Shown: positions 1 to 57,043 of the stretch, piece by piece | Layout: each line of letters opens with the position of its first letter | Position numbering within the stretch: the first letter of the stretch is position 1 | NCBI RefSeq assembly: GCF_000423485.1 | Contig: NZ_AUIB01000011.1 | Location: 1-57,043 of the forward strand | Direction: 5' to 3' | Origin: Propionimicrobium lymphophilum DSM 4903 | GTDB taxonomy: Bacteria > Actinomycetota > Actinomycetes > Propionibacteriales > Propionibacteriaceae | Length of the DNA stretch: 57,043 nt | The notes under the pieces: generated by a model | Told to the model about the DNA's origin: nothing | The model's database searches: none | Seen by the model: only the letters and a program-made list of their open reading frames with translations | Position numbers and translations under genes: made by a program

Positions 1-356
1 GACCAACAAGAACCATCAAAGCCCTGCAAGGTCACAACCCAGCAGAAACAGTCTAACAGACAATCCCCAAAAAGTCAAGCCCACTGTGGAATTTTTGTTG
101 CCGTCTGACTCGTTTCCTCGCCAGGCGACTCGACCAACATTACGAGGTTCATTCCGTCATGTCAAATCGAATTTTTTGTTTTTGCTTCTTGTTGCTTTTG
201 CCTTAGGACGCAACAACTCACTGTTTCTTCAGTTCGTTTTTCGAAGCGAAAGTGAACGATAGCCCAACATGGGACAGATGACAAATCGGGCATAAAAAAC
301 TTATTGCCAGCGCAGTTTTACGCTCAGATCCCTAACAGGCGCGTATATCGTGCGCT
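1..356. other. Left-edge stretch without a recognisable gene
   Basis: No convincing coding region is seen on either strand. The stretch is A+T-rich with T-runs around 167-200. It has a possible small hairpin near 235-275, where a TTCGTTTTTCGAA-like segment faces GCGAAAGTGAACG. The 3' end of the exonuclease gene follows on the minus strand. Confidence 0.4.
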
Positions 357-1595
357 TCAGCTAAACCTCAGAATTGACTCGACAGCTGATTCAGCAATAA
401 CCGGTATTCCGTACTGCCTAGCTTTCTTTGTTTTACCTGATGATGAGTCTGGATCTCCAGCAATTAAAACTTTAGTCGCTTTCGCAATGCCAGCGTTCTT
501 GACTCCTTTAGATTCAAAGAAGCCATCCCAATACTCTCTTGAGTGCAGGATAGGACCTGTTACACAAACCCGATCACCAACAAAAAGATCGATACATTCG
601 TCCAACGCATGGCATGCCACAGTAACCAGATTAGTTTGACTCGCATATTCTGCGAATTTCTCATCACTAATGCTTAGACCCAAGTATTTGGCTATGGCAC
701 TGACAGTGGAGCGCTCATTTTCAGTGAGTACTCCGTCTTCGTATGCAGCTTGCAGAAGTGAATCCAAATAATTAGCGTGCATCAGTTGCAGTGCTTTTGA
801 AGAAAGCTCATGCGCAGCTGCATAAGTCAAGATTCTTTCCTGCTCTTGGAAAGACATTCGTCTATCAAGAAAAACGTCATCGAGCATCTTGAAATAACTC
901 GCAACCTCATCAGAATCTGGCACATCTCGATTAGCTACCGCCTTAGTCACCCAGCTTCCGTTGGCCAATGAATCATATGCTTTTTTAGCGTCCGTACGAG
1001 AAAATAACACCGGCCGAGAGACAGGGTCACTAAATCTGTAGCCGCAGAAGCTATCTGTGTCAGTTACAGCCTTACTAAAAGAATAATGGCTGCGAGATGG
1101 AGTTCGATCCAGTAGATAGCGAAGAAGCTCCGCCGTCGCCATCGCATCAGATAAGGCACTGTGAGCGAGTTGATTAATTATTCCTAATGCCTCGCATATG
1201 TCACCCAACTTTCTGGTTGGGAGATCTAAATAAGCCTTGGATAACTGCAAAGTATCTAAATAAGGGATACTTTCAGCTCCAAGAGCACCAGCAGCAGAAA
1301 GCTCTCGGGCAAGAAAACGAGCGTCAAATGAAGCGTTGTGCGCAACGAAGACACTTTCGTTCAGCTCCGAACCGATGAAGTCAGCAATATCTGAAAAAGC
1401 TGGCGCCCCAACAACGTCCCTAGCCGATATCCCATGAATGCCAGACGCGCCTATATGCCGTCTTGGATTAACGAGAGTTTCCCAGCTGTCGACGACTTTG
1501 CCATCAGGATCTAACCGAACTAAGCCAAGCTCGACGATCCGATCTTTGCTAGATAAGCCCGTCGTTTCGAGATCTACGACAACAAAGCCACGCAT
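357..1595 (-). CDS. DEDDh 3'-5' exonuclease with C-terminal BRCT domain
   Basis: This 412-aa protein begins with an exonuclease domain of the DnaQ/epsilon family (about residues 1-165). The DEDDh metal-binding residues are visible: D8 and E10 in VDLETTG, D91 in HNASFDARF, and H145 with D150 in AHSALSD. Residues about 230-310 form a helical region resembling a TerB-like segment (LLQAAYEDGVLTENE). The last 75 residues look like a BRCT domain (DRVCVTGPILHS, then ATKVLIAGDPDSSSGK). Proteins of this build in actinobacteria are annotated as exonuclease or DNA polymerase III epsilon-like, probably acting in repair rather than as the replicative proofreader. The gene stands alone, is A+T-richer than the genes to its right, and ends beside tRNA-Thr. 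The exonuclease call is firm; the physiological role is inferred. Confidence 0.88.
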   Translation of the reverse strand: MRGFVVVDLETTGLSSKDRIVELGLVRLDPDGKVVDSWETLVNPRRHIGASGIHGISARDVVGAPAFSDIADFIGSELNESVFVAHNASFDARFLARELSAAGALGAESIPYLDTLQLSKAYLDLPTRKLGDICEALGIINQLAHSALSDAMATAELLRYLLDRTPSRSHYSFSKAVTDTDSFCGYRFSDPVSRPVLFSRTDAKKAYDSLANGSWVTKAVANRDVPDSDEVASYFKMLDDVFLDRRMSFQEQERILTYAAAHELSSKALQLMHANYLDSLLQAAYEDGVLTENERSTVSAIAKYLGLSISDEKFAEYASQTNLVTVACHALDECIDLFVGDRVCVTGPILHSREYWDGFFESKGVKNAGIAKATKVLIAGDPDSSSGKTKKARQYGIPVIAESAVESILRFS

Positions 1596-1723
1596 GGCAG
1601 AAGCCTAACCTTTTCTCATGGCGGGAAAAGAAAGACCGAAAAATCACAATGCTTTAGGCGTGAAACGTAAAAACGGCACCAGTGAAATATAGAACTTCAA
1701 CAGGTAAAACTCGATTAAAAGAG

Positions 1724-1799
1724 TGGAGCCACCTACCAGAATCGAACTGGTGACCTATTCATTACGAGTGAATCGCTCTACCGACTGAGCTAAGGTGGC
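1724..1799 (-). tRNA. tRNA-Thr (anticodon CGT)
   Basis: On the minus strand this folds as a cloverleaf. The acceptor arm GCCACCT pairs with AGGTGGC. The anticodon stem ATTCA/TGAAT closes the loop CTCGTAA, giving anticodon CGT (threonine ACG codons). The T-arm contains GTTCGATTC. A discriminator U and an encoded CCA end at 1724. The 3' end faces the A+T-rich exonuclease region. Confidence 0.95.
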
Positions 1800-1908
1800 A
1801 CGCCCGCTAAAAGCAGACCAGGCAACTATATCGACGAAACGGGCAAAGATAAAACCAGCGGGGTACACACGAGCAACTCACCCGGGCACTCCGCCGGTCT
1901 AAGAAAAT

Positions 1909-2847
1909 TTATTCGGCGTCGTCAGACGAGTCGTAGCGCTGCTCGATCTGCTTTGCCTTGGCCTTTTCGCGGGCCGCGGCGATCGCCCACTTCTGGCGGC
2001 TGCGTCGCGGAGGAAGCTCCACGTACCCCATGCAGACCAGAATGATGGCCATCTGGATCTCGAGCATGCTGGCCTTAAAATCGGAGCCCGGATACCAGGG
2101 CCCCTCCAGGGCATCTTCGCTGACCTCGTCACCACGGGTGAAGGTCGGGATCGGCAGAAGCATCGCACCGTCCCTAGCCGATTCCATCAGCTCAGAGGTG
2201 ACGCGGAACGGCACGAACTCTGCGCGGTGACGCGGCGGCGCCGAACGGGTGATGACCACGTCGGCGGATTTGATGGCCTTGGGCAGGTCTTGCCAGAAAA
2301 GTGACCCGGAAGTCTGAAAGCCGCGTGGGCAGCACTGGCGCAGGTTGAGGCCAAACACCCTGGAGGCTTCCAGCCAGCCGCGAGCGTGGGCGCCATCGGG
2401 GCCGACGAAAACATAGTTAAGCTTTTGCCAATCTGGGCGACGCTTGCGGATTTGGTAGATATCCGAAAGCACCTCGGTTGGGTTGTTGCGGTCGGACATC
2501 GTCACGATGACCGGCATCGGGCTTTCTGCTGCGAGCGTGCGCACAATCGGAAGGTTCTCGTGACGGACCATCATCGCGGACGCGAAGTTCGCCAGCAGCC
2601 CGGTGAAGTCGCGGGGATCCTCGTTACGTTCGAGAGCCATGGCGTCAAGAATGATGGCGTGCGCACCCAGCTTGTCGATGGCGTGCTCAGCCATGGAACG
2701 CCAGAACACCGACTCCTGCGGGATGAACAGGGCGATGCTTTTACCCTTCAGAGGTTCTGTATCAAGATTTTTAAGCCGATCTGCCAGGTCGAACACGGCT
2801 TCAAGGTCGTCTTTAACCCAGTCAGTAAGCGCGAGAAGATGCTTCAT
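1909..2847 (-). CDS. Aspartate/ornithine carbamoyltransferase-like protein with altered motifs
   Basis: The protein of about 312 aa is collinear with ornithine carbamoyltransferases over both halves. It starts MKHLLALTDW; I prefer this ATG to one six codons upstream because it matches the family start, although neither has a clear ribosome binding site. The motifs are changed. The carbamoyl-phosphate loop S-T-R-T-R reads S-V-F-W-R (residues 46-50). The HPTQ motif reads NPTE (122-125) followed by the conserved VLSD. The HCLP loop reads LLPIP (230-234) with no cysteine. Aspartate and ornithine transcarbamoylases normally need the first arginine and the histidine. It may therefore be a transcarbamoylase for another substrate, or a non-catalytic homologue. 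No arginine or pyrimidine genes are adjacent. The tail after residue 275 is basic and charged. Confidence 0.75.
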   Translation of the reverse strand: MKHLLALTDWVKDDLEAVFDLADRLKNLDTEPLKGKSIALFIPQESVFWRSMAEHAIDKLGAHAIILDAMALERNEDPRDFTGLLANFASAMMVRHENLPIVRTLAAESPMPVIVTMSDRNNPTEVLSDIYQIRKRRPDWQKLNYVFVGPDGAHARGWLEASRVFGLNLRQCCPRGFQTSGSLFWQDLPKAIKSADVVITRSAPPRHRAEFVPFRVTSELMESARDGAMLLPIPTFTRGDEVSEDALEGPWYPGSDFKASMLEIQMAIILVCMGYVELPPRRSRQKWAIAAAREKAKAKQIEQRYDSSDDAE

Positions 2848-2959
2848 TCTTTTATCGTGGCACATTTAAAAGTTTTTTGTTACACGAAGCGCACAATCTA
2901 CTTTGCTTTTCACAGGTACGCTTTAACCATCCCAGACAGCCCAACCGGACGGAGACCAG

Positions 2960-3922
2960 ATGCCCAAAGTGTCCATTATAATGCCGGCGTACAACGCGCA
3001 GGAAACCGTCAAGCGAGCAGTGAGAAGCGTCTTTGCTCAAGACTTCGCCGACTGGGAGCTCATCATAGTCGACGATGGCTCCACCGACGACACAGCAGAA
3101 ATACTACAACAGTTATCTGAGGAGCTCAATGACGAGCGGTTAAAGCTAGTTCTTAACGAGCCGAACAGAGGGCCTTCCGGTGCGCGCAACAAGGGGCTAG
3201 AAATAGCCACCGGCGAGTGGCTAACCTTCCTAGACTCCGACGACGAATTCACCTCGCGCAGGCTGAGCAGCGCGTTGGAGAAGGCCGGGCCCGTAATCGA
3301 CATAGTCGTCTGCAGGCACGAACTCCGACAGGTCGACGAGAGCTCGCGCATCAGGGGCATTAAGAAATCGGGTCCGATCAACGGCAGAGACTTTATAAAC
3401 GCCGTGATTAGCGAACAGGTCACTAACTATTCCTGGGACAAGATCTTCAGGGCGTCCAAGGCTGGGCAGGTAAGGTTCCGTCCGATACTGCGGGCGGAAG
3501 ACAAGATCCACACGGTCGAGTGCGCGGTCTATGCTCGGAAGGTGGCCTTCACCGACTATCCAGGAATTAGGTATTACGTCTCTCCAGGTTCCCTGACATG
3601 GGGGCGAGTCAGCACTGACGAAGAGACCGAGCACCTGTTATCCTGCCTAGCGGACTTGGTCTCGGCGCTACCTGAAAGCAAGAAGACCCGACTGGCTCTC
3701 AAAGCAAGCAGGACGCTAACCTACCTCTCCGTCGCGCACCAGCACCTTTTCCAAAAGAGCGACCCGTCTGATCTTAGAAACAATTTTAGTTTTGGTGACG
3801 TTCTTGCTACCGCCAGATTCCAGCCATTATTTGCTGTCGCAGGGGCTATATTCAAGATCTCTCCTCGCGCTTATTCATGGCTGTACAAGAACTACATTGG
3901 GAAAAGATACGGTCTTCAGTAA
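2960..3922 (+). CDS. GT2-family glycosyltransferase
   Basis: This 320-aa cytoplasmic glycosyltransferase has a GT-A fold. It starts with VSIIMPAYNAQ, has the nucleotide-sugar motif VDDGSTD (residues 38-44) and a DXD-type metal site LDSDDEF (91-97). The ATG follows a GGAG site at 2950-2953 by six bases. The C-terminal 100 residues are variable and probably bind the acceptor. It opens the surface-glycan region, is transcribed away from the carbamoyltransferase-like gene, and is followed by a second GT2 gene. The sugar and acceptor cannot be predicted. Confidence 0.88.
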   Translation: MPKVSIIMPAYNAQETVKRAVRSVFAQDFADWELIIVDDGSTDDTAEILQQLSEELNDERLKLVLNEPNRGPSGARNKGLEIATGEWLTFLDSDDEFTSRRLSSALEKAGPVIDIVVCRHELRQVDESSRIRGIKKSGPINGRDFINAVISEQVTNYSWDKIFRASKAGQVRFRPILRAEDKIHTVECAVYARKVAFTDYPGIRYYVSPGSLTWGRVSTDEETEHLLSCLADLVSALPESKKTRLALKASRTLTYLSVAHQHLFQKSDPSDLRNNFSFGDVLATARFQPLFAVAGAIFKISPRAYSWLYKNYIGKRYGLQ

Positions 3923-4007
3923 ACCGTCCGGAGTCGTCCTCGCCGATATAGTGTCCGCGAGATAATCTTTATAGAAGTTATTCAAAATCACTGATTGGAG
4001 AGCCGTT

Positions 4008-4739
4008 GTGGTTCGTACGCTAATCATCATGCCTGCCTGGAATGAGGAAGAAGCGATTTCTGAAACCATACATGAGGTTCGTCAGATCGTGCCTCAAATG
4101 GACCTACTAGTAGTTAATGATGGATCGACAGACAACACAGAAAAAGTAGCGACCGCAGCAGGAGCTAAGGTTCTAACGCTTCCATTCAACTTAGGCGTCG
4201 GCGGGGCGATGCGAGCAGGCTACAAATATGCTGAGCTCTTTGACTACGATCAGGCAATTCAGCTAGACGCTGACGGGCAACATGACCCGCGGAATATCCA
4301 GTCAGTATTAGACGGTCTGAATAAAACCAATATTTCAATTGGTGCCCGTTTCGCTGGCAAGGGGAGCTACCAGGCAAGAGGGCCCAGAAAATGGGCAATG
4401 AATCTTTTAGCTGGAATTATTTCTAGGCTCGCAAAAACCAGGCTCACGGATATAACTAGTGGATTCAGAGCCGCGGACCGTCTGGCGATAAAACAGTACT
4501 GCAAGCACTACCCAGCTGAGTATCTTGGCGATACTGTCGATTCATTGGTCGTCGCCATTCGCTCCGGCCTAACTGTCAGCCAGGTTGGCGTAGAGATGCG
4601 AAAAAGACGAGCAGGAGTTCCTTCAAACAACCCTATTAAGGCTGCAATCTACTTGTTTAGATCACTTCTTGCTCTTTTAATAGCAATGACGCGACGACCA
4701 GTAAAACACCACGATCTTTCTGATGGAGGCCAGGCATGA
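4008..4739 (+). CDS. Dolichyl-phosphate mannosyltransferase-like GT2 (polyprenol-phosphate glycosyltransferase)
   Basis: The 243-aa protein has the DPM1-like layout: LIIMPAWNEEEAI at the N terminus, VVNDGSTDNT, then the catalytic LDADGQHDP metal motif and a DITSGFRA segment. Such enzymes transfer a sugar from a nucleotide donor to polyprenyl phosphate at the inner membrane face. The start is GTG at 4008 after TTGGAG (about 3995-4000). Its stop overlaps the start of the next gene by four bases (ATGA). The next gene is a DUF2304 membrane protein, a pairing that recurs in many polysaccharide loci. The gene is visibly A+T-richer than its surroundings. Confidence 0.88.
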   Translation: MVRTLIIMPAWNEEEAISETIHEVRQIVPQMDLLVVNDGSTDNTEKVATAAGAKVLTLPFNLGVGGAMRAGYKYAELFDYDQAIQLDADGQHDPRNIQSVLDGLNKTNISIGARFAGKGSYQARGPRKWAMNLLAGIISRLAKTRLTDITSGFRAADRLAIKQYCKHYPAEYLGDTVDSLVVAIRSGLTVSQVGVEMRKRRAGVPSNNPIKAAIYLFRSLLALLIAMTRRPVKHHDLSDGGQA

Positions 4740-5101
4740 AAACTTCAATTTTCTTCTTAGCAATCTGCATCGTTGTCCTTTTCGCGGTAATTTACATGCT
4801 TCGCTCCAGAAAACTCCGCGAAAAATATGCTATTTTCTGGCTAACAATCGGCATCATGATAGTTGTTCTAGCGGCTTTTCCTAAGGCTCTGGTATGGGCC
4901 GCTACAGTAACTGGGTTCGAAGTACCTTCGAACCTATTGTTTGCTCTGGCAATAATTCTTTTGCTCGGGGTTGCTCTCCAGTTGAGCCTTGAGATCTCCC
5001 GTGATGAAGACAAAATCAGGACGCTAGCAGAACACGTAGCTATCCTAAATCTTGAAATCAAATCATTACGACACAACGACGGAACAGGCCGTAAGAATTA
5101 A
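4736..5101 (+). CDS. DUF2304 family small membrane protein
   Basis: The 121-aa protein has three predicted membrane segments (about residues 4-21, 33-52, 66-85), followed by a charged helical tail that could form a coiled coil. The order (N-terminal helix, REKYAIFWLTIG, later ISRDEDKI) fits DUF2304. These proteins accompany DPM1-like glycosyltransferases and may anchor or assist them; no enzymatic role is known. Translation is coupled to the upstream gene through ATGA. The end overlaps the convergent flippase gene by four bases. Confidence 0.8.
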   Translation: MKTSIFFLAICIVVLFAVIYMLRSRKLREKYAIFWLTIGIMIVVLAAFPKALVWAATVTGFEVPSNLLFALAIILLLGVALQLSLEISRDEDKIRTLAEHVAILNLEIKSLRHNDGTGRKN

Positions 5102-6369
5102 TTCCCTTCACAAACATCACTCATCCGAATACCTAAAAGATGAACCGCCATCCCAGTAAGCGGAGAGAGTATAAGAGCCGTGATTGAGCGAGCTGTGACA
5201 TCGAAGGGTAGGACTAAGAGCAGAAAGAAAGCCACACAAGCAGCGATAACCCATCCCCAGACATATTCCCTATGTTTATTCAAAGCTATAGACGTTGCTC
5301 CAGACAAAACTAGCCACGCCATAGCCACCGAAGCTAGCGTCAAGAGGCCGATAGTTTTTGATGAAATCTCATAGGCGCCGCCAAACAGAAGTCTCATAAG
5401 CTGAGGACCTATCAAAGCTGCGCAAGCTGATAACGCAATACCAACACCTAAAATGATGACTTGTAGCTTGAGCAGCATCTTCATACGACCACTATTTGCC
5501 TCAGCCACCCATGTGATTAAAACACCTTGAAAAGCTTGAAGCGGAATCATGATCGGCGATCTGGTTAAAGAGACAGCAAGCATAAGAGTTGCTAACAGTG
5601 CCGGGTCTTCCCCATCTGAAGTTATCTCCAGCATTGTGGGGAATCCTGTGACTAATGCAGCCCATGCTGCAGAGCTAAGCATCGCTTGAAGATTATATTT
5701 AACTAGGCGCGCTACTGAAACATCTGCTCTTTTTCTAAGCATATTTTTGCCCGTGGCCCCTAATAGAAACAGTAGCCATGTTGCAGAAGGAATCGCTGAT
5801 GCAATTTCAAGACCAAGCAAATCTGCAAGATAAAAACCCGCTAGGGCAACGAGCACAAGCCGGATCACGGCCTCTGCCGCCAGTAAAAGTGAATAATGCC
5901 CCCACGCTTTTGATCCGGCAAACATGCCAGATAAAGACATTTCTCCGGAATAGAAGAAAACGCCCACCGATATGGTAATCGTGCCTATTAATGGTGCAGA
6001 AGGTGTTAGCCTTCCCGACCAGAAGATTGAGGAAAGGGCTACTAATAGAGCTCCTACGAGGCCGATGCCCAACGCAGTATAGACAATCTTTGCGCGGCCA
6101 ACGGGCGGATCTCCCTTTTTATCTAACGCGCGCCCAGTCGCTGCTGCTCTTGTTGATTCAGTCTGCGTGCCAGAGATAATTCCAAAAATGCCAAATATTA
6201 ACCCCCAAAATACGAGGAATTCTTTATTCTCCTCGACAGTTAGGGTCCGAGCAGAAATTACTGTCACGAGGAAACTGGAAATCGCAGATGCCGCTGATGC
6301 GAACAAGATTCCACCAGCTTTAGATTTTCCTATAGGGCCAGGGTCCTTTTTTTCGCTAATGTGCACCAC
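5098..6369 (-). CDS. Wzx-like polysaccharide flippase (MOP superfamily)
   Basis: The 423-aa polytopic membrane protein has about 12 hydrophobic segments and no large soluble domain. The N-terminal block AGGILFASAASAISSFLVTVISAR is typical of MATE/Wzx-type lipid-linked oligosaccharide flippases. The start is GTG, preceded by AGGAGG (6378-6383 on the minus strand), which overlaps the stop codon of the upstream antiporter gene. The gene could therefore be co-transcribed with the antiporter although the functions are unrelated. It is A+T-rich like the facing DPM1-like/DUF2304 pair, suggesting that these three genes arrived together. Confidence 0.78.
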   Translation of the reverse strand: MVHISEKKDPGPIGKSKAGGILFASAASAISSFLVTVISARTLTVEENKEFLVFWGLIFGIFGIISGTQTESTRAAATGRALDKKGDPPVGRAKIVYTALGIGLVGALLVALSSIFWSGRLTPSAPLIGTITISVGVFFYSGEMSLSGMFAGSKAWGHYSLLLAAEAVIRLVLVALAGFYLADLLGLEIASAIPSATWLLFLLGATGKNMLRKRADVSVARLVKYNLQAMLSSAAWAALVTGFPTMLEITSDGEDPALLATLMLAVSLTRSPIMIPLQAFQGVLITWVAEANSGRMKMLLKLQVIILGVGIALSACAALIGPQLMRLLFGGAYEISSKTIGLLTLASVAMAWLVLSGATSIALNKHREYVWGWVIAACVAFFLLLVLPFDVTARSITALILSPLTGMAVHLLGIRMSDVCEGN

Positions 6370-6381
6370 TACCTATGCCTC

Positions 6382-7818
6382 CTAGATATTCTGTCGGCTA
6401 CCAACAATATTTTTTACTCTCTTAGCGTCGCCGTGCGACTTGTAGATCAGGTAGGCGCAGTAGGCCAGGATCGCAAGGCCCAGGGCGATGCCGATGATGG
6501 TGGTTACGGTGCCCTCGGCGATGGTGATCAGAACCATGACGGCGAGAACCGGGATCAGGTAGCGAATCGTCCAGCCGATGTAGCCGCCGAAGCTAGGCAT
6601 CTGGACGCCACGTGATTCGGCAACGGACTTGACCATGAAGTTCGGGCCGTTGCCGATGTAGGTCAGGGCGCCCAGCGTCACGGCACCGATGCTGATTGCA
6701 ACCAGGTAGGGCTCGTATACGCCAGCAACCGAAGGCTCGCCGGGCAGCTGAGCCGCCATCTCGAAGAACGTGGCGTAAGTCGGGGCGTTGTCGAGGAAGC
6801 CGGAAAGACCACCCGTGAACAGGTAGAACGTCACCTCGTTGAGCGGCAGCTTCGGAGCGATCTCGGCCAGGTAACGCAGCGCGGGCATCATCGTCGCGAA
6901 GATGCCGATGAACAACACGGCGACCTCGACGATCGGACCCCAGGTGAACTCGTTAAGTTCGTAGCGGATCTTCTTGCTGCCGAAGACAAACGAGCCGACA
7001 ACGGCAAGCCCGAACAGCAGTTCGCGCCACGGAACCCAAGAGGCCCAAGTGGCCGTGCCAGCCTCGATAGCTTGCAGGTCGATGGACGGAACAACTGCAA
7101 CGCCAACGATGATCATCGCGAAGAAGATGAAGTTGATGGCTCCGCGAAGTCGGATAGGCGTCGTGTGGGTGTAGTCCAGCAGCTTGTCGCTTACCTCTTC
7201 CTTCGCGTAAGCGGCGGTGTCCAGCGCGTAGTAAAGCACAAGCAGAAGACCGTTGATGACCAGCCATTCGGGAATCAGGTGGAACGTCCAGGTGAACGGG
7301 ACTCCGCGAAGGAAGCCGAGGAATAGCGGCGGATCACCCAGCGGAGTCAGCAAACCACCGTTGTTGGCGACGATAAGAATCGTGAAGATAACCGTCTGAG
7401 CTTTGCGTTTGCGCTCGGCGTTGATGTTCAGCAGAGGCCGGATCAACAGCATGGCTGCGCCCGTCGTCCCGACAAACGAGGCGATAGCGGCACCGATGGC
7501 AAGAAAGATCGTGTTGTTCTTAGGCGTAGCCCTGATATCGCCCTCGAGATAGATCGACCCGGAAACGACGAACAACGCAAACAACAAAGCGATGAACTGG
7601 AAATATTCGAAGGCCGTGTGGCCAACAGTCACCCAGCCGAAGTTATACGCCATGTAGGCGATGACCGGCACGCCGAGAACAAGAGCGATGCCGAGCTGGA
7701 ACCTCCAGTCCTCCCACTTCTCCGTCGTCGCAGGCACGAGAGGCAGGATGGCGATGGATAACAACATCACCACGAACGGGATGATCGTCCATGCCGGAAC
7801 AGACTCTAATGGAATCAC
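6382..7818 (-). CDS. Sodium:proton antiporter (CitMHS_2/ion transporter superfamily)
   Basis: The 478-aa polytopic protein has about 12 membrane segments. Conserved intramembrane motifs include FVGTTGAAMLLIRP (about residues 114-127) and NNGGLLTPLGDPPL (about 152-165), plus GFLDNAPTYATFF in the second half. The pattern resembles proteins annotated as sodium:proton antiporters or putative citrate transporters (PF16980-like). The start is GTG with only a weak GGTGAAG site upstream. Codon use is G+C-rich, unlike the flippase 12 bases downstream. It probably maintains cation or pH balance; the substrate is inferred from the family. Confidence 0.8.
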   Translation of the reverse strand: MIPLESVPAWTIIPFVVMLLSIAILPLVPATTEKWEDWRFQLGIALVLGVPVIAYMAYNFGWVTVGHTAFEYFQFIALLFALFVVSGSIYLEGDIRATPKNNTIFLAIGAAIASFVGTTGAAMLLIRPLLNINAERKRKAQTVIFTILIVANNGGLLTPLGDPPLFLGFLRGVPFTWTFHLIPEWLVINGLLLVLYYALDTAAYAKEEVSDKLLDYTHTTPIRLRGAINFIFFAMIIVGVAVVPSIDLQAIEAGTATWASWVPWRELLFGLAVVGSFVFGSKKIRYELNEFTWGPIVEVAVLFIGIFATMMPALRYLAEIAPKLPLNEVTFYLFTGGLSGFLDNAPTYATFFEMAAQLPGEPSVAGVYEPYLVAISIGAVTLGALTYIGNGPNFMVKSVAESRGVQMPSFGGYIGWTIRYLIPVLAVMVLITIAEGTVTTIIGIALGLAILAYCAYLIYKSHGDAKRVKNIVGSRQNI

Positions 7819-7929
7819 TTAACTTCACCACTTTCTGTGGTTGGGATGGCCTCAGCTCGCTATCCACGGCGAGAGAGAATTATTTTTTATCAACATGAGT
7901 GATTCTGACACAGCGCCAACCACCCGATT

Positions 7930-9081
7930 TGAACTTTCACCATCTAACACGTTGACAGGCAAGCCGATCAAATAGTTTTCTGGTTTTTACCACTTCGGGC
8001 TTGACAGATGTACAAAGCACCTCTTCATAAAGAAATTGCCCGGGCTTGTGAAATTCCACAACTACTGAGCGTTGTCGGTGGCCATGTCCGTGCAACCATG
8101 GCTGACGTTTGCATAGCCGTGCGAATTTTGCGCCCCAAGGCGCCGCGTGCAGGTATTCGCCCGCCCAGGTGATGCGCTGGGCTAGGTTGACGTCCAGCTT
8201 GTAGCCGCCAGGAGAATCGTGCGGGATTCCGAAGACGGAAGAGTCCATGACCACCGGGTTCTTCTATTCCATGATGAGTTTGGTGCCGGTCATAGCCTCG
8301 AAGCTCTTGCGTCCCGAAGTCACGTAGATCTCGCGCACTTGCTTGCCGTTCTCGTACGCGGAAAGCTTGTGATTCTCGATGTTCACCTTCATGACTCGAT
8401 TAGGGCCGAAGGTGTAGTCCACCTGAGCATTGTTCAACACCCACATTTCTCCCACCAACAGACCCGCAGCGTTCACCTCGACGTGAGCCGTGGTGTTGGG
8501 CTCCCAATAAGCTTTCGGACGCCAATACATGGTGTGCTCGTCCATCCAGCCTCAAGAACCCTCTCGCTCGGGCGTGGTTTTGACGGTGGCCACGGCCATG
8601 ATGGCTTTACGCTCGGCCTGGCCGTAGACCGGCATATCGAAGCGAGCCCACACAGGCATCCTGCTGCCGGCACGCCCCCTGCAAAGAGGAAATCAACCGC
8701 GACAACCCACTGCGGGTCTGGCGTCTGCGCCTGGACCTGCTCGGAGACCTGGTTACCGTCAGTGCCGGTTGCTTTAGTGATGATTGTCACGGTCTGCTGC
8801 AGCGGCAAGCCGGTGTCCGCCTTCCACTTGCCATCGGCGACCTTGCCAGCGGCAGGTTCGCCGTTCTGATCGATCACGTCGACAGAATCTAGTTCGCCAC
8901 CGGTGACGGAGACAGAAATGGTATCTTGGGGCTTGATGTTGCCCAGCCCATTCTCCGTGGAGATAGCGATTTTCGCTGCTTTTGCGACCACTTCCGAAGA
9001 GCTATTCTCATGAATTGACCGGCTACTACAGCCAGACAGAATCAAGGCAAGGGTAATGCCTAAGATACCTATTCTCTTCAT
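7930..9081 (-). pseudogene. Decayed L,D-transpeptidase lipoprotein (YkuD family)
   Basis: Reading the minus strand, an intact 5' end encodes a lipoprotein signal (MKRIGILGITLALILSGCSS, lipobox LSGC) and the start of the Ig-like domain. The reading frame then breaks near 8680. The next frame encodes ARFDMPVYGQAERKAIM, a stop (TGA where family members have Trp), then MDEHTMYWRPKAYW and the start of the YkuD domain (NHKLSAYENGKQV). A second in-frame stop lies near 8262, before PVVMDSSVFGIP and GEYLHAAPW. A further frameshift near 8125 precedes the catalytic motif HGYANVSHGCT, whose cysteine is still readable. Another stop (TAG) follows at NAQ*LWNF. At least two frameshifts and three nonsense codons make a functional product impossible. 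The ancestral enzyme would have made 3-3 peptidoglycan cross-links. Confidence 0.9.
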
Positions 9082-9197
9082 CCTTATTGCAAATAGACGT
9101 TCCCTTGGCTAAAGCTCCATTACCTTCCTTGCCTAATTGGGTTGATACTTAAGCAGCCTAATTACAGGCCTAAAACAAAAACGACGAAACCATAGCC

Positions 9198-9220
9198 ATA
9201 GTGAGGCTTATTGTCACTAT
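9198..9220. promoter_or_regulatory. Interrupted palindrome upstream of a glycosyltransferase gene
   Basis: ATAGTGA and TCACTAT are perfect 7-base arms separated by nine bases, about 53 bases before the ATG of the GT2 gene. The spacing would suit a dimeric repressor or activator. No regulator is assigned. Confidence 0.35.
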
Positions 9221-9272
9221 TAATGGGGTGGTCAGCTAAAATTTATGACTACCGTCTACAAAGGAGAGTTTC

Positions 9273-10154
9273 ATGACCGTCGATGTCCTCTTTCCATACT
9301 ATGGGGATGTTGAGTTGATGAAGCAGGCTGTAAGAAGCGTGCTAAATCAACAAAACCCAGATTTCCGTCTAGTAGTGGTCGACGATGGATACCCGGATGA
9401 TTCGATTCCAGGATGGTTCGAGTCATTAAACGATGAACGCGTAAGTTACGAACGCAACGAGAAAAACCTCGGTGCCAATGGAAACTATCGCAAATGTCTC
9501 ACGAAGATAGAGAATGATCTAGCAGTCGTTATGGGAGCCGACGACATCATGCTCCCGAACTACCTCGACTGGCTGGTTAACGCAGCTGAGAACAACCCCG
9601 AAGTAGACATCTTCCAGCCGGGCGTGATATCTATCGACGAGAATGGCGCCTACAGCAACACGCTAGTCGAGAAGGTTAAATCCGCATATCGACCAAAAGG
9701 TAAGGGACAGCGAATAATTCAAGGTGAGTCGGCAGCTGCCTCTCTTCTGAGAGGCGACTGGCTCTACTTCCCTTCGCTCGCCTGGCGTACCGGAAAAATG
9801 AAGGAAATCAGTTTCCGTCCCGAATACGATGTCGTTCAAGATCTGGCTTTGGTTTTAGACATCCTTATGCGTGGCGGGTCGCTACTTTTGGACGATTGCG
9901 TCGCTTTCTTGTACCGCCGGCACTCTGGATCAGACTCGTCTTGGAGAGCGCTAGAAGGAACTCGGTTCACTGAGGAACGCGCATTTTTCGAGACCATGAG
10001 TCACGAGATGACAGAGTTAGGGTGGAAGAAGGCGTCAAGAATTGCGAAGATTCACTTATCGAGCCGACTTCACGCATTGACCCTGCTTCCGAAGGCCGCC
10101 TTGAAAAACAACAAAAAGGGCGTCAAGAACCTGACAATGCATTTGGTCAAATAG
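9273..10154 (+). CDS. GT2-family glycosyltransferase
   Basis: The 293-aa protein has the GT-A start VDVLFPYYGDVELMKQ, the motif VDDGYPDD (residues 36-43) and the metal site GADDIML (88-94). The ATG has a clear AAAGGAG site (about 9260-9266). The nearest neighbours are the L,D-transpeptidase pseudogene upstream and convergent galE downstream, so it seems to be a single-gene unit ending at a shared bidirectional terminator. Donor and acceptor are unknown; the location suggests the same surface glycan as its neighbours. Confidence 0.87.
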   Translation: MTVDVLFPYYGDVELMKQAVRSVLNQQNPDFRLVVVDDGYPDDSIPGWFESLNDERVSYERNEKNLGANGNYRKCLTKIENDLAVVMGADDIMLPNYLDWLVNAAENNPEVDIFQPGVISIDENGAYSNTLVEKVKSAYRPKGKGQRIIQGESAAASLLRGDWLYFPSLAWRTGKMKEISFRPEYDVVQDLALVLDILMRGGSLLLDDCVAFLYRRHSGSDSSWRALEGTRFTEERAFFETMSHEMTELGWKKASRIAKIHLSSRLHALTLLPKAALKNNKKGVKNLTMHLVK

Positions 10155-10164
10155 TAAAGGCAAA

Positions 10165-10201
10165 GTTTGGGGCCAGCTAAGATTTCCAACTGGCCCCAAA
10201 C
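10165..10201. terminator. Bidirectional intrinsic terminator
   Basis: A perfect 12-bp stem (GTTTGGGGCCAG paired with CTGGCCCCAAAC) with a 13-base loop lies between convergent genes. T-rich sequence follows on the plus strand, and the A-rich upstream side can serve the minus strand. Confidence 0.85.
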
Positions 10202-10208
10202 TTTTATC

Positions 10209-11189
10209 TTATTTTTCGATCTTGCGAGGCCCCGCCTGCCAGGCATCCCATGCGGATTGGACGATCTCGCGAACACCTGCGGAAGCCGTGAAGTCCATGT
10301 CCTCCTTGATGTGCTCAACCTCGGCGATCAGCTTCGGCGGGTCACCTGCACGACGGCCTTCGATGACGGGCGTGGTGTCCAGGCCAGAAACCTCACCAAC
10401 CGCCTCAACAATCTCTTTGACCGATGTGCCCTGACCGGTACCGACGTTGTAAGCATGGTTAGGCAGGTCGCCGTCGAGAGCATGCATGGCTTCGATGTGC
10501 GCCTGAGCAAGTTCCTTGACGTGCACATAATCGCGGATGCAGGTGCCGTCAGGGGTGTCGTAGTCGTCACCGAATACACGCGGCGCCTCGCCCTTTGCGA
10601 GCCTGTCCAGAACCATCGGGATCAGGTTCATGATGACGGAGTCGCCGAGTTCTGGCCAGCCGGCACCAGCAACGTTGAAGTAGCGCAGGGCTACCCACTT
10701 CAGGCCCCAGGCCTTTTCGCAGTCTTCCATCATCCACTCGCCGATGACCTTCGTGCGGCCGTACGGGTTAACCGGGGAAAGCTGCGCGTCCTCCTTGACT
10801 ATTGCGTCTTCGGGCGCGCCGTAGACGGATGCGGACGAGGAGAAGATCATCTTCTTGACACCCTCGGCCTCCATAGCAGCCAAAACGTTGATCAGCCCAC
10901 CAACATTCTGACGGTAGTAGAACAGTGGCTTCTCCACCGATTCTCCAACCTGTTTCTGAGCCGCGAAGTGGATGACCGCGTCAACCTTGTAATCGCGGAT
11001 TACTTTGCGGATTTTCGCGACGGCGTCGTCGGGAGCAATGTCGATTTTCTCTAGTGGTGCTCCCTGCACGCGATCTTCGGTGGCGTTCGAGAGGTCATCC
11101 ACAACGACGACTTCGGAGCCCTGCTCGCGCAGCAACTTGGTGACGTGAGCACCGATGTATCCGGCACCGCCAACTACCATTACGCTCAT
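10209..11189 (-). CDS. galE: UDP-glucose 4-epimerase
   Basis: The 326-aa short-chain dehydrogenase interconverts UDP-glucose and UDP-galactose with bound NAD. The Rossmann motif GGAGYIGAHV is at residues 6-15, the catalytic region has SSSASVYG, and PYGRTK supplies the Tyr-x-x-x-Lys pair. I chose the ATG at 11189 because GGGAGG lies eight bases upstream and the protein then begins MSVMVVGGAGYIG as in the family; a longer frame reaches 11255 without support. It sits 44 bases behind two DUF6541 genes on the same strand. Together with glf it would supply UDP-galactofuranose for the glycan made here. Confidence 0.95.
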   Translation of the reverse strand: MSVMVVGGAGYIGAHVTKLLREQGSEVVVVDDLSNATEDRVQGAPLEKIDIAPDDAVAKIRKVIRDYKVDAVIHFAAQKQVGESVEKPLFYYRQNVGGLINVLAAMEAEGVKKMIFSSSASVYGAPEDAIVKEDAQLSPVNPYGRTKVIGEWMMEDCEKAWGLKWVALRYFNVAGAGWPELGDSVIMNLIPMVLDRLAKGEAPRVFGDDYDTPDGTCIRDYVHVKELAQAHIEAMHALDGDLPNHAYNVGTGQGTSVKEIVEAVGEVSGLDTTPVIEGRRAGDPPKLIAEVEHIKEDMDFTASAGVREIVQSAWDAWQAGPRKIEK

Positions 11190-11233
11190 ACGCTTAATTT
11201 CCTCCCATACTTGCGCAGCAATCAACTGACACG

Positions 11234-13180
11234 TCATTGCTGACTTGTGCCGCACCCGACAATTTTATAAATAGCCGCTTTACCACTTACAGCAAGCAGA
11301 TCAAAACTGGAATTATTTTTGAAATTATTAAACCCAGCATAAGACTTATCATTTTCACCGACGTAGCGATCACCGAAATCTAGGACATATTCAACCCCGA
11401 GGCGCTTAGCCGCTTCACAAACTTTCGGATTATGCCCTATCTCATCCAGGTGCTCTTCCAAAATACGAACATCATCGGTAGGTTCGTATAGCAAATGGGT
11501 ATTGATAGTTTTTATACCTTTGTACGCGTAGATCATTGATGATCCGTTATTTGGAACTGTGCCTAAAACGGCATCATCGGGTAGCCGGTATTCAGCGATA
11601 TCGAAGATCTTCATTTCATTCTTGTCCAAGAGCATAGGCGAGCCATCGTCACCTGTGCTACCCATCTGGTAATTTTCAGCTGTCTTCTCATCAGAATGCC
11701 TAATGCCTGGTTCAACCTGCGAGAGGATAAGGCTGAATAAAACAAAAAGAATCGCGATGACTCTGACGTCGGTTCGCTTTAATTCCGCACGTTGCACCAG
11801 ACTCTTTAAGACGAGCTTAAAACCAATCACCGCTAATAACAGAGCTGGCACAGAGATGAGAGGCAAAATCCTATAAGGGTCCATGTACCAGGGACCCGTC
11901 ACGGCCCAACGCAACCAAGATATGGCACTTGATGAGACGATACCCCAAGCAAGAACTACAATTCCCCAAATCATCAACAACCAAATACGTTTTCTTCTCC
12001 AAATGCAGATGATAAGGCCACTAACAGAAAAGAAACTAACAACGTATAGCGCGCCATGCCTTATTCCCTCATTGAGCAAGGCAGAACCGAAAGCCATGTC
12101 AAAAGTCTGGCTAGGCTCCCAAATGGCCGATTCTCGCATCGGTCTAATCAAGGCCCAGCAAGCAAATATCATCACCCAGATAAGGAAAAATACGCCAACA
12201 GAAAACCGGAATTCTTTCTTCGAGATTTCACCTGATGCCTTATAGCGACATTTTCTGGCAACCCAAATGATGGTCACGGGAATCATCATCAAAAAGAAAG
12301 CAAATGCGCCGGTGGGGTGAATTAAGCAAGCACCAGCACCGGCAAAGCATAAGAGAACGAATGTCTCAGAAAAAGGTTGCTTTTTATTTACTCCAACATC
12401 AAAAAGCTGCAAACCCAACGCCAGCAATACCGGCAAAAACACATAGGCAGCAAAAAGCGGATAAAGAACCCAATCAAGAAGAGTAACCGGCATTGAGTTG
12501 AAAGCTGGGACAAGTACCGCAGCAGCAATCACGTTCACTAGTTTCATTCCAAAAACGGTTTCCACCAGATAAAAACACGAAATCAACCATGTGAACGCAA
12601 AGAGAATCAGCACTACAGCGTTGAAACTTTCGCCTAACGAACTCGGAAAAATCTCGAGCACCCCGGAAACGATATCGTGAAAACCGTTCGGATAGAACTG
12701 CTTTCCGTTTGCCCCTGTCACATAAAAGACATGTAACGGAGAGCCATTTTTAGTATCGACGATAAAACGAACCGCATTGAGATGAAAGACGTTATCGTAC
12801 GTTTGAGCGATATTACTAGGATGCCGAACAATTCGAACATACCTCATGGCGAGCAGAGATACTCCCGCCAAGAATACCAAAACAATAGTTAAGTTTGTCC
12901 TAGGAGGTCGAAAATTTATCTTACAAGGAATCTTCCTATATATAACAGCAACCAAAACTGAAATAATGAGACTCAGACCAGAGGGGACTCGCCACGTCCA
13001 CGGAATATTAAAAAATCCGAATACAAGACCAGTCGAAACATGCAAAAAAGCTGTCACCAGAGGTGCTATAGCCAACGATCTTAAAAGAGGTTGTCTAGCC
13101 AAAACTAGTATGGCGAAACCAGGCAAATACAACATCGCCAAGCCGACCAAAATAACCGGCAGAAGGCCTAACCAATCCAT
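11234..13180 (-). CDS. DUF6541 family multi-spanning membrane protein (copy 1)
   Basis: The 648-aa protein has roughly 12-14 membrane segments followed by a soluble C-terminal domain of about 150 residues. The layout, and the motif NVFHLNAVRFIVD in an outside loop, fit actinobacterial DUF6541 proteins, which resemble GT-C glycosyltransferases; activity is not established. The ATG follows GAAGGTGAG by a normal spacing. It is paralogous to the gene immediately upstream: both end with GIKTINTH, EEHLDEIG, KRLGV and NNSSF blocks and a final I(Y/F)-VVGC-type segment. The gene is A+T-rich compared with galE. Confidence 0.75.
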   Translation of the reverse strand: MDWLGLLPVILVGLAMLYLPGFAILVLARQPLLRSLAIAPLVTAFLHVSTGLVFGFFNIPWTWRVPSGLSLIISVLVAVIYRKIPCKINFRPPRTNLTIVLVFLAGVSLLAMRYVRIVRHPSNIAQTYDNVFHLNAVRFIVDTKNGSPLHVFYVTGANGKQFYPNGFHDIVSGVLEIFPSSLGESFNAVVLILFAFTWLISCFYLVETVFGMKLVNVIAAAVLVPAFNSMPVTLLDWVLYPLFAAYVFLPVLLALGLQLFDVGVNKKQPFSETFVLLCFAGAGACLIHPTGAFAFFLMMIPVTIIWVARKCRYKASGEISKKEFRFSVGVFFLIWVMIFACWALIRPMRESAIWEPSQTFDMAFGSALLNEGIRHGALYVVSFFSVSGLIICIWRRKRIWLLMIWGIVVLAWGIVSSSAISWLRWAVTGPWYMDPYRILPLISVPALLLAVIGFKLVLKSLVQRAELKRTDVRVIAILFVLFSLILSQVEPGIRHSDEKTAENYQMGSTGDDGSPMLLDKNEMKIFDIAEYRLPDDAVLGTVPNNGSSMIYAYKGIKTINTHLLYEPTDDVRILEEHLDEIGHNPKVCEAAKRLGVEYVLDFGDRYVGENDKSYAGFNNFKNNSSFDLLAVSGKAAIYKIVGCGTSQQ

Positions 13181-13206
13181 GTAAAACTCACCTTCTTTTA
13201 ATATCG

Positions 13207-15183
13207 CTAAGCATTACAGCCGACAACTTCATAGATAGCCGCGTTACCTTCTGACGCCACTTTTCTGAAGGAAGAATTATTTTTTAAGTTGTTCAAACCA
13301 CGATATTCTCTCTTCTGCAACGTAACCAAGTGATTCCCAAAGTCAAGCGCATAATCAACGCCTAGCCGTTTTGTGGCCGCACAGGCATCTTTATTCCAGC
13401 CAATCTCATCGAGATGCTCTTCGACTTCCTCAACATCTTTTGTAGGTTGATAAAAAATATGCGTATTTATGGTTTTTATTCCAGTGAATGCGTATAGGAG
13501 AGAAGAACCATTATTCGTTGCAGTCGCAACTAATGCATCAGATGGGAGGTTATTTCCGGCAAATTCAATAATCTCCCTCTCCTCCTTTGTTAGCAGCATG
13601 CTTTTGTCTCTGATGTAGTTCGCCTGTCTCCAGGAAGGCTCTTTGTCTGAGTAATATCGATAGGTTTCTGCTGCAAAAGAATCAGAAGTAACCAAACCAG
13701 GCTCGATCTGAGTTATTAAACAAGCTGTAGCTATTGAAACCATCAATAAATGGTTCGTCTGAAAACGAGCTAGGCGCGAGTGATTGTTCAGCCATCTAAC
13801 TACTGACAAGGATCCCTCAACGCATAGCGGCACGACCAATATAGAAAGGACCGACAAAATTCTGAGGCTATCTGCGTACCATGGCCCAACCATAAATTCG
13901 CGGACAGTCTCGATCGGAGCGCAAGCGGCAACAATCCAGAAAAAAGCAACGGTCAGCCATGAATACAAAAGAAAACAATTTTTTTTAGAACGAAATACCG
14001 CGAACATGCCTATGTTCATGAGAACGCTTACAGCAATTAATGGCCTAAGCATAGGCCCACCGTTTAGCAGAGCGGAACCTAACGCTTCGCCGGCCCTTCT
14101 GCTTGACCCCCACTGCGCTCCACCGGTCATTTTTGTTCCAACTATCCACAGAGCTACCACAGCAATGGCGATAGTTACGTCAAGTAGCACCAGGTTGGGT
14201 ATACCGCTTTTACTGTGCGATAAGTGGCCGAAACGTTTTTTCAGAGTTGCGTTCCACATAACAAAAACGGGGATAGCTAGTAGAACAAAAGCGTGAGCGA
14301 CTGAAGGATGCGCGAAACACAACCCTATTCCAGCTAGAATAAAGAGACTTATCTGGCTCCAGCGAGGAGAAGGCCACAGAGCATCCTCTTCTAACAGCTC
14401 AAGGAAAAGAGCTAAAAGCACTGGCAAGCTAGAGTAGGCCAATAACAGAGGATACAGAACCCCCCAATACATAGGAAGCATCGGCAGCCCTGTCAATCCT
14501 GCAGCGAACAAGGCTGTAAAGGCCATAGACGTTGGGCTTGATCCGAAAATAACCTTAGCTAGGTACATGCATGAAATCATCCAAGTGCAAACAAAAATCA
14601 CGAAGACTAATGAGTTAACCGCCTCGGCTATATTATTCGGGAAGAAATACAGAACTGAAGCGGCTAGTTCATGGAAACCATTCGGATAAAAACCATTGCC
14701 ATTCTCACCCGTAACTTTTAGAACATGAAGTGGCGAGCCATTTTGGGAATCTAGAACAAACCGTGTTGCATTCAAGTGAAAGACGTTATCAAAAGTCTGT
14801 GAAATGTTCGATGGAGAACCGATGATTCTAAAGAATCTAAAAGCAAGAAAAGACGCGCCCACCATCCCTACCAGTATGGCGACCAAGCACCCCATTCTAT
14901 CTTGATTTTGGCACTGATTTTCTCTAAATACCGAGCTTTTTTTTGCGAAAAAGATAAAAGAACCAATTATCACAGATGCGATTAAAGGAACTATCCAGTT
15001 CCAGCTAATCCCGATAACCGAAAAAAATATAGCTGTCGTTGCGTTGACTAGTACAGTTAAAGCAGGCGCGATCGCTAGAACTTTAAACATAGTTTGCCTA
15101 GCTCCCAGTAAAATTATTATTCCTGGCCCGTACGTAAGTCCAGCAGCAACAAGGACAACGGGGACAAATTCAATCCAGGTCAT
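13207..15183 (-). CDS. DUF6541 family multi-spanning membrane protein (copy 2)
   Basis: The 658-aa protein is a paralogue of the next gene with the same topology and soluble tail. I start it at the ATG at 15183 (MTWIEFVPVVLV), which aligns with copy 1 (MDWLGLLPVILV) and has TTGGAG upstream; a frame reaching 15240 lacks support. Shared blocks include SNISQTFDNVFHLNATRFV, FYPNGFHE and TNNGSSLLYAF. The 26-base gap to copy 1 and the 44-base gap to galE suggest one operon. A lipid-linked-sugar glycosyltransferase role in surface glycan assembly is inferred from context and topology only. Confidence 0.75.
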   Translation of the reverse strand: MTWIEFVPVVLVAAGLTYGPGIIILLGARQTMFKVLAIAPALTVLVNATTAIFFSVIGISWNWIVPLIASVIIGSFIFFAKKSSVFRENQCQNQDRMGCLVAILVGMVGASFLAFRFFRIIGSPSNISQTFDNVFHLNATRFVLDSQNGSPLHVLKVTGENGNGFYPNGFHELAASVLYFFPNNIAEAVNSLVFVIFVCTWMISCMYLAKVIFGSSPTSMAFTALFAAGLTGLPMLPMYWGVLYPLLLAYSSLPVLLALFLELLEEDALWPSPRWSQISLFILAGIGLCFAHPSVAHAFVLLAIPVFVMWNATLKKRFGHLSHSKSGIPNLVLLDVTIAIAVVALWIVGTKMTGGAQWGSSRRAGEALGSALLNGGPMLRPLIAVSVLMNIGMFAVFRSKKNCFLLYSWLTVAFFWIVAACAPIETVREFMVGPWYADSLRILSVLSILVVPLCVEGSLSVVRWLNNHSRLARFQTNHLLMVSIATACLITQIEPGLVTSDSFAAETYRYYSDKEPSWRQANYIRDKSMLLTKEEREIIEFAGNNLPSDALVATATNNGSSLLYAFTGIKTINTHIFYQPTKDVEEVEEHLDEIGWNKDACAATKRLGVDYALDFGNHLVTLQKREYRGLNNLKNNSSFRKVASEGNAAIYEVVGCNA

Positions 15184-15315
15184 CAAGCAATCTCCAAGCC
15201 TCACCTTTAAACACGCCATGCTGATGGTACACGACCTCAACGCGCTAGCATGGTTATATTGTCCTCTACTGCAACACTCTTTTATGGCTAACCCGCCGTA
15301 AAACCGACCCCTTAG

Positions 15316-16488
<1,173 letters not shown>

Positions 16489-16503
16489 TGAGGACTTTAA
16501 GAT

Positions 16504-17373
16504 TTGACGGCTACAACTCTTTCCCAGGAAGGCTTCAGCCGCCCTGGCTCTGGCGGGGGCCTGATCAACGCGCTCAAGAACCCCTTTCTGCTTAAATTGC
16601 TGGTCCGCAAGGAGCTACGCGTTCGCTACCGTGGCTCGGTGCTGGGCATGCTTTGGTCTTACGTCAAACCCGGCGTGCAGTTCCTGGTGTTCTACTTCGC
16701 GGTCGGCGTCTTCATGAGAATGAACCAGGCTGTCGAAAACTTCGCGGTTTACCTGTTCTCGGGAATCGTGGTAGTCAACTTCTTCAGCGAGGCGTTCAGG
16801 AACGCCACGAAGGCGATCGTCGACAACTCTCCGCTGGTGAAGAAGATCTATCTGCCAAGAGAGCTGTTCTGCATTTCTTCGTTGTGGGTGGCCGCCATTC
16901 ACTTCTTCCCGCAGGTCGTCGTCTTGATGCTGGGCGCACTGATTATGGGCTGGCGTCCGGGACCTCTAAATATTCTCGCTGGGCTGGCGGGTTTCGTCAT
17001 CATCGCGGTGTTCGTCCTCGGGCTCGGTCTGCTATTTGGTGCCGTCAACGTGATTCTTCGTGACGCGGAGAACCTGGTCGACCTGATCAACATGGTTATC
17101 AGCTGGACTTCCCCGATTCTTTACCACTGGGATTTCGTGGTGCGGGCAATTGGTTCGGGCACGATGTGGGTCGTCTACCAGCTAAACCCGATCACGCCCG
17201 TCGTGGAGCTCTTCCACTACTGCTTCTGGGCTCCAACGTCCGGCGTGACGTATGCGATGCCGCCGGGAATGATTAAGTTCTCCCTCATCGCAGCGGGCAT
17301 TTCCGCATTTACCTTGTTAATTGGCGAGCTCGTGTTCCAGAAGCTCGACGGGCGATTCGCGCAGGAGCTGTGA
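16504..17373 (+). CDS. ABC-2 glycan exporter permease (Wzm/TagG-like)
   Basis: The 289-aa integral membrane protein has six hydrophobic segments and the amphipathic start LLVRKELRVRYRGSVLGMLW typical of polysaccharide/teichoic-acid ABC exporters. The start is TTG with GAGG upstream. It lies 15 bases after glf, and its stop overlaps the ATPase start. It would form a dimeric channel moving a lipid-linked glycan to the outer face. The glf-permease-ATPase order resembles the galactan export module of mycobacteria. Confidence 0.9.
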   Translation: MTATTLSQEGFSRPGSGGGLINALKNPFLLKLLVRKELRVRYRGSVLGMLWSYVKPGVQFLVFYFAVGVFMRMNQAVENFAVYLFSGIVVVNFFSEAFRNATKAIVDNSPLVKKIYLPRELFCISSLWVAAIHFFPQVVVLMLGALIMGWRPGPLNILAGLAGFVIIAVFVLGLGLLFGAVNVILRDAENLVDLINMVISWTSPILYHWDFVVRAIGSGTMWVVYQLNPITPVVELFHYCFWAPTSGVTYAMPPGMIKFSLIAAGISAFTLLIGELVFQKLDGRFAQEL

Positions 17374-18125
17374 TGAGCGAGAGCACATTGGCTAAGTCAT
17401 ACGAATGCGTGCGCATCGAGAATCTAACTAAGACTTTCAACATTCGTCACACGCACTCGCTAAAAGAGTTCGTGGTTGCGAAGTTCAAACACAAGCCAGA
17501 CGCCGAAGTCAACCGTTTCAAAGCGCTAAACAACATCAATCTTTCGTTCAATCAGGGCGAAACCACAGCGCTCCTAGGGCTTAATGGGTCGGGCAAATCC
17601 ACCCTATTGAAGCTGATTTCCGGTGTTATGCGCCCTGACGAGGGGCAAATCGGCGTTCGTGGAAGACTGGCCGGATTAATCGAGGTCGGCGCTGGTTTCC
17701 ACCCCGACCTAACTGGACGCGAAAACGTCTTCCTTAACGGCGCTATCTTGGGCATGACCGAGAAGCAGATCAAAGAGAAATTCGAAGAGATCGTCGCATT
17801 CAGCGAGATCGAACAGTTCATTGACACCGAAGTTAAATTCTATTCCTCCGGCATGTTCCTGCGTCTTGCATTCTCCGTCGCCGTGCACACCGACCCGGAC
17901 GTTTTCCTGGTGGACGAGATTCTTGCCGTCGGCGACGAGCCGTTCCAACGCAAATGCTTGAACCGCATCCGCGAGCTCCAGAGCAGCGGAAAAGCCCTGG
18001 TTATTGTTAGCCACGACCTAAACATGGTGGCGGATCTGTGTGATCGGGGCGTCGTCCTTGAGCACGGAAACGTAGTGTTCGACGGTGATATTCACAAGGC
18101 CGTCGGCAGGATCAGGGGCGATTGA
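17373..18125 (+). CDS. ABC glycan exporter ATP-binding protein (Wzt/TagH-like)
   Basis: The protein of about 250 aa has Walker A GLNGSGKST, the family-typical signature YSSGMFLRLAFS in place of LSGGQ, and Walker B VFLVDEILAVGD followed by the H-loop SHD. It lacks the C-terminal glycan-binding domain found in some Wzt proteins, so it should not itself select a terminally modified chain. The ATG at 17373 overlaps the permease stop by one base and has AGGAG at 17362-17366; a GTG at 17370 is an alternative. It powers the permease encoded immediately upstream. Confidence 0.92.
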   Translation: MSESTLAKSYECVRIENLTKTFNIRHTHSLKEFVVAKFKHKPDAEVNRFKALNNINLSFNQGETTALLGLNGSGKSTLLKLISGVMRPDEGQIGVRGRLAGLIEVGAGFHPDLTGRENVFLNGAILGMTEKQIKEKFEEIVAFSEIEQFIDTEVKFYSSGMFLRLAFSVAVHTDPDVFLVDEILAVGDEPFQRKCLNRIRELQSSGKALVIVSHDLNMVADLCDRGVVLEHGNVVFDGDIHKAVGRIRGD

Positions 18126-18246
18126 GTCCGCGTTCTTAGAGACTTCTTTACAGACGGATTTAGTATGCTGGTTAGATACCGATCGAAATAGCATTGCTCG
18201 TTTTGTTCCAAGACGACAACCGTCGTCACACGAAGGAAGATTGCTG

Positions 18247-19338
18247 ATGAATCCCGCTATATCCGTTTTGGTTCCTATCTATAACGTGCAGGACTATCTG
18301 CACGAATGCCTGGGCTCGCTTGCTGCGCAGGACATGTCGGACGTCGAATTCATCTGCATCAACGATGGCTCTACGGACGGCTCCCGAGACATCATCCAGG
18401 AGTTTTTGGATAAGGACTCCCGCTTCACCGTCATCGACAAAGAAAACTCAGGCTACGGCGCCTCGATGAATAGGGGGTTGGAGAAGGCAAAGGGCGAGTT
18501 CATCGCGATCCTAGAATCCGACGATTTCACGGAACCGTACGCCCTCAGCACGCTGCACAAGGCGATCACGGAGTCCGGTGCCGATGTTGTTAAGGCAAAC
18601 TTTTGGATGTATTGGTCGACGCCGACTGAGCGCAACGAGTTTTTCGAGGCCATCCCCGCCAATAAGGCGGGCAGGTTGATCGACACTAGCGTCGATCACG
18701 GAATTTTCCACGCAAAGCCGTCCATTTGGTCGGCGATGTATCGCAAATCTTTCTTGGATAAAAACCAGATTCGTTTCCTCGAGACCCCCGGCGCCTCTTT
18801 CCAGGACACCAGCTTCACCTTCAAAGTTTGGGCGTCGGCAGACAAGGTGTATTTCGTCCACAAGCCGCTTGTGCACTACAGGCAGGATAACGAGAATTCG
18901 TCGGTGAATTCTCCTGCCAAGGTGGACGCCCTGTTCAACGAGTACTCCGAGATCACCCGCTGGCTTTCCGAGAACAAGAAGAAGAGTGAGATTTTCTCCC
19001 CCGTCAAGGTCAAGATGCTTTATGACGCGCTGATCTGGAACTACGAGCGGGTGGCCGAGGAAAACAAGGTGCTGGTGCTCGAAAAGGGCAGGGACATGTT
19101 CCTCGACGAGTTCAAAGCTGGGCACGTCGACATCAGGCTGTTCGAGCCGTGGAAGCTGCAGGATCTGAGGACGATCCTGCTTAATCCGCGGGACTACCAC
19201 GACTGGCGCGTTAAGCCAGAGGCGCTCAGCCACAAGGTTGGCAGGCTGATTCAGGACCGCGGTTTCGTCGGCCTGGCAAAAACGGCAGCCAATAAGGCAT
19301 ACAAGAAGGCGAAAGGACTGGCTAAATCGTGGCGCTGA
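18247..19338 (+). CDS. GT2-family glycosyltransferase
   Basis: The 363-aa protein begins MNPAISVLVPIYNVQ, has the motif INDGSTDGS and the metal site ESDDF (residues 90-94). The ATG at 18247 is chosen because AAGGAAGA lies eight bases upstream and the fold starts there; the open frame continues further 5' without support. The region after residue 230 is a helical extension with many charged residues. It follows the exporter pair in the same direction and overlaps the next glycosyltransferase gene by ten bases, so the two are probably translated together. It is likely to act on the exported polymer or its primer. Confidence 0.88.
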   Translation: MNPAISVLVPIYNVQDYLHECLGSLAAQDMSDVEFICINDGSTDGSRDIIQEFLDKDSRFTVIDKENSGYGASMNRGLEKAKGEFIAILESDDFTEPYALSTLHKAITESGADVVKANFWMYWSTPTERNEFFEAIPANKAGRLIDTSVDHGIFHAKPSIWSAMYRKSFLDKNQIRFLETPGASFQDTSFTFKVWASADKVYFVHKPLVHYRQDNENSSVNSPAKVDALFNEYSEITRWLSENKKKSEIFSPVKVKMLYDALIWNYERVAEENKVLVLEKGRDMFLDEFKAGHVDIRLFEPWKLQDLRTILLNPRDYHDWRVKPEALSHKVGRLIQDRGFVGLAKTAANKAYKKAKGLAKSWR

Positions 19339-20534
19339 TCTCGATTATTGTCCCGGTTTATAACGTTGAGAAGTATTTACCTCGGTGCCTGGATTCGCTC
19401 AGGAGCCAGGTATTCAAGGACATCGAAATCATCTGCGTCGAAGATGGTTCGACGGATAGCTCTCCGCAGTTGCTGAAAATTGCGGCTGATCTGGATCCAC
19501 GAATCGTCGTCGCTGAGCAGAAAAACCAGGGCGTGTCTGCAGCACGGAACCATGGCCTGGAGCTGGCGTCGGGCAAGATCGTTATGTTCGTCGATAGTGA
19601 CGATTTCCTCAAGCCGGGCGCCTGCGCAACTGTTGCGAGGGAATTCGGTGAGAAACAGCCGGATATTTTGACGTTCGGTGGAGAGGCGATTTCGTTCGAG
19701 CAGCCCCACCAGTGGCTGGCGAATGCGCTGAAGCCGAAAGATGCCGTCGTCGAGGGTTTCGATGAGAAGCTCTTCAAAAAGTGTCTGGCTCGTCCTTACA
19801 TCTGGCTTTCCGCGTTCTCTCGAGATTTCATCGAACGCAGTTCTTTGCGTTTCGATGAGGAGTTAGCCATCGGCGAGGACCAGCTCTTCTATCTCGATGC
19901 ATACCCCAAATCGCAGCGAACCGTAAGCATCAAGGATGATCTCTATAGCTACAGATACAGCAGGCCCGGTTCGGCGATGCACATTCAGATGCAGAAGCGG
20001 GCTAACGTCGTCAAAAATCACCTAGCCATGGCTGACAAGGTTTTCACACACTGGCATGAGAGCGGGATTTTCGAGGACCACAAGGCTAGCTTGCTGAAGT
20101 GGTTCTTGCAACTGATCACCTATGATGCATTCCACGCGAAAGACTCGGCTAAGGCCATCGCGGACATGCAAGACCTGATCGAGAGGCACTTCGGACCGAT
20201 CGATGATTTAGAGGTGGACGCCGAGACTCGGCTAATTCTGCAGAGCCTTGAGCAACCCAAGAATCCGCTGAACAAGGTTCGCAGCTTGGCTGTCTTGGGG
20301 CTGCGTGGCATGGAGGATCCGGTTAACAACGTCAAGGCCGCGCTGGAAAAGTTCTCCAAGCTGTTCCCGGTTAAGGCTGCCAGGGCGGTGGCCAAGCGCG
20401 TTCTGCCGGCTACTAGCCTGACGCAGTACAAGAGGATCAACCGGGCCTACAGCGTCACCACAAACATGATCGACGAAGCCCAGGCGTACAACCGCTTGAT
20501 TTCCGAGTGGGAGATCAAGCAAAGCGAAAAATAA
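19329..20534 (+). CDS. GT2-family glycosyltransferase
   Basis: The 401-aa protein has ISIIVPVYNVEKYLPRCLDS at the N terminus, VEDGSTDSS and the metal site DSDDF (residues 89-93). The start is GTG inside the end of the preceding gene. The C-terminal 150 residues are helical, basic and unlike the preceding protein. It is the last gene of the glf-exporter-GT unit, closed by a strong terminator. Substrate specificity is unknown. Confidence 0.87.
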   Translation: MALISIIVPVYNVEKYLPRCLDSLRSQVFKDIEIICVEDGSTDSSPQLLKIAADLDPRIVVAEQKNQGVSAARNHGLELASGKIVMFVDSDDFLKPGACATVAREFGEKQPDILTFGGEAISFEQPHQWLANALKPKDAVVEGFDEKLFKKCLARPYIWLSAFSRDFIERSSLRFDEELAIGEDQLFYLDAYPKSQRTVSIKDDLYSYRYSRPGSAMHIQMQKRANVVKNHLAMADKVFTHWHESGIFEDHKASLLKWFLQLITYDAFHAKDSAKAIADMQDLIERHFGPIDDLEVDAETRLILQSLEQPKNPLNKVRSLAVLGLRGMEDPVNNVKAALEKFSKLFPVKAARAVAKRVLPATSLTQYKRINRAYSVTTNMIDEAQAYNRLISEWEIKQSEK

Positions 20535-20553
20535 TCGTAAATAATCGTTAAAC

Positions 20554-20595
20554 AAGAATGACCGGCTGCCCGAGTATGGACGGCCGGTCATTCTT
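20554..20595 (+). terminator. Intrinsic terminator after the glf/exporter operon
   Basis: AAGAATGACCGGC pairs perfectly with GCCGGTCATTCTT (13 bp) around a 16-base loop, with a short T-rich tail. It ends the operon that starts at glf. Confidence 0.8.
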
Positions 20596-20603
20596 TATCG
20601 CTT

Positions 20604-20700
20604 TTATTCGCCGATGACGATGCGCGGCGCGCCCTTCCACAGCGCCGGATCGGTGACGAGATGGCCGTCGAACAGCACCTTTAGACAGGCAGGATTACCG
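20604..20700 (-). pseudogene. Orphan C-terminal coding remnant
   Basis: On the minus strand a G+C-rich frame reads LKVLFDGHLVTDPALWKGA and then PRIVIGE and a stop (20604-20606). The composition and codon use look like the end of a real host gene, but upstream of about 20700 the sequence turns A+T-rich and no start or body is present. It is probably the tail of a gene deleted or replaced when the adjacent acyltransferase arrived. I do not recognise the family. Confidence 0.4.
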
Positions 20701-20830
20701 CTTTTTGTTTTTGCATTGGCACTAAGGCAGTTTTGCACTCATTGTCTCGACGAAAAGATACGCATACAAAACGACCAGTAAACTGCATTGTGGTGCAAAC
20801 AAGCATTGCGCACCAGATAAGATCTATGCC

Positions 20831-21874
20831 GTGATAAAAAATACACACAGACGAGCCTGGATGGATGTATTAAATGTTGTCGGCATTTTTCTCGTCGTGT
20901 TTCTACATTCCAGAACAGTATATTTCAGCAACCAGCCAGTAAACGGCTACTGGATCGAATACCTGATCAGCGGAATCGGAGTTGCGGCAGTCCCCCTATT
21001 CTTTGCTATAAGTGGCGCAAATCTAATTGGCTTCACAAGAAAAATGAGCATCAGAGATTTCTTCAAAAAGAGATTCTCTAAGATAATCATCCCTTATTTC
21101 ATCTGGGGGATAGCGGGAGCCTTATACCAATTCTTTTGTCTCGATAATAAAAAGATCTTTGAAAACCCAATATCCCTTCTTTGCAATCTACAACAAGCAA
21201 ATGCCCCCCTATGGTTCCTAATGGTTTTGGCTGGCATTTACGTACTTATGCCACTTTTTTCTGCAGCAGTAACGGCAATCGAAAATCGACCCGAAGACCC
21301 AACTAAGTTCTACTATTACCTAATTGCGATCTGCTTCATTGGCGGCGTAATCATGCCTTTAGTCAGATCATTCATTCCAGATTTTTTGCCTCAGGTAGAC
21401 ATAGTTCCGGGTAGCGAATACGTGCTCTTCCCAATTATGGGATACGTACTTTTGAAGATCGATCTGAAAAAGTGGCAAAGAACAGCCATTTACTCACTTG
21501 GATTTATAGGGTTTTTATCTTTTAGCGTGCTAGGAGCATTCACATCATTGAAAGGGTGGGGTCATCAAGAACTACTAACCAGCTACTTTGGCGTCGGGGT
21601 TCCTTTTATTACAGCAGCCTTTTTTGTATTAGCCAAACAGATTAATTTTCAGCGCTTTGATACGAGACTACATACCGCCCTGGCAAATTTGTCAAAGCTC
21701 ACCTTTGGCATATACCTAATACACATCATTCCTTCCGATGCTTTTCGTCGCATTGTTGGCTACAACGGTTTTCGTTCAGATTTGCTTGTTTGCCTCATCA
21801 CATGGGCTTTCTGCGTTGCGACTGTTTGGGTACTAAGAAAAATACCTGTCGTCAGGAGATGGGCTCTCCCCTGA
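20831..21874 (+). CDS. Acyltransferase 3 family membrane protein
   Basis: The 347-aa protein has about ten membrane segments and matches the acyltransferase-3 pattern: RRAWMDVLNVVGIFLVVFLH near the N terminus with the catalytic-type histidine, then FFKKRFSKIIIPYFIWG. Such proteins O-acetylate or succinylate surface polysaccharides at the membrane. The start is GTG at 20831 with no clear ribosome binding site. The gene is clearly A+T-richer than both neighbours, suggesting horizontal gain. It probably decorates the glycan made by the upstream cluster. Confidence 0.85.
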   Translation: MIKNTHRRAWMDVLNVVGIFLVVFLHSRTVYFSNQPVNGYWIEYLISGIGVAAVPLFFAISGANLIGFTRKMSIRDFFKKRFSKIIIPYFIWGIAGALYQFFCLDNKKIFENPISLLCNLQQANAPLWFLMVLAGIYVLMPLFSAAVTAIENRPEDPTKFYYYLIAICFIGGVIMPLVRSFIPDFLPQVDIVPGSEYVLFPIMGYVLLKIDLKKWQRTAIYSLGFIGFLSFSVLGAFTSLKGWGHQELLTSYFGVGVPFITAAFFVLAKQINFQRFDTRLHTALANLSKLTFGIYLIHIIPSDAFRRIVGYNGFRSDLLVCLITWAFCVATVWVLRKIPVVRRWALP

Positions 21875-21918
21875 CCTATCGGAGAACTTTTTTACCTCAG
21901 CTGTGATAGGCAGTAACT

Positions 21919-22248
21919 GTGAGCGATTTAGTGGTCATCGTGGTTTTCTCGCCCGCCGAGGCCGCCCCGAAAATTCGCAAGGCACTCGCAAACGCAGGAG
22001 CCGGACAGTTAGGCGAATATCGGGCGTGCACATTCAGCGCGTCAGGCACCGGACGCTTCGAGCCGTCGCTGAACGCTAACCCGACCATCGGCACCCCAGG
22101 CGAGCCCGAAGAAGTTGCCGAGCAACGCATCGAATGCGTCTGCAAACGCTCCAAAGCACGGGCAGCTTTGGAGGCAATGCTGGCAGCCCACCCTTACGAA
22201 GAACCCGCCTACCACGTCTACCCGATAATGACACTCGAGGACTTTTAA
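21919..22248 (+). CDS. YqfO/CutA-like PII-fold protein (NIF3 insert domain)
   Basis: The 109-aa protein resembles the CutA1/PII-like insert of NIF3 (YqfO) proteins standing alone: LVVIVVFSPAEAAPKIRKAL, GQLGEYRACTFS, then a C-terminal AAHPYEEPAYHVYP. The last motif is highly characteristic. Family members form trimers; the function is unknown though widely conserved. The start is GTG at 21919 with only a weak site upstream. It lies downstream of the acyltransferase gene but is G+C-rich and may have its own promoter. Confidence 0.8.
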   Translation: MSDLVVIVVFSPAEAAPKIRKALANAGAGQLGEYRACTFSASGTGRFEPSLNANPTIGTPGEPEEVAEQRIECVCKRSKARAALEAMLAAHPYEEPAYHVYPIMTLEDF

Positions 22249-22272
22249 GAGCCAAACAACACTCACCAAGCT

Positions 22273-22296
22273 AAACAACAATAATTATTGTTGTTT
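22273..22296. promoter_or_regulatory. Perfect 24-bp palindrome (candidate operator 1)
   Basis: The halves AAACAACAATAA and TTATTGTTGTTT are exact reverse complements. It lies about 110 bases before the AlbA_2 regulator start and shares its half-site with two further copies nearer the gene. Confidence 0.6.
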
Positions 22297-22369
22297 TACG
22301 CATATTTTTTTCTTCAAGCTCCGCCACAGACTCATCTCGACCGCGAAAAACAATAAACCCAATAGATTA

Positions 22370-22405
22370 AACAATAATTATTGTTGTTCCACTGTTATTG
22401 TTGTT
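22370..22405. promoter_or_regulatory. Second palindrome plus half-site before the AlbA_2 gene (candidate operator 2)
   Basis: AACAATAATTATTGTT (22370-22385) is a perfect 16-bp palindrome. It is followed by a TTATTGTTGTT half-site (22395-22405) ending two bases before the ATG at 22408. All copies share TTATTGTTGTT. Sites overlapping the start region fit autorepression by the downstream winged-helix protein. Confidence 0.55.
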
Positions 22406-22407
22406 CT

Positions 22408-23958
22408 ATGGTTCTAACCGCCGAAGACATCAACCATGAGCTGCAGCTACTGCGCCAAAATCAATCTGACACGGCGTCGTTCGAAGTAAAACGGGCTGCC
22501 AAAGGGATACCTAACGAAAAAAATATCTGCACCACTCTTTGCGCCTTCGCGAATATGCCAGCTGGCGGAGTTTTAGTGCTGGGCATCGGTGACGAAACCA
22601 CAAACTTCGAAATCTATGGTGTTCCAGATCCGGGGAAAACCGGAAGACAAATAACAGACATGGCTCGATCCGCTGTAGTCCCACCGCCGGTTATCGAAAC
22701 GTACAATCTGCAAATCGAAGGAAAAACAATTGTTGTTGTGGAAGTCCCCGGATTGCCGCTTGCGTTAAGGCCAGCAAGATTTCGAGGAATCCCGTACTTG
22801 CGTCAAGCAGATGGCGACTACAAGATGAGCGACACAGACGTTCATATGGTCGAAGTCGCAAAACTAAATTCAGACGAACGGGTTCCCTACGACGAAATAG
22901 CAGTTCCGAATACATCCATAGCGGACTTGGATGAAGAATTAGTCAAAAACTATCTCGCAGAATGCCGACGAACTCGTAAACGCCTCACGACAATTAAAAA
23001 TGATCAGGACCTACTGAGACTAACCCGAGTGATTAATTCATCAGGCGAGCTAACCGTTGCAGGTCTCTACGCCATGGGTATTTACCCCCAAGGGCCTTTC
23101 CCCGCTCTAGCTATTACCGCAGCAGTTAGAACAAAGGATGGTTCTGGAAAGCGTGCGATACGAAACCTGGAAAGATTCGAAGGCCCCGTCCCAATCTTGC
23201 TTGAGGAGCTTATGGAATGGGTCCGAAACAATATTTCGTACACCCGGGCATACGACGAAAACGGCAATATGGCCGACCGTCCAGAGTTTGCCTTAAATGC
23301 AGCCAGAGAACTAATTGCCAATGCGATTGTCCACAGAGACTTAGGGCCAGACACTTTAGGCGTGGGCAAAAGTATCGATATTCGGCTAGACCAGAATAAA
23401 TTAATCGTTTCTAGCCCAGGAGGGCTAAGAGGTATCGACGTAAGTCAACTAACGAGTAGAACACTTAGCAGAGCTGCTGTAAATCAGCGCCTATATTCCA
23501 TCTCACAATCTCTTTACACAAGTGACGGGTCGGCAATCATCGAAGGCGAGGGCGGTGGAATAAGAGAGGTCCTTGAGACCGCAAAACGTCTTGGTTCTAT
23601 ACCGCCGATATTCCGAGACACAGGAGTTAGTTTCACGGCGATCATTTGGCCGACCCCCGCTGCGCTACGTTCCAGCAACGTAGCAGCCACGAATTCACGA
23701 ACAAACGACGCCCCACAACCTGAACAACCAGATTCCACATCAGAAAATAAATCTTCCGAAACCCAAACAAAAAACGGGCGTCTCATTCTTTCTTTGCTTG
23801 AAGAAGGAAAAACACAGGTTGCAGAGATCTCTGAGTGGACTCAGTTACCCAAGTATTCTGTCCGCTACGCATTGAACCAATTAATAGGTGAAGGACTGGT
23901 TTATCGCGAAGGCGGCCGCGGAAAACCGAATACTAGTTACCACTTAACAAATGTTTAA
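22408..23958 (+). CDS. AlbA_2 (Schlafen-type) domain ATP-binding transcriptional regulator
   Basis: The 516-aa protein has three parts. An N-terminal AlbA_2 domain (about residues 5-130) contains SFEVKRAAKG and GGVLVLGIGDE. A central GHKL-type ATP-binding domain has ALNAARELIANAIVHRDLG. A C-terminal winged helix (about 445-516: LILSLLEEGKTQVAEISEW, then YSVRYALNQLIGEG) is joined by a Ser/Asn/Glu-rich linker. Relatives are annotated as putative transcriptional regulators, often in mobile or defence contexts. The ATG at 22408 has no Shine-Dalgarno site and a TTATTG element lies about ten bases upstream, so a leaderless transcript is possible; a TTG start at 22381 is the alternative. The flanking palindromes suggest autoregulation. 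Confidence 0.82.
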   Translation: MVLTAEDINHELQLLRQNQSDTASFEVKRAAKGIPNEKNICTTLCAFANMPAGGVLVLGIGDETTNFEIYGVPDPGKTGRQITDMARSAVVPPPVIETYNLQIEGKTIVVVEVPGLPLALRPARFRGIPYLRQADGDYKMSDTDVHMVEVAKLNSDERVPYDEIAVPNTSIADLDEELVKNYLAECRRTRKRLTTIKNDQDLLRLTRVINSSGELTVAGLYAMGIYPQGPFPALAITAAVRTKDGSGKRAIRNLERFEGPVPILLEELMEWVRNNISYTRAYDENGNMADRPEFALNAARELIANAIVHRDLGPDTLGVGKSIDIRLDQNKLIVSSPGGLRGIDVSQLTSRTLSRAAVNQRLYSISQSLYTSDGSAIIEGEGGGIREVLETAKRLGSIPPIFRDTGVSFTAIIWPTPAALRSSNVAATNSRTNDAPQPEQPDSTSENKSSETQTKNGRLILSLLEEGKTQVAEISEWTQLPKYSVRYALNQLIGEGLVYREGGRGKPNTSYHLTNV

Positions 23959-23989
23959 TAGGTACCGGCCTTTCGACACTCGAGGACTT

Positions 23990-24256
23990 ATGAACTTCAC
24001 ACGCAAGGACAACTCATTCCTGGCACTCGACGGCGAAACCGTCGCCGCCAGGATCGACTTCGCCCGCTCAGGGGACGTCGTCACCATTAACCACACCGGA
24101 ACCGAATCCGAGTACCGGGGCCAGGGCCTAGCCGGACGACTGACCGAATACGCACTCGACGAAATCGCGGCAGCTGGTCTGAAGGTGAAAGCTGTCTGCC
24201 CATACACCGTCAAATATTTTGCTGAGCACCCCGAACGCGAAGGTTTGCTTGCATGA
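23990..24256 (+). CDS. Small GNAT N-acetyltransferase (YidJ-like, Gcn5-related)
   Basis: The 88-aa protein fits the minimal GNAT family PF14542: VTINHTGTESEYRGQGLAGRL carries the acetyl-CoA loop (R/Q-x-x-G-x-A), and VKAVCPYTVKYFAEHPE is the conserved end motif. The ATG at 23990 is chosen for its GAGG site; an upstream ATG at 23951 lies in the preceding gene's end. The stop overlaps the kinase start by four bases (ATGA). The acceptor substrate is unknown. Confidence 0.85.
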   Translation: MNFTRKDNSFLALDGETVAARIDFARSGDVVTINHTGTESEYRGQGLAGRLTEYALDEIAAAGLKVKAVCPYTVKYFAEHPEREGLLA

Positions 24257-25107
24257 TCGTCTGCGTCGGGCTCACCACAATCGACCACACCCAGCGAATC
24301 GACGCGTTCCCTGAGCCGAACAAAAAGATCGTCGCCAAAGGTTCCACTATCGACGTGGGAGGCCCAGCCGCCAACGCCGCACGCACCGCCCGCGAGCTCG
24401 GTTCGCAGGTTGTGCTCGTCACGGCCCTGGGTAAAAGCGCGCTATCGAAACTGGTTCGAGAGTTTCTGGCCGGCATCGAGATCGTCGACGTCGCCCCGGC
24501 GTCTTTCCAGCCGCCCATCTCCACGGTTATGGTTACCGACAATGGCCATCGCTGCGTTGTCTCCACCAACAACACCTCGCTGGACGATGTTAGCGTGCCG
24601 GACGCGGAGGTACTCTCCGGCGCAAACGTGGTTCTGCACGACGGGCATCTGCTGCCGGTTTCCGTGCCGCTCAGCCAAGTTCCCGAGCCTGTCCACCTGC
24701 TTGACGGCGGATCCTGGAAGCCAGGCTTAGAAAAGCTGCTCCCCCAGCTCGACGTTGCGGTGATTTCTGCGGACTTCAAGACGCCAGGTTCGACTCCGAA
24801 GAACGCGTTGGACGAGCTGAGCGAATACAAGATTCACTCCCTAGCCAGGAGCGACGGCCCAGGAAAGGTGGAGATCCGCGAGCTCAGCTGGGACGAGGAA
24901 TTGACGCCAAGCTACGAGACCAACTGGCTGCCGGTTGAGCAAGTGCGGGCAGTTGACACCAATGGCGCCGGGGACGTGCTGCACGGCGCCCTGGCACATT
25001 ACCTGGCTGAGGGGAATAGCTTCCAATACGCGCTGAAGGCGGCTACAAAGGTGGCGACAGCCTGCGTCAAACACCACGGAGTGATGGGCTGGACAAACGG
25101 ACGCTAG
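24253..25107 (+). CDS. PfkB-family carbohydrate kinase
   Basis: The 284-aa protein is a ribokinase-fold sugar kinase. It begins MIVCVGLTTIDHTQRID, has the first signature VDVGGPAANAARTARELG and the second DTNGAGDVLHGALAHYLAEG, with the catalytic-base aspartate in GAGD. The ATGA overlap couples it to the GNAT gene. The stop codon lies within the first copy of a 22-bp tandem repeat. The phosphorylated sugar cannot be told from sequence. Confidence 0.9.
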   Translation: MIVCVGLTTIDHTQRIDAFPEPNKKIVAKGSTIDVGGPAANAARTARELGSQVVLVTALGKSALSKLVREFLAGIEIVDVAPASFQPPISTVMVTDNGHRCVVSTNNTSLDDVSVPDAEVLSGANVVLHDGHLLPVSVPLSQVPEPVHLLDGGSWKPGLEKLLPQLDVAVISADFKTPGSTPKNALDELSEYKIHSLARSDGPGKVEIRELSWDEELTPSYETNWLPVEQVRAVDTNGAGDVLHGALAHYLAEGNSFQYALKAATKVATACVKHHGVMGWTNGR

Positions 25108-25165
25108 CAAGCCCAGGCGCCACGCTCAGCAAGCCCAGGCGCCGTGCCTAGCAAGCCCAGGCGCC
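25106..25165. repeat. Three tandem copies of a 22-bp repeat at a convergent gene end
   Basis: AGCAAGCCCAGGCGCC recurs exactly at 25106, 25128 and 25150 with a 22-base period. Copy 1 overlaps the kinase stop, and copy 3 contains the stop and last codons of the mannosyltransferase on the other strand. Each unit contains or abuts a TAG or TGA stop. Confidence 0.9.
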
Positions 25166-26218
25166 GCTTGCGAAGCAGTACGTCCACCACCCCATCAGCA
25201 CTAAATCGCCGATGAGGATAAGGCCAAGAACAGCCCGCACGAAAGAGCTGCTGCGTCTGCCACCAAACCCGCCTAGCCAGCCGTAGAGCGGGAACAACAG
25301 CAGAACCGCCCTGGTGACGGACATGAACCAGCCGCTGGACGATAGCGGAACGACGTTGGCCGCGACGAATGTGGCCTCTCCCCAGCGTCGACGGAACAGG
25401 CAAACGAGCAGGACGAGGTATCCGATGGCCACCGCGACGATCTCCAGGGTGAACATGACGGGCACCTCGGGGCGTCCAGGCCAGTAGCCGGCGCTGGTCA
25501 TCGGGATCGTGCGTTGCAGCGCCTCCCACGGCCAGCTCAGCTCGCGATGCCAGCCGGCGTTTTGAGCGTTGTACCAGGCGCTCCACGAACCGGTCTTGGA
25601 GTGTAAGTAAGCAGCAAACCCGCCGAGGACGCCGGCACCAAGCAGCAACCAAGCAGCGTTTTTGATGCGATCTTTGAACCAGTATTCGGTTTGGGTCAGG
25701 GCCAGGATGCCAAGACCAGCGATCAGGAATAGCCCGGAGATTCGCAGGCTGCAGGCCAGCGCGACGAGGATTCCGGCCTGCGCCCAGCGCCCGGACCTGG
25801 CACGCTCCCACGACCAGAAGGCGGCGGCAACGAACGGGGCCTCGGTGTAGCCGACGATCGTGAAAACGCTCATCGGTGCCAGCAGCCACAGGCAGGCCGC
25901 GGCCGAACCGTACATGCGCTCCAGGGCGACGACGGCGAGGGCGCTGCAGACCAGCGCGAACCCAACCCCCGTCAGCCACATCGGCACGTTCACCAGCGAA
26001 AGAGCCCTCATCACGATCGGTAAGCCTGGGAAGAACGCCATATCAACGGGGTTTTCGTAGCCGGTTTTCGCGACCGTCATGAAGTGCTGGACGTCCCAGT
26101 GACTAAGCGCCTGCTCAAGGCTCAGCGAGTTACGTTGGCAGGCCAACACGACGACGCCGAACATCAGCGCCCTGGTGGACAACCATACGAAAGCGACCAG
26201 GCGCGGATTACTGCGCAT
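25148..26218 (-). CDS. PIG-V-like membrane mannosyltransferase
   Basis: The 356-aa protein has about 8-9 membrane segments. The first outside loop carries SHWDVQHFMTVAKTGYENP, followed by AFFPGLPIVMRAL, the pattern of the PIG-V/GT-C mannosyltransferase family that uses polyprenyl-phosphate mannose. The C terminus ends SGAWAC within a tandem repeat. It overlaps the upstream GT87 gene by 11 bases, so the two are probably translated together. A role in phosphatidylinositol mannoside or lipoglycan synthesis is inferred. Confidence 0.82.
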   Translation of the reverse strand: MRSNPRLVAFVWLSTRALMFGVVVLACQRNSLSLEQALSHWDVQHFMTVAKTGYENPVDMAFFPGLPIVMRALSLVNVPMWLTGVGFALVCSALAVVALERMYGSAAACLWLLAPMSVFTIVGYTEAPFVAAAFWSWERARSGRWAQAGILVALACSLRISGLFLIAGLGILALTQTEYWFKDRIKNAAWLLLGAGVLGGFAAYLHSKTGSWSAWYNAQNAGWHRELSWPWEALQRTIPMTSAGYWPGRPEVPVMFTLEIVAVAIGYLVLLVCLFRRRWGEATFVAANVVPLSSSGWFMSVTRAVLLLFPLYGWLGGFGGRRSSSFVRAVLGLILIGDLVLMGWWTYCFASGAWAC

Positions 26219-27557
26219 TCTTGGCCCTCAGGAACAGCGAAAAATCTGGCGCATGATCCAGCACGCCACCTTGAGGATCGTCCGCATATCCAACCCGGAC
26301 GGGGTCGTCCCAGGGCCGCTGCATGTCATCTACAACTCGGAGCCCGATCCACAACTGGGCGAGGATACGCACGATAATTGCCATCCAGTAAACCCACTGC
26401 GCGCTCTGCCCGACGCCGAGAATGCCCTCCAGGAAACCCCAAATCGCGAACCAGTAGACCAGCTCGGCGGCCGTCCAGACGCCGACGTCCAACAACTTAG
26501 GACGGGCCAGAACAACCAGCGGCAGCAGCCACAGCGCGTATTGCGGCGAATAGACCGTGTTGAACATGAGGAAGATCAGCGTCAGCAGTAACGTAACCTG
26601 CGCAAGGCGTGGACGCCTGGGCGCGCGCAGCGAAAGCACCACCACGCCGACGCCGAGCATGAACATGCAGCCGAAGGCCACCGTCGAAACCTTCGGGACG
26701 TCCAGGCCGATGAGCTTGAGCAGATACCAGATCGAGCCGAGGTCGGCGCCTCGGTTGGCGTTGAACGTCCAGAAATACTTCCAGCCCTCGGGGGCTGCGA
26801 GGGCGACCGGCAGATTCGCAAAAACCCAGCCGATGACGGCACCTGCGACGGCCCGAACCATCGCCCGCCACTTTTCTGCGCGCAAACACAGAATCAGGAT
26901 CGCGCCGAGCAGCAGAATCGGATACAGCTTCGCCGATACTCCCAGCCCGATCAGCACGCCTGCCAGCAGCGGGCGCTTGTTGGCCCAGGCATAGATGGCG
27001 AACGCCACCAGAGCAACCACCAGGAGATCCCAGTTAATCAGGACACTCGTCATCACCAGCGGAGAAGCTGCGATGAATAGGGCATCCCAGGGACGGGCCG
27101 AGTCCAGACGCAGATGTACGAACACCAACGCGAAGAACAGCACACCCAGCAAAACGGCGTTTGCGACGAAGAAAGTCTCCGCCGACCAAACCGTGTCAGC
27201 GTGCGTTGCTGATGGGCCGACGTTGTAGAAAAGACCGGAAAACCACCTTATTGCGGCGATCATGTAGCCGATCAGCGGCGGGTATTCCAGGGCAATATCG
27301 GAGTAGATTCCGCCGCCCTTGCCCATGTCTCGGGTCAGGTAGAGCGTCGGAATGTCCGTGTAACAAAGGCGCACGAAAGCGTTCGGGAAATCTTGAGGGG
27401 TGTTTCGGCACGGAAGCTGACGCAAAATTGCCACCAGCATCGTGAAAAAGGCCGCGCCGAACGCGAACACACCCGGCGAAAACCACACCCCTCGACGACG
27501 GGCCCGCGGCCCAAGAGGGCCGCCTATGCGCTGGGTCAGGGACTCCCTTACCGTCAC
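26208..27557 (-). CDS. GT87-family membrane glycosyltransferase (DUF2029, mannosyltransferase-like)
   Basis: The 449-aa polytopic protein has about ten membrane segments and the family loop CYTDIPTLYLTRDMGKGGGIYSDIALEYPP. The ALEYPP and INWDLL motifs are typical of GT87 polyprenyl-phosphate-mannose-dependent enzymes such as PimE relatives. The start is GTG, overlapping the stop of the penicillin-binding protein gene (GTGA). The order PBP1A, GT87, PIG-V is common in actinobacteria. It likely mannosylates a membrane glycolipid on the outer face. Confidence 0.85.
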   Translation of the reverse strand: MTVRESLTQRIGGPLGPRARRRGVWFSPGVFAFGAAFFTMLVAILRQLPCRNTPQDFPNAFVRLCYTDIPTLYLTRDMGKGGGIYSDIALEYPPLIGYMIAAIRWFSGLFYNVGPSATHADTVWSAETFFVANAVLLGVLFFALVFVHLRLDSARPWDALFIAASPLVMTSVLINWDLLVVALVAFAIYAWANKRPLLAGVLIGLGVSAKLYPILLLGAILILCLRAEKWRAMVRAVAGAVIGWVFANLPVALAAPEGWKYFWTFNANRGADLGSIWYLLKLIGLDVPKVSTVAFGCMFMLGVGVVVLSLRAPRRPRLAQVTLLLTLIFLMFNTVYSPQYALWLLPLVVLARPKLLDVGVWTAAELVYWFAIWGFLEGILGVGQSAQWVYWMAIIVRILAQLWIGLRVVDDMQRPWDDPVRVGYADDPQGGVLDHAPDFSLFLRAKNAQ

Positions 27558-29731
27558 GGCTCTTCTGCCGGTTCAGGAACTTCCTGCACCCGGGTTTCGG
27601 TTGCCGCCGGAGCTGGCTGCAGAGTCTGAGTCTGACGCGGCTCAGGCTCTTGAGTCTCCACCGGCCGCTCGGTCTCCTCGGCTTCCTCTTCCTCCTGAGG
27701 CGCAGACGCTTCCACGCTCGGAATATAGGTTGGACCGATCGTCGGGCTGATGTTGCCCGGCGCGGGGAACGGCTCGTTCGGGCTATCGGCGATCACCCTT
27801 GTCATGTAGTTCGTCCACACGTCCATCGGGTAAGAACCGCCGTAAAAGTACATGCCAGCCGGCATGAAATCGTTCAGGTCCTGTTGGCCATCGTCGCCGG
27901 CAACCATCATGACGCCGGTTACGACGCTCGGGGTGAAGCCGACGGTCCAACCGGAACGGTTGACGGCCTTGGTGGCGCCGTCCTGGCCAGCGGTGACGCC
28001 CTCGGTGCCGGTCTTTTCCGCGATTACTTGGCCGGCAAGAGGAGCTCGCCTCATGGCTTCGATCGCGTCACGAGCGACGGGGTCCTCGATGGTTCGGGTG
28101 CCCTTCTCGTCTGCCTCGTAGAGAACGGAACCGACAGAATCTTCGACCTTCTTAACCGTGTGAGCGGGAATCCTCATGCCCTGGTTTGCGATGGTGGCGA
28201 AGCCCGCGGTGTTGTCAAACACGGACACCTCACCCATGCCCAAAACGAGACGGCCTGCCTGCTCCTTCCAGCTAGGATGTTCAGGAACGCCAGCATCGTT
28301 GGCCGCGCGAACCAGCTCGTTGTAGCCGTCAGGAATTTGCAACATCATGTCGACGAATGGCGTGTTCATCGACAGCTGCGTGGCCTTCTTCAACGTTGTA
28401 GGACCGTAGTTAATACCCTCGTTGTTGCTGACCGGAGAGTTCTCGCCTTCCGGCGTGAAGGTGTTGCCGCGAAGCACAGAGTTGAGACCGAAGCCGTTTC
28501 GCAGACCAGCGACCAAGCCATAAGCCTTGAACGTGGAAGCCGCGTAGCGCGGAGTCGTCGCCCAGTTACGGGAATTCTGGACGAAATCCTTACCGCCGTA
28601 AACCGCGATCACGCCGCCGGTCTTGACGTCAATGGACACCAAACCGGTGTGCAGATCGTCAGGGTTCGGCTTCACCTGGTTGCCGTTCTCGTCGGTGTGC
28701 GTGCGGGCACGGGCGATGACGTTCTCGACAGTGGCATCAACCGCTGCCACAGCGTCCTTCTGACGCTGTTCGTTAAAGGTGGTGGTGATCTTCAGGCCAC
28801 CGCCGTTGATCTGCTCCTCGGTGAAGCCCTTAGCGCGCAGCTCCTCGGTTGCCATGTGCACCAGGAAGCCGTTGGGGCCGGAGTAGGTGTTCGGGGCGAC
28901 GTAGTTCGGGATTTCCGGCAGACCAGCGCTGGCCTCGTCGTGTTCCTCCTGAGAAATCGTGCCCATCTCCAGCATGCCGTCGAGCACGTACTGGTAGCGC
29001 TCGGCCAGGTTCTGGGCCTGCACCTCGCCACGCTGCGGATCATAGTTACTTGGCGCGTTAATGACGGACGCCAACACTACGGATTGCGGAAGAGTCAGGT
29101 CTTTAGCATCAACACCGAAAAACGCTTGCGCGGCAGCCTGGACGCCGTATGCGCCACGGCCGAAGTAGATGGTGTTCAGATAACCGGCCAGCACTGTCTC
29201 CTTCGACTCGGCCTGGTTCATCTTCATTGCGAGCGCAAGTTCTTTAAGCTTGCGGCTCAGCTTCTGCTCGCTGGTTAGGTAAAGAATCTTGATGTACTGC
29301 TGAGTGATGGTGGAACCGCCACCACTGATCTCGCGGTTTCGGATAATTCCAAACGCGGCACGCGCCATGCCGACAGGGTCGATGCCTTGGTTGGACCAGA
29401 AGCTGCGGTCCTCCGCAGCCACCACGGCGTCTTTCAGGCTATCCGGCATCTGGTCGTAGGCGATCGCTTCCCTGTTTTGGATAGCCAGCCTGCCAAGCTC
29501 GGTCTTCCCGTCGTCGTAGTAGAGCGTGGTGGTCTGAGTGGTGAATTCCTCGTTCGGGTTAGGCAACTCGACGGTGGCGTAGAACAACACACCACCCAAC
29601 CCAAGCAGCACCGCAAACGCAAGGATGACGACGAGAATCGTCTTGAAAACAGGGAATCTTTTTTTCTTGGCGCGCCGCGGCATTTCAGGCTTGCCGCGCT
29701 TGACTGCTTTCGGGCTATTTTTCTTAGCCAT
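27554..29731 (-). CDS. Class A penicillin-binding protein (PBP1A/PonA-like)
   Basis: The 725-aa bifunctional peptidoglycan synthase has one N-terminal membrane helix (about residues 29-52). The GT51 glycosyltransferase domain has EDRSFWSNQG (catalytic E107), GGGSTITQQ (137-145) and YLNTIYFGRGAYGVQ. The transpeptidase domain has the nucleophile motif STFK (S399), SMN (454-456) and KTG (573-575). A Pro/Glu-rich tail follows residue 665. GGAGG lies six bases before the ATG, which overlaps the DUF5318 gene by eight bases. It builds and cross-links the cell wall. Confidence 0.96.
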   Translation of the reverse strand: MAKKNSPKAVKRGKPEMPRRAKKKRFPVFKTILVVILAFAVLLGLGGVLFYATVELPNPNEEFTTQTTTLYYDDGKTELGRLAIQNREAIAYDQMPDSLKDAVVAAEDRSFWSNQGIDPVGMARAAFGIIRNREISGGGSTITQQYIKILYLTSEQKLSRKLKELALAMKMNQAESKETVLAGYLNTIYFGRGAYGVQAAAQAFFGVDAKDLTLPQSVVLASVINAPSNYDPQRGEVQAQNLAERYQYVLDGMLEMGTISQEEHDEASAGLPEIPNYVAPNTYSGPNGFLVHMATEELRAKGFTEEQINGGGLKITTTFNEQRQKDAVAAVDATVENVIARARTHTDENGNQVKPNPDDLHTGLVSIDVKTGGVIAVYGGKDFVQNSRNWATTPRYAASTFKAYGLVAGLRNGFGLNSVLRGNTFTPEGENSPVSNNEGINYGPTTLKKATQLSMNTPFVDMMLQIPDGYNELVRAANDAGVPEHPSWKEQAGRLVLGMGEVSVFDNTAGFATIANQGMRIPAHTVKKVEDSVGSVLYEADEKGTRTIEDPVARDAIEAMRRAPLAGQVIAEKTGTEGVTAGQDGATKAVNRSGWTVGFTPSVVTGVMMVAGDDGQQDLNDFMPAGMYFYGGSYPMDVWTNYMTRVIADSPNEPFPAPGNISPTIGPTYIPSVEASAPQEEEEAEETERPVETQEPEPRQTQTLQPAPAATETRVQEVPEPAEEP

Positions 29732-30140
29732 AGATATCCTCCACCGTTTGTTGGCGCCTCGGCGGCCTTCTCTTGATGCCGTCGCCTAACAAAAACGACT
29801 CGATCATGAAGTTCCATTTGCAGTCGGGGCAGACCTCGACTACGCGAACTTTGAACTCGCCGAATTGAGTTTCCATTTCCGCTAATTCTGCCAGCGATTT
29901 AATCCGACCCGAAAATTGCCCCAGCTGATCGCCGAAAACGTAACGCAAAATTAGCAGGTGATCGCTGGCGCACACGGGGCAGGGCTCTTCGGCCTCGTCG
30001 CCGTGGTTTAGGGCGGACGTCACCAGCAGTGGCTGGGCGTCGCAAGGGTCGGGAAGCATGACGGATTCGGGCCCGCGCATCGACTCCAGAGTGTTTCGTC
30101 TGGCAAGCGCGTAACTGACCCGTTCCCGCTGCGTTTTCAT
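29724..30140 (-). CDS. DUF5318 family protein
   Basis: The protein of about 138 aa has two Cys-x-x-Cys pairs (PCPVCASDH and VCPDCKWNF) that probably bind zinc, and ends RRPPRRQQTVEDIYG. The composition and position upstream of a class A PBP match actinobacterial DUF5318, whose role is unknown. I take the ATG at 30140 (MKTQRERVSYALARRNTLE); ATG codons at 30146 and 30221 are alternatives. Confidence 0.8.
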   Translation of the reverse strand: MKTQRERVSYALARRNTLESMRGPESVMLPDPCDAQPLLVTSALNHGDEAEEPCPVCASDHLLILRYVFGDQLGQFSGRIKSLAELAEMETQFGEFKVRVVEVCPDCKWNFMIESFLLGDGIKRRPPRRQQTVEDIYG

Positions 30141-30194
30141 GTGCATAAGCCTAACGCGCGCAACGCCGGTTTCCATCTGCAGGGGAAAATACGC

Positions 30195-30200
30195 TATAGT
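30195..30200 (+). promoter_or_regulatory. Probable -10 element for tRNA-Ala
   Basis: TATAGT lies 58 bases before the tRNA-Ala 5' end. No clear -35 is seen at ideal spacing. Confidence 0.45.
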
Positions 30201-30257
30201 TCTTAAAGTTCCGTGACGCACGGAACGAAAAAACAGCCGCTCAGGCGGTGTTCATAA

Positions 30258-30330
30258 GGGGCATTAACTCAGTTGGTAGAGTGCTAGCTTTGCAAGCTGG
30301 AAGTCATGGGTTCGAGTCCCATATGCTCCA
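30258..30330 (+). tRNA. tRNA-Ala (anticodon TGC)
   Basis: The acceptor arm GGGGCAT pairs with ATGCTCC (one G-U). The anticodon stem CTAGC/GCTGG closes the loop TTTGCAA, giving TGC. The T-arm has GGTTCGAGTCC. The discriminator is A and CCA is not encoded (ACA follows). Confidence 0.96.
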
Positions 30331-30331
30331 C

Positions 30332-30367
30332 AAATGTGGCTCCAAGATTTTCCTTGGAGCCACATTT
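30332..30367. terminator. Intrinsic terminator after tRNA-Ala
   Basis: AAATGTGGCTCCAAG pairs perfectly with CTTGGAGCCACATTT (15 bp) around a six-base loop, immediately after the tRNA. Confidence 0.88.
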
Positions 30368-30425
30368 ATTTATGCCCAGCGGCTCGAACCCGAGAGGGCT
30401 TGCGCCACAAAATTCGTGATGAAAA

Positions 30426-30788
30426 TTACGCCTCGCGAATTACGTTGGCTGCCTGCTTGAGCAGCAGCGCCTGCAGCGGAAGACGTCCATATGCGACGGC
30501 CTTCAGCGCGAGCGGTTTCTTGCGCCACAGGTACGCCATGTAGATGTTCGCCGGGAAGACGGCAAGGAACAGCAGTATCGCCGCTACCCCACCCAGCTTC
30601 CGCGTCTTCTTGGAGGCGATGAGGCCGGCAGTCGCCAGCTCGGCCACGCCGGAGCCAAGCGTGTAGTCCCTAGGCTTGCCGGGCAGGCCCGGCGGGATGA
30701 TCTGGTCGAAAGGCTCCGGCTTCGCGAAGTGAAGAACACCCATTCCAGCCAGCAGCGCGGTCAGCAGCTTTGCGTCTTTATTAGCCAT
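30426..30788 (-). CDS. DoxX-like small membrane protein
   Basis: The 120-aa protein has about four hydrophobic helices. The pattern GMGVLHFAKPEPFDQIIPPGLPG, then SGVAELATAGLI and FPANIYMA, is that of DoxX-like membrane proteins. It starts at the ATG at 30788 (MANKDAKLL), ten bases after the HIT gene stop on the same strand; the longer open frame is the overlap with HIT. No strong ribosome binding site is seen. Relatives are loosely linked to redox or membrane stress; the function is uncertain. Confidence 0.85.
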   Translation of the reverse strand: MANKDAKLLTALLAGMGVLHFAKPEPFDQIIPPGLPGKPRDYTLGSGVAELATAGLIASKKTRKLGGVAAILLFLAVFPANIYMAYLWRKKPLALKAVAYGRLPLQALLLKQAANVIREA

Positions 30789-30798
30789 GGGAAAAATT

Positions 30799-31248
30799 TT
30801 ACTCGCCGCTCGCGCTGCCGAGCTTCGCCGGAACCTTATCGCCGTGGCCCTGCTCGACGAGCGCCATGCGGATGCGCTCGGTTGCCCTAAACAGATCCTT
30901 CGGATCGGCGCTTTCTGCCGCATTCGCCATCGACAGCTCGCCCTCACCCCAAGCCGGCAAGACGTGCAGGTGGACGTGCGGGACATCAAAACCGGCGATC
31001 ATCATGGTGGCGCGGGGAGCGTCGAAAGCCTTCTCCTGGGCGCGCCCGATAGCGGCCGCGACACACATCAGGTGAGCGAGAGTGGCGTCGTCCAAATCTG
31101 TGAACTTGGCGACCTCTTTACGCGGCACAACAAGCATGTGGCCGTCCGTGATGGGGTTGATGGAGGCGAAAACCACGCAGACGTCATCGGCCCAGGCGAA
31201 ATTACCGGGCAGCTCACCGTCGATTATCTTCGTAAAAACAGTGCTCAT
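30799..31248 (-). CDS. HIT-family nucleotide hydrolase
   Basis: The 149-aa protein has the histidine-triad motif HVHLHVLPA with the catalytic central histidine. It begins MSTVFTKIIDGELPGNFAWAD, as in the family, with GHMLVVPRKEV in the core. HIT proteins hydrolyse AMP-lysine-type or AMP-NH2-like nucleotide conjugates in the cytoplasm. It is probably co-transcribed with the DoxX gene and divergent from the DLW-39 gene. Confidence 0.92.
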   Translation of the reverse strand: MSTVFTKIIDGELPGNFAWADDVCVVFASINPITDGHMLVVPRKEVAKFTDLDDATLAHLMCVAAAIGRAQEKAFDAPRATMMIAGFDVPHVHLHVLPAWGEGELSMANAAESADPKDLFRATERIRMALVEQGHGDKVPAKLGSASGE

Positions 31249-31375
31249 GAAGCCAAGCTTAAGACCCCAAAACGGCCGTACCAGAAGTTATGCACAATTA
31301 ATTTTCGACGGCTCATGTTCCCAACCGCCACCGCGTCGGTAACAATCCTTGGGCAATCAGGCTACATTTGGCTTC

Positions 31376-31504
31376 ATGAGTCGACGTCTCCTAGCCTTCC
31401 TATCGGTTGTTGGCCTAGCCATCGGTGCCGTCATTTTCGCCTCCAGGCGACGACGCGCTTACGAGGCCGCGCTTTGGAGCTCCGCGACAGACCCGCTGCC
31501 ATGA
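31376..31504 (+). CDS. DLW-39 family small protein
   Basis: This 42-codon gene encodes one hydrophobic N-terminal helix (LLAFLSVVGLAIGAVIF), an arginine cluster, and the ending YEAALWSSATDPLP. The LW...TDP end is the hallmark of the actinobacterial DLW-39 proteins often found near gyrA and tRNA-Ile/Ala. It starts at ATG 31376 and is probably expressed divergently from HIT. Its stop abuts the end of the convergent 596-aa gene. Function unknown. Confidence 0.75.
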   Translation: MSRRLLAFLSVVGLAIGAVIFASRRRRAYEAALWSSATDPLP

Positions 31505-33295
31505 CTAGGTGTCGAAACGTTCAAGGCGGTCCCAGTCGAGCACTAGCTTGTGTGCGCCCGGGGCGACCTCGATGCGTCTTGGCAGCCGGGCGGTGGCGAC
31601 TGACCCGCAGTTATAGCGGTCGTAATCAGTATCGACATCGCGGCCATTAAAAGTGAACGCACCCCGCCAAGTTAGCGAGTAATCGGCGAACGGTGTGGAA
31701 AGCCACAGCGTGCCGTCGGTCAACTCGATCTGATACGAGCGCAGATGCCGAATGAACTCGGCTAGGGAACCAAATTCCTCCTCGTCGACGAGCACCACCA
31801 CGTAACCAGTGAGAATTCCTCGCTGGACAAACTCGTCGCCGCCGACCTGCTCGAAATTGTTAGTGCCCAAAATGCCGATGAAGGCGTTGCCCTTCCGGCC
31901 GGCAACCCAGTGCGGGCCGATTCGCGCCTGATCGAATTGGACGAATGGGAAGTGGAAGTGCGTGTAGTATTTCCGCTTACCCTCCATGAACCCGTGCCGG
32001 CCGCGCAGATCCTGGATGCCAAGAAGCACATTGCCCTGCTGGGCGAGATCGGGATTGATGCCGTTATCCGCCCACCGGCTGATGAACTTCCTGCCCTTCG
32101 ATTTGGCCGCCGGATGGTTGCCGAACACATTCACCCCGCCGCGCAGTCGGGCGTGCCAAAGGTGTTGTTCGCCGCCGAACTCGCCGGGGCGATAACGCTG
32201 AGCGCTGCTCAGTTGATAGTTGCGGGTGGCGAACGTCGTGACGTTTCCGCGCTGAATGGCCTTGCCCACCATGAATGGGTTCATCAGATGCTGCACGGAC
32301 GTCACCGCGAACTTGGGCAGCCAGCTGAACGCCTTAATCGGGCGCAGAATGCGGTTTCCGCGCACCTTAATTCCGCGAGCAAGAAGCATCGAATGTTTGA
32401 TGGACCTGCGATTCACGATTGCCTGCATCCCCCACCAGAAGCGGGCGATGTCCAACTTCGATGTTCTCGGATAGTCCGGGTGGCGTTTCAGCTCGCCAAG
32501 AACTTCGTCGACGTTCAGGCCCTGCGAAATCTCAGTCCGACGCTCTTCCTCGTGGGTTCCGATGTACGCAATCGCCTCGGGCACTCGGTAGCGCATTCGG
32601 GTGATGAATACGCTCGAGATCTTACCCAGATCCACTTCGACGTCCGAGGTGCCGAAAGCAGAAGCCATGACAGCGGCCATCGGAGAATTCTGCGGGCGAA
32701 GTAGATATTCATCTTCTGCACGGGCGCAAGCGACGGCTAGATTCCCCTCGAAAGAATGCAGCGCCGCGTCCAAAATGAGCAGATCGAGAACCATTTCGGA
32801 ACGTTTCCTGATACTCTCGTTGTTTGAGTGATCTACCAGCATGGTCAGCGCACCCACACACCTAGACATGGGCGCGGGCGAAAGCCACTCGCTGAAACCA
32901 AAGCGGAACCTGTCGGAGAGCCAAACCTGAATTCGTGAGGCAGCCGCTAAGAGGTGTTCCTCGGCCAACCTGGAATCAGTAAACCGCTCACCGGCAAAAG
33001 TCTGCGCGGAGATAAACTGTGCGACGCTAAATGTGAGCTGCCGGTTCTCCGTCCAAGTGGTCAACTGGTCGTTGCCCTGGGCATAGAAATTGAACCTGAA
33101 CCCAAGCACACAATCGCGAACTACGCGCATTAGTTCTTCGGGCAGCTCTGCGGTCAAATAGGCGCGCAGCAACAGCAGGAGATCGATGTCGCAGCCGGCC
33201 CGACGGACGTTGATCCTGGAGACGAGCTTCAGAATGTAGGCCTTATCGAGACCGCGCTCCCCAAAGGTCGGTGGCACCAGCGCACAACTACCCAC
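31505..33295 (-). CDS. Unrecognised 596-aa protein, possible alpha/alpha-toroid plus beta-sandwich fold
   Basis: I do not recognise a named family. The first half is helical with TENRQLTFSVAQFISAQTF and RFGFSEWLSPAPMSRCVGAL, resembling alpha/alpha-toroid proteins such as polysaccharide lyases. The second half is beta-rich with YQLSSAQRYRPGEFGGEQHLW, VFGNHP and HFHFPFVQFDQ. There is no signal peptide or membrane segment, so it would act in the cytoplasm unless exported otherwise. The start is GTG with AAAGG at a normal distance. It diverges from the sensor kinase gene. A carbohydrate-active role is a guess from the layout only. Confidence 0.75.
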   Translation of the reverse strand: MGSCALVPPTFGERGLDKAYILKLVSRINVRRAGCDIDLLLLLRAYLTAELPEELMRVVRDCVLGFRFNFYAQGNDQLTTWTENRQLTFSVAQFISAQTFAGERFTDSRLAEEHLLAAASRIQVWLSDRFRFGFSEWLSPAPMSRCVGALTMLVDHSNNESIRKRSEMVLDLLILDAALHSFEGNLAVACARAEDEYLLRPQNSPMAAVMASAFGTSDVEVDLGKISSVFITRMRYRVPEAIAYIGTHEEERRTEISQGLNVDEVLGELKRHPDYPRTSKLDIARFWWGMQAIVNRRSIKHSMLLARGIKVRGNRILRPIKAFSWLPKFAVTSVQHLMNPFMVGKAIQRGNVTTFATRNYQLSSAQRYRPGEFGGEQHLWHARLRGGVNVFGNHPAAKSKGRKFISRWADNGINPDLAQQGNVLLGIQDLRGRHGFMEGKRKYYTHFHFPFVQFDQARIGPHWVAGRKGNAFIGILGTNNFEQVGGDEFVQRGILTGYVVVLVDEEEFGSLAEFIRHLRSYQIELTDGTLWLSTPFADYSLTWRGAFTFNGRDVDTDYDRYNCGSVATARLPRRIEVAPGAHKLVLDWDRLERFDT

Positions 33296-33376
33296 GCGAC
33301 TGACCTTTCTTGCTTGCTTGAGTCTCGCTACTAATAATTCTGCAACTTGTTCGCTCTTTTTTCGGCCAATGGAGTT

Positions 33377-33382
33377 TAATTT
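33377..33382 (+). promoter_or_regulatory. Possible -10 element for a leaderless sensor kinase transcript
   Basis: TAATTT lies seven bases before the GTG start at 33389. The only GGAG site (33370-33373) is about 15 bases away, too far for normal use. A leaderless start is inferred. Confidence 0.35.
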
Positions 33383-33388
33383 TATGGT

Positions 33389-34597
33389 GTGGCAACAGAT
33401 AACTCGGCTTCCTCGCTAACCCGGACCAAGTATCCGACCCTCCTAGACGCGGTCTTGACGATAGTCCTGGTGTTCGCGACCAGCTTCTGGGGAGACCTCT
33501 GGGGCAATCGCGGTGAATCGCCTAGTTACCTGGCTTCCGTGGTCACTTCAATCGGCATGACGAGTTCGTTGTTCTTCAGACGCTCCCAGCCGTGGCTGAT
33601 GCTGGCGCTCATCTGCGCATTCGGCGGCACCCAACTGATTCTGGTGCCGCACCCCACTTGGGCGCTGGCGGCAGTGCCGATCGCCAGCTACGCGATGGCG
33701 CGGATGGTGCAAGGCATCGCGGCTAGGTGGCTGCCGCTGATCTGCGGGCTGGGAGCCGTCATCGGCCCGCTTCGCTGGACGGCAGGAATTTCTGAAAAAA
33801 GCGAAAAAATCGAGTCCACCGTCGCGTTGATTCTGCTGTGCCTGGCGTGGATCGTCATCCCCTATCTGCTTGGCAGACGAGACCAAGAAACCGCGGTCGC
33901 GGAGCTTGAGCGCGCGGAGGGCGCCAGGAAGCGCTACGAATCAGAGGTGGCCAGGCAGACGGAGGCCGAACGCGCCACCGAGACGCGCGTTCGAAACGAG
34001 ATCGCCCGCGAGCTGCACGACATCGTCGCCCACTCGCTTTCGGTGATCGTAGTGCAGGCCGAAGGCGGCAAAGCGCTTGCCAAAAAGCACCCGGACAAGG
34101 CCGTCGACGTCCTCGAAACCATCGGCGAAACCGGACGCGAGGCACTCGTCGAGATGCGGCGAATCGTGGGCGTGCTGCGCAACGGAAATGACGCGGAATA
34201 CGCGCCCAGCCCCGGCCTGGCAGACATCGGCGACCTGGTGAAGCGGGCCGGTTCTAGGGTGACACTAACCGAGCGCGGCACCCGTCCGACACTCTCGGCG
34301 GCCGTCGGGCTGACCATCTATAGGGTGACGCAAGAGGCACTGACCAACGTCATGAAGCACTCCGGCTCCGACGCTAGAGTTTCTGTCGGGCTGCGCTACG
34401 AACCGAGCAAGGTGGAGGTCTCCATTTACGACGATGGCGGCGAGGACAAAGCCCGCCCGGCCGAAGTCAGCGGTACCGGATACGGCATCCGCGGAATGCG
34501 CGAGAGGGTGCAGGCCGTGGGCGGCAAACTCAATGCCGGGCCACTCGGCGCGGGTTGGCTAGTGCAAGCGGTAATTCCGGTTAACCGAAAAGGCTAG
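33389..34597 (+). CDS. NarL-type sensor histidine kinase
   Basis: The 402-aa protein has about four to five N-terminal membrane segments (residues 20-160) and a coiled-coil linker. The HisKA_3 phosphoacceptor box EIARELHDIVAHSLSVIVVQ has H210. The C-terminal ATPase domain shows TIYRVTQEALTNVMKHS and GTGYGIRGMRERV. No extracellular sensor domain is visible, so it probably senses a membrane signal. It partners the response regulator 52 bases downstream. The start is GTG at 33389. Confidence 0.93.
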   Translation: MATDNSASSLTRTKYPTLLDAVLTIVLVFATSFWGDLWGNRGESPSYLASVVTSIGMTSSLFFRRSQPWLMLALICAFGGTQLILVPHPTWALAAVPIASYAMARMVQGIAARWLPLICGLGAVIGPLRWTAGISEKSEKIESTVALILLCLAWIVIPYLLGRRDQETAVAELERAEGARKRYESEVARQTEAERATETRVRNEIARELHDIVAHSLSVIVVQAEGGKALAKKHPDKAVDVLETIGETGREALVEMRRIVGVLRNGNDAEYAPSPGLADIGDLVKRAGSRVTLTERGTRPTLSAAVGLTIYRVTQEALTNVMKHSGSDARVSVGLRYEPSKVEVSIYDDGGEDKARPAEVSGTGYGIRGMRERVQAVGGKLNAGPLGAGWLVQAVIPVNRKG

Positions 34598-34649
34598 AAC
34601 TTTGCTGGCCGTTTAAGGCCATAATGAATTAGGTAACTCAAGGAGCGAT

Positions 34650-35321
34650 ATGACCGAAAACGAACCAAACAAGCTCGCAGTGATGCTTGTCGACGACCAG
34701 GCCCTCGTGCGCAGCGGTTTCAGGATGCTGATCGACGCCGAAGACGACATGGAAGTTGTGGCCGAGGCGTCCGACGGCAACGAGGCCCTCGACGTGTTGG
34801 CCAGGCAGAAAGTCGACGTCGTGCTCATGGATATTCGGATGCCCGGCCTAGACGGGGTCGAGACCACTAAGCGAATCGTCGAGAAGAAGATTCCGGCCAA
34901 GGTGCTGGTGCTGACCACCTTCGACCTCGATGAATACGTGTTTAGCGCGCTCAAGTCTGGCGCGTCGGGCTTCATGCTCAAGGACGCCCACCCAATCGAC
35001 CTACTCAACGCCATCCGTGCGGTCAGCGCCGGCGATTCGGTGGTTGCCCCCAGCGCCACCCGCAGGCTGCTCGACCACGTCGTGCCCAACCTGCCCAGCT
35101 CGCCGGAAGATCACTCCGAACGCTTGGACGTGCTCACCGACCGCGAGCGCGAGGTGCTGGCAGAGATCGCGAAGGGCGCCACCAACTCCGAGATCGCTTC
35201 CACCCTGTTCATGGCAGAGGGCACGGTCAAGACCCACGTGGGACGCCTACTTTCCAAGCTGAAGGCTCGCGACCGGGTTCAGCTCGTACTGATCGCCCTA
35301 GAGGCCGGAATCGGCCGCTAA
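34650..35321 (+). CDS. NarL/LuxR-type response regulator
   Basis: The 223-aa protein has a receiver domain with acidic pocket D15-D16, phospho-acceptor D61 (VVLMDIRMPG) and the conserved lysine in GFMLKDA. A LuxR helix-turn-helix follows (LTDREREVLAEIAKGATNSEI, then EGTVKTHVGRLLSKL). An AAGGAG site precedes the ATG. It forms a two-component pair with the upstream kinase; its targets are unknown. Confidence 0.94.
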   Translation: MTENEPNKLAVMLVDDQALVRSGFRMLIDAEDDMEVVAEASDGNEALDVLARQKVDVVLMDIRMPGLDGVETTKRIVEKKIPAKVLVLTTFDLDEYVFSALKSGASGFMLKDAHPIDLLNAIRAVSAGDSVVAPSATRRLLDHVVPNLPSSPEDHSERLDVLTDREREVLAEIAKGATNSEIASTLFMAEGTVKTHVGRLLSKLKARDRVQLVLIALEAGIGR

Positions 35322-35369
35322 TAAATAACCGGACAACACCTATAGCCTTCGGGCAACATCACCACACGA

Positions 35370-35412
35370 AGAGACAACCCTAGTGGCAACACCGCCAGGG
35401 TTGTCTCTTTTT
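35370..35412 (+). terminator. Intrinsic terminator directly abutting the next start codon
   Basis: AGAGACAACCCT pairs with AGGGTTGTCTCT (12 bp) around a 15-base loop and is followed by TTTT. The ATG of the next gene is at 35414, just after the T-run. Confidence 0.88.
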
Positions 35413-35413
35413 C

Positions 35414-36052
35414 ATGAGCATCGCCACCAAACTTAACCAGCAATGGCACGCAATCGCCGATAACGAACTCGACCCGCAGGTCCTCGGGCAACGCATCCCT
35501 GCCTGGCAAGCGCTTGAGCTTTGCGCACACGATGACGTGGTCGCACGGCTGTTGCGGGCCGCCCAAGACGGCGACGAGTTGAGCGGTTTTGTGGTTCTCT
35601 ACGCCACACTGCCCCGACTAAAAATGCTTGCCCGGGCGCATAATCGCTACTACCTTGACGACTTTGTTGCCGACTTTTGGCTTCGCATGATGAGTTTCCC
35701 ACAAAATCGGATGCGCAAAAACATCGTCACAAATCTGGCCCTGGACACGCTGAAAAGGCTCAACAGGTCCGGGGCGAAATCGCGCAGGGAATTGCTGGTC
35801 GAGAAAGTGCCGATTAGGGATGTTCACAAAAATTCGACAGCCGAAATAATCAACCTAATCGCAACCGGAAAAGCATTAGGCATAGTCAGCGCGTCGACGG
35901 CGGGGGTTTTGGAGACGGTCTACGCCCGCGGATACAGCTGTTCCCAGGCCGCAAGAATCCACAACATCTCGCACGACGCGGTTCGCAGCCGCTGCAGCCA
36001 AGCCGCCAGAAAACTTCGGCTGCACGCGCCACAACTGCTGGCAGCAGCCTAA
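35414..36052 (+). CDS. Sigma-70-like DNA-binding protein
   Basis: The 212-aa protein resembles an RNA polymerase sigma factor with a weak region 2 (YYLDDFVADFWLRMM, residues 79-93) and a region-4-like helix-turn-helix (ARGYSCSQAARIHNISHDAVRSRCSQA, about 171-197). It has no anti-sigma neighbour. The ATG sits at the end of a terminator hairpin, and the only AGGG near it is in the hairpin's right arm, so expression may need the hairpin to be disrupted. Whether it is a true sigma factor or a sigma-derived regulator cannot be decided here. Confidence 0.65.
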   Translation: MSIATKLNQQWHAIADNELDPQVLGQRIPAWQALELCAHDDVVARLLRAAQDGDELSGFVVLYATLPRLKMLARAHNRYYLDDFVADFWLRMMSFPQNRMRKNIVTNLALDTLKRLNRSGAKSRRELLVEKVPIRDVHKNSTAEIINLIATGKALGIVSASTAGVLETVYARGYSCSQAARIHNISHDAVRSRCSQAARKLRLHAPQLLAAA

Positions 36053-36170
36053 AAATGGCGCGAGAATATACCCAACTGCTGGAAGGAATTTCGGAAAACG
36101 CAAAATATCAATGCCACGGTCGTACTCAATTGACGCAAGAACAAGCTTTTTTATATAGTCAATATCAGAC

Positions 36171-36217
36171 GCCCAGGGGGTTGTTAGGGGTGACTAGCAG
36201 CCCCCTGGTGCTTTTTC
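36171..36217 (+). terminator. Intrinsic terminator after the sigma-like gene
   Basis: CCAGGGGG (36173-36180) pairs with CCCCCTGG (36201-36208), followed by TGCTTTTT. Confidence 0.75.
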
Positions 36218-36265
36218 ATCTAACGGCAATTTAAGTCGCCGATTCTTGTTTCCTTAACCGCCAAA

Positions 36266-36280
36266 CAGGTGACTAACCTG
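36266..36280. promoter_or_regulatory. Small inverted repeat before a GNAT gene
   Basis: CAGGT and ACCTG flank GACTA, ending five bases before the ATG at 36286, which has no Shine-Dalgarno site. Possible operator. Confidence 0.25.
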
Positions 36281-36285
36281 TATGC

Positions 36286-36957
36286 ATGCGTATTGATCGT
36301 GTCACCAACCCGGACGAGGCCCGTCAGATCCACCAAGAGCTCATCGATGTGAGCTTTCCGCCGGACGAAAAATCGTCGGCGGACGTCTTCGTGGACGCCG
36401 TTAAATCTGGGAGCACGCTGCTTTACGGAGCCCGTCACGAAGGAAGATGGGCCGGCGAAGTTTCGCTTGAGGTGCAAGACGAGAAAGACCTCGCCCTGAT
36501 CTCTTGGCTATCCACCTCCGAACACGCCCGCGGCCACGGCCTCGGTGGCAAACTTCTGCAGACCGCGATCGACGAAGGCACCAAACTGGGCGCCAAGTGG
36601 CTGATCGGGGAAATCGAGAACCCGGCGACGCCGCCCACGTCCGTCGCCCACGGCGATCCTGCCGCCCGCAGCCTCTTCTACGCCAGGCGAGGCGCCAAGG
36701 CACTGATGCTCGACTACCTACAGCCCCCGATCGAACCGGGCAAAAACGCGATGGACATGTTGCTGATCGTTTTCTCACAGCAGCCACTGCCCGCAGCTTT
36801 ACCCGCCAAGCCGCTGAGCCGCTTCTTGAAGGACTATGTCGGCGGATACGAACCCACCTGGAACCGCCTGGAGGCGGGGCTTCGTGGCGACGAAGTGGAG
36901 CTTGTCGACCTCGACCAGGACGCGTTCGACAAGTCGCGGCTGGCAAGCAGAAAGTAG
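36286..36957 (+). CDS. GNAT-family N-acetyltransferase
   Basis: The 223-aa protein has the GNAT acetyl-CoA loop ARGHGLGGKLLQTAIDEG and a preceding strand LALISWLST. The C-terminal part is longer than in minimal GNATs (a tail after residue 165 with DYVGGYEPTWNRLEAGLRG), perhaps an acceptor-binding extension. The start at ATG 36286 has no clear ribosome binding site. It is three bases upstream of an MFS transporter gene, so the pair may work together. Acceptor unknown. Confidence 0.85.
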   Translation: MRIDRVTNPDEARQIHQELIDVSFPPDEKSSADVFVDAVKSGSTLLYGARHEGRWAGEVSLEVQDEKDLALISWLSTSEHARGHGLGGKLLQTAIDEGTKLGAKWLIGEIENPATPPTSVAHGDPAARSLFYARRGAKALMLDYLQPPIEPGKNAMDMLLIVFSQQPLPAALPAKPLSRFLKDYVGGYEPTWNRLEAGLRGDEVELVDLDQDAFDKSRLASRK

Positions 36958-36960
36958 TTC

Positions 36961-38295
36961 ATGGATTTCCTTCGCCGACTGCAGCATCTGATGCGCAGGC
37001 CGCTGTTTCGTCGAATCGTAATACTTCGTCTATTCAGCCAGGGCGGCGATTCGATGATCCAGGTGGGCATGGCCAGCTACGTGCTGTTCAACCCGCAGTC
37101 GCAAGCCTCTGGGCCAGCAATAGCCGCTGTTTTAGCCATCACGATGCTGCCGTTCAGCGTCGTCGGGCCATTCTTGTCCGAGCTGCTAGATAGATTCAGC
37201 AGACAGCGGATAACGATCGTCTGCGACGTCTCGCGAATCGTGCTCTGCGTCGCGATGGCGGTTGCGGTGGCCTCCGGCGCAACGGCGGGAGTCGGCCAGA
37301 TATTGCTGATGGTGCTGCTGCTATTCGCGCTCAGCATCAACCGACTGCAGCTAGCCGGGCTATCCGCTGGGCTGCCGTTCACGATCGAAAAAGACGAATA
37401 CGTCGAGGCGGTCAGCCTGATGCCCATGCTTGGCCCGATCGCTGCGGTGGCCGGCGGCGGCGCGGCTGCGATCGCCCGCATCACGGTCGGTAACGCCTGG
37501 GGAGCCAACCAGGCCGACGGCTTCCTCTTCTGCCTGGCCGCCGTCTGCTTCGCGGGAGCAGTCTGGCTTGCGCTAGGAATCGGCCGAAAAGAACTGGGTC
37601 CCACCCAAGCAAAGCTCGGACCGGGCGCGCGGAGTGTGCTAAGCGGGCTCGTCGACGCGGGAAAAAATCTTTGGCAGACCCGCCCCGCGTTTTGGGCGAT
37701 CGCCACGGTTTTCTTCGCCAGGATGTGCTGGGGCGCGCTGATCGTAACGGTCGTGCTGCTTTACCGCCATCATTTCCACGATTCGACCCAAGAGGCGGCC
37801 GCGATGGTGGACATGGCCGCCTGGTTCGGGCTCGCGGGCTTCGGTTTCGCACTATGCGGCGTGCTCGTCACCCCAGCCAGCAGAAGCTTCGGAATCCGCA
37901 AGACGGTGATCGGGCTGCTGCTTGCCTCCGCGCTGACGCTCGTGCTGCCCGCCGCTTGGCTCTCGCCAATCTCGTTGTTGTTCAGCGGCTTGCTCATCGG
38001 GCTGCTAGCGCAGAGCATCAAGGCGTGCGGAGACACCATCGTCCAGGCTCACACCACCGACCGCTATCGCGGGCGGGTCATGGTTATCTACGACATCTTC
38101 AACAACCTGGGCATCGTGGTCGGCGCATTGATAGCCGGATTCACGCTGCCCGCCGACGGGGCATCGACTGCGGCATACTGGGCGATGATCTGTTGGTTCC
38201 TGGTCGTTGCGGCGATCTTCACCGTTGTCTCCGCTAAATCGCCCGAGACGTATGACCGAGGCACAACTCGCAGCCAATCTTCTAGATCGCTCTAG
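36961..38295 (+). CDS. MFS transporter
   Basis: The 444-aa polytopic protein has about 12 membrane segments and is of the EntS/drug-exporter type. Its first cytoplasmic loop is FLSELLDRFSRQRITIVCD, matching the MFS loop motif. It follows the GNAT gene with a three-base gap. The last 14 bases overlap the convergent LysM/BTAD gene. The substrate is unknown; efflux is likelier than uptake for this subgroup. Confidence 0.85.
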   Translation: MDFLRRLQHLMRRPLFRRIVILRLFSQGGDSMIQVGMASYVLFNPQSQASGPAIAAVLAITMLPFSVVGPFLSELLDRFSRQRITIVCDVSRIVLCVAMAVAVASGATAGVGQILLMVLLLFALSINRLQLAGLSAGLPFTIEKDEYVEAVSLMPMLGPIAAVAGGGAAAIARITVGNAWGANQADGFLFCLAAVCFAGAVWLALGIGRKELGPTQAKLGPGARSVLSGLVDAGKNLWQTRPAFWAIATVFFARMCWGALIVTVVLLYRHHFHDSTQEAAAMVDMAAWFGLAGFGFALCGVLVTPASRSFGIRKTVIGLLLASALTLVLPAAWLSPISLLFSGLLIGLLAQSIKACGDTIVQAHTTDRYRGRVMVIYDIFNNLGIVVGALIAGFTLPADGASTAAYWAMICWFLVVAAIFTVVSAKSPETYDRGTTRSQSSRSL

Positions 38296-40849
38296 CCCTA
38301 GCCTGCCCCTCGACGGTCTGCTGCAGCAGCTCAACCGTCTCGTCCAGCAGATCGACGCCCAACTGACGCGCGTGCCGAGTGATGTGCAGGACTAACCTGT
38401 CGGCCTCGACGTCGTTGCCGGCCAGATGCTCGGTCTTTAGCCGCAGCCCAAGCAAAAGCTCGTCTTCGGGGACGGCCAACAGACCCTTGGCAGCTGCCCA
38501 GCGGGCCGTTTCGATGTCGCCGTGTTCCAGAGCTAAACGCCCGAGACGAAGCCCCGTGTCGCGGATCATGCTGGCCATCGCCACTCGCAGGGGTTCCGCC
38601 CAACTCCACTGGCCTGGGGCCGCGTCCGCAAGCGGTGCTCCACGAACCAGCTCCAGCGCCCGCCTAAGGACGGTCTCGGAAGCGCGATCCACACCACCCA
38701 CCAGCATCGTCCTGAACTGTTCCCAGTCGGAAGAAACACCCGGGTGCAGACGGATGCGTCCCGAATACGCCTCTGGCAGGTACGGGTTACCTTCCTCGTC
38801 GGAGCCGAGCCAGCTGCGCAGCCTAGACATATTTGAGCGGCGGGTGCCCTCGGCGACCAGCAGCGACCTGGTCATCTGAGCCGCGCTGGCGCCCGGGTGC
38901 TCGAGCAGCCAGGCGCAGTATTCCTGGCACTGTTTGAGCGCCCTCGGGGGTATTTTTCCGCGAGCGGACTCTAGAGTGACAGGGCCGAGCATCAGAAGAA
39001 TCGGGTTGGAATTATTCACTTGTGCCTCCTGATCGCGCTCTGTCTGACCAGCTAGTTCGGTTGTTTCGCGGCCCCACCACTCGGCCTGCTCGTATTCGGT
39101 GCTCGACGACTTCTCGAAGATCTCCGCCAGCCCGCGTCGAGCGGGGGCGCTGACTAGTTCCGGCGAGAAGACCCTGCCACCTGGCATCTTTGCGGTGGCA
39201 TCGGCGACCTGGAACATCGGGTGCTCGTTGCTTGCTTCACAGACCAGCACGCCAAGAGCGCAGCGTCGCAGATCCTCGGCGGCTGGCAGGTTGGACGGCA
39301 TTTGTTCGAACACGTAAAGCCTTGGACGTAAAGAATCGGGCGACGAGGCTTCGCTTCGGCCTGCCAGATCGGCCATCAACATTCGATACGCCACCGCAGC
39401 ATCGGCGGTCTGCAAGCTGGGCTCGTCCATGGTCGATAGCCAATCGAAGCCGGAGCCCGCCGAAACTATGTCCGCGTCTGGCTCTTCGCTTGCTGCGACG
39501 TAGAGCACGATGCCGGTGGCGAACGCATTCGCCCGCTCGGCGTCGCCCGAGATGGAGGTGATTCCAGCGTCAAAGAAGTCGTAGCTGATGGGCTTAGAAT
39601 CGTCGGTCAGCTCGTGCCCGACATGTAGGCCATGCGCGTGGCTGGAAAGGATTCTCGCGGTTTCGTTGCACAGGCCACCGAGCGTCGAAATCGCGGATTC
39701 TAGCTCCCCTGCCGCATGTTCCGGGCGCCTGATTGCCCTGCCTAATGGTCGCTGCACCTGCTGGCGATTGCGACGACGATAGATTGCCGCAGAAAGCGTC
39801 GCTGCCAACGCCAAAGACACACCGGCCGAAGAACCGACAGCTGAGACGACGCTGGCCACGATCGGGCCAACGCCTAACTGGTTGGCAACATCGAGCCTCG
39901 GAGACTCAAGAGAAAGCGACTTTTCCACCCGTGTCGGGCACCGCACGACGTCGGCTAGGGCGACCAGGTCGTCGGGCACCTCTTCAGCCGGAAGCTCCGG
40001 CGTGGCCTCCTCAACAGGCGTGGAATTTTGTTCCGCAGACTCCAGAGCATCGACTTGCTGTGCGTCTGGGATGCTCAGGCGCCAACCAGGCTTGATCAAG
40101 GCTGGATCTTTGATCAGATCGCTGTTTGCTGCCAAGATCTGGGGCCACTTGCCGGGATCTCCGAGCTGCTCACCAGCGATCGACCACAGGCTGTCGCCCT
40201 TCTCTACCTCCACCTCGCTAGACCAGCTCTCCTCGGCATCCTGCACAGAAGCCAGCGATACGGCGTGAGTTTCGTGCGGGATCAGCAGACGAGTTCCCGC
40301 GTCCAAGACCTGAGTCGGAGAGCCCAAAACTGTGTCGTTTAGCTCGGCGATTTCGCGCCAGCGCATGCCGTCACCCAGATGCTCCTCGGCCAGGGTCCAA
40401 AGATCGTCCCCGGCTGAAGTGGTGTAGCTCAACAGCTCGTCGTTTCGCTGCGCTTCTTCTTGCGCATGATTCGTCGCAGAAACATCGGCCTGCTGAACTA
40501 TTGCCGGAGCCTCAGGAACGGAATTGACCGCCGACGCACCCAGTCCCAGCAAGGCGGTGACCAGCAGCGCGCTGGAGGAAGAGAACACCCGAAGGCCGGG
40601 CACGCTCAACCGAACCTGACCGGCGGTTAGTGCCGAGACGAACTCGAAAACCAAACTGAGGCAGGCAGCTGCCCACGCAAGCCAGGCGACGATGGTCAGC
40701 ACGCCGACCGCCAAGTCCGGCACCGAGGCGAAAGTCGGCTGCAGCGAGCCCAGCGCGTCGAGGCGGCCTATCCTAACGAGCATTACCGGGGCCACGAAGA
40801 CAATCGCGATCATCGCCAGTGCGGCCCCGAGGGCCTTCAGCATTCGCAT
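38282..40849 (-). CDS. Membrane protein with LysM repeats and BTAD-like transcriptional activator domain
   Basis: The 855-aa protein has hydrophobic N-terminal helices (about residues 8-25, 45-70, 90-107), two LysM domains (about 141-191, GDDLWTLAEEHLGDG; and 212-261, GDSLWSIAGEQLGDP) and a further membrane helix (about 330-352). A long intracellular part ends in a BTAD-like bundle (about 650-855: SRLRSWLGSDEEGN, RRALELVRGAPLAD). LysM domains bind peptidoglycan; BTAD is found in SARP activators. It is the last gene of the Tad operon and may link wall or pilus status to a cytoplasmic response. Overlap with the TadE-like gene is 13 bases. Confidence 0.85.
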   Translation of the reverse strand: MRMLKALGAALAMIAIVFVAPVMLVRIGRLDALGSLQPTFASVPDLAVGVLTIVAWLAWAAACLSLVFEFVSALTAGQVRLSVPGLRVFSSSSALLVTALLGLGASAVNSVPEAPAIVQQADVSATNHAQEEAQRNDELLSYTTSAGDDLWTLAEEHLGDGMRWREIAELNDTVLGSPTQVLDAGTRLLIPHETHAVSLASVQDAEESWSSEVEVEKGDSLWSIAGEQLGDPGKWPQILAANSDLIKDPALIKPGWRLSIPDAQQVDALESAEQNSTPVEEATPELPAEEVPDDLVALADVVRCPTRVEKSLSLESPRLDVANQLGVGPIVASVVSAVGSSAGVSLALAATLSAAIYRRRNRQQVQRPLGRAIRRPEHAAGELESAISTLGGLCNETARILSSHAHGLHVGHELTDDSKPISYDFFDAGITSISGDAERANAFATGIVLYVAASEEPDADIVSAGSGFDWLSTMDEPSLQTADAAVAYRMLMADLAGRSEASSPDSLRPRLYVFEQMPSNLPAAEDLRRCALGVLVCEASNEHPMFQVADATAKMPGGRVFSPELVSAPARRGLAEIFEKSSSTEYEQAEWWGRETTELAGQTERDQEAQVNNSNPILLMLGPVTLESARGKIPPRALKQCQEYCAWLLEHPGASAAQMTRSLLVAEGTRRSNMSRLRSWLGSDEEGNPYLPEAYSGRIRLHPGVSSDWEQFRTMLVGGVDRASETVLRRALELVRGAPLADAAPGQWSWAEPLRVAMASMIRDTGLRLGRLALEHGDIETARWAAAKGLLAVPEDELLLGLRLKTEHLAGNDVEADRLVLHITRHARQLGVDLLDETVELLQQTVEGQARARAI

Positions 40850-41232
40850 GTGCTACTCCTAAAACTGTCTATCTTTTCCCTTGCGGTCTGGGTCAGCGTC
40901 AGCCGAGGACCACCGACTTGAGTCATGTCGATCTGACAGGAGGCGCTCGCCCGCACAAACCCGTCCGCAGAATCCGTCCACACCTTCAGGTTCCGGCACG
41001 AAGAACCGGACGTCGCCAGGTCCGACTCCACCACCTGACGCACGCGGGGATCCACGCAGCTAGCGCACTGCCCCGAGGCCGCGCGGGCACCGGCCGAGAC
41101 GGCGTCGGCAAGCTGCGCCTTCGCCCAATAGAGCCTGGCCCCAATGATGATCAGACAGACCACAAGGAATATCGCAGGCAAGATCACTGCAGCCTCCACG
41201 CTGGCCATGCCCCTGATATCTTTGCTGTTCAT
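40837..41232 (-). CDS. TadE-like minor pseudopilin (second copy)
   Basis: The 131-aa protein starts MNSKDIRGMASVEAAVILPAIFLVVC: a short basic leader, a Gly/Met junction, Glu at +5 and one hydrophobic helix, as in TadE. The extracellular part has four cysteines. It is separated by one base from the preceding TadE-like gene. It should be processed by a TadV-type peptidase and join the pilus base or fibre. Confidence 0.8.
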   Translation of the reverse strand: MNSKDIRGMASVEAAVILPAIFLVVCLIIIGARLYWAKAQLADAVSAGARAASGQCASCVDPRVRQVVESDLATSGSSCRNLKVWTDSADGFVRASASCQIDMTQVGGPRLTLTQTAREKIDSFRSSTCEC

Positions 41233-41233
41233 C

Positions 41234-41587
41234 TCAAAATTCTTTCGGCCGGAAGGCCTGCGCTTCGACCCTAGAAAGTGGCCCTGGCAGCGGCGAATTC
41301 GTGGTGGCGATGAGCTCGAACCGAACGCTGGAGGGGTTTTCGTCGAACCTAATTTCGACGTCCTTCAGCCCAGCTCGGTCCGCCAACCGTTTGGCGACCT
41401 CGACGCCCTGACGGCAATCGCCATACACGGCAGCCGCGCGCTCGGCGCCGGCCATCGCTGCCTGCTGGGCCGCACTTTTTGCGTGCGCGTGCACCCCAGC
41501 GGCGATGGCAAGCAGGATTACGCCCAAGACCAACGGGGCGAGCACAGCCCAGCTGACCGATTGGCTCATCCCGCGTTCGTCGCCCAT
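41234..41587 (-). CDS. TadE-like/helicase-secretion-neighbourhood pseudopilin
   Basis: The 117-aa protein starts MGDERGMSQSVSWAVLAPLVLGVIL, a prepilin-like leader and a single helix without the usual Glu at +5. The following periplasmic-side part contains AAQQAAMAGAERAAAVYGDC, typical of TadE/secretion-neighbourhood proteins. The gene abuts the Flp-like gene (stop and ATG adjacent). Probably a minor pilin. Confidence 0.72.
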   Translation of the reverse strand: MGDERGMSQSVSWAVLAPLVLGVILLAIAAGVHAHAKSAAQQAAMAGAERAAAVYGDCRQGVEVAKRLADRAGLKDVEIRFDENPSSVRFELIATTNSPLPGPLSRVEAQAFRPKEF

Positions 41588-41791
41588 CTACCCCTCTGCT
41601 CCCAGCGTCGCCAGCTTGCCCTTCACGTAGACGCCGACGATTGCGATCACCGCGGCGGCCAACGCGACTGCACCCGTGAGCAGCACCGCGTTCTCCGTCG
41701 ACTGCGAGAGCCCTCGCTCGTCGCGCCTGACCGGAGCCTTCGCCTGAACGTAGAGCCCGATTGCCTTGTTCCTGAGCCTGATCAATTGCAT
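41588..41791 (-). CDS. Flp-type pilin-like small protein
   Basis: The 67-aa protein has a basic leader ending DERG, then LSQSTENAVLLTGAVALAAAVIAIVGVYVKGKL. Its size, Gly cleavage site and long helix fit a Flp pilin, but the Glu is at +6 and is followed by Asn instead of the usual Glu-Tyr at +5/+6. An AGAAGGA site precedes the ATG. It is most likely the major pilin. Confidence 0.7.
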   Translation of the reverse strand: MQLIRLRNKAIGLYVQAKAPVRRDERGLSQSTENAVLLTGAVALAAAVIAIVGVYVKGKLATLGAEG

Positions 41792-41904
41792 ATTTTCTTT
41801 TCCTTCTGCCGAGCCGCAAGCAGGATCTGCTGCACGCGGGCTATTTATTTTTCCGAATTAAAAATGTGGTTAGAGAGTTATCCACAGGGAACTTTTTTAC
41901 TTCC

Positions 41905-42789
41905 TCACTGCATGGCCATTCGTAAAAGTGGCGGGGTGATGAAGGCAAAGGCGAAAATCAGCACGGGCACGGACATCCAAAGCGTCATCCGCTCGCTGAC
42001 CGCATGCGCCTGTTCCTTCGCGCGGTTTAGGTGCTGAGTTCGCAGTTCCTTGGCGCGCTGGGCCAGGGTGTCGGCGATCGCGGCGCCCTGCTCGTCCAGG
42101 CGCATAATGTCGGCGACGTCCGAAAGCTGCGGCACACCCAGCGTCTCAGAAAGCCTTTCGAGATCCTGCCACGGCGAGCGCTGTTCCAGGCGGGCACGCG
42201 TCAGGCAAGCCTGCACCCGAACCAGCAGCGGAGCGGGCGAGATCTCCGCCGCCGCGGACAGCGCCTGCACCGCGGAACGATTCGCCAAGCGCTCCAAGAA
42301 AACCAGATCGATGTATGTATGGACGACTTCGGCAGCTGTCTGCGTCGTCTGGGTGAACTGCTGACGAAGCTGCAAAGTGGGCAGGAACCAGCCGGCAATC
42401 CCGCCGACCAGACCCGCGAACAGCGAAACGCCCAGCGCGGATGAGAACCCTCCGATCACCCCGACCACCATGGCCGGGAGCAGGAAACCGGCAAGCGCGA
42501 ACACCGTTTTGAGTAGAAAGAAGTCGCCAATCGAACGGCCCTGCAGACCCAGCAGCGCCATATTGGACTGCGAAAGCGGCACCGGCAACCGTCGATATAC
42601 CCACGCACCGAATCTCTCCAGCCGAGAGTTTTCGTCTGCCACTAAAACGGTGGTCGGCTGCGGGGCGGCCTCATTATTCCCCAGCAGTTCTAACGCATCG
42701 GACAACCGCAAGGCAGACGGGTAAAGCATGGCGAAGAAGCTCCACACACCGAGGCCCAGAGCAGCGCCGGCTAACAGTTGGACGATCAT
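41905..42789 (-). CDS. tadC: Tad pilus inner-membrane protein TadC
   Basis: The 294-aa type II secretion F-domain protein has membrane segments at both ends and in the middle. The conserved cytoplasmic part has VVHTYIDLVFLERLANRS and LGVPQLSDVADIMRLDEQGA. The ATG overlaps the tadB stop by four bases. It forms the platform with TadB for the ATPase TadA. A 113-base gap with T-rich sequence separates it from the pilin gene. Confidence 0.9.
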   Translation of the reverse strand: MIVQLLAGAALGLGVWSFFAMLYPSALRLSDALELLGNNEAAPQPTTVLVADENSRLERFGAWVYRRLPVPLSQSNMALLGLQGRSIGDFFLLKTVFALAGFLLPAMVVGVIGGFSSALGVSLFAGLVGGIAGWFLPTLQLRQQFTQTTQTAAEVVHTYIDLVFLERLANRSAVQALSAAAEISPAPLLVRVQACLTRARLEQRSPWQDLERLSETLGVPQLSDVADIMRLDEQGAAIADTLAQRAKELRTQHLNRAKEQAHAVSERMTLWMSVPVLIFAFAFITPPLLRMAMQ

Positions 42790-43607
42790 TGGTTCACCTG
42801 CAAGATTCGCTCGCGCTTTTGCGGCCTGGACATGCGCTGCAGCATCCGCAGCGAAAGCATGTAACAGACGAAGAAACCGATGGCCAGCACCTGCCCGATG
42901 GGAGTGGTGAAAGGCGCAAAATAAGACGGATTAATGACTACCCCGGCACCCAAAACGACGACCGTGATCATCGTCACCTGGCGAACGACGACCCTCGGCT
43001 TGGCCCGTTCCGCGTCGATCTCGCGGAGCGCCGCGAGCCTGTCAGAGACGCTGTCCGCTAGCGCGTCAAGCGTGCGGTGCGCGCCCAGGCCACCACGCTC
43101 AGAACACAGTATGCAGGCGGCGAGCACGGCATCGGCGTCTGTGGAGTCCCACTCGTCGGCGAGAGCCAGCAGCGATTCTCGAACGGACCAACGGCCGCGA
43201 AGCCGCGCGAGCGCTGTTGAAACACCTGACTTCAACATCTTCGGGCACTGAGCATAGGTGGCGCGCATGGCGTCCGGAATGGATTTGCCCGTGGCTACAG
43301 ACGCGGTCAGCAGCCGAACCCAGCGGTCTAACGCAGCTAATAACTGCACCTCGCGATTGGGTTTGGGCCGCAACAGATCGGGCAGAACCAGCCCGACTCC
43401 GGGGCCGACGATCAACGCGGGCAACCACCCGGTGACCAACGCAAACATGGCGCTAAGCGCGAGCACACCCCCTGTCCTAACGCTGATTTTGGGCAGGTTG
43501 AGCGGTTTAGAAACGATCCGACTTTTGCTGGAACGAGCGCCCACCACCACTACGAACGCGCCGAATAAAAACAGGAATGCCCCAAGGCCGGCGACCAGCG
43601 CATTCAC
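42786..43607 (-). CDS. tadB: Tad pilus inner-membrane protein TadB
   Basis: The 273-aa F-domain protein has N- and C-terminal membrane pairs and the core LLAALDRWVRLLTASVATGKSI. The start is GTG at 43607, overlapping the tadA stop (GTGA); the frame is open further upstream but only as a shadow of tadA. Later motifs include LGAHRTLDALADSVSDRLAA and the arginine-rich RAKPRVVVRQ. It is a platform partner of TadC. Confidence 0.88.
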   Translation of the reverse strand: MNALVAGLGAFLFLFGAFVVVVGARSSKSRIVSKPLNLPKISVRTGGVLALSAMFALVTGWLPALIVGPGVGLVLPDLLRPKPNREVQLLAALDRWVRLLTASVATGKSIPDAMRATYAQCPKMLKSGVSTALARLRGRWSVRESLLALADEWDSTDADAVLAACILCSERGGLGAHRTLDALADSVSDRLAALREIDAERAKPRVVVRQVTMITVVVLGAGVVINPSYFAPFTTPIGQVLAIGFFVCYMLSLRMLQRMSRPQKRERILQVNQ

Positions 43608-45043
43608 GCTTGCACCTCGTATCGGGACAGCTCGGCGAGCAGCTCGACCGGCGGATCGAAGAGCGCAGGACGCCCGTCGATGCCCGCCTGGTAGACCAGG
43701 TGCGTCACCGGGCGGCCATTCTCGATTGCGCCCGTCAACGCCCGCACCTCGGCCACGAATCGGCGGCGGGAGCCACCGCGCCAGGTGTCGTCGACGAGGT
43801 TGACGTGCACGAGCAGATGCAGGTTCAGTGCGATCTGCCGAAACGCCTGGTCTAGGCTCAACGCCGCACCGGATGCGACGCGCGTAGCTAGCCGGTCCAT
43901 CGTGGAGGAGGCCGAATGCGAATGCGTCGTGGACAGGCAACCCGTGCCGATCTGCATTGCTTCGAACATGGCGCCGGCCTCGCTGCCACGCACCTCACCG
44001 ATGATCAACCGGCTCAGGTTCTGCCGCAGCGCCTCCGGAACCAGCTCGGCGACGCTGTATTCGCCAAGCCGCCTGCCGTCCACTAGCTCTCCGAGCCCAG
44101 TTTTCGCCTGCATCGCGAGCATGTTCTTTCGTCCAGGCTGCAGATGCGTCAGCAACTCGTAGTCGGTCTCGATGGTGCCGAAGCGCTCGTTCGCGGGGAT
44201 CGCATCGATCAGGGCGCGCAGCAGCGTGGTTTTTCCGGCCCCTTGGTCGCCTGATATGACGATCGATTTGCGCGCGAGCACCGCCAGCCGCAGAAATTTG
44301 GCCAGGCTTGTCGGCATCATGTCGCGGGCGGCCAGCTCGTCGAGCGTGATGCTGGTGAGAATGTGGTGGCGGATCACGATCGACGGGCGGTAGCTGAGCC
44401 CGAACCCGACGGCGTGGATCCTGAACTGATCTGAGGTCTCCTTGCCAACGGCTACGGTCATCATGGGGTGGGCATCGTCGAAGGCGCGCGGCGGATTCGC
44501 GCTGGACCCGAAGAACCTGATGGCCTCCACGAGCTCCTCGTCGTTGTCGGCAACCGGCGGATGGTTGACGCGTCGCCCGTCGCTATACTGCACAACCACG
44601 GAGTCGTAGCCGTGAATCTCGATGTTTTCGGCATCCGGGATCTCGAACAGCGGCTGCATCCTGCCATAACCAAAAATGGCGTTCTCGACGGCATGCGCGT
44701 AGCGCCGCTCCAGCGCCAGCGGCCAAAGCTGCTGACCGCTGGTGCTCAGGTGCTCGGCGTAGGCGCGAACCACTTGACGGATTACGGCGCGGCCCATCAT
44801 CTGACGGTCGTCATCGTCGAGTTGCTCACCGGAGCCCCACGTCTCTAGGCGACGGCTGATCTTTTCCGACGCCTCTTTCCGTAGCTCCACAACCAGCTTC
44901 CAGTCGATACTGGCTCCGGCGTCAACCGTCAGCGTTCGCCGCGGTTGAACACTTGGCTGCGGCGCCGGCTCGACCTGCGACCTATCTAGCGTCGTCAGTG
45001 CAGTGCTCAGGTCTAATGCGGCCGCTCCCCGCTTGGCGTTCAT
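43604..45043 (-). CDS. tadA: Tad pilus assembly ATPase TadA (CpaF)
   Basis: The 479-aa secretion ATPase has Walker A GDQGAGKT (residues 265-272), Walker B LIIGEVRG (E350) and a His box TGCLSTTHSHSASS (367-380). The N-terminal 60 residues are extended and Pro-rich. ATGA overlaps with the tadZ-like gene upstream. It powers pilus assembly at the cytoplasmic membrane. Confidence 0.95.
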   Translation of the reverse strand: MNAKRGAAALDLSTALTTLDRSQVEPAPQPSVQPRRTLTVDAGASIDWKLVVELRKEASEKISRRLETWGSGEQLDDDDRQMMGRAVIRQVVRAYAEHLSTSGQQLWPLALERRYAHAVENAIFGYGRMQPLFEIPDAENIEIHGYDSVVVQYSDGRRVNHPPVADNDEELVEAIRFFGSSANPPRAFDDAHPMMTVAVGKETSDQFRIHAVGFGLSYRPSIVIRHHILTSITLDELAARDMMPTSLAKFLRLAVLARKSIVISGDQGAGKTTLLRALIDAIPANERFGTIETDYELLTHLQPGRKNMLAMQAKTGLGELVDGRRLGEYSVAELVPEALRQNLSRLIIGEVRGSEAGAMFEAMQIGTGCLSTTHSHSASSTMDRLATRVASGAALSLDQAFRQIALNLHLLVHVNLVDDTWRGGSRRRFVAEVRALTGAIENGRPVTHLVYQAGIDGRPALFDPPVELLAELSRYEVQA

Positions 45044-45819
45044 CGGGCCTCCATCTGCTCTGGACGAATCGTCAGCGCGCTAACCTCGAAGAGCTTTTCC
45101 ACCAGAAGTTGAAGCGATCTGCGATAGTTCCGCTGACCCAAAACAGCGGCCTTCGGGGCCTGATCCGACAGCCTCGCCGCGACGCTCGGCGCCCAAACCA
45201 CATCGCCGGCCACGGGAAGATCGAATTGGGCGGAAATCTCACGCCCCGAATACGGTCGCCCGGCGCCGATGAGGATAATGCCGAGCTCCCCTGCGGCTGA
45301 GTCGTACAAAGATTGCAGCGTAGGCAGCCATAGTTTCGCGCAAGCCAACGACGGCAGATTGCTGCGTGTAACTAAGTAACAGGCGTCGGCTGCGGCGAAT
45401 ATCTGCGCGGAAGAATTCGTGACATCTAGGCGTCCCAGGTCGAAAAATATGTCCGCGCCAGAATCGGAGAGCCGCTCCGCCTGGGAAAGTAGCGCGGGCA
45501 GCGCCGAAGAAAACAGCGCAGGCGCCTTCGGATTTCTGAAGCCCGGAACGAAAGAGGCATGCGTCACACCAGGAAGCGGTATTGCGATGGCGGAAAGCAG
45601 ATCGGCGGAAATCTCGCCCGACCGGACTGCCTCGGCGAAATCTCCAAGATCCGTGCTCGGTTCGGTTCGCCCTGCTAGCAGCCCGGCAAGCACGGACTGG
45701 CTGGGGTGCGGATCGGCGTCGATAACCATCACCGGCCTTGGCCAAGACAAAGCCAACCCGAGGGCGGTTGTGGTTACGCCGGGGCTACCACCCGCGCTGC
45801 AGAAGACGTAAACGCTCAT
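45040..45819 (-). CDS. TadZ/CpaE-like septum-site-type ATPase
   Basis: The 259-aa MinD-like protein has a P-loop GSPGVTTTALGLAL (residues 11-24) lacking the usual lysine, and the motif VMVIDADPHPSQSVLAG. TadZ proteins localise the pilus machine to the pole. The missing P-loop lysine suggests weak or no ATP hydrolysis, as reported for some TadZ. It overlaps both neighbours by four bases. Confidence 0.85.
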   Translation of the reverse strand: MSVYVFCSAGGSPGVTTTALGLALSWPRPVMVIDADPHPSQSVLAGLLAGRTEPSTDLGDFAEAVRSGEISADLLSAIAIPLPGVTHASFVPGFRNPKAPALFSSALPALLSQAERLSDSGADIFFDLGRLDVTNSSAQIFAAADACYLVTRSNLPSLACAKLWLPTLQSLYDSAAGELGIILIGAGRPYSGREISAQFDLPVAGDVVWAPSVAARLSDQAPKAAVLGQRNYRRSLQLLVEKLFEVSALTIRPEQMEAR

Positions 45820-46535
45820 GCGGCATCCGCCTGCCTGACCAGAGCCAGTCTGTCTGCAGCGGCCAAGGCCGCAACTACAGACGCGTTCTCGCTGCTGACG
45901 GTGACGTCGACTAATTTGGTCTGACCGTCGAGCACGCCGCTCTGGCTGACAACGTTTGCCGCGAATTCCTGCCCCGGGCCGCCGTCAGCAACCTCCACCA
46001 ATGTGACGCGGGCACCCGCCGGCAGATCCTTTGCCGGCAGCCTGCCAGTGGCAAGTTTGAGCCCGATCATGGCTGAGCCTGAGTCGACTTCCGCGTCGCC
46101 CACCGACTGCGGGGCGAGCAAGGAACCCGACGGAATATCGGTGCGCGCAATCTTCCCCACGAGGCTCTGCGCCTCAGCCTTCTCGACGACGGGCACTCCC
46201 ACTGCAGCCCCGACGCTCGTGCTGGCCAGATCGGGGCCCGAGATGACCTCGCCACGCTGAATGTTTCGAGTGGCGGAAACAACGTCACGAGTGTTGCCAT
46301 TGGCCGCGATAGCCCAGACCATAAGGAGCGCACCCAAAGCGCAGAAAAGAATGCCCGCAATTGCCAAACGAAAATTGCGTTTAGCCCTGGCAGGAGCGAC
46401 AGAATTAACCTTTCGGCCGCTAGAAACGGCGCTATGACTAACGTTGTCGGCTCCATTTGAACCCTTAAATTCGGCCATCCGCGCATGCGATTCGTCGCCG
46501 GAAAATGACTCGACAAAGCTAAGGGGATTTGCCAT
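45816..46535 (-). CDS. SAF-domain pilus assembly protein (CpaB/RcpC-like)
   Basis: The 239-aa protein has an N-terminal cytoplasmic part, one membrane helix (about residues 56-77) and an SAF domain (SATRNIQRGEVISGPDLA) as in CpaB/RcpC and FlgA. The ATG at 46535 is chosen for AGGAG eight bases upstream. It is the first gene of the Tad operon and probably acts outside the membrane in fibre assembly. Confidence 0.85.
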   Translation of the reverse strand: MANPLSFVESFSGDESHARMAEFKGSNGADNVSHSAVSSGRKVNSVAPARAKRNFRLAIAGILFCALGALLMVWAIAANGNTRDVVSATRNIQRGEVISGPDLASTSVGAAVGVPVVEKAEAQSLVGKIARTDIPSGSLLAPQSVGDAEVDSGSAMIGLKLATGRLPAKDLPAGARVTLVEVADGGPGQEFAANVVSQSGVLDGQTKLVDVTVSSENASVVAALAAADRLALVRQADAA

Positions 46536-46806
46536 CTGGTCTCCTGAAATTGGGGTGTGCAGAAATGCCAAAGGCCCGCTTATATTAACGAGATGAAATT
46601 TGGCCAAACCACAGTTATCAACGGGTTTTAAGTTCCCTAACTAAATTCCTGGGGATCCGCGATTAAGCCAAGAACAAGACTTAAGAAAGAGTTAATGCCT
46701 TAACCCACGCTTCAGGTATCTATTTGAAAAATTAGTTAATTCGTTAGCGATTTCATTAGATTCAGCCATGACACCCTGCTCTATTGGGGGAATAGAAAGG
46801 CCAAAC
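46536..46806. promoter_or_regulatory. Divergent intergenic region, Tad operon / PAS gene
   Basis: The 271-base stretch between opposite genes is A+T-rich and must hold both promoters. Candidate tracts are ATTAGTTAATTCGTTAG and TTAAGAAAGAGTTAATGCC. No clear consensus pair can be assigned by eye. AAAGG at 46796-46800 is the ribosome binding site of the PAS gene. Confidence 0.4.
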
Positions 46807-48159
46807 ATGTCGGAAACTTTCAGGTTCGTACCGGGAATGATCCTGCCCTCGGGAGAACAACACGAAGTCGGAGTTGACGAACTGTTTTTCTCCACGACCG
46901 ACGCTAAAGGCGTCATCGAAGAGGCGAACTCTGTATTCGTCCGGCTATCGCATTGGCCCAGAGAACAGCTGATCGGCGCAGCACACAACATCATTCGTCA
47001 CCAGATGATGCCCGGTGGCGCGTTCAGGCTGATGTGGCAGACGCTAGAGTCTGGACGCCCGTTCGCGGCATACGTCCACAACCTTGCCAATAACGGCAGC
47101 CGCTACGACGTGTTCGCCACCATCACCCCGCTCGACGATGGCTATCTTTCCGTCCGCACCCGCCCGATGTGCCCGGTGCCGTTCGGTGCCGCTGAGCAGA
47201 TCTATAAAGAGTCACTAGCAGTGGAGATGATCGCGAAGGCGGACGGAGCGAACCGTCACGAGGCCGCGACGGTGGGCGCGGAAAAGCTCGCTGAGCTGCT
47301 CAACGCGGCAGGTTTCAACAGCTACGAAGACTTCATGCTCGAGACGCTGCCCGCCGAGATCGAGGCTCGCGAGAAAGCTGGCCACGTCATGCCCGAGTGC
47401 AACGCCGAGGGCGTCTACGGCGAGATGCTGCAGACAGTCGGCCAGCTGCACCAGCAGCTCGGCGTCGCGATGTCCGATCTGCAGAATCTGAAGGATCAGT
47501 CGACGCAGCTACAGGAAGCGTCCGACGTGCTGCGCGGCATCCTCGAAGCAACCAACGAGGTGTCCGAGGCCGTCAACCAGCTGCCTTCGGACTCCATCGA
47601 AAAGCGCACGCTGACCATGCCGTTGACGCTGTGGAGCTCCATGGATGCGGAGATTCGCGGCCTAACCGACGAGCTGACCGAAACGCTCAAAGAGACGTCG
47701 TCGACCGCAAGCCACACGCGCTTCCGAATCGCTCTGGCCAGGCTGCACGCCACCATGATCGGAAACTTTGTCGCGGAACTGGCGACGGATCCGGCAGCCA
47801 GCGAGATCACCTCGAACATCGGGCTGCTCACCCGAGCCATTTCGCAGGCCATTCAAGAGCTCAACGAGCAGGCGAGCAGCTACTCGCAACAGTCCAAGAA
47901 GGCAACCGACAACGCCCGTCAGGTGGCTGGTCTGTTGCAGATGCTCGTCGACCTGCTGGGTTCTTGGGTTGCCGGCAACGAGGGCCGCGAGCTGCCCGCC
48001 GAGGTGGCGGATATCGCACCGAAGATTTCCGAGCAGGTTGAACGCTCCAAGCAGGTCATCGAAAAGCTGGAGTTCATCTCCGGGCCCAGCGAACTGCCGG
48101 ACGCCGACCAGATGAACCAGACCGTCGAGGCGATGCGTCAGATCGGGAGCCAGTTCTAG
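46807..48159 (+). CDS. Soluble Aer-like PAS-domain protein
   Basis: The 450-aa protein begins with a PAS domain (about residues 25-120) that carries the Aer-like block HNIIRHQMMPGGAFRLMW, followed by the conserved Gly-Arg-Pro and Asn-Gly positions. In Aer this region binds FAD and senses redox state. There is no membrane anchor, HAMP or chemoreceptor domain. The rest (130-450) is helical with heptad-like stretches. The ATG at 46807 follows AAAGG by six bases. It diverges from the Tad operon, so redox control of pilus activity is an attractive but unproven idea. Confidence 0.82.
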   Translation: MSETFRFVPGMILPSGEQHEVGVDELFFSTTDAKGVIEEANSVFVRLSHWPREQLIGAAHNIIRHQMMPGGAFRLMWQTLESGRPFAAYVHNLANNGSRYDVFATITPLDDGYLSVRTRPMCPVPFGAAEQIYKESLAVEMIAKADGANRHEAATVGAEKLAELLNAAGFNSYEDFMLETLPAEIEAREKAGHVMPECNAEGVYGEMLQTVGQLHQQLGVAMSDLQNLKDQSTQLQEASDVLRGILEATNEVSEAVNQLPSDSIEKRTLTMPLTLWSSMDAEIRGLTDELTETLKETSSTASHTRFRIALARLHATMIGNFVAELATDPAASEITSNIGLLTRAISQAIQELNEQASSYSQQSKKATDNARQVAGLLQMLVDLLGSWVAGNEGRELPAEVADIAPKISEQVERSKQVIEKLEFISGPSELPDADQMNQTVEAMRQIGSQF

Positions 48160-48162
48160 ACC

Positions 48163-49851
48163 TTAGAAGAGTCCGACGATTCGCCCATCCGGGGTGATGT
48201 CCATCTTCTCTGCGGCCGGATGAGTGCCCAGGCCGGGCATGGTCTGCATGGCTCCCGCCAGGGCGTACACGTAACCGGCGCCCGCCGCCAGGCGCACCTC
48301 GCGGATAGGTAGCGTCCAGCCCGTCGGTGCGCCGCGATCGGCCGGGTCTGCGGTGGTGGACAGGTGGGTCTTCGCGATCAGGACCGGCAGCTTTCCGAAA
48401 CCTAGCTCGGTGAACCTGGCCAGCTGTTTGGCGGCCGCTGGCTCGATCTTGACGCCGTCAGCGCCGTACACCTTCGTCGCGATTGAATTGATCTTGTCTT
48501 CCAGAGAGTCCTCGGGCTCGTAGCTGAAGTGCAGGTCTGTGGCCTGATCGGCTGCCTCGACGACCGCCTTCGCCAGCTCCTGAGCACCCTCGCCGCCGTC
48601 GGCGACGTGCGTCGAAACCACGCACGCCACGCCCTTGCTGGCGGCGAAATCCTTGATGACCTGGTGTTCGCTTTCGTGATCGTCAGGGAACGCGTTGATT
48701 GCCACCACCGCGGGCACGCCGGATTTGCGGACGATGTCCAGGTGGTGAGCCAGGTTTGATAGGCCGGCCTCGACGTCCGCGCTATTCTCCTCCAGCAGCT
48801 CGGGCGGCAGCGGCTTGCCGGCGACAACCTTGTGGCGTCCGGAGTGCAGTTTCAGCGCGCGGACCGTAACCACGATCACGGCAGCATCCGGAACCAGACC
48901 GGAGGTGGCGCACTTGACGTTGACGAAACGCTCGTAACCCAGATCCGCTCCGAAGCCGGCCTCCGTAACAACGAAGTCGGTGTTTGCTAGGGCAAACTTG
49001 TCAGCGATGATCGAGCTGTTCCCGGTGGCTATGTTGCCGAACGGGCCGCAGTGAATCAGCGCGGCCTGGCCCTCGAGCGTCTGCAACAGATTGGGTCGTA
49101 GCGCGTCGCGCAGCAGAACAGCCATGGCTCCTGCGGCCTTTAGGTCCTCGGCCGTGACGGGCTCGCCTGAGGTGTTGAAGCCGACGACGATTCGCCCGAG
49201 CCGGGCGCGCAGATCGGGAAGATCCGCAGATTGTGCGACGATCGTCATGATTTCGCTGGCCGCGGTGATGTCGAAACGGGATTGGCGGGGCACGCCGTCG
49301 ACCTTTCGGCCGAGCCCTACGACGATGTTACGCAGCGCGCGATCGTTCATGTCCAGCACTCGTCCGCAGGTAATGGAGTGCGGCTCGATGTCCAGTTTGT
49401 TGCCGTGCTGCAGGTGGTTGTCAACCATTGCGGCCAGCAGGTTGTGCGCGGCGGTGATGGCGTGGAAATCTCCTGTCAGGTGCAGGTTGAGGGTCTCCAT
49501 CGGCACGACCTGCGAGTAGCCCGCGCCGGCTGCACCGCCCTTGATGCCGAAGACCGGCCCGAGCGAAGGCTGACGCAGCGTCGCGACGACCTTTTTGCCC
49601 AGTTTGCCCAAGCCCTGAACCAGGCCGATGGCGGTGGTTGTCTTGCCCTCGCCCAGCGGCGTCGGGGTGACGGCGGTCACTACGACGTATTTTCCGCGCT
49701 GGCTACCAGCCTCGCGAAGTTTCGCGGGTTCGATCTTGGCAGCGTAGTGACCGAAGGGTTCGAGGTCGGTTGGGCTGAGACTCAGCTGCTCGCCGATCTC
49801 TGTGAGGGGACGAAGTTTTGCGGATTGTGCTATTTCAAGATCGCTGGCCAT
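48163..49851 (-). CDS. fhs: Formate-tetrahydrofolate ligase
   Basis: The 562-aa enzyme makes 10-formyltetrahydrofolate from formate, ATP and tetrahydrofolate. The P-loop TPLGEGKTTTAIGLVQG and the segments PSLGPVFGIKGGAAGAGY and FHAITAAHNLL are characteristic, and the length matches the family. It converges on the PAS gene with a three-base gap. It feeds one-carbon metabolism. Confidence 0.97.
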   Translation of the reverse strand: MASDLEIAQSAKLRPLTEIGEQLSLSPTDLEPFGHYAAKIEPAKLREAGSQRGKYVVVTAVTPTPLGEGKTTTAIGLVQGLGKLGKKVVATLRQPSLGPVFGIKGGAAGAGYSQVVPMETLNLHLTGDFHAITAAHNLLAAMVDNHLQHGNKLDIEPHSITCGRVLDMNDRALRNIVVGLGRKVDGVPRQSRFDITAASEIMTIVAQSADLPDLRARLGRIVVGFNTSGEPVTAEDLKAAGAMAVLLRDALRPNLLQTLEGQAALIHCGPFGNIATGNSSIIADKFALANTDFVVTEAGFGADLGYERFVNVKCATSGLVPDAAVIVVTVRALKLHSGRHKVVAGKPLPPELLEENSADVEAGLSNLAHHLDIVRKSGVPAVVAINAFPDDHESEHQVIKDFAASKGVACVVSTHVADGGEGAQELAKAVVEAADQATDLHFSYEPEDSLEDKINSIATKVYGADGVKIEPAAAKQLARFTELGFGKLPVLIAKTHLSTTADPADRGAPTGWTLPIREVRLAAGAGYVYALAGAMQTMPGLGTHPAAEKMDITPDGRIVGLF

Positions 49852-49908
49852 AGCCCCTATTCAACACTGTCTTAGGAGTTAGCGACCAGTTTCTTGCCAT
49901 CAAACGCG

Positions 49909-50703
49909 TCATTTTCCTCTCTCAGCCAACCACGCCAGGTCTGCCTGGTGGCCCTCGAGCCCGCCGGGCGTCTCCAAGATCGCCGGAGCATCGGCCCTGT
50001 TGACGGCCTCAATCAGTAGCTCCTCACCGAGCGTGCCCGAGCCCAAGTTAGCGTGGCGGTCGGCGCCTGTGCCGGGCTCGTCGCGCGAATCGTTTAGGTG
50101 TAGCAGCGAGATGCCGCCAGTGATCTCGCGAACCTTGTCGATCATCTGAAGAATGTCCTCGCCGGAGCCGTTGGCGTGGCAGGTGTCGAAAACGGTGCCG
50201 ACGTGTTCGATGTTGTCGGAGGCAGAAATTTTTTCCCAAACGCGGGCAATGGAATCGCTAAATCTCATCATGGCATTTTTGCCGCCTGCGGTGTTTTCAA
50301 TGAGCAGCGGGCAGGAAATCTCCAGGCCGTCGACGGCCTTGAACCAGTTCTCGTAGCCGGCCTCGGGGTCGTCGTCGGCCGTGACGTGGCCACCGTGCAC
50401 CACCACTCCCCTGGCGCCGATGGACGCTGCCGCATCGAGCGTCTTCTGCAGCAGCTTTCGGCTGGGAATCCTGATGCGGTTGTTGGTGGACGCCACATTA
50501 ATTACGTAAGCAGCGTGCACATAGATGCCTACTCCCGCCTCCTCGGCAGCCGACCGCAGCCCCTCCGCACCGCCTGGGAAGGAAATCTTGGGGGTCTTCC
50601 AGCTGCGCGGATCGCCGAGGCTGATCTGGACGATGGGCACGTCCAAGCTCGAAGCGTCGTCGATTGCGGATAGCTCGTCTACGTGGGCACCGATCAAGTT
50701 CAT
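49909..50703 (-). CDS. nfo: Deoxyribonuclease IV (AP endonuclease)
   Basis: The 264-aa TIM-barrel protein has MNLIGAHVDEL, VVVHGGHVT, LLIENTAGGKN, VGTVFDTCHANGSG, LLHLNDSRDEPGTGADRHANLG and ILETPG, in the order of the endonuclease IV zinc-ligand motifs. It cleaves abasic sites in base-excision repair. It diverges from pta. No strong ribosome binding site is seen before the ATG. Confidence 0.93.
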   Translation of the reverse strand: MNLIGAHVDELSAIDDASSLDVPIVQISLGDPRSWKTPKISFPGGAEGLRSAAEEAGVGIYVHAAYVINVASTNNRIRIPSRKLLQKTLDAAASIGARGVVVHGGHVTADDDPEAGYENWFKAVDGLEISCPLLIENTAGGKNAMMRFSDSIARVWEKISASDNIEHVGTVFDTCHANGSGEDILQMIDKVREITGGISLLHLNDSRDEPGTGADRHANLGSGTLGEELLIEAVNRADAPAILETPGGLEGHQADLAWLAERGK

Positions 50704-50766
50704 GCATCCAGACTAGTTATGCCCTCAAAGCTCGCGGGCAAGCCCCTGCACCGTTACTCTTAGAGT

Positions 50767-52269
50767 GTGAGCAAAAGCATTTACGTAGCCGCAGCCGGCT
50801 CCAACGTCAACAAAGAGCAGGTTGCCGAAAAGATTGTTAAAGAACTAGCCAAGAGCGGCTCGGTTGCGGTTTTCCGACCGATCACCCCCGCCTCGGACGA
50901 GGTTGTCCGTCGCCTAATCAATGCCGCAGGTACCGACCAGAAGGCAGAGGACGCCATCGGTGTTCCCGCCGATAAATTCGCCGAGGATGCTGTTGCTGCT
51001 GAGGCACAGATCGTCAAGAAGTTCGGCGCGCTGAAGGCCGCACACGTTGCAGTCGTCGTTGTCGGCTCCGACTACGACACCGCCATCGCCCCGGCCGAGC
51101 TGGACATCAACGCCAGCCTCGCAGCAACCCTGAACGCTCCGGCAGTCGTGCTGGCTGGCGACGACGCCACCGCCAAGTTCGCAGCTAAACGTTTCGAAGC
51201 CAAGGGCGTGGACGTCCTGGCCACCGCTGACGCCGACGCAGCCGAGATCGCCGAGAGGCTGGCCACCAGCAAGCAGGCGCTGCGCACCCCGGCCATGTTC
51301 GAGTACGAAATCAACAAGATGGCCGCCGCAGACAAGCGCACCATCGTGCTGCCCGAGGCCGAGGACGCCCGAATTCTACAGGCCGCCGCAATCGTGCTCG
51401 AGCGCGACCTGGCCAACATCGTCCTGCTGGGCGAGGCCGACGAGGTCAAGAAGCAGGCCGCAGAGCTTGGCGTCGACGTCTCCGGCGCGAAGATCGTATC
51501 GATGAAGGACGAAAGCTACGTCGAGCGCTACGCCGCCAAGTACGCCGAACTGCGCGCGCACAAGGGCGTAACCGTCGAGGCTGCCCGGGAGAAGATGAAG
51601 GTTGCCAGCTATTTCGGCACCATGATGATTCACGAGGGCGAGGCCGACGGCATGGTCTCCGGCGCGAACAACACCACCGCAAACACCATCCGCCCGAGCC
51701 TCGAGTTCATCAAGACCAAGCCCGGCGTGAAGGTTGTTTCGGGCGCATTCCTGATGTCGCTTGCCGACCGCGTCCTGGTGTTCGCCGACTGCGCGGTAAC
51801 CCCGAACCCGACTCCCGAGCAGCTGGCCGACATTGCAGCCAGCTCGGCCGTCACGGCCCGCGCGTTCGGCATCGAGCCGCGCGTGGCGCTGATCAGCTAC
51901 TCCACCGGCACCTCCGGCGCTGGCCCCGACGTCGATGCAGTGCGCGAGGCAACCGAGCTGCTGGCCGCCCGCGAGCCTGACTTCGCCTTCGCCGGCCCGA
52001 TCCAATTCGACGCCGCCATCGACCCGGTTGTGGGCAAGAAGAAGATGCCCGAGAACCCGGTTGCGGGCAACGCCAACGTATTCGTCTTCCCCGAGCTGAA
52101 CACCGGCAACACCGTCTACAAGGCGGTTCAGCGCACTGCGGGCGCCAAGGCCAACGGCCCAGTTCTGCAGGGTCTCAAGAAGCCAGTCAACGACCTATCG
52201 CGCGGCGCACTCGTCGACGACATTGTCAACACGATCGTCATGACTGCAATTCAGGCGCAGCAGGGCTAA
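50767..52269 (+). CDS. pta: Phosphate acetyltransferase (short form)
   Basis: The 500-aa protein interconverts acetyl-CoA and acetyl phosphate. Residues about 1-160 are a reduced BioD-like domain whose P-loop position reads AAAGSNVNKEQ, and the DRTGG domain of the ~700-aa forms is missing. The catalytic PTA domain (about 175-497) has VLPEAEDARILQAA and SYSTGTSGAGPDVDAVREAT. Short forms are known in corynebacteria and propionibacteria. The start is GTG at 50767. No ackA follows inside the window. Confidence 0.93.
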   Translation: MSKSIYVAAAGSNVNKEQVAEKIVKELAKSGSVAVFRPITPASDEVVRRLINAAGTDQKAEDAIGVPADKFAEDAVAAEAQIVKKFGALKAAHVAVVVVGSDYDTAIAPAELDINASLAATLNAPAVVLAGDDATAKFAAKRFEAKGVDVLATADADAAEIAERLATSKQALRTPAMFEYEINKMAAADKRTIVLPEAEDARILQAAAIVLERDLANIVLLGEADEVKKQAAELGVDVSGAKIVSMKDESYVERYAAKYAELRAHKGVTVEAAREKMKVASYFGTMMIHEGEADGMVSGANNTTANTIRPSLEFIKTKPGVKVVSGAFLMSLADRVLVFADCAVTPNPTPEQLADIAASSAVTARAFGIEPRVALISYSTGTSGAGPDVDAVREATELLAAREPDFAFAGPIQFDAAIDPVVGKKKMPENPVAGNANVFVFPELNTGNTVYKAVQRTAGAKANGPVLQGLKKPVNDLSRGALVDDIVNTIVMTAIQAQQG

Positions 52270-52283
52270 AAATACCGATAAAT

Positions 52284-52320
52284 AGGCGGGTGGAAAATTA
52301 ATTTTTCTGCCCGCCTTTTT
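52284..52320 (+). terminator. Intrinsic terminator after pta
   Basis: AGGCGGGT pairs with GCCCGCCT (one G-U), with an A+T-rich loop and a TTTTT tail. Confidence 0.82.
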
Positions 52321-52465
52321 ACGCTCAAAAACGGCTTCTTAAGCCAGCGGTTAGTGCGCAACCGTCTTAGGTTTTAACCAAAAACAACTAAAATTGGATT
52401 TCGTTGTCGTCTATTCGGTGAGGAGGATTTCGCCAAAGCACTGCCCCGCGCGTAGAGCCAAGACA

Positions 52466-52479
52466 CATAACTAGTTATG
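52466..52479. promoter_or_regulatory. 14-bp palindrome upstream of the peptide transporter
   Basis: CATAACTAGTTATG is a perfect palindrome, 42 bases before the ATG. The word ACTAGTTATGC here also occurs at 50712-50722 in the nfo/pta intergenic region. Candidate operator. Confidence 0.35.
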
Positions 52480-52520
52480 CGCTTGGGGTTCGATAAACCG
52501 ACGGTTAGGCATCTTTTCTG

Positions 52521-54065
52521 ATGAACAATGAAATTAATTTAATCGGCAAAAAAGCCGGAAAATTTCAAGCAAAACTAGAAAAAGCCCGCACACTCGACGC
52601 AAAGGCGCAGTCCAGCAAGGGATTAATGGGCCAGCCGAAAGGCCTTTACACGCTCTTTGGGCTGGAGCTTTGGGAGCGGTTCTCATACCTAGGCTTCCAG
52701 GCAATTCTGGCGCTCTACTTCGCGGCGTCAATCGCCCAAGGTGGTCTGGGCTACGACAAGGACGTCTCCTCTTCAATCGTTGCAGCGTTCGGGGCGCTGC
52801 TTTATTTGCTTTCCATCGCAGGGGCATGGATCGCGGACCGCGTCACCGGCACCCACCGCGCGCTCCTTTGGGGCGCGATCATCATCGCTGCCGGCCACAT
52901 CACGATGGGCATCCCGGCTGAGGTGACCACCTGGATCGGGCTAGGACTAATCATCGTCGGCACCGGCTTGCTGAAACCGAACGTCTCCACCAAGGTCGGC
53001 GAGCTCTACGCACCGGAGGATGCCAGGCGCGACGCTGGCTTCTCCATATACTACGCCGGCATCAACATCGGCGCCTTCCTAGGCCCGCTGATCGTCGGCT
53101 ACCTCGGCCCCGAAGTCAACTGGCACGCCGGCTTCGCGGCTGCTGCCGTCGGCATGGTGCTGGGCGTAATCCAGTACATCTTCGGCGAGAAAAACCTGGC
53201 CGGCCGCGAGCTGGCGGTCAAGATCCGCATGATGTTCAAGGCCGACAAATACTTCTGGCTGACCATCGGCCTGGTTGCAGTGGTGATAGCACTCGCCGTC
53301 GGCTTCTCTGCAATGGCTGACAACCCGCTCGGCCTAATCATAAACATGGTGACCGCGGTCACGATCATCGCACCAATCGCGTATCTGACGTGGATGTTCT
53401 TTTCGCCCAAAGTGACGAAGACCGAGAAGGCCAACCTGGGCCCCTACGCCCTGCTTCTGGTTGCGCTGGTGGCCTACAGCATCACCTACTTCCAGACCGG
53501 CAACACGCTGAACTTCATCGCCAACCAGCACACGAACAACAACATTCTGGGCTTCGAGTTCCCCGGAACTTGGTACATCCCCATGATCGCGCTGGTGGAG
53601 GTTGCCGCAGGTCCGCTGCTCGCGGCGCTGTGGATCAAACTGGGCAAGCATCAGCCGCCCGTCTCCGCGAAGGTGGGCATCGGCGTGATTCTGGGCGCGA
53701 TCTCGTTCGCCATCATCGCGCTGGCCGGCGCTCTAACCGACCACGGCCACCTATTCGCGATGTGGTGGATCGTCGTCTCATACATCTTCATGGGGATCGG
53801 CGACCTATTCGTGCAGACATCGGGCATGTCGGCCACCACCAAACTGGCCCCGCGCGCATTCGCCGCACAAACGATGGCCGTGTGGTTCTCTGCGATGGCC
53901 ATGACGCAGGGGCTGCAGGCACAAATCGTCAAACTTTTCGACTACGAACACATGAGCAACATCACCAGCTACTTCGGCTGGCAGGCGGTTGCCATCGGCG
54001 CGGTCGGCGTCATGCTGATTATTTTGACGCCATGGATGCGTAAACGCATGACCGTAGTCGGTTAA
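52521..54065 (+). CDS. POT-family proton-dependent oligopeptide transporter
   Basis: The 514-aa polytopic protein has about 14 membrane segments. It has the POT motif ELWERFSYLG (usually ExxERFxYY; the second Tyr is Leu here) and the PTR2 signature GTGLLKPNVSTKVGELY. A 35-residue charged N-terminal extension precedes the first helix. It imports di- and tripeptides with protons. The peptidase-like hydrolase gene follows 20 bases downstream, so uptake and cleavage are probably coupled. Confidence 0.93.
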   Translation: MNNEINLIGKKAGKFQAKLEKARTLDAKAQSSKGLMGQPKGLYTLFGLELWERFSYLGFQAILALYFAASIAQGGLGYDKDVSSSIVAAFGALLYLLSIAGAWIADRVTGTHRALLWGAIIIAAGHITMGIPAEVTTWIGLGLIIVGTGLLKPNVSTKVGELYAPEDARRDAGFSIYYAGINIGAFLGPLIVGYLGPEVNWHAGFAAAAVGMVLGVIQYIFGEKNLAGRELAVKIRMMFKADKYFWLTIGLVAVVIALAVGFSAMADNPLGLIINMVTAVTIIAPIAYLTWMFFSPKVTKTEKANLGPYALLLVALVAYSITYFQTGNTLNFIANQHTNNNILGFEFPGTWYIPMIALVEVAAGPLLAALWIKLGKHQPPVSAKVGIGVILGAISFAIIALAGALTDHGHLFAMWWIVVSYIFMGIGDLFVQTSGMSATTKLAPRAFAAQTMAVWFSAMAMTQGLQAQIVKLFDYEHMSNITSYFGWQAVAIGAVGVMLIILTPWMRKRMTVVG

Positions 54066-54085
54066 ATCTATTCGAAGGAGGAAAT

Positions 54086-56152
54086 ATGAAGTACATCTCC
54101 GATTTTCCCTACGAGGTGGAGGTCGTCGAAGACTGGATTCCGCTTTCCGACGGCACCAGGCTGTGGATGAAGGCGTGGCTGCCTAAAACCGAAGAAAAGG
54201 TTCCGGTCATTCTCGAGTACCTGCCCTACCGTGCAGGCGACTGGACTTGGCCGCGCGATTCGGAGCGTCACCCCTACTACGCGGGCCACGGCTACGCGTC
54301 GGTGCGCGTCGACATTCGAGGCCACGGCAACTCCGAGGGCGTGCCCGGCGACGAATATGACGCCCAGGAACACGCCGACGGCGTTGAGGTCATCAATTGG
54401 CTTGCCAGCCGCGAATGGTCGAACGGCAACGTTGGCATGTTCGGCATTTCGTGGGGTGGTTTTAACTCGCTTCAGCTGGCCTACCTGCAGCCCGAGCCGC
54501 TGAAGGCAATCGTCACCGTCTGCTCCACCGACGACCGCTACGACAACGACGTGCACTACATGGGCGGCTCGATGCTGGCCGTCGACATGCACGCCTGGGC
54601 AGCCACCATGATGGCTTTCGAATCTCGCCCGGTAGACAAGCGCGTCTGGGGCGACAAGTGGCGCGAGCAGTGGGTTGGCAGGCTGAACAAGCTCAGTCCG
54701 TTCATCGACCGCTGGCTGGCCCACCAGACCCGCGACGACTACTGGCGTCACGGCTCGGTGTGCGAGGACTACTCGCGCATCAACGCGGCCGTCATGGCCG
54801 TCGGCGGCTGGTTCGACCCGTACCGCGACACCGTCCTGCGGCTCGTGGAAAACCTTTCTGCGCAAGGCAAGAACGTCAAGGGCATCATCGGCCCCTGGTC
54901 GCACCAATACCCGGACCGCGACCTGCGCCCGGGCCCGCACATCGACTTCCTCGGCGAAACCCTGCGTTGGTGGGACAAGTGGCTGAAGGAAGAAGATAAC
55001 GACGTCATGGACGAGCCGCTGCTGCGCACCTGGATGCTCGATGGCTACGAGCCCAAGTCTGTCTACGATGAGATGCCCGGACGCTGGATCGCCGAGCGCG
55101 AATGGCCGAACCCGGCATTCGAGGCGAGGACGTTCTTACTTGCAGATGGCGCCTGCTGCCCGCTCGCCCAAGACCAGAACGGCAAGCAGATTGCGCGTGT
55201 CAAGAGCCCGCAGGACGTCGGGCAGCTTGCCGGCCGCTACTTCCCGTTCGGCAACGACACCGACCTTCCGGTCGATCAGCGCCCCGACGACGGCCGCAGC
55301 ACGACGTTCGATTTCCCGCTGAGCAAGCCGCTGCAGATTTTGGGCAACGCCCAGGTGAACCTCAAGATAACGACGCAGGCGACCCGCGGCCAGGTTTACG
55401 TGCGCCTGTGTGACGTCGCCCCCGACGGCGCATCGACGCTGATTACCCGCGGCAACCTGAACCTGACGGCTCGTGAAGGCCGAGACAAGGTGGTGGAGTT
55501 CCCCGCCGGCGAATGGGTGGACGTCACCATCCCGATGACCGGCATCGCCTACCAAGTGCCCGAGGGTCACACGCTGCGGCTCTCGGTTTCCACGGCGTAT
55601 TGGCCGTGGATTTGGCCGCAAGCGCAGAACGAGGCGGTCGAGATCGACCTAGCCGCCAGCCGCTTCGTCGTTCCGGAGCGCCTGGCACACGAGCAGGGCT
55701 CGGCTCAGGAAGAGCTGGACAAATCGGTGGTCTTCGGCGAGCCGGTTCAGCCGCCACTCATCGACGTCGAGTACCCCGAGGAGGGCCGCTCCGGCGCCCG
55801 TCGCCCGGAACGTTTGATTAGCTTCGACGTGGCCAAGCAGGAAACGCTGATTCAGGTGGACCCGATGTACGGTGGCACCAGGATCTACCCCGACGGCCTG
55901 CACTACAACGAGGACGCCGTCGAGCGTTACTGGATCAACTGGGACGACCCCACTAGCGCACGCACCGAGGCGCAGTGGAAGGTGGAGCTGACCCGTCCGG
56001 ACATGGACTGGGAGGCCTCGCTGACCGCCGACACCCGGATCCGCTGCGACGAGAAGAACTTCTACACGCAGTCGATCGTCGAATGCTTTGATGAGGACGA
56101 AAAGATCTTTTCCAGGACCTGGGAAGAAACCATTCCGCGCGAAGCTAGCTAA
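54086..56152 (+). CDS. CocE/NonD-family hydrolase (peptidase S15-like)
   Basis: The 688-aa alpha/beta hydrolase has the nucleophile elbow GISWGGF (S122), the acid in GGWFDPYRD (D244) and the base in GPWSHQYPDRD (H273). A C-terminal jelly-roll PepX_C domain (about 330-560) follows. There is no signal peptide, so it is cytoplasmic. The family includes X-Pro dipeptidyl peptidases and esterases. AAGGAGG precedes the ATG. Its place right after the peptide transporter favours a peptidase role, but this is not proven. Confidence 0.9.
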   Translation: MKYISDFPYEVEVVEDWIPLSDGTRLWMKAWLPKTEEKVPVILEYLPYRAGDWTWPRDSERHPYYAGHGYASVRVDIRGHGNSEGVPGDEYDAQEHADGVEVINWLASREWSNGNVGMFGISWGGFNSLQLAYLQPEPLKAIVTVCSTDDRYDNDVHYMGGSMLAVDMHAWAATMMAFESRPVDKRVWGDKWREQWVGRLNKLSPFIDRWLAHQTRDDYWRHGSVCEDYSRINAAVMAVGGWFDPYRDTVLRLVENLSAQGKNVKGIIGPWSHQYPDRDLRPGPHIDFLGETLRWWDKWLKEEDNDVMDEPLLRTWMLDGYEPKSVYDEMPGRWIAEREWPNPAFEARTFLLADGACCPLAQDQNGKQIARVKSPQDVGQLAGRYFPFGNDTDLPVDQRPDDGRSTTFDFPLSKPLQILGNAQVNLKITTQATRGQVYVRLCDVAPDGASTLITRGNLNLTAREGRDKVVEFPAGEWVDVTIPMTGIAYQVPEGHTLRLSVSTAYWPWIWPQAQNEAVEIDLAASRFVVPERLAHEQGSAQEELDKSVVFGEPVQPPLIDVEYPEEGRSGARRPERLISFDVAKQETLIQVDPMYGGTRIYPDGLHYNEDAVERYWINWDDPTSARTEAQWKVELTRPDMDWEASLTADTRIRCDEKNFYTQSIVECFDEDEKIFSRTWEETIPREAS

Positions 56153-56163
56153 CGAATAAAACG

Positions 56164-56200
56164 AATAATTGGCCCGAGTTACCGGGCCAATTATTTTTTG
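56164..56200. terminator. Intrinsic terminator after the hydrolase gene
   Basis: AATAATTGGCCCG pairs perfectly with CGGGCCAATTATT (13 bp), with a six-base loop and a T-run. Confidence 0.88.
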
Positions 56201-56693
56201 GACGGCTAAATAAAACCTGCGAAAACAAAGCGGCCAGGCGGGTCTAATCAATTGGAGGCAGCAGCCTTCGCACCATTGAACGAAAGCTGAGGCCTGCTCC
56301 GAAAGGTAGTAGTGCTCAACATACGCAGGGCCTCCACGTCGCGGTTCGTCGAAATTTGTAAAGGAACACTTCATTAGGTGAACCTAAAAACGCGAGATAA
56401 AAATTCCGATTTTTAGCGTTTTTGAGCGTCCGTTTTCGGTATTTAAGAGATTAAGAAAAACTCTAGTTCCCTGGTGCCACAAAGGCCCCAAAAACATCGC
56501 CCTCTGGACATATTTCCCTACGCTTTTCGATATAGTTTTTACACTCGGAAAACTATCTGGGGTGGGAGAGTCTGGTGCTTAATCAAAGCGGAAAATCATC
56601 AACCCTCACCGCCACGCACCGAACCTTTCTTAAGTGGTGAAAGCCTAATGAGCGATAACAACGAATGTTTAGGAAAAACTGAAAGGAGCGGCA
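56201..56693. other. Long stretch without a confirmed gene
   Basis: On the minus strand a short frame starting at 56374 (MKCSFTNFDEPRRGG, then VEHYYLSEQ) runs into the terminator and the antisense of the hydrolase, so it is doubtful. On the plus strand a 17-codon frame at 56649 (MSDNNECLGKTERSGNV) ends in the IS inverted repeat. A hairpin (about 56530-56557) with ATAGTTTTT facing AAAACTAT is present. No known RNA family is recognised. Confidence 0.4.
56374..56387. promoter_or_regulatory. DtxR-box-like palindrome
   Basis: TTAGGTGAACCTAA is a palindrome (TTAGGT/ACCTAA around GA). The half-sites match those of DtxR/IdeR metal-regulator boxes, though the spacer is shorter than the 19-bp consensus. 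It may control a transcript on either strand. Confidence 0.4.
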
Positions 56694-56698
56694 ATGTC
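56694..56698 (+). pseudogene. Gene start interrupted by the IS element
   Basis: An AAAGGAG site (56681-56687) is followed seven bases later by ATG at 56694. The IS left end begins at 56699, so only ATG and two more bases remain. The original gene should resume beyond the element, outside the window. Confidence 0.45.
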
Positions 56699-56705
56699 TG
56701 AAGTG

Positions 56706-56751
56706 CTCCCCGAAAGTTGGACTGGTTAATTTGGTTCCTTCTTTCGGGGAG
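56706..56751 (+). promoter_or_regulatory. Hairpin masking the transposase ribosome binding site
   Basis: CTCCCCGAAAG (56706-56716) pairs perfectly with CTTTCGGGGAG (56741-56751). The right arm contains GGGGAG, seven bases before the orfA ATG. Read-through RNA from outside would fold and hide the site. Confidence 0.65.
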
Positions 56752-56758
56752 TATCTTT

Positions 56759-57043
56759 ATGCGCAAGAATGCTGCTTTGTCTTATAGTCAGCGGCTTCGT
56801 TTGATTGAGTTATTTGAGGCTGGTTACGGAAGAGAGGCGGCTGCTGACCTAGCCGGGTGTAGTAGGTATGCGTCGAGAAATTTTCAGGATCGGTGGCGTA
56901 TTCATGGCAGGCTAGCTGTTGTGGATAGGTCAAAGTATTCGTCATATTCCTATGAGCTGAAGGTTCAGGCTGTTAAGCGTTTCCTTGCTGGTGAAACCAA
57001 GCCTGATATAGCTAAAGACTTGGAATTATCTTCTCCGAAACTG
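56759..57043 (+). CDS. IS3-family transposase OrfA (helix-turn-helix), truncated by window end
   Basis: The visible 95 residues begin MRKNAALSYSQRLRLIELFE and carry two helix-turn-helix-like units: GYGREAAADLAGCSRYASRNF and, later, YELKVQAVKRFLAGETKPDI. This double-HTH layout is that of IS150-type OrfA proteins, which bind the inverted repeats. The frame is open at the window edge, and OrfAB fusion by frameshifting would occur beyond it. Confidence 0.82.
   Translation, partial: MRKNAALSYSQRLRLIELFEAGYGREAAADLAGCSRYASRNFQDRWRIHGRLAVVDRSKYSSYSYELKVQAVKRFLAGETKPDIAKDLELSSPKL

Follow-up and report, generated by a model that had tools for sequence, protein, structure and literature searches.

The PASX Locus

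The window, i.e., the whole stretch of 57,043 nucleotides of Propionimicrobium lymphophilum DSM 4903 that was analysed, carries on its forward strand a full-length open reading frame (46807..48159; ATG at 46807, TAG at 48159) for a protein of 450 aa. According to the reading frame, the alignment and the structure model, this protein combines an Aer-like PAS domain with a helical rod, and we coined the label PASX for it in the present analysis. In our own reading of the sequence, the ATG at 46807 would be the start codon, a GAAAGG lying 6 nt before it, while the in-frame ATG at 46768 is devoid of such a site.

The facing gene, on the reverse strand, is cpaB (45816..46535; SAF domain in Pfam), the first gene of a Tad operon. 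Its start is probably the ATG at 46535, with AGGAG upstream, rather than the TTG at 46607, and this re-reading would leave a divergent intergenic region of 271 bp (46536..46806), in which a consensus scan recovered no sigma-70-like promoter. The rest of the operon (40837..45819, reverse strand), identified from Pfam and from gene place and considered here, like cpaB, as context only, comprises a gene in the tadZ position, tadA, tadB, tadC and two tadE genes. Since Pfam matches above cut-off (SAF, T2SSE, two T2SSF and two TadE) identify the Tad families, the divergent arrangement described in an earlier note on this DNA holds; the gene in the tadZ position, for which Pfam gave no family match above cut-off, is named from its place only. 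On the 3' side, PASX is followed by a convergent gene ending at 48163, which we take to be fhs. Flanked by this convergent gene downstream and by the facing cpaB upstream, PASX is apparently a single-gene unit.

PAS Domain and Predicted FAD Pocket

No Pfam or NCBIfam model reached its cut-off for PASX: the PAS families listed in Pfam were all below their gathering score, and a NifL identity suggested by NCBIfam was rejected (21.8 bits vs. a cut-off of 242), the match being to the PAS only. In a phmmer search of the PDB, residues 23–134 matched the PAS domain of E. coli Aer (8dik, E 2.9e-18), followed by full-length Aer (31cj, E 3.4e-16); MmoS (3ewk) was also matched, and NifL weakly. The model of the whole protein (pLDDT 93.0, pTM 0.90) leads to the same place, with 8dik at rank 1 in Foldseek (TMt 0.89) and a superposition of the PAS domain (residues 16–118; 46852..47160, forward strand) on 8dik with an rmsd of 1.1 over 122 residues (Z 18.0), which makes it the closest solved structure.

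In Aer, as described in the available text of PMC9668731, the flavin is contacted by H53 through stacking and by N85 through a hydrogen bond, with R115 near its N5; R57 binds the phosphates, the adenine stacks with W70, and M69 lines the FAD pocket. The substitution S28G stabilises flavin binding, and the redox potential is low, at about -290 mV. Based on the 8dik alignment, H53, R57, W70, N85 and R115 correspond to H60, R64, W77, N92 and R117 of PASX, all five identical in the 65 rows of our alignment (window plus 64 relatives). M69 corresponds to M76 (Met in 60/65 rows) and position 28 to G35 (Gly in 65/65 rows), so that the putative pocket, defined from the model, the alignment and PMC9668731, consists of G35, H60, R64, M76, W77, N92 and R117. 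The Aer FAD-region block that had been noticed in the sequence (HNIIRHQMMP, residues 60–69, and AFRLMW, residues 72–77) is thus borne out by the 8dik match, the superposition and the pocket residues. Owing to the identical Aer contact residues and to the modelled fold, PASX likely binds FAD, although Aer R57-H58-P59-D60 reads R-H-Q-M in PASX, the position of D60 being variable among the 65 rows.

Adaptor and Helical Rod

Downstream of the PAS domain, residues 123 to 447 are modelled as helices joined by short loops. Together with the model and the fold searches, the 65-row alignment delimits two parts: a predicted three-helix adaptor (residues 123–190; 47173..47376, forward strand), in which Y133, E140 and E184 are identical in 65/65 rows, and a predicted four-helix rod (47410..48147, forward strand; helices 202–257, 264–327, 333–390, 398–424 and 433–447). 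When folded alone, the C-terminal part yields the same helices (pLDDT 92.2, pTM 0.83), in agreement with the roughly 320 helical residues reported earlier. The maximum Kyte–Doolittle mean over 19 residues is only 1.25, and no membrane helix is therefore indicated, while Pfam recovered neither HAMP nor MCPsignal in PASX at E <= 1, nor any DNA-binding family. The statement that no anchor, HAMP or methyl-accepting domain follows the PAS is accordingly upheld.

The rod is hard to place among known folds. C-terminal Pfam matches to DUF948, CheZ, gasdermin and ATG17, all below the gathering score, look like coiled-coil noise and were rejected. With the C-terminal part alone, Foldseek gave no match at E <= 0.001, and the best rows of VIA-align were designed four-helix proteins (Z 14–16). 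A kinship to the periplasmic bundles of McpZ, PilJ and TorS (Z 9–12; 13.5 for McpZ with the whole-protein search) was not retained, as these scores may merely reflect a common helix arrangement. In the PDB, the rod thus has generic helical bundles but no informative structural relative. Across Actinomycetota, this C-terminus is conserved together with the PAS domain, which argues against PASX being a decayed chemoreceptor, and a rod of this kind would most naturally act through protein contact.

PASX has in common with Aer (8dik, 31cj) the PAS fold and the FAD-contact residues, but it lacks the membrane anchor, the HAMP and the MCP domain and carries a three-helix adaptor plus a four-helix rod instead; neither MCP nor CheW is matched in its genome. 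MmoS (3ewk) and NifL (2gj3), which act through other output domains, are similar in their FAD-PAS sensing, but PASX ends in a rod. MmoS also has the H, N and R residues that Aer has in its pocket (PMC9668731, available text). CetB of Campylobacter jejuni likewise bears an Aer-like PAS on a separate protein without HAMP or signalling domains; as far as the consulted part of PMC2628428 goes, it is a PAS protein of 19.3 kDa, for which the receptor CetA is the proposed signalling route. In contrast, PASX (450 aa, with its rod) runs on for about 330 more residues, and no MCP match occurs in its genome.

Taxonomic Distribution

Among the 198 genomes of our Propionibacteriaceae set (which includes Cutibacterium modestum and Raineyella antarctica), 53 match PASX or its PAS, 17 of the places listed being PAS-only. 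A single-sequence scan of genome contigs found no relatives, whereas an alignment-based scan found 252, of which the best 80 were kept, corresponding to 79 loci. Among these relatives are carriers from Actinomyces, Corynebacterium, Cutibacterium, Arcanobacterium, Cellulomonas, Streptosporangium, Amycolatopsis and termite-gut MAGs. Because the 79 loci were picked by their likeness to the window protein, its clade is over-represented in the context counts; moreover, these loci overlap in genomes with the Propionibacteriaceae loci, and several loci end at contig ends. In the Cellulomonas family, matches occur in 35/150 genomes and are often short. A class-wide scan with a model of the C-terminal part recovered 4/296 genomes (window included, one marginal), and the family is thus patchy, as far as this thin sample goes.

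In a plasmid collection, 2247 records matched, most of the 25 listed spanning little beyond the PAS, and a single one covered 80% of the query: a 415-kb Actinomyces oris plasmid, in which the relative (L220:4977-6341) is annotated ‘chemotaxis protein’, a name probably carried over from Aer. Outside Actinobacteria, three alphaproteobacterial relatives of 405–412 aa (e.g., WP_013069361.1) share with PASX a PAS, an adaptor and a similarly long C-terminus, but they are only 23–28% identical to the window protein, their C-terminus is poorly aligned and their gene contexts differ.

Clustering of the neighbouring ORFs brought out, outside the type IV pilus group described below, only lineage-specific neighbours among the clusters listed; it was not used for counts because the longest-ORF rule also took antisense frames. 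In 11 Corynebacterium loci (L106, L109, L111, L112, L114, L116, L119, L121, L136, L140 and L143), guaB lies at most about 1.2 kb from PASX, in most of them with guaA adjoining and groEL about 5 kb away, while three others (L099, L103 and L147) are without this neighbourhood. Both groEL and guaB adjoin PASX in Propionicicella (L036/L108) and lie near it in Propioniciclava (L054/L110), so that the guaB/groEL neighbourhood is perhaps the ancestral slot of PASX. In one propionibacterial genus (L060, L061 and L062), there are divergent pairs of PASX paralogues, the copies being 37–38% and 29–31% identical to the window protein.

Chemotaxis and Tad Genes

The earlier note had seen no chemotaxis genes in the window, and a genome-wide search for two families came out likewise, with 0 matches to MCP (PF00015) and 0 to CheW (PF01584). 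MCP matches are absent from 22/24 PASX genomes and CheW matches from 24/27 (window included), some of these genomes being incomplete MAGs. On the basis of these absences, chemotaxis is not the usual setting of PASX. The CheW carriers are Cellulomonas sp. IC4_254 (G515, type IV pilus type), a Kineosporiaceae MAG (G516, PASX alone) and G623 (type IV pilus type, outside the MCP search), the first two having 15 and 16 MCP matches, respectively. In Rhodobacter sp. CZR27 (L218:4965-8776), the alphaproteobacterial PASX-like gene adjoins cheW and an MCP gene. Given these neighbours and matches, a tie to chemotaxis is possible in Rhodobacter sp. CZR27, G515 and G516.

The survey for a conserved tad neighbourhood that the earlier note had called for was carried out by phmmer with the Tad proteins of the window, over 40 Propionibacteriaceae neighbourhoods, the 79 wider ones (best 80 of 252 relatives) and genome-wide places, some of the neighbourhoods ending early at contig ends. 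No such conservation emerged: the window TadA is no neighbour of PASX in any of the 40 family loci or of the 79 wider loci (0/40 and 0/79), and the proposed link to Tad pili is not supported. Seven weak matches to the window TadA (22–27 bits) in the 79-locus set were rejected as PilT, four of the sequences having been inspected and the rest assigned by best match; those from termite-gut MAGs are presumed to be PilT from their motifs and place. Co-occurrence of TadA and PASX within the family is little informative, since some match to the window TadA can be found in 196/198 genomes (about 146 below 1e-100). When PASX and the best TadA are on one contig (G022, G198, G112, G109, G168, G155 and G100), they are at least 320 kb apart, both ways round the contig, for the PASX places listed and the best TadA places.

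A single weak TadE match (17 bits) lies ~7 kb from PASX in L045/L085, and was not taken as linkage. Likewise, among 20 Cellulomonadaceae loci, a tadA-like gene lies 5–7 kb away in two that encode short Aer-PAS proteins (L215 and L216), and pilT about 5.5 kb away in L209 and L211, neither of which was considered as linkage. The PASX gene beside tad in the window is a single case, picked by eye, and this position is most likely incidental.

Type IV Pilus Operon of Another Clade

In 12 loci from Cellulomonas and relatives and from termite-gut ‘Bifidobacteriaceae’ MAGs, PASX lies within a type IV pilus operon, which was traced as far as the contigs reach. Ten of these are among the 79 loci (best 80 of 252 relatives; L130, L133, L134, L135, L137, L138, L139, L141, L144 and L146) and two among 20 additional loci of the Cellulomonas family (L197 and L200); all counts are of loci rather than independent genomes, L134 and L141 stemming from one MAG, as do L123 and L135. 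The fullest order is pilD-pilM-pilN-...-kinase-like-roadblock-DUF742-GTPase-PASX-pilB-pilT-pilC, with pil names assigned by homology and order. Pfam recovered the four parts of a conservon in L144 (HATPase_c; Robl_LC7; DUF742; ATP_bind_1, with Ras weakly), while the genes upstream of the GTPase are off contig in L133. PASX is joined to both neighbours in each of the 12 loci: it has an in-frame start inside the end of the GTPase gene, and its stop codon shares an RTGA with the start of pilB, the gene for the type IV pilus extension ATPase. The end of pilB is off contig in L135 and L139.

In a midpoint-rooted tree of 73 proteins (15 of the 79 loci, including L135, L139 and L141, being outside alignment A3 and the tree), nine operon rows fall inside a group of 11 (SH-aLRT 94), along with two non-operon rows. 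For the 9/12 loci placed, the operon label requires 2 changes vs. a mean of 8.6 after shuffling. The window belongs to a separate group of 32 rows (support 99) composed of Propionibacteriaceae, Actinomycetaceae and Corynebacteriaceae, none of which has the operon, and even on the operon side of the tree only 9/22 rows have it. For these reasons, the pilus wiring is not simply transferable to the window. Among carriers of the operon, G539 has no CheW, and G525 and G526 have neither MCP nor CheW, which suggests that the GTPase/PASX/pilB operon is independent of chemotaxis genes. No roadblock match was found in the window genome, nor in 15 of the 30 PASX genomes searched; encoding with roadblock, DUF742 and Ras-like GTPase genes is thus observed in type IV pilus-clade relatives only.

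Sensor-type proteins whose genes accompany those for kinase-like, roadblock, DUF742 and GTPase proteins are already known: in the consulted part of PMC13343842, CvnF (GAF) and CvnE (P450) accompany CvnA kinases without sensor domain, and CvnF8 (GAF) stimulates the kinase CvnA8. PASX of the type IV pilus clade resembles them in this respect, but it is an Aer-PAS protein located between the GTPase and pilB there, and is encoded without them elsewhere. In Myxococcus, type IV pili are described as controlled by the Ras-like GTPase MglA, and gene order alone would fit PASX, between the GTPase and PilB, being a redox input to an MglA-like switch. Among the literature matches listed, titles and abstract starts contained no report of an Aer-like/conservon/pilus link.

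Shorter Aer-PAS proteins show a context of their own. At the 17 PAS-only places of Propionibacteriaceae, a roadblock gene precedes on the same strand in 17/17, with 168–278 bp between the matched domains, and a phosphonate-binding-like protein adjoins the PAS gene in the five loci inspected (L068–L072; PF12974 in L068), hence a roadblock/Aer-PAS/PhnD-like cassette in this family. The short Aer-PAS proteins of the Cellulomonas family (L207–L216) have no roadblock neighbour according to phmmer.

Functional Interpretation

Altogether, we favour, with moderate confidence, the reading of PASX as a cytoplasmic, Aer-like sensor of flavin redox, and with it of energy state, which operates outside chemotaxis and whose rod acts on a partner protein, its adjacency to tad being incidental. 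To judge from the contact residues and the modelled fold, its PAS domain would hold FAD in an Aer-like pocket; a redox change of the flavin would then shift the PAS relative to the three-helix adaptor, thereby altering the four-helix rod, which would serve as an output arm touching the partner. In the type IV pilus clade, this partner would most likely be the Ras-like GTPase module of the conservon and/or PilB, since the PASX gene overlaps the genes for both. Only the notion of a soluble redox sensor with a protein partner can be carried over to the window, the member of which falls in an orphan clade. Of what had originally been proposed, the soluble, Aer-type redox sensor without chemoreceptor parts stands, and FAD binding is probable from sequence and model. 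The broader hunch of a redox sensor for pili gains indirect support, though for another pilus type (conservon GTPase-PASX-pilB) and not for Tad.

That PASX regulates the adjacent Tad pilus in response to redox is very unlikely. The divergence from cpaB across 271 bp, the relatives of another clade within a type IV pilus operon and the weak matches of PilT sequences to the window TadA, Tad and type IV pilus motors being related, would all speak for it, but TadA is absent beside PASX in 40/40 and 79/79 neighbourhoods of relatives, 16 of the 24 named carriers are without a TadA match better than 1e-40, and PASX matches no DNA-binding family. Even less credence can be given to a degenerate chemoreceptor still plugged into an unrecognised chemosensory array: against the Aer PAS, the relative annotated ‘chemotaxis protein’ and the alphaproteobacterial relative adjoining cheW and an MCP gene stand a window genome without MCP or CheW match, the same absences in 22/24 and 24/27 genomes, and a C-terminus conserved along its length that has no MCPsignal match.

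A PAS-type accessory input of conservons, the G-protein systems of actinobacteria, in general, analogous to CvnF/CvnE, is an unlikely but less remote role for PASX. The operon with conservon parts in another clade, the short Aer-like PAS proteins directly 3' of a roadblock gene (17/17) and the stimulation of its CvnA kinase by CvnF8 (PMC13343842, consulted part) are in line with it, but no roadblock match occurs in 15/30 PASX genomes searched, nor in the window genome, where this role is therefore excluded. Beyond the preferred reading of a soluble sensor with a protein partner, PASX could speculatively, and with poor odds, be a general redox input for the type IV filament machines of Actinomycetota that replaces a chemosensory array, the Aer PAS reading the flavin state of the respiratory chain and the rod relaying it to a Ras-like GTPase switch and an extension motor. 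This motor would be PilB in the type IV pilus clade; in lineages where PASX is alone, as in the window, kinship would point to TadA or another T2SSE protein. Were this so, pili would be extended according to energy state, with no Che protein involved.

Aer-type PAS domains are mainly known from their role as chemotaxis inputs. They are also treated as such in an aerotaxis review, in the part consulted (PMC13401364). In the PASX family, Aer-type sensing takes a variant form that is uncoupled from chemotaxis and, in another clade, coupled to a GTPase/pilus context. This actinobacterial family, patchy over many genera, retains the flavin pocket of Aer, and its members terminate in a helical rod without a name. 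The overlapping GTPase-PASX-pilB genes raise a testable question, namely whether type IV pili may be steered by redox through a G-protein switch instead of a chemosensory array.
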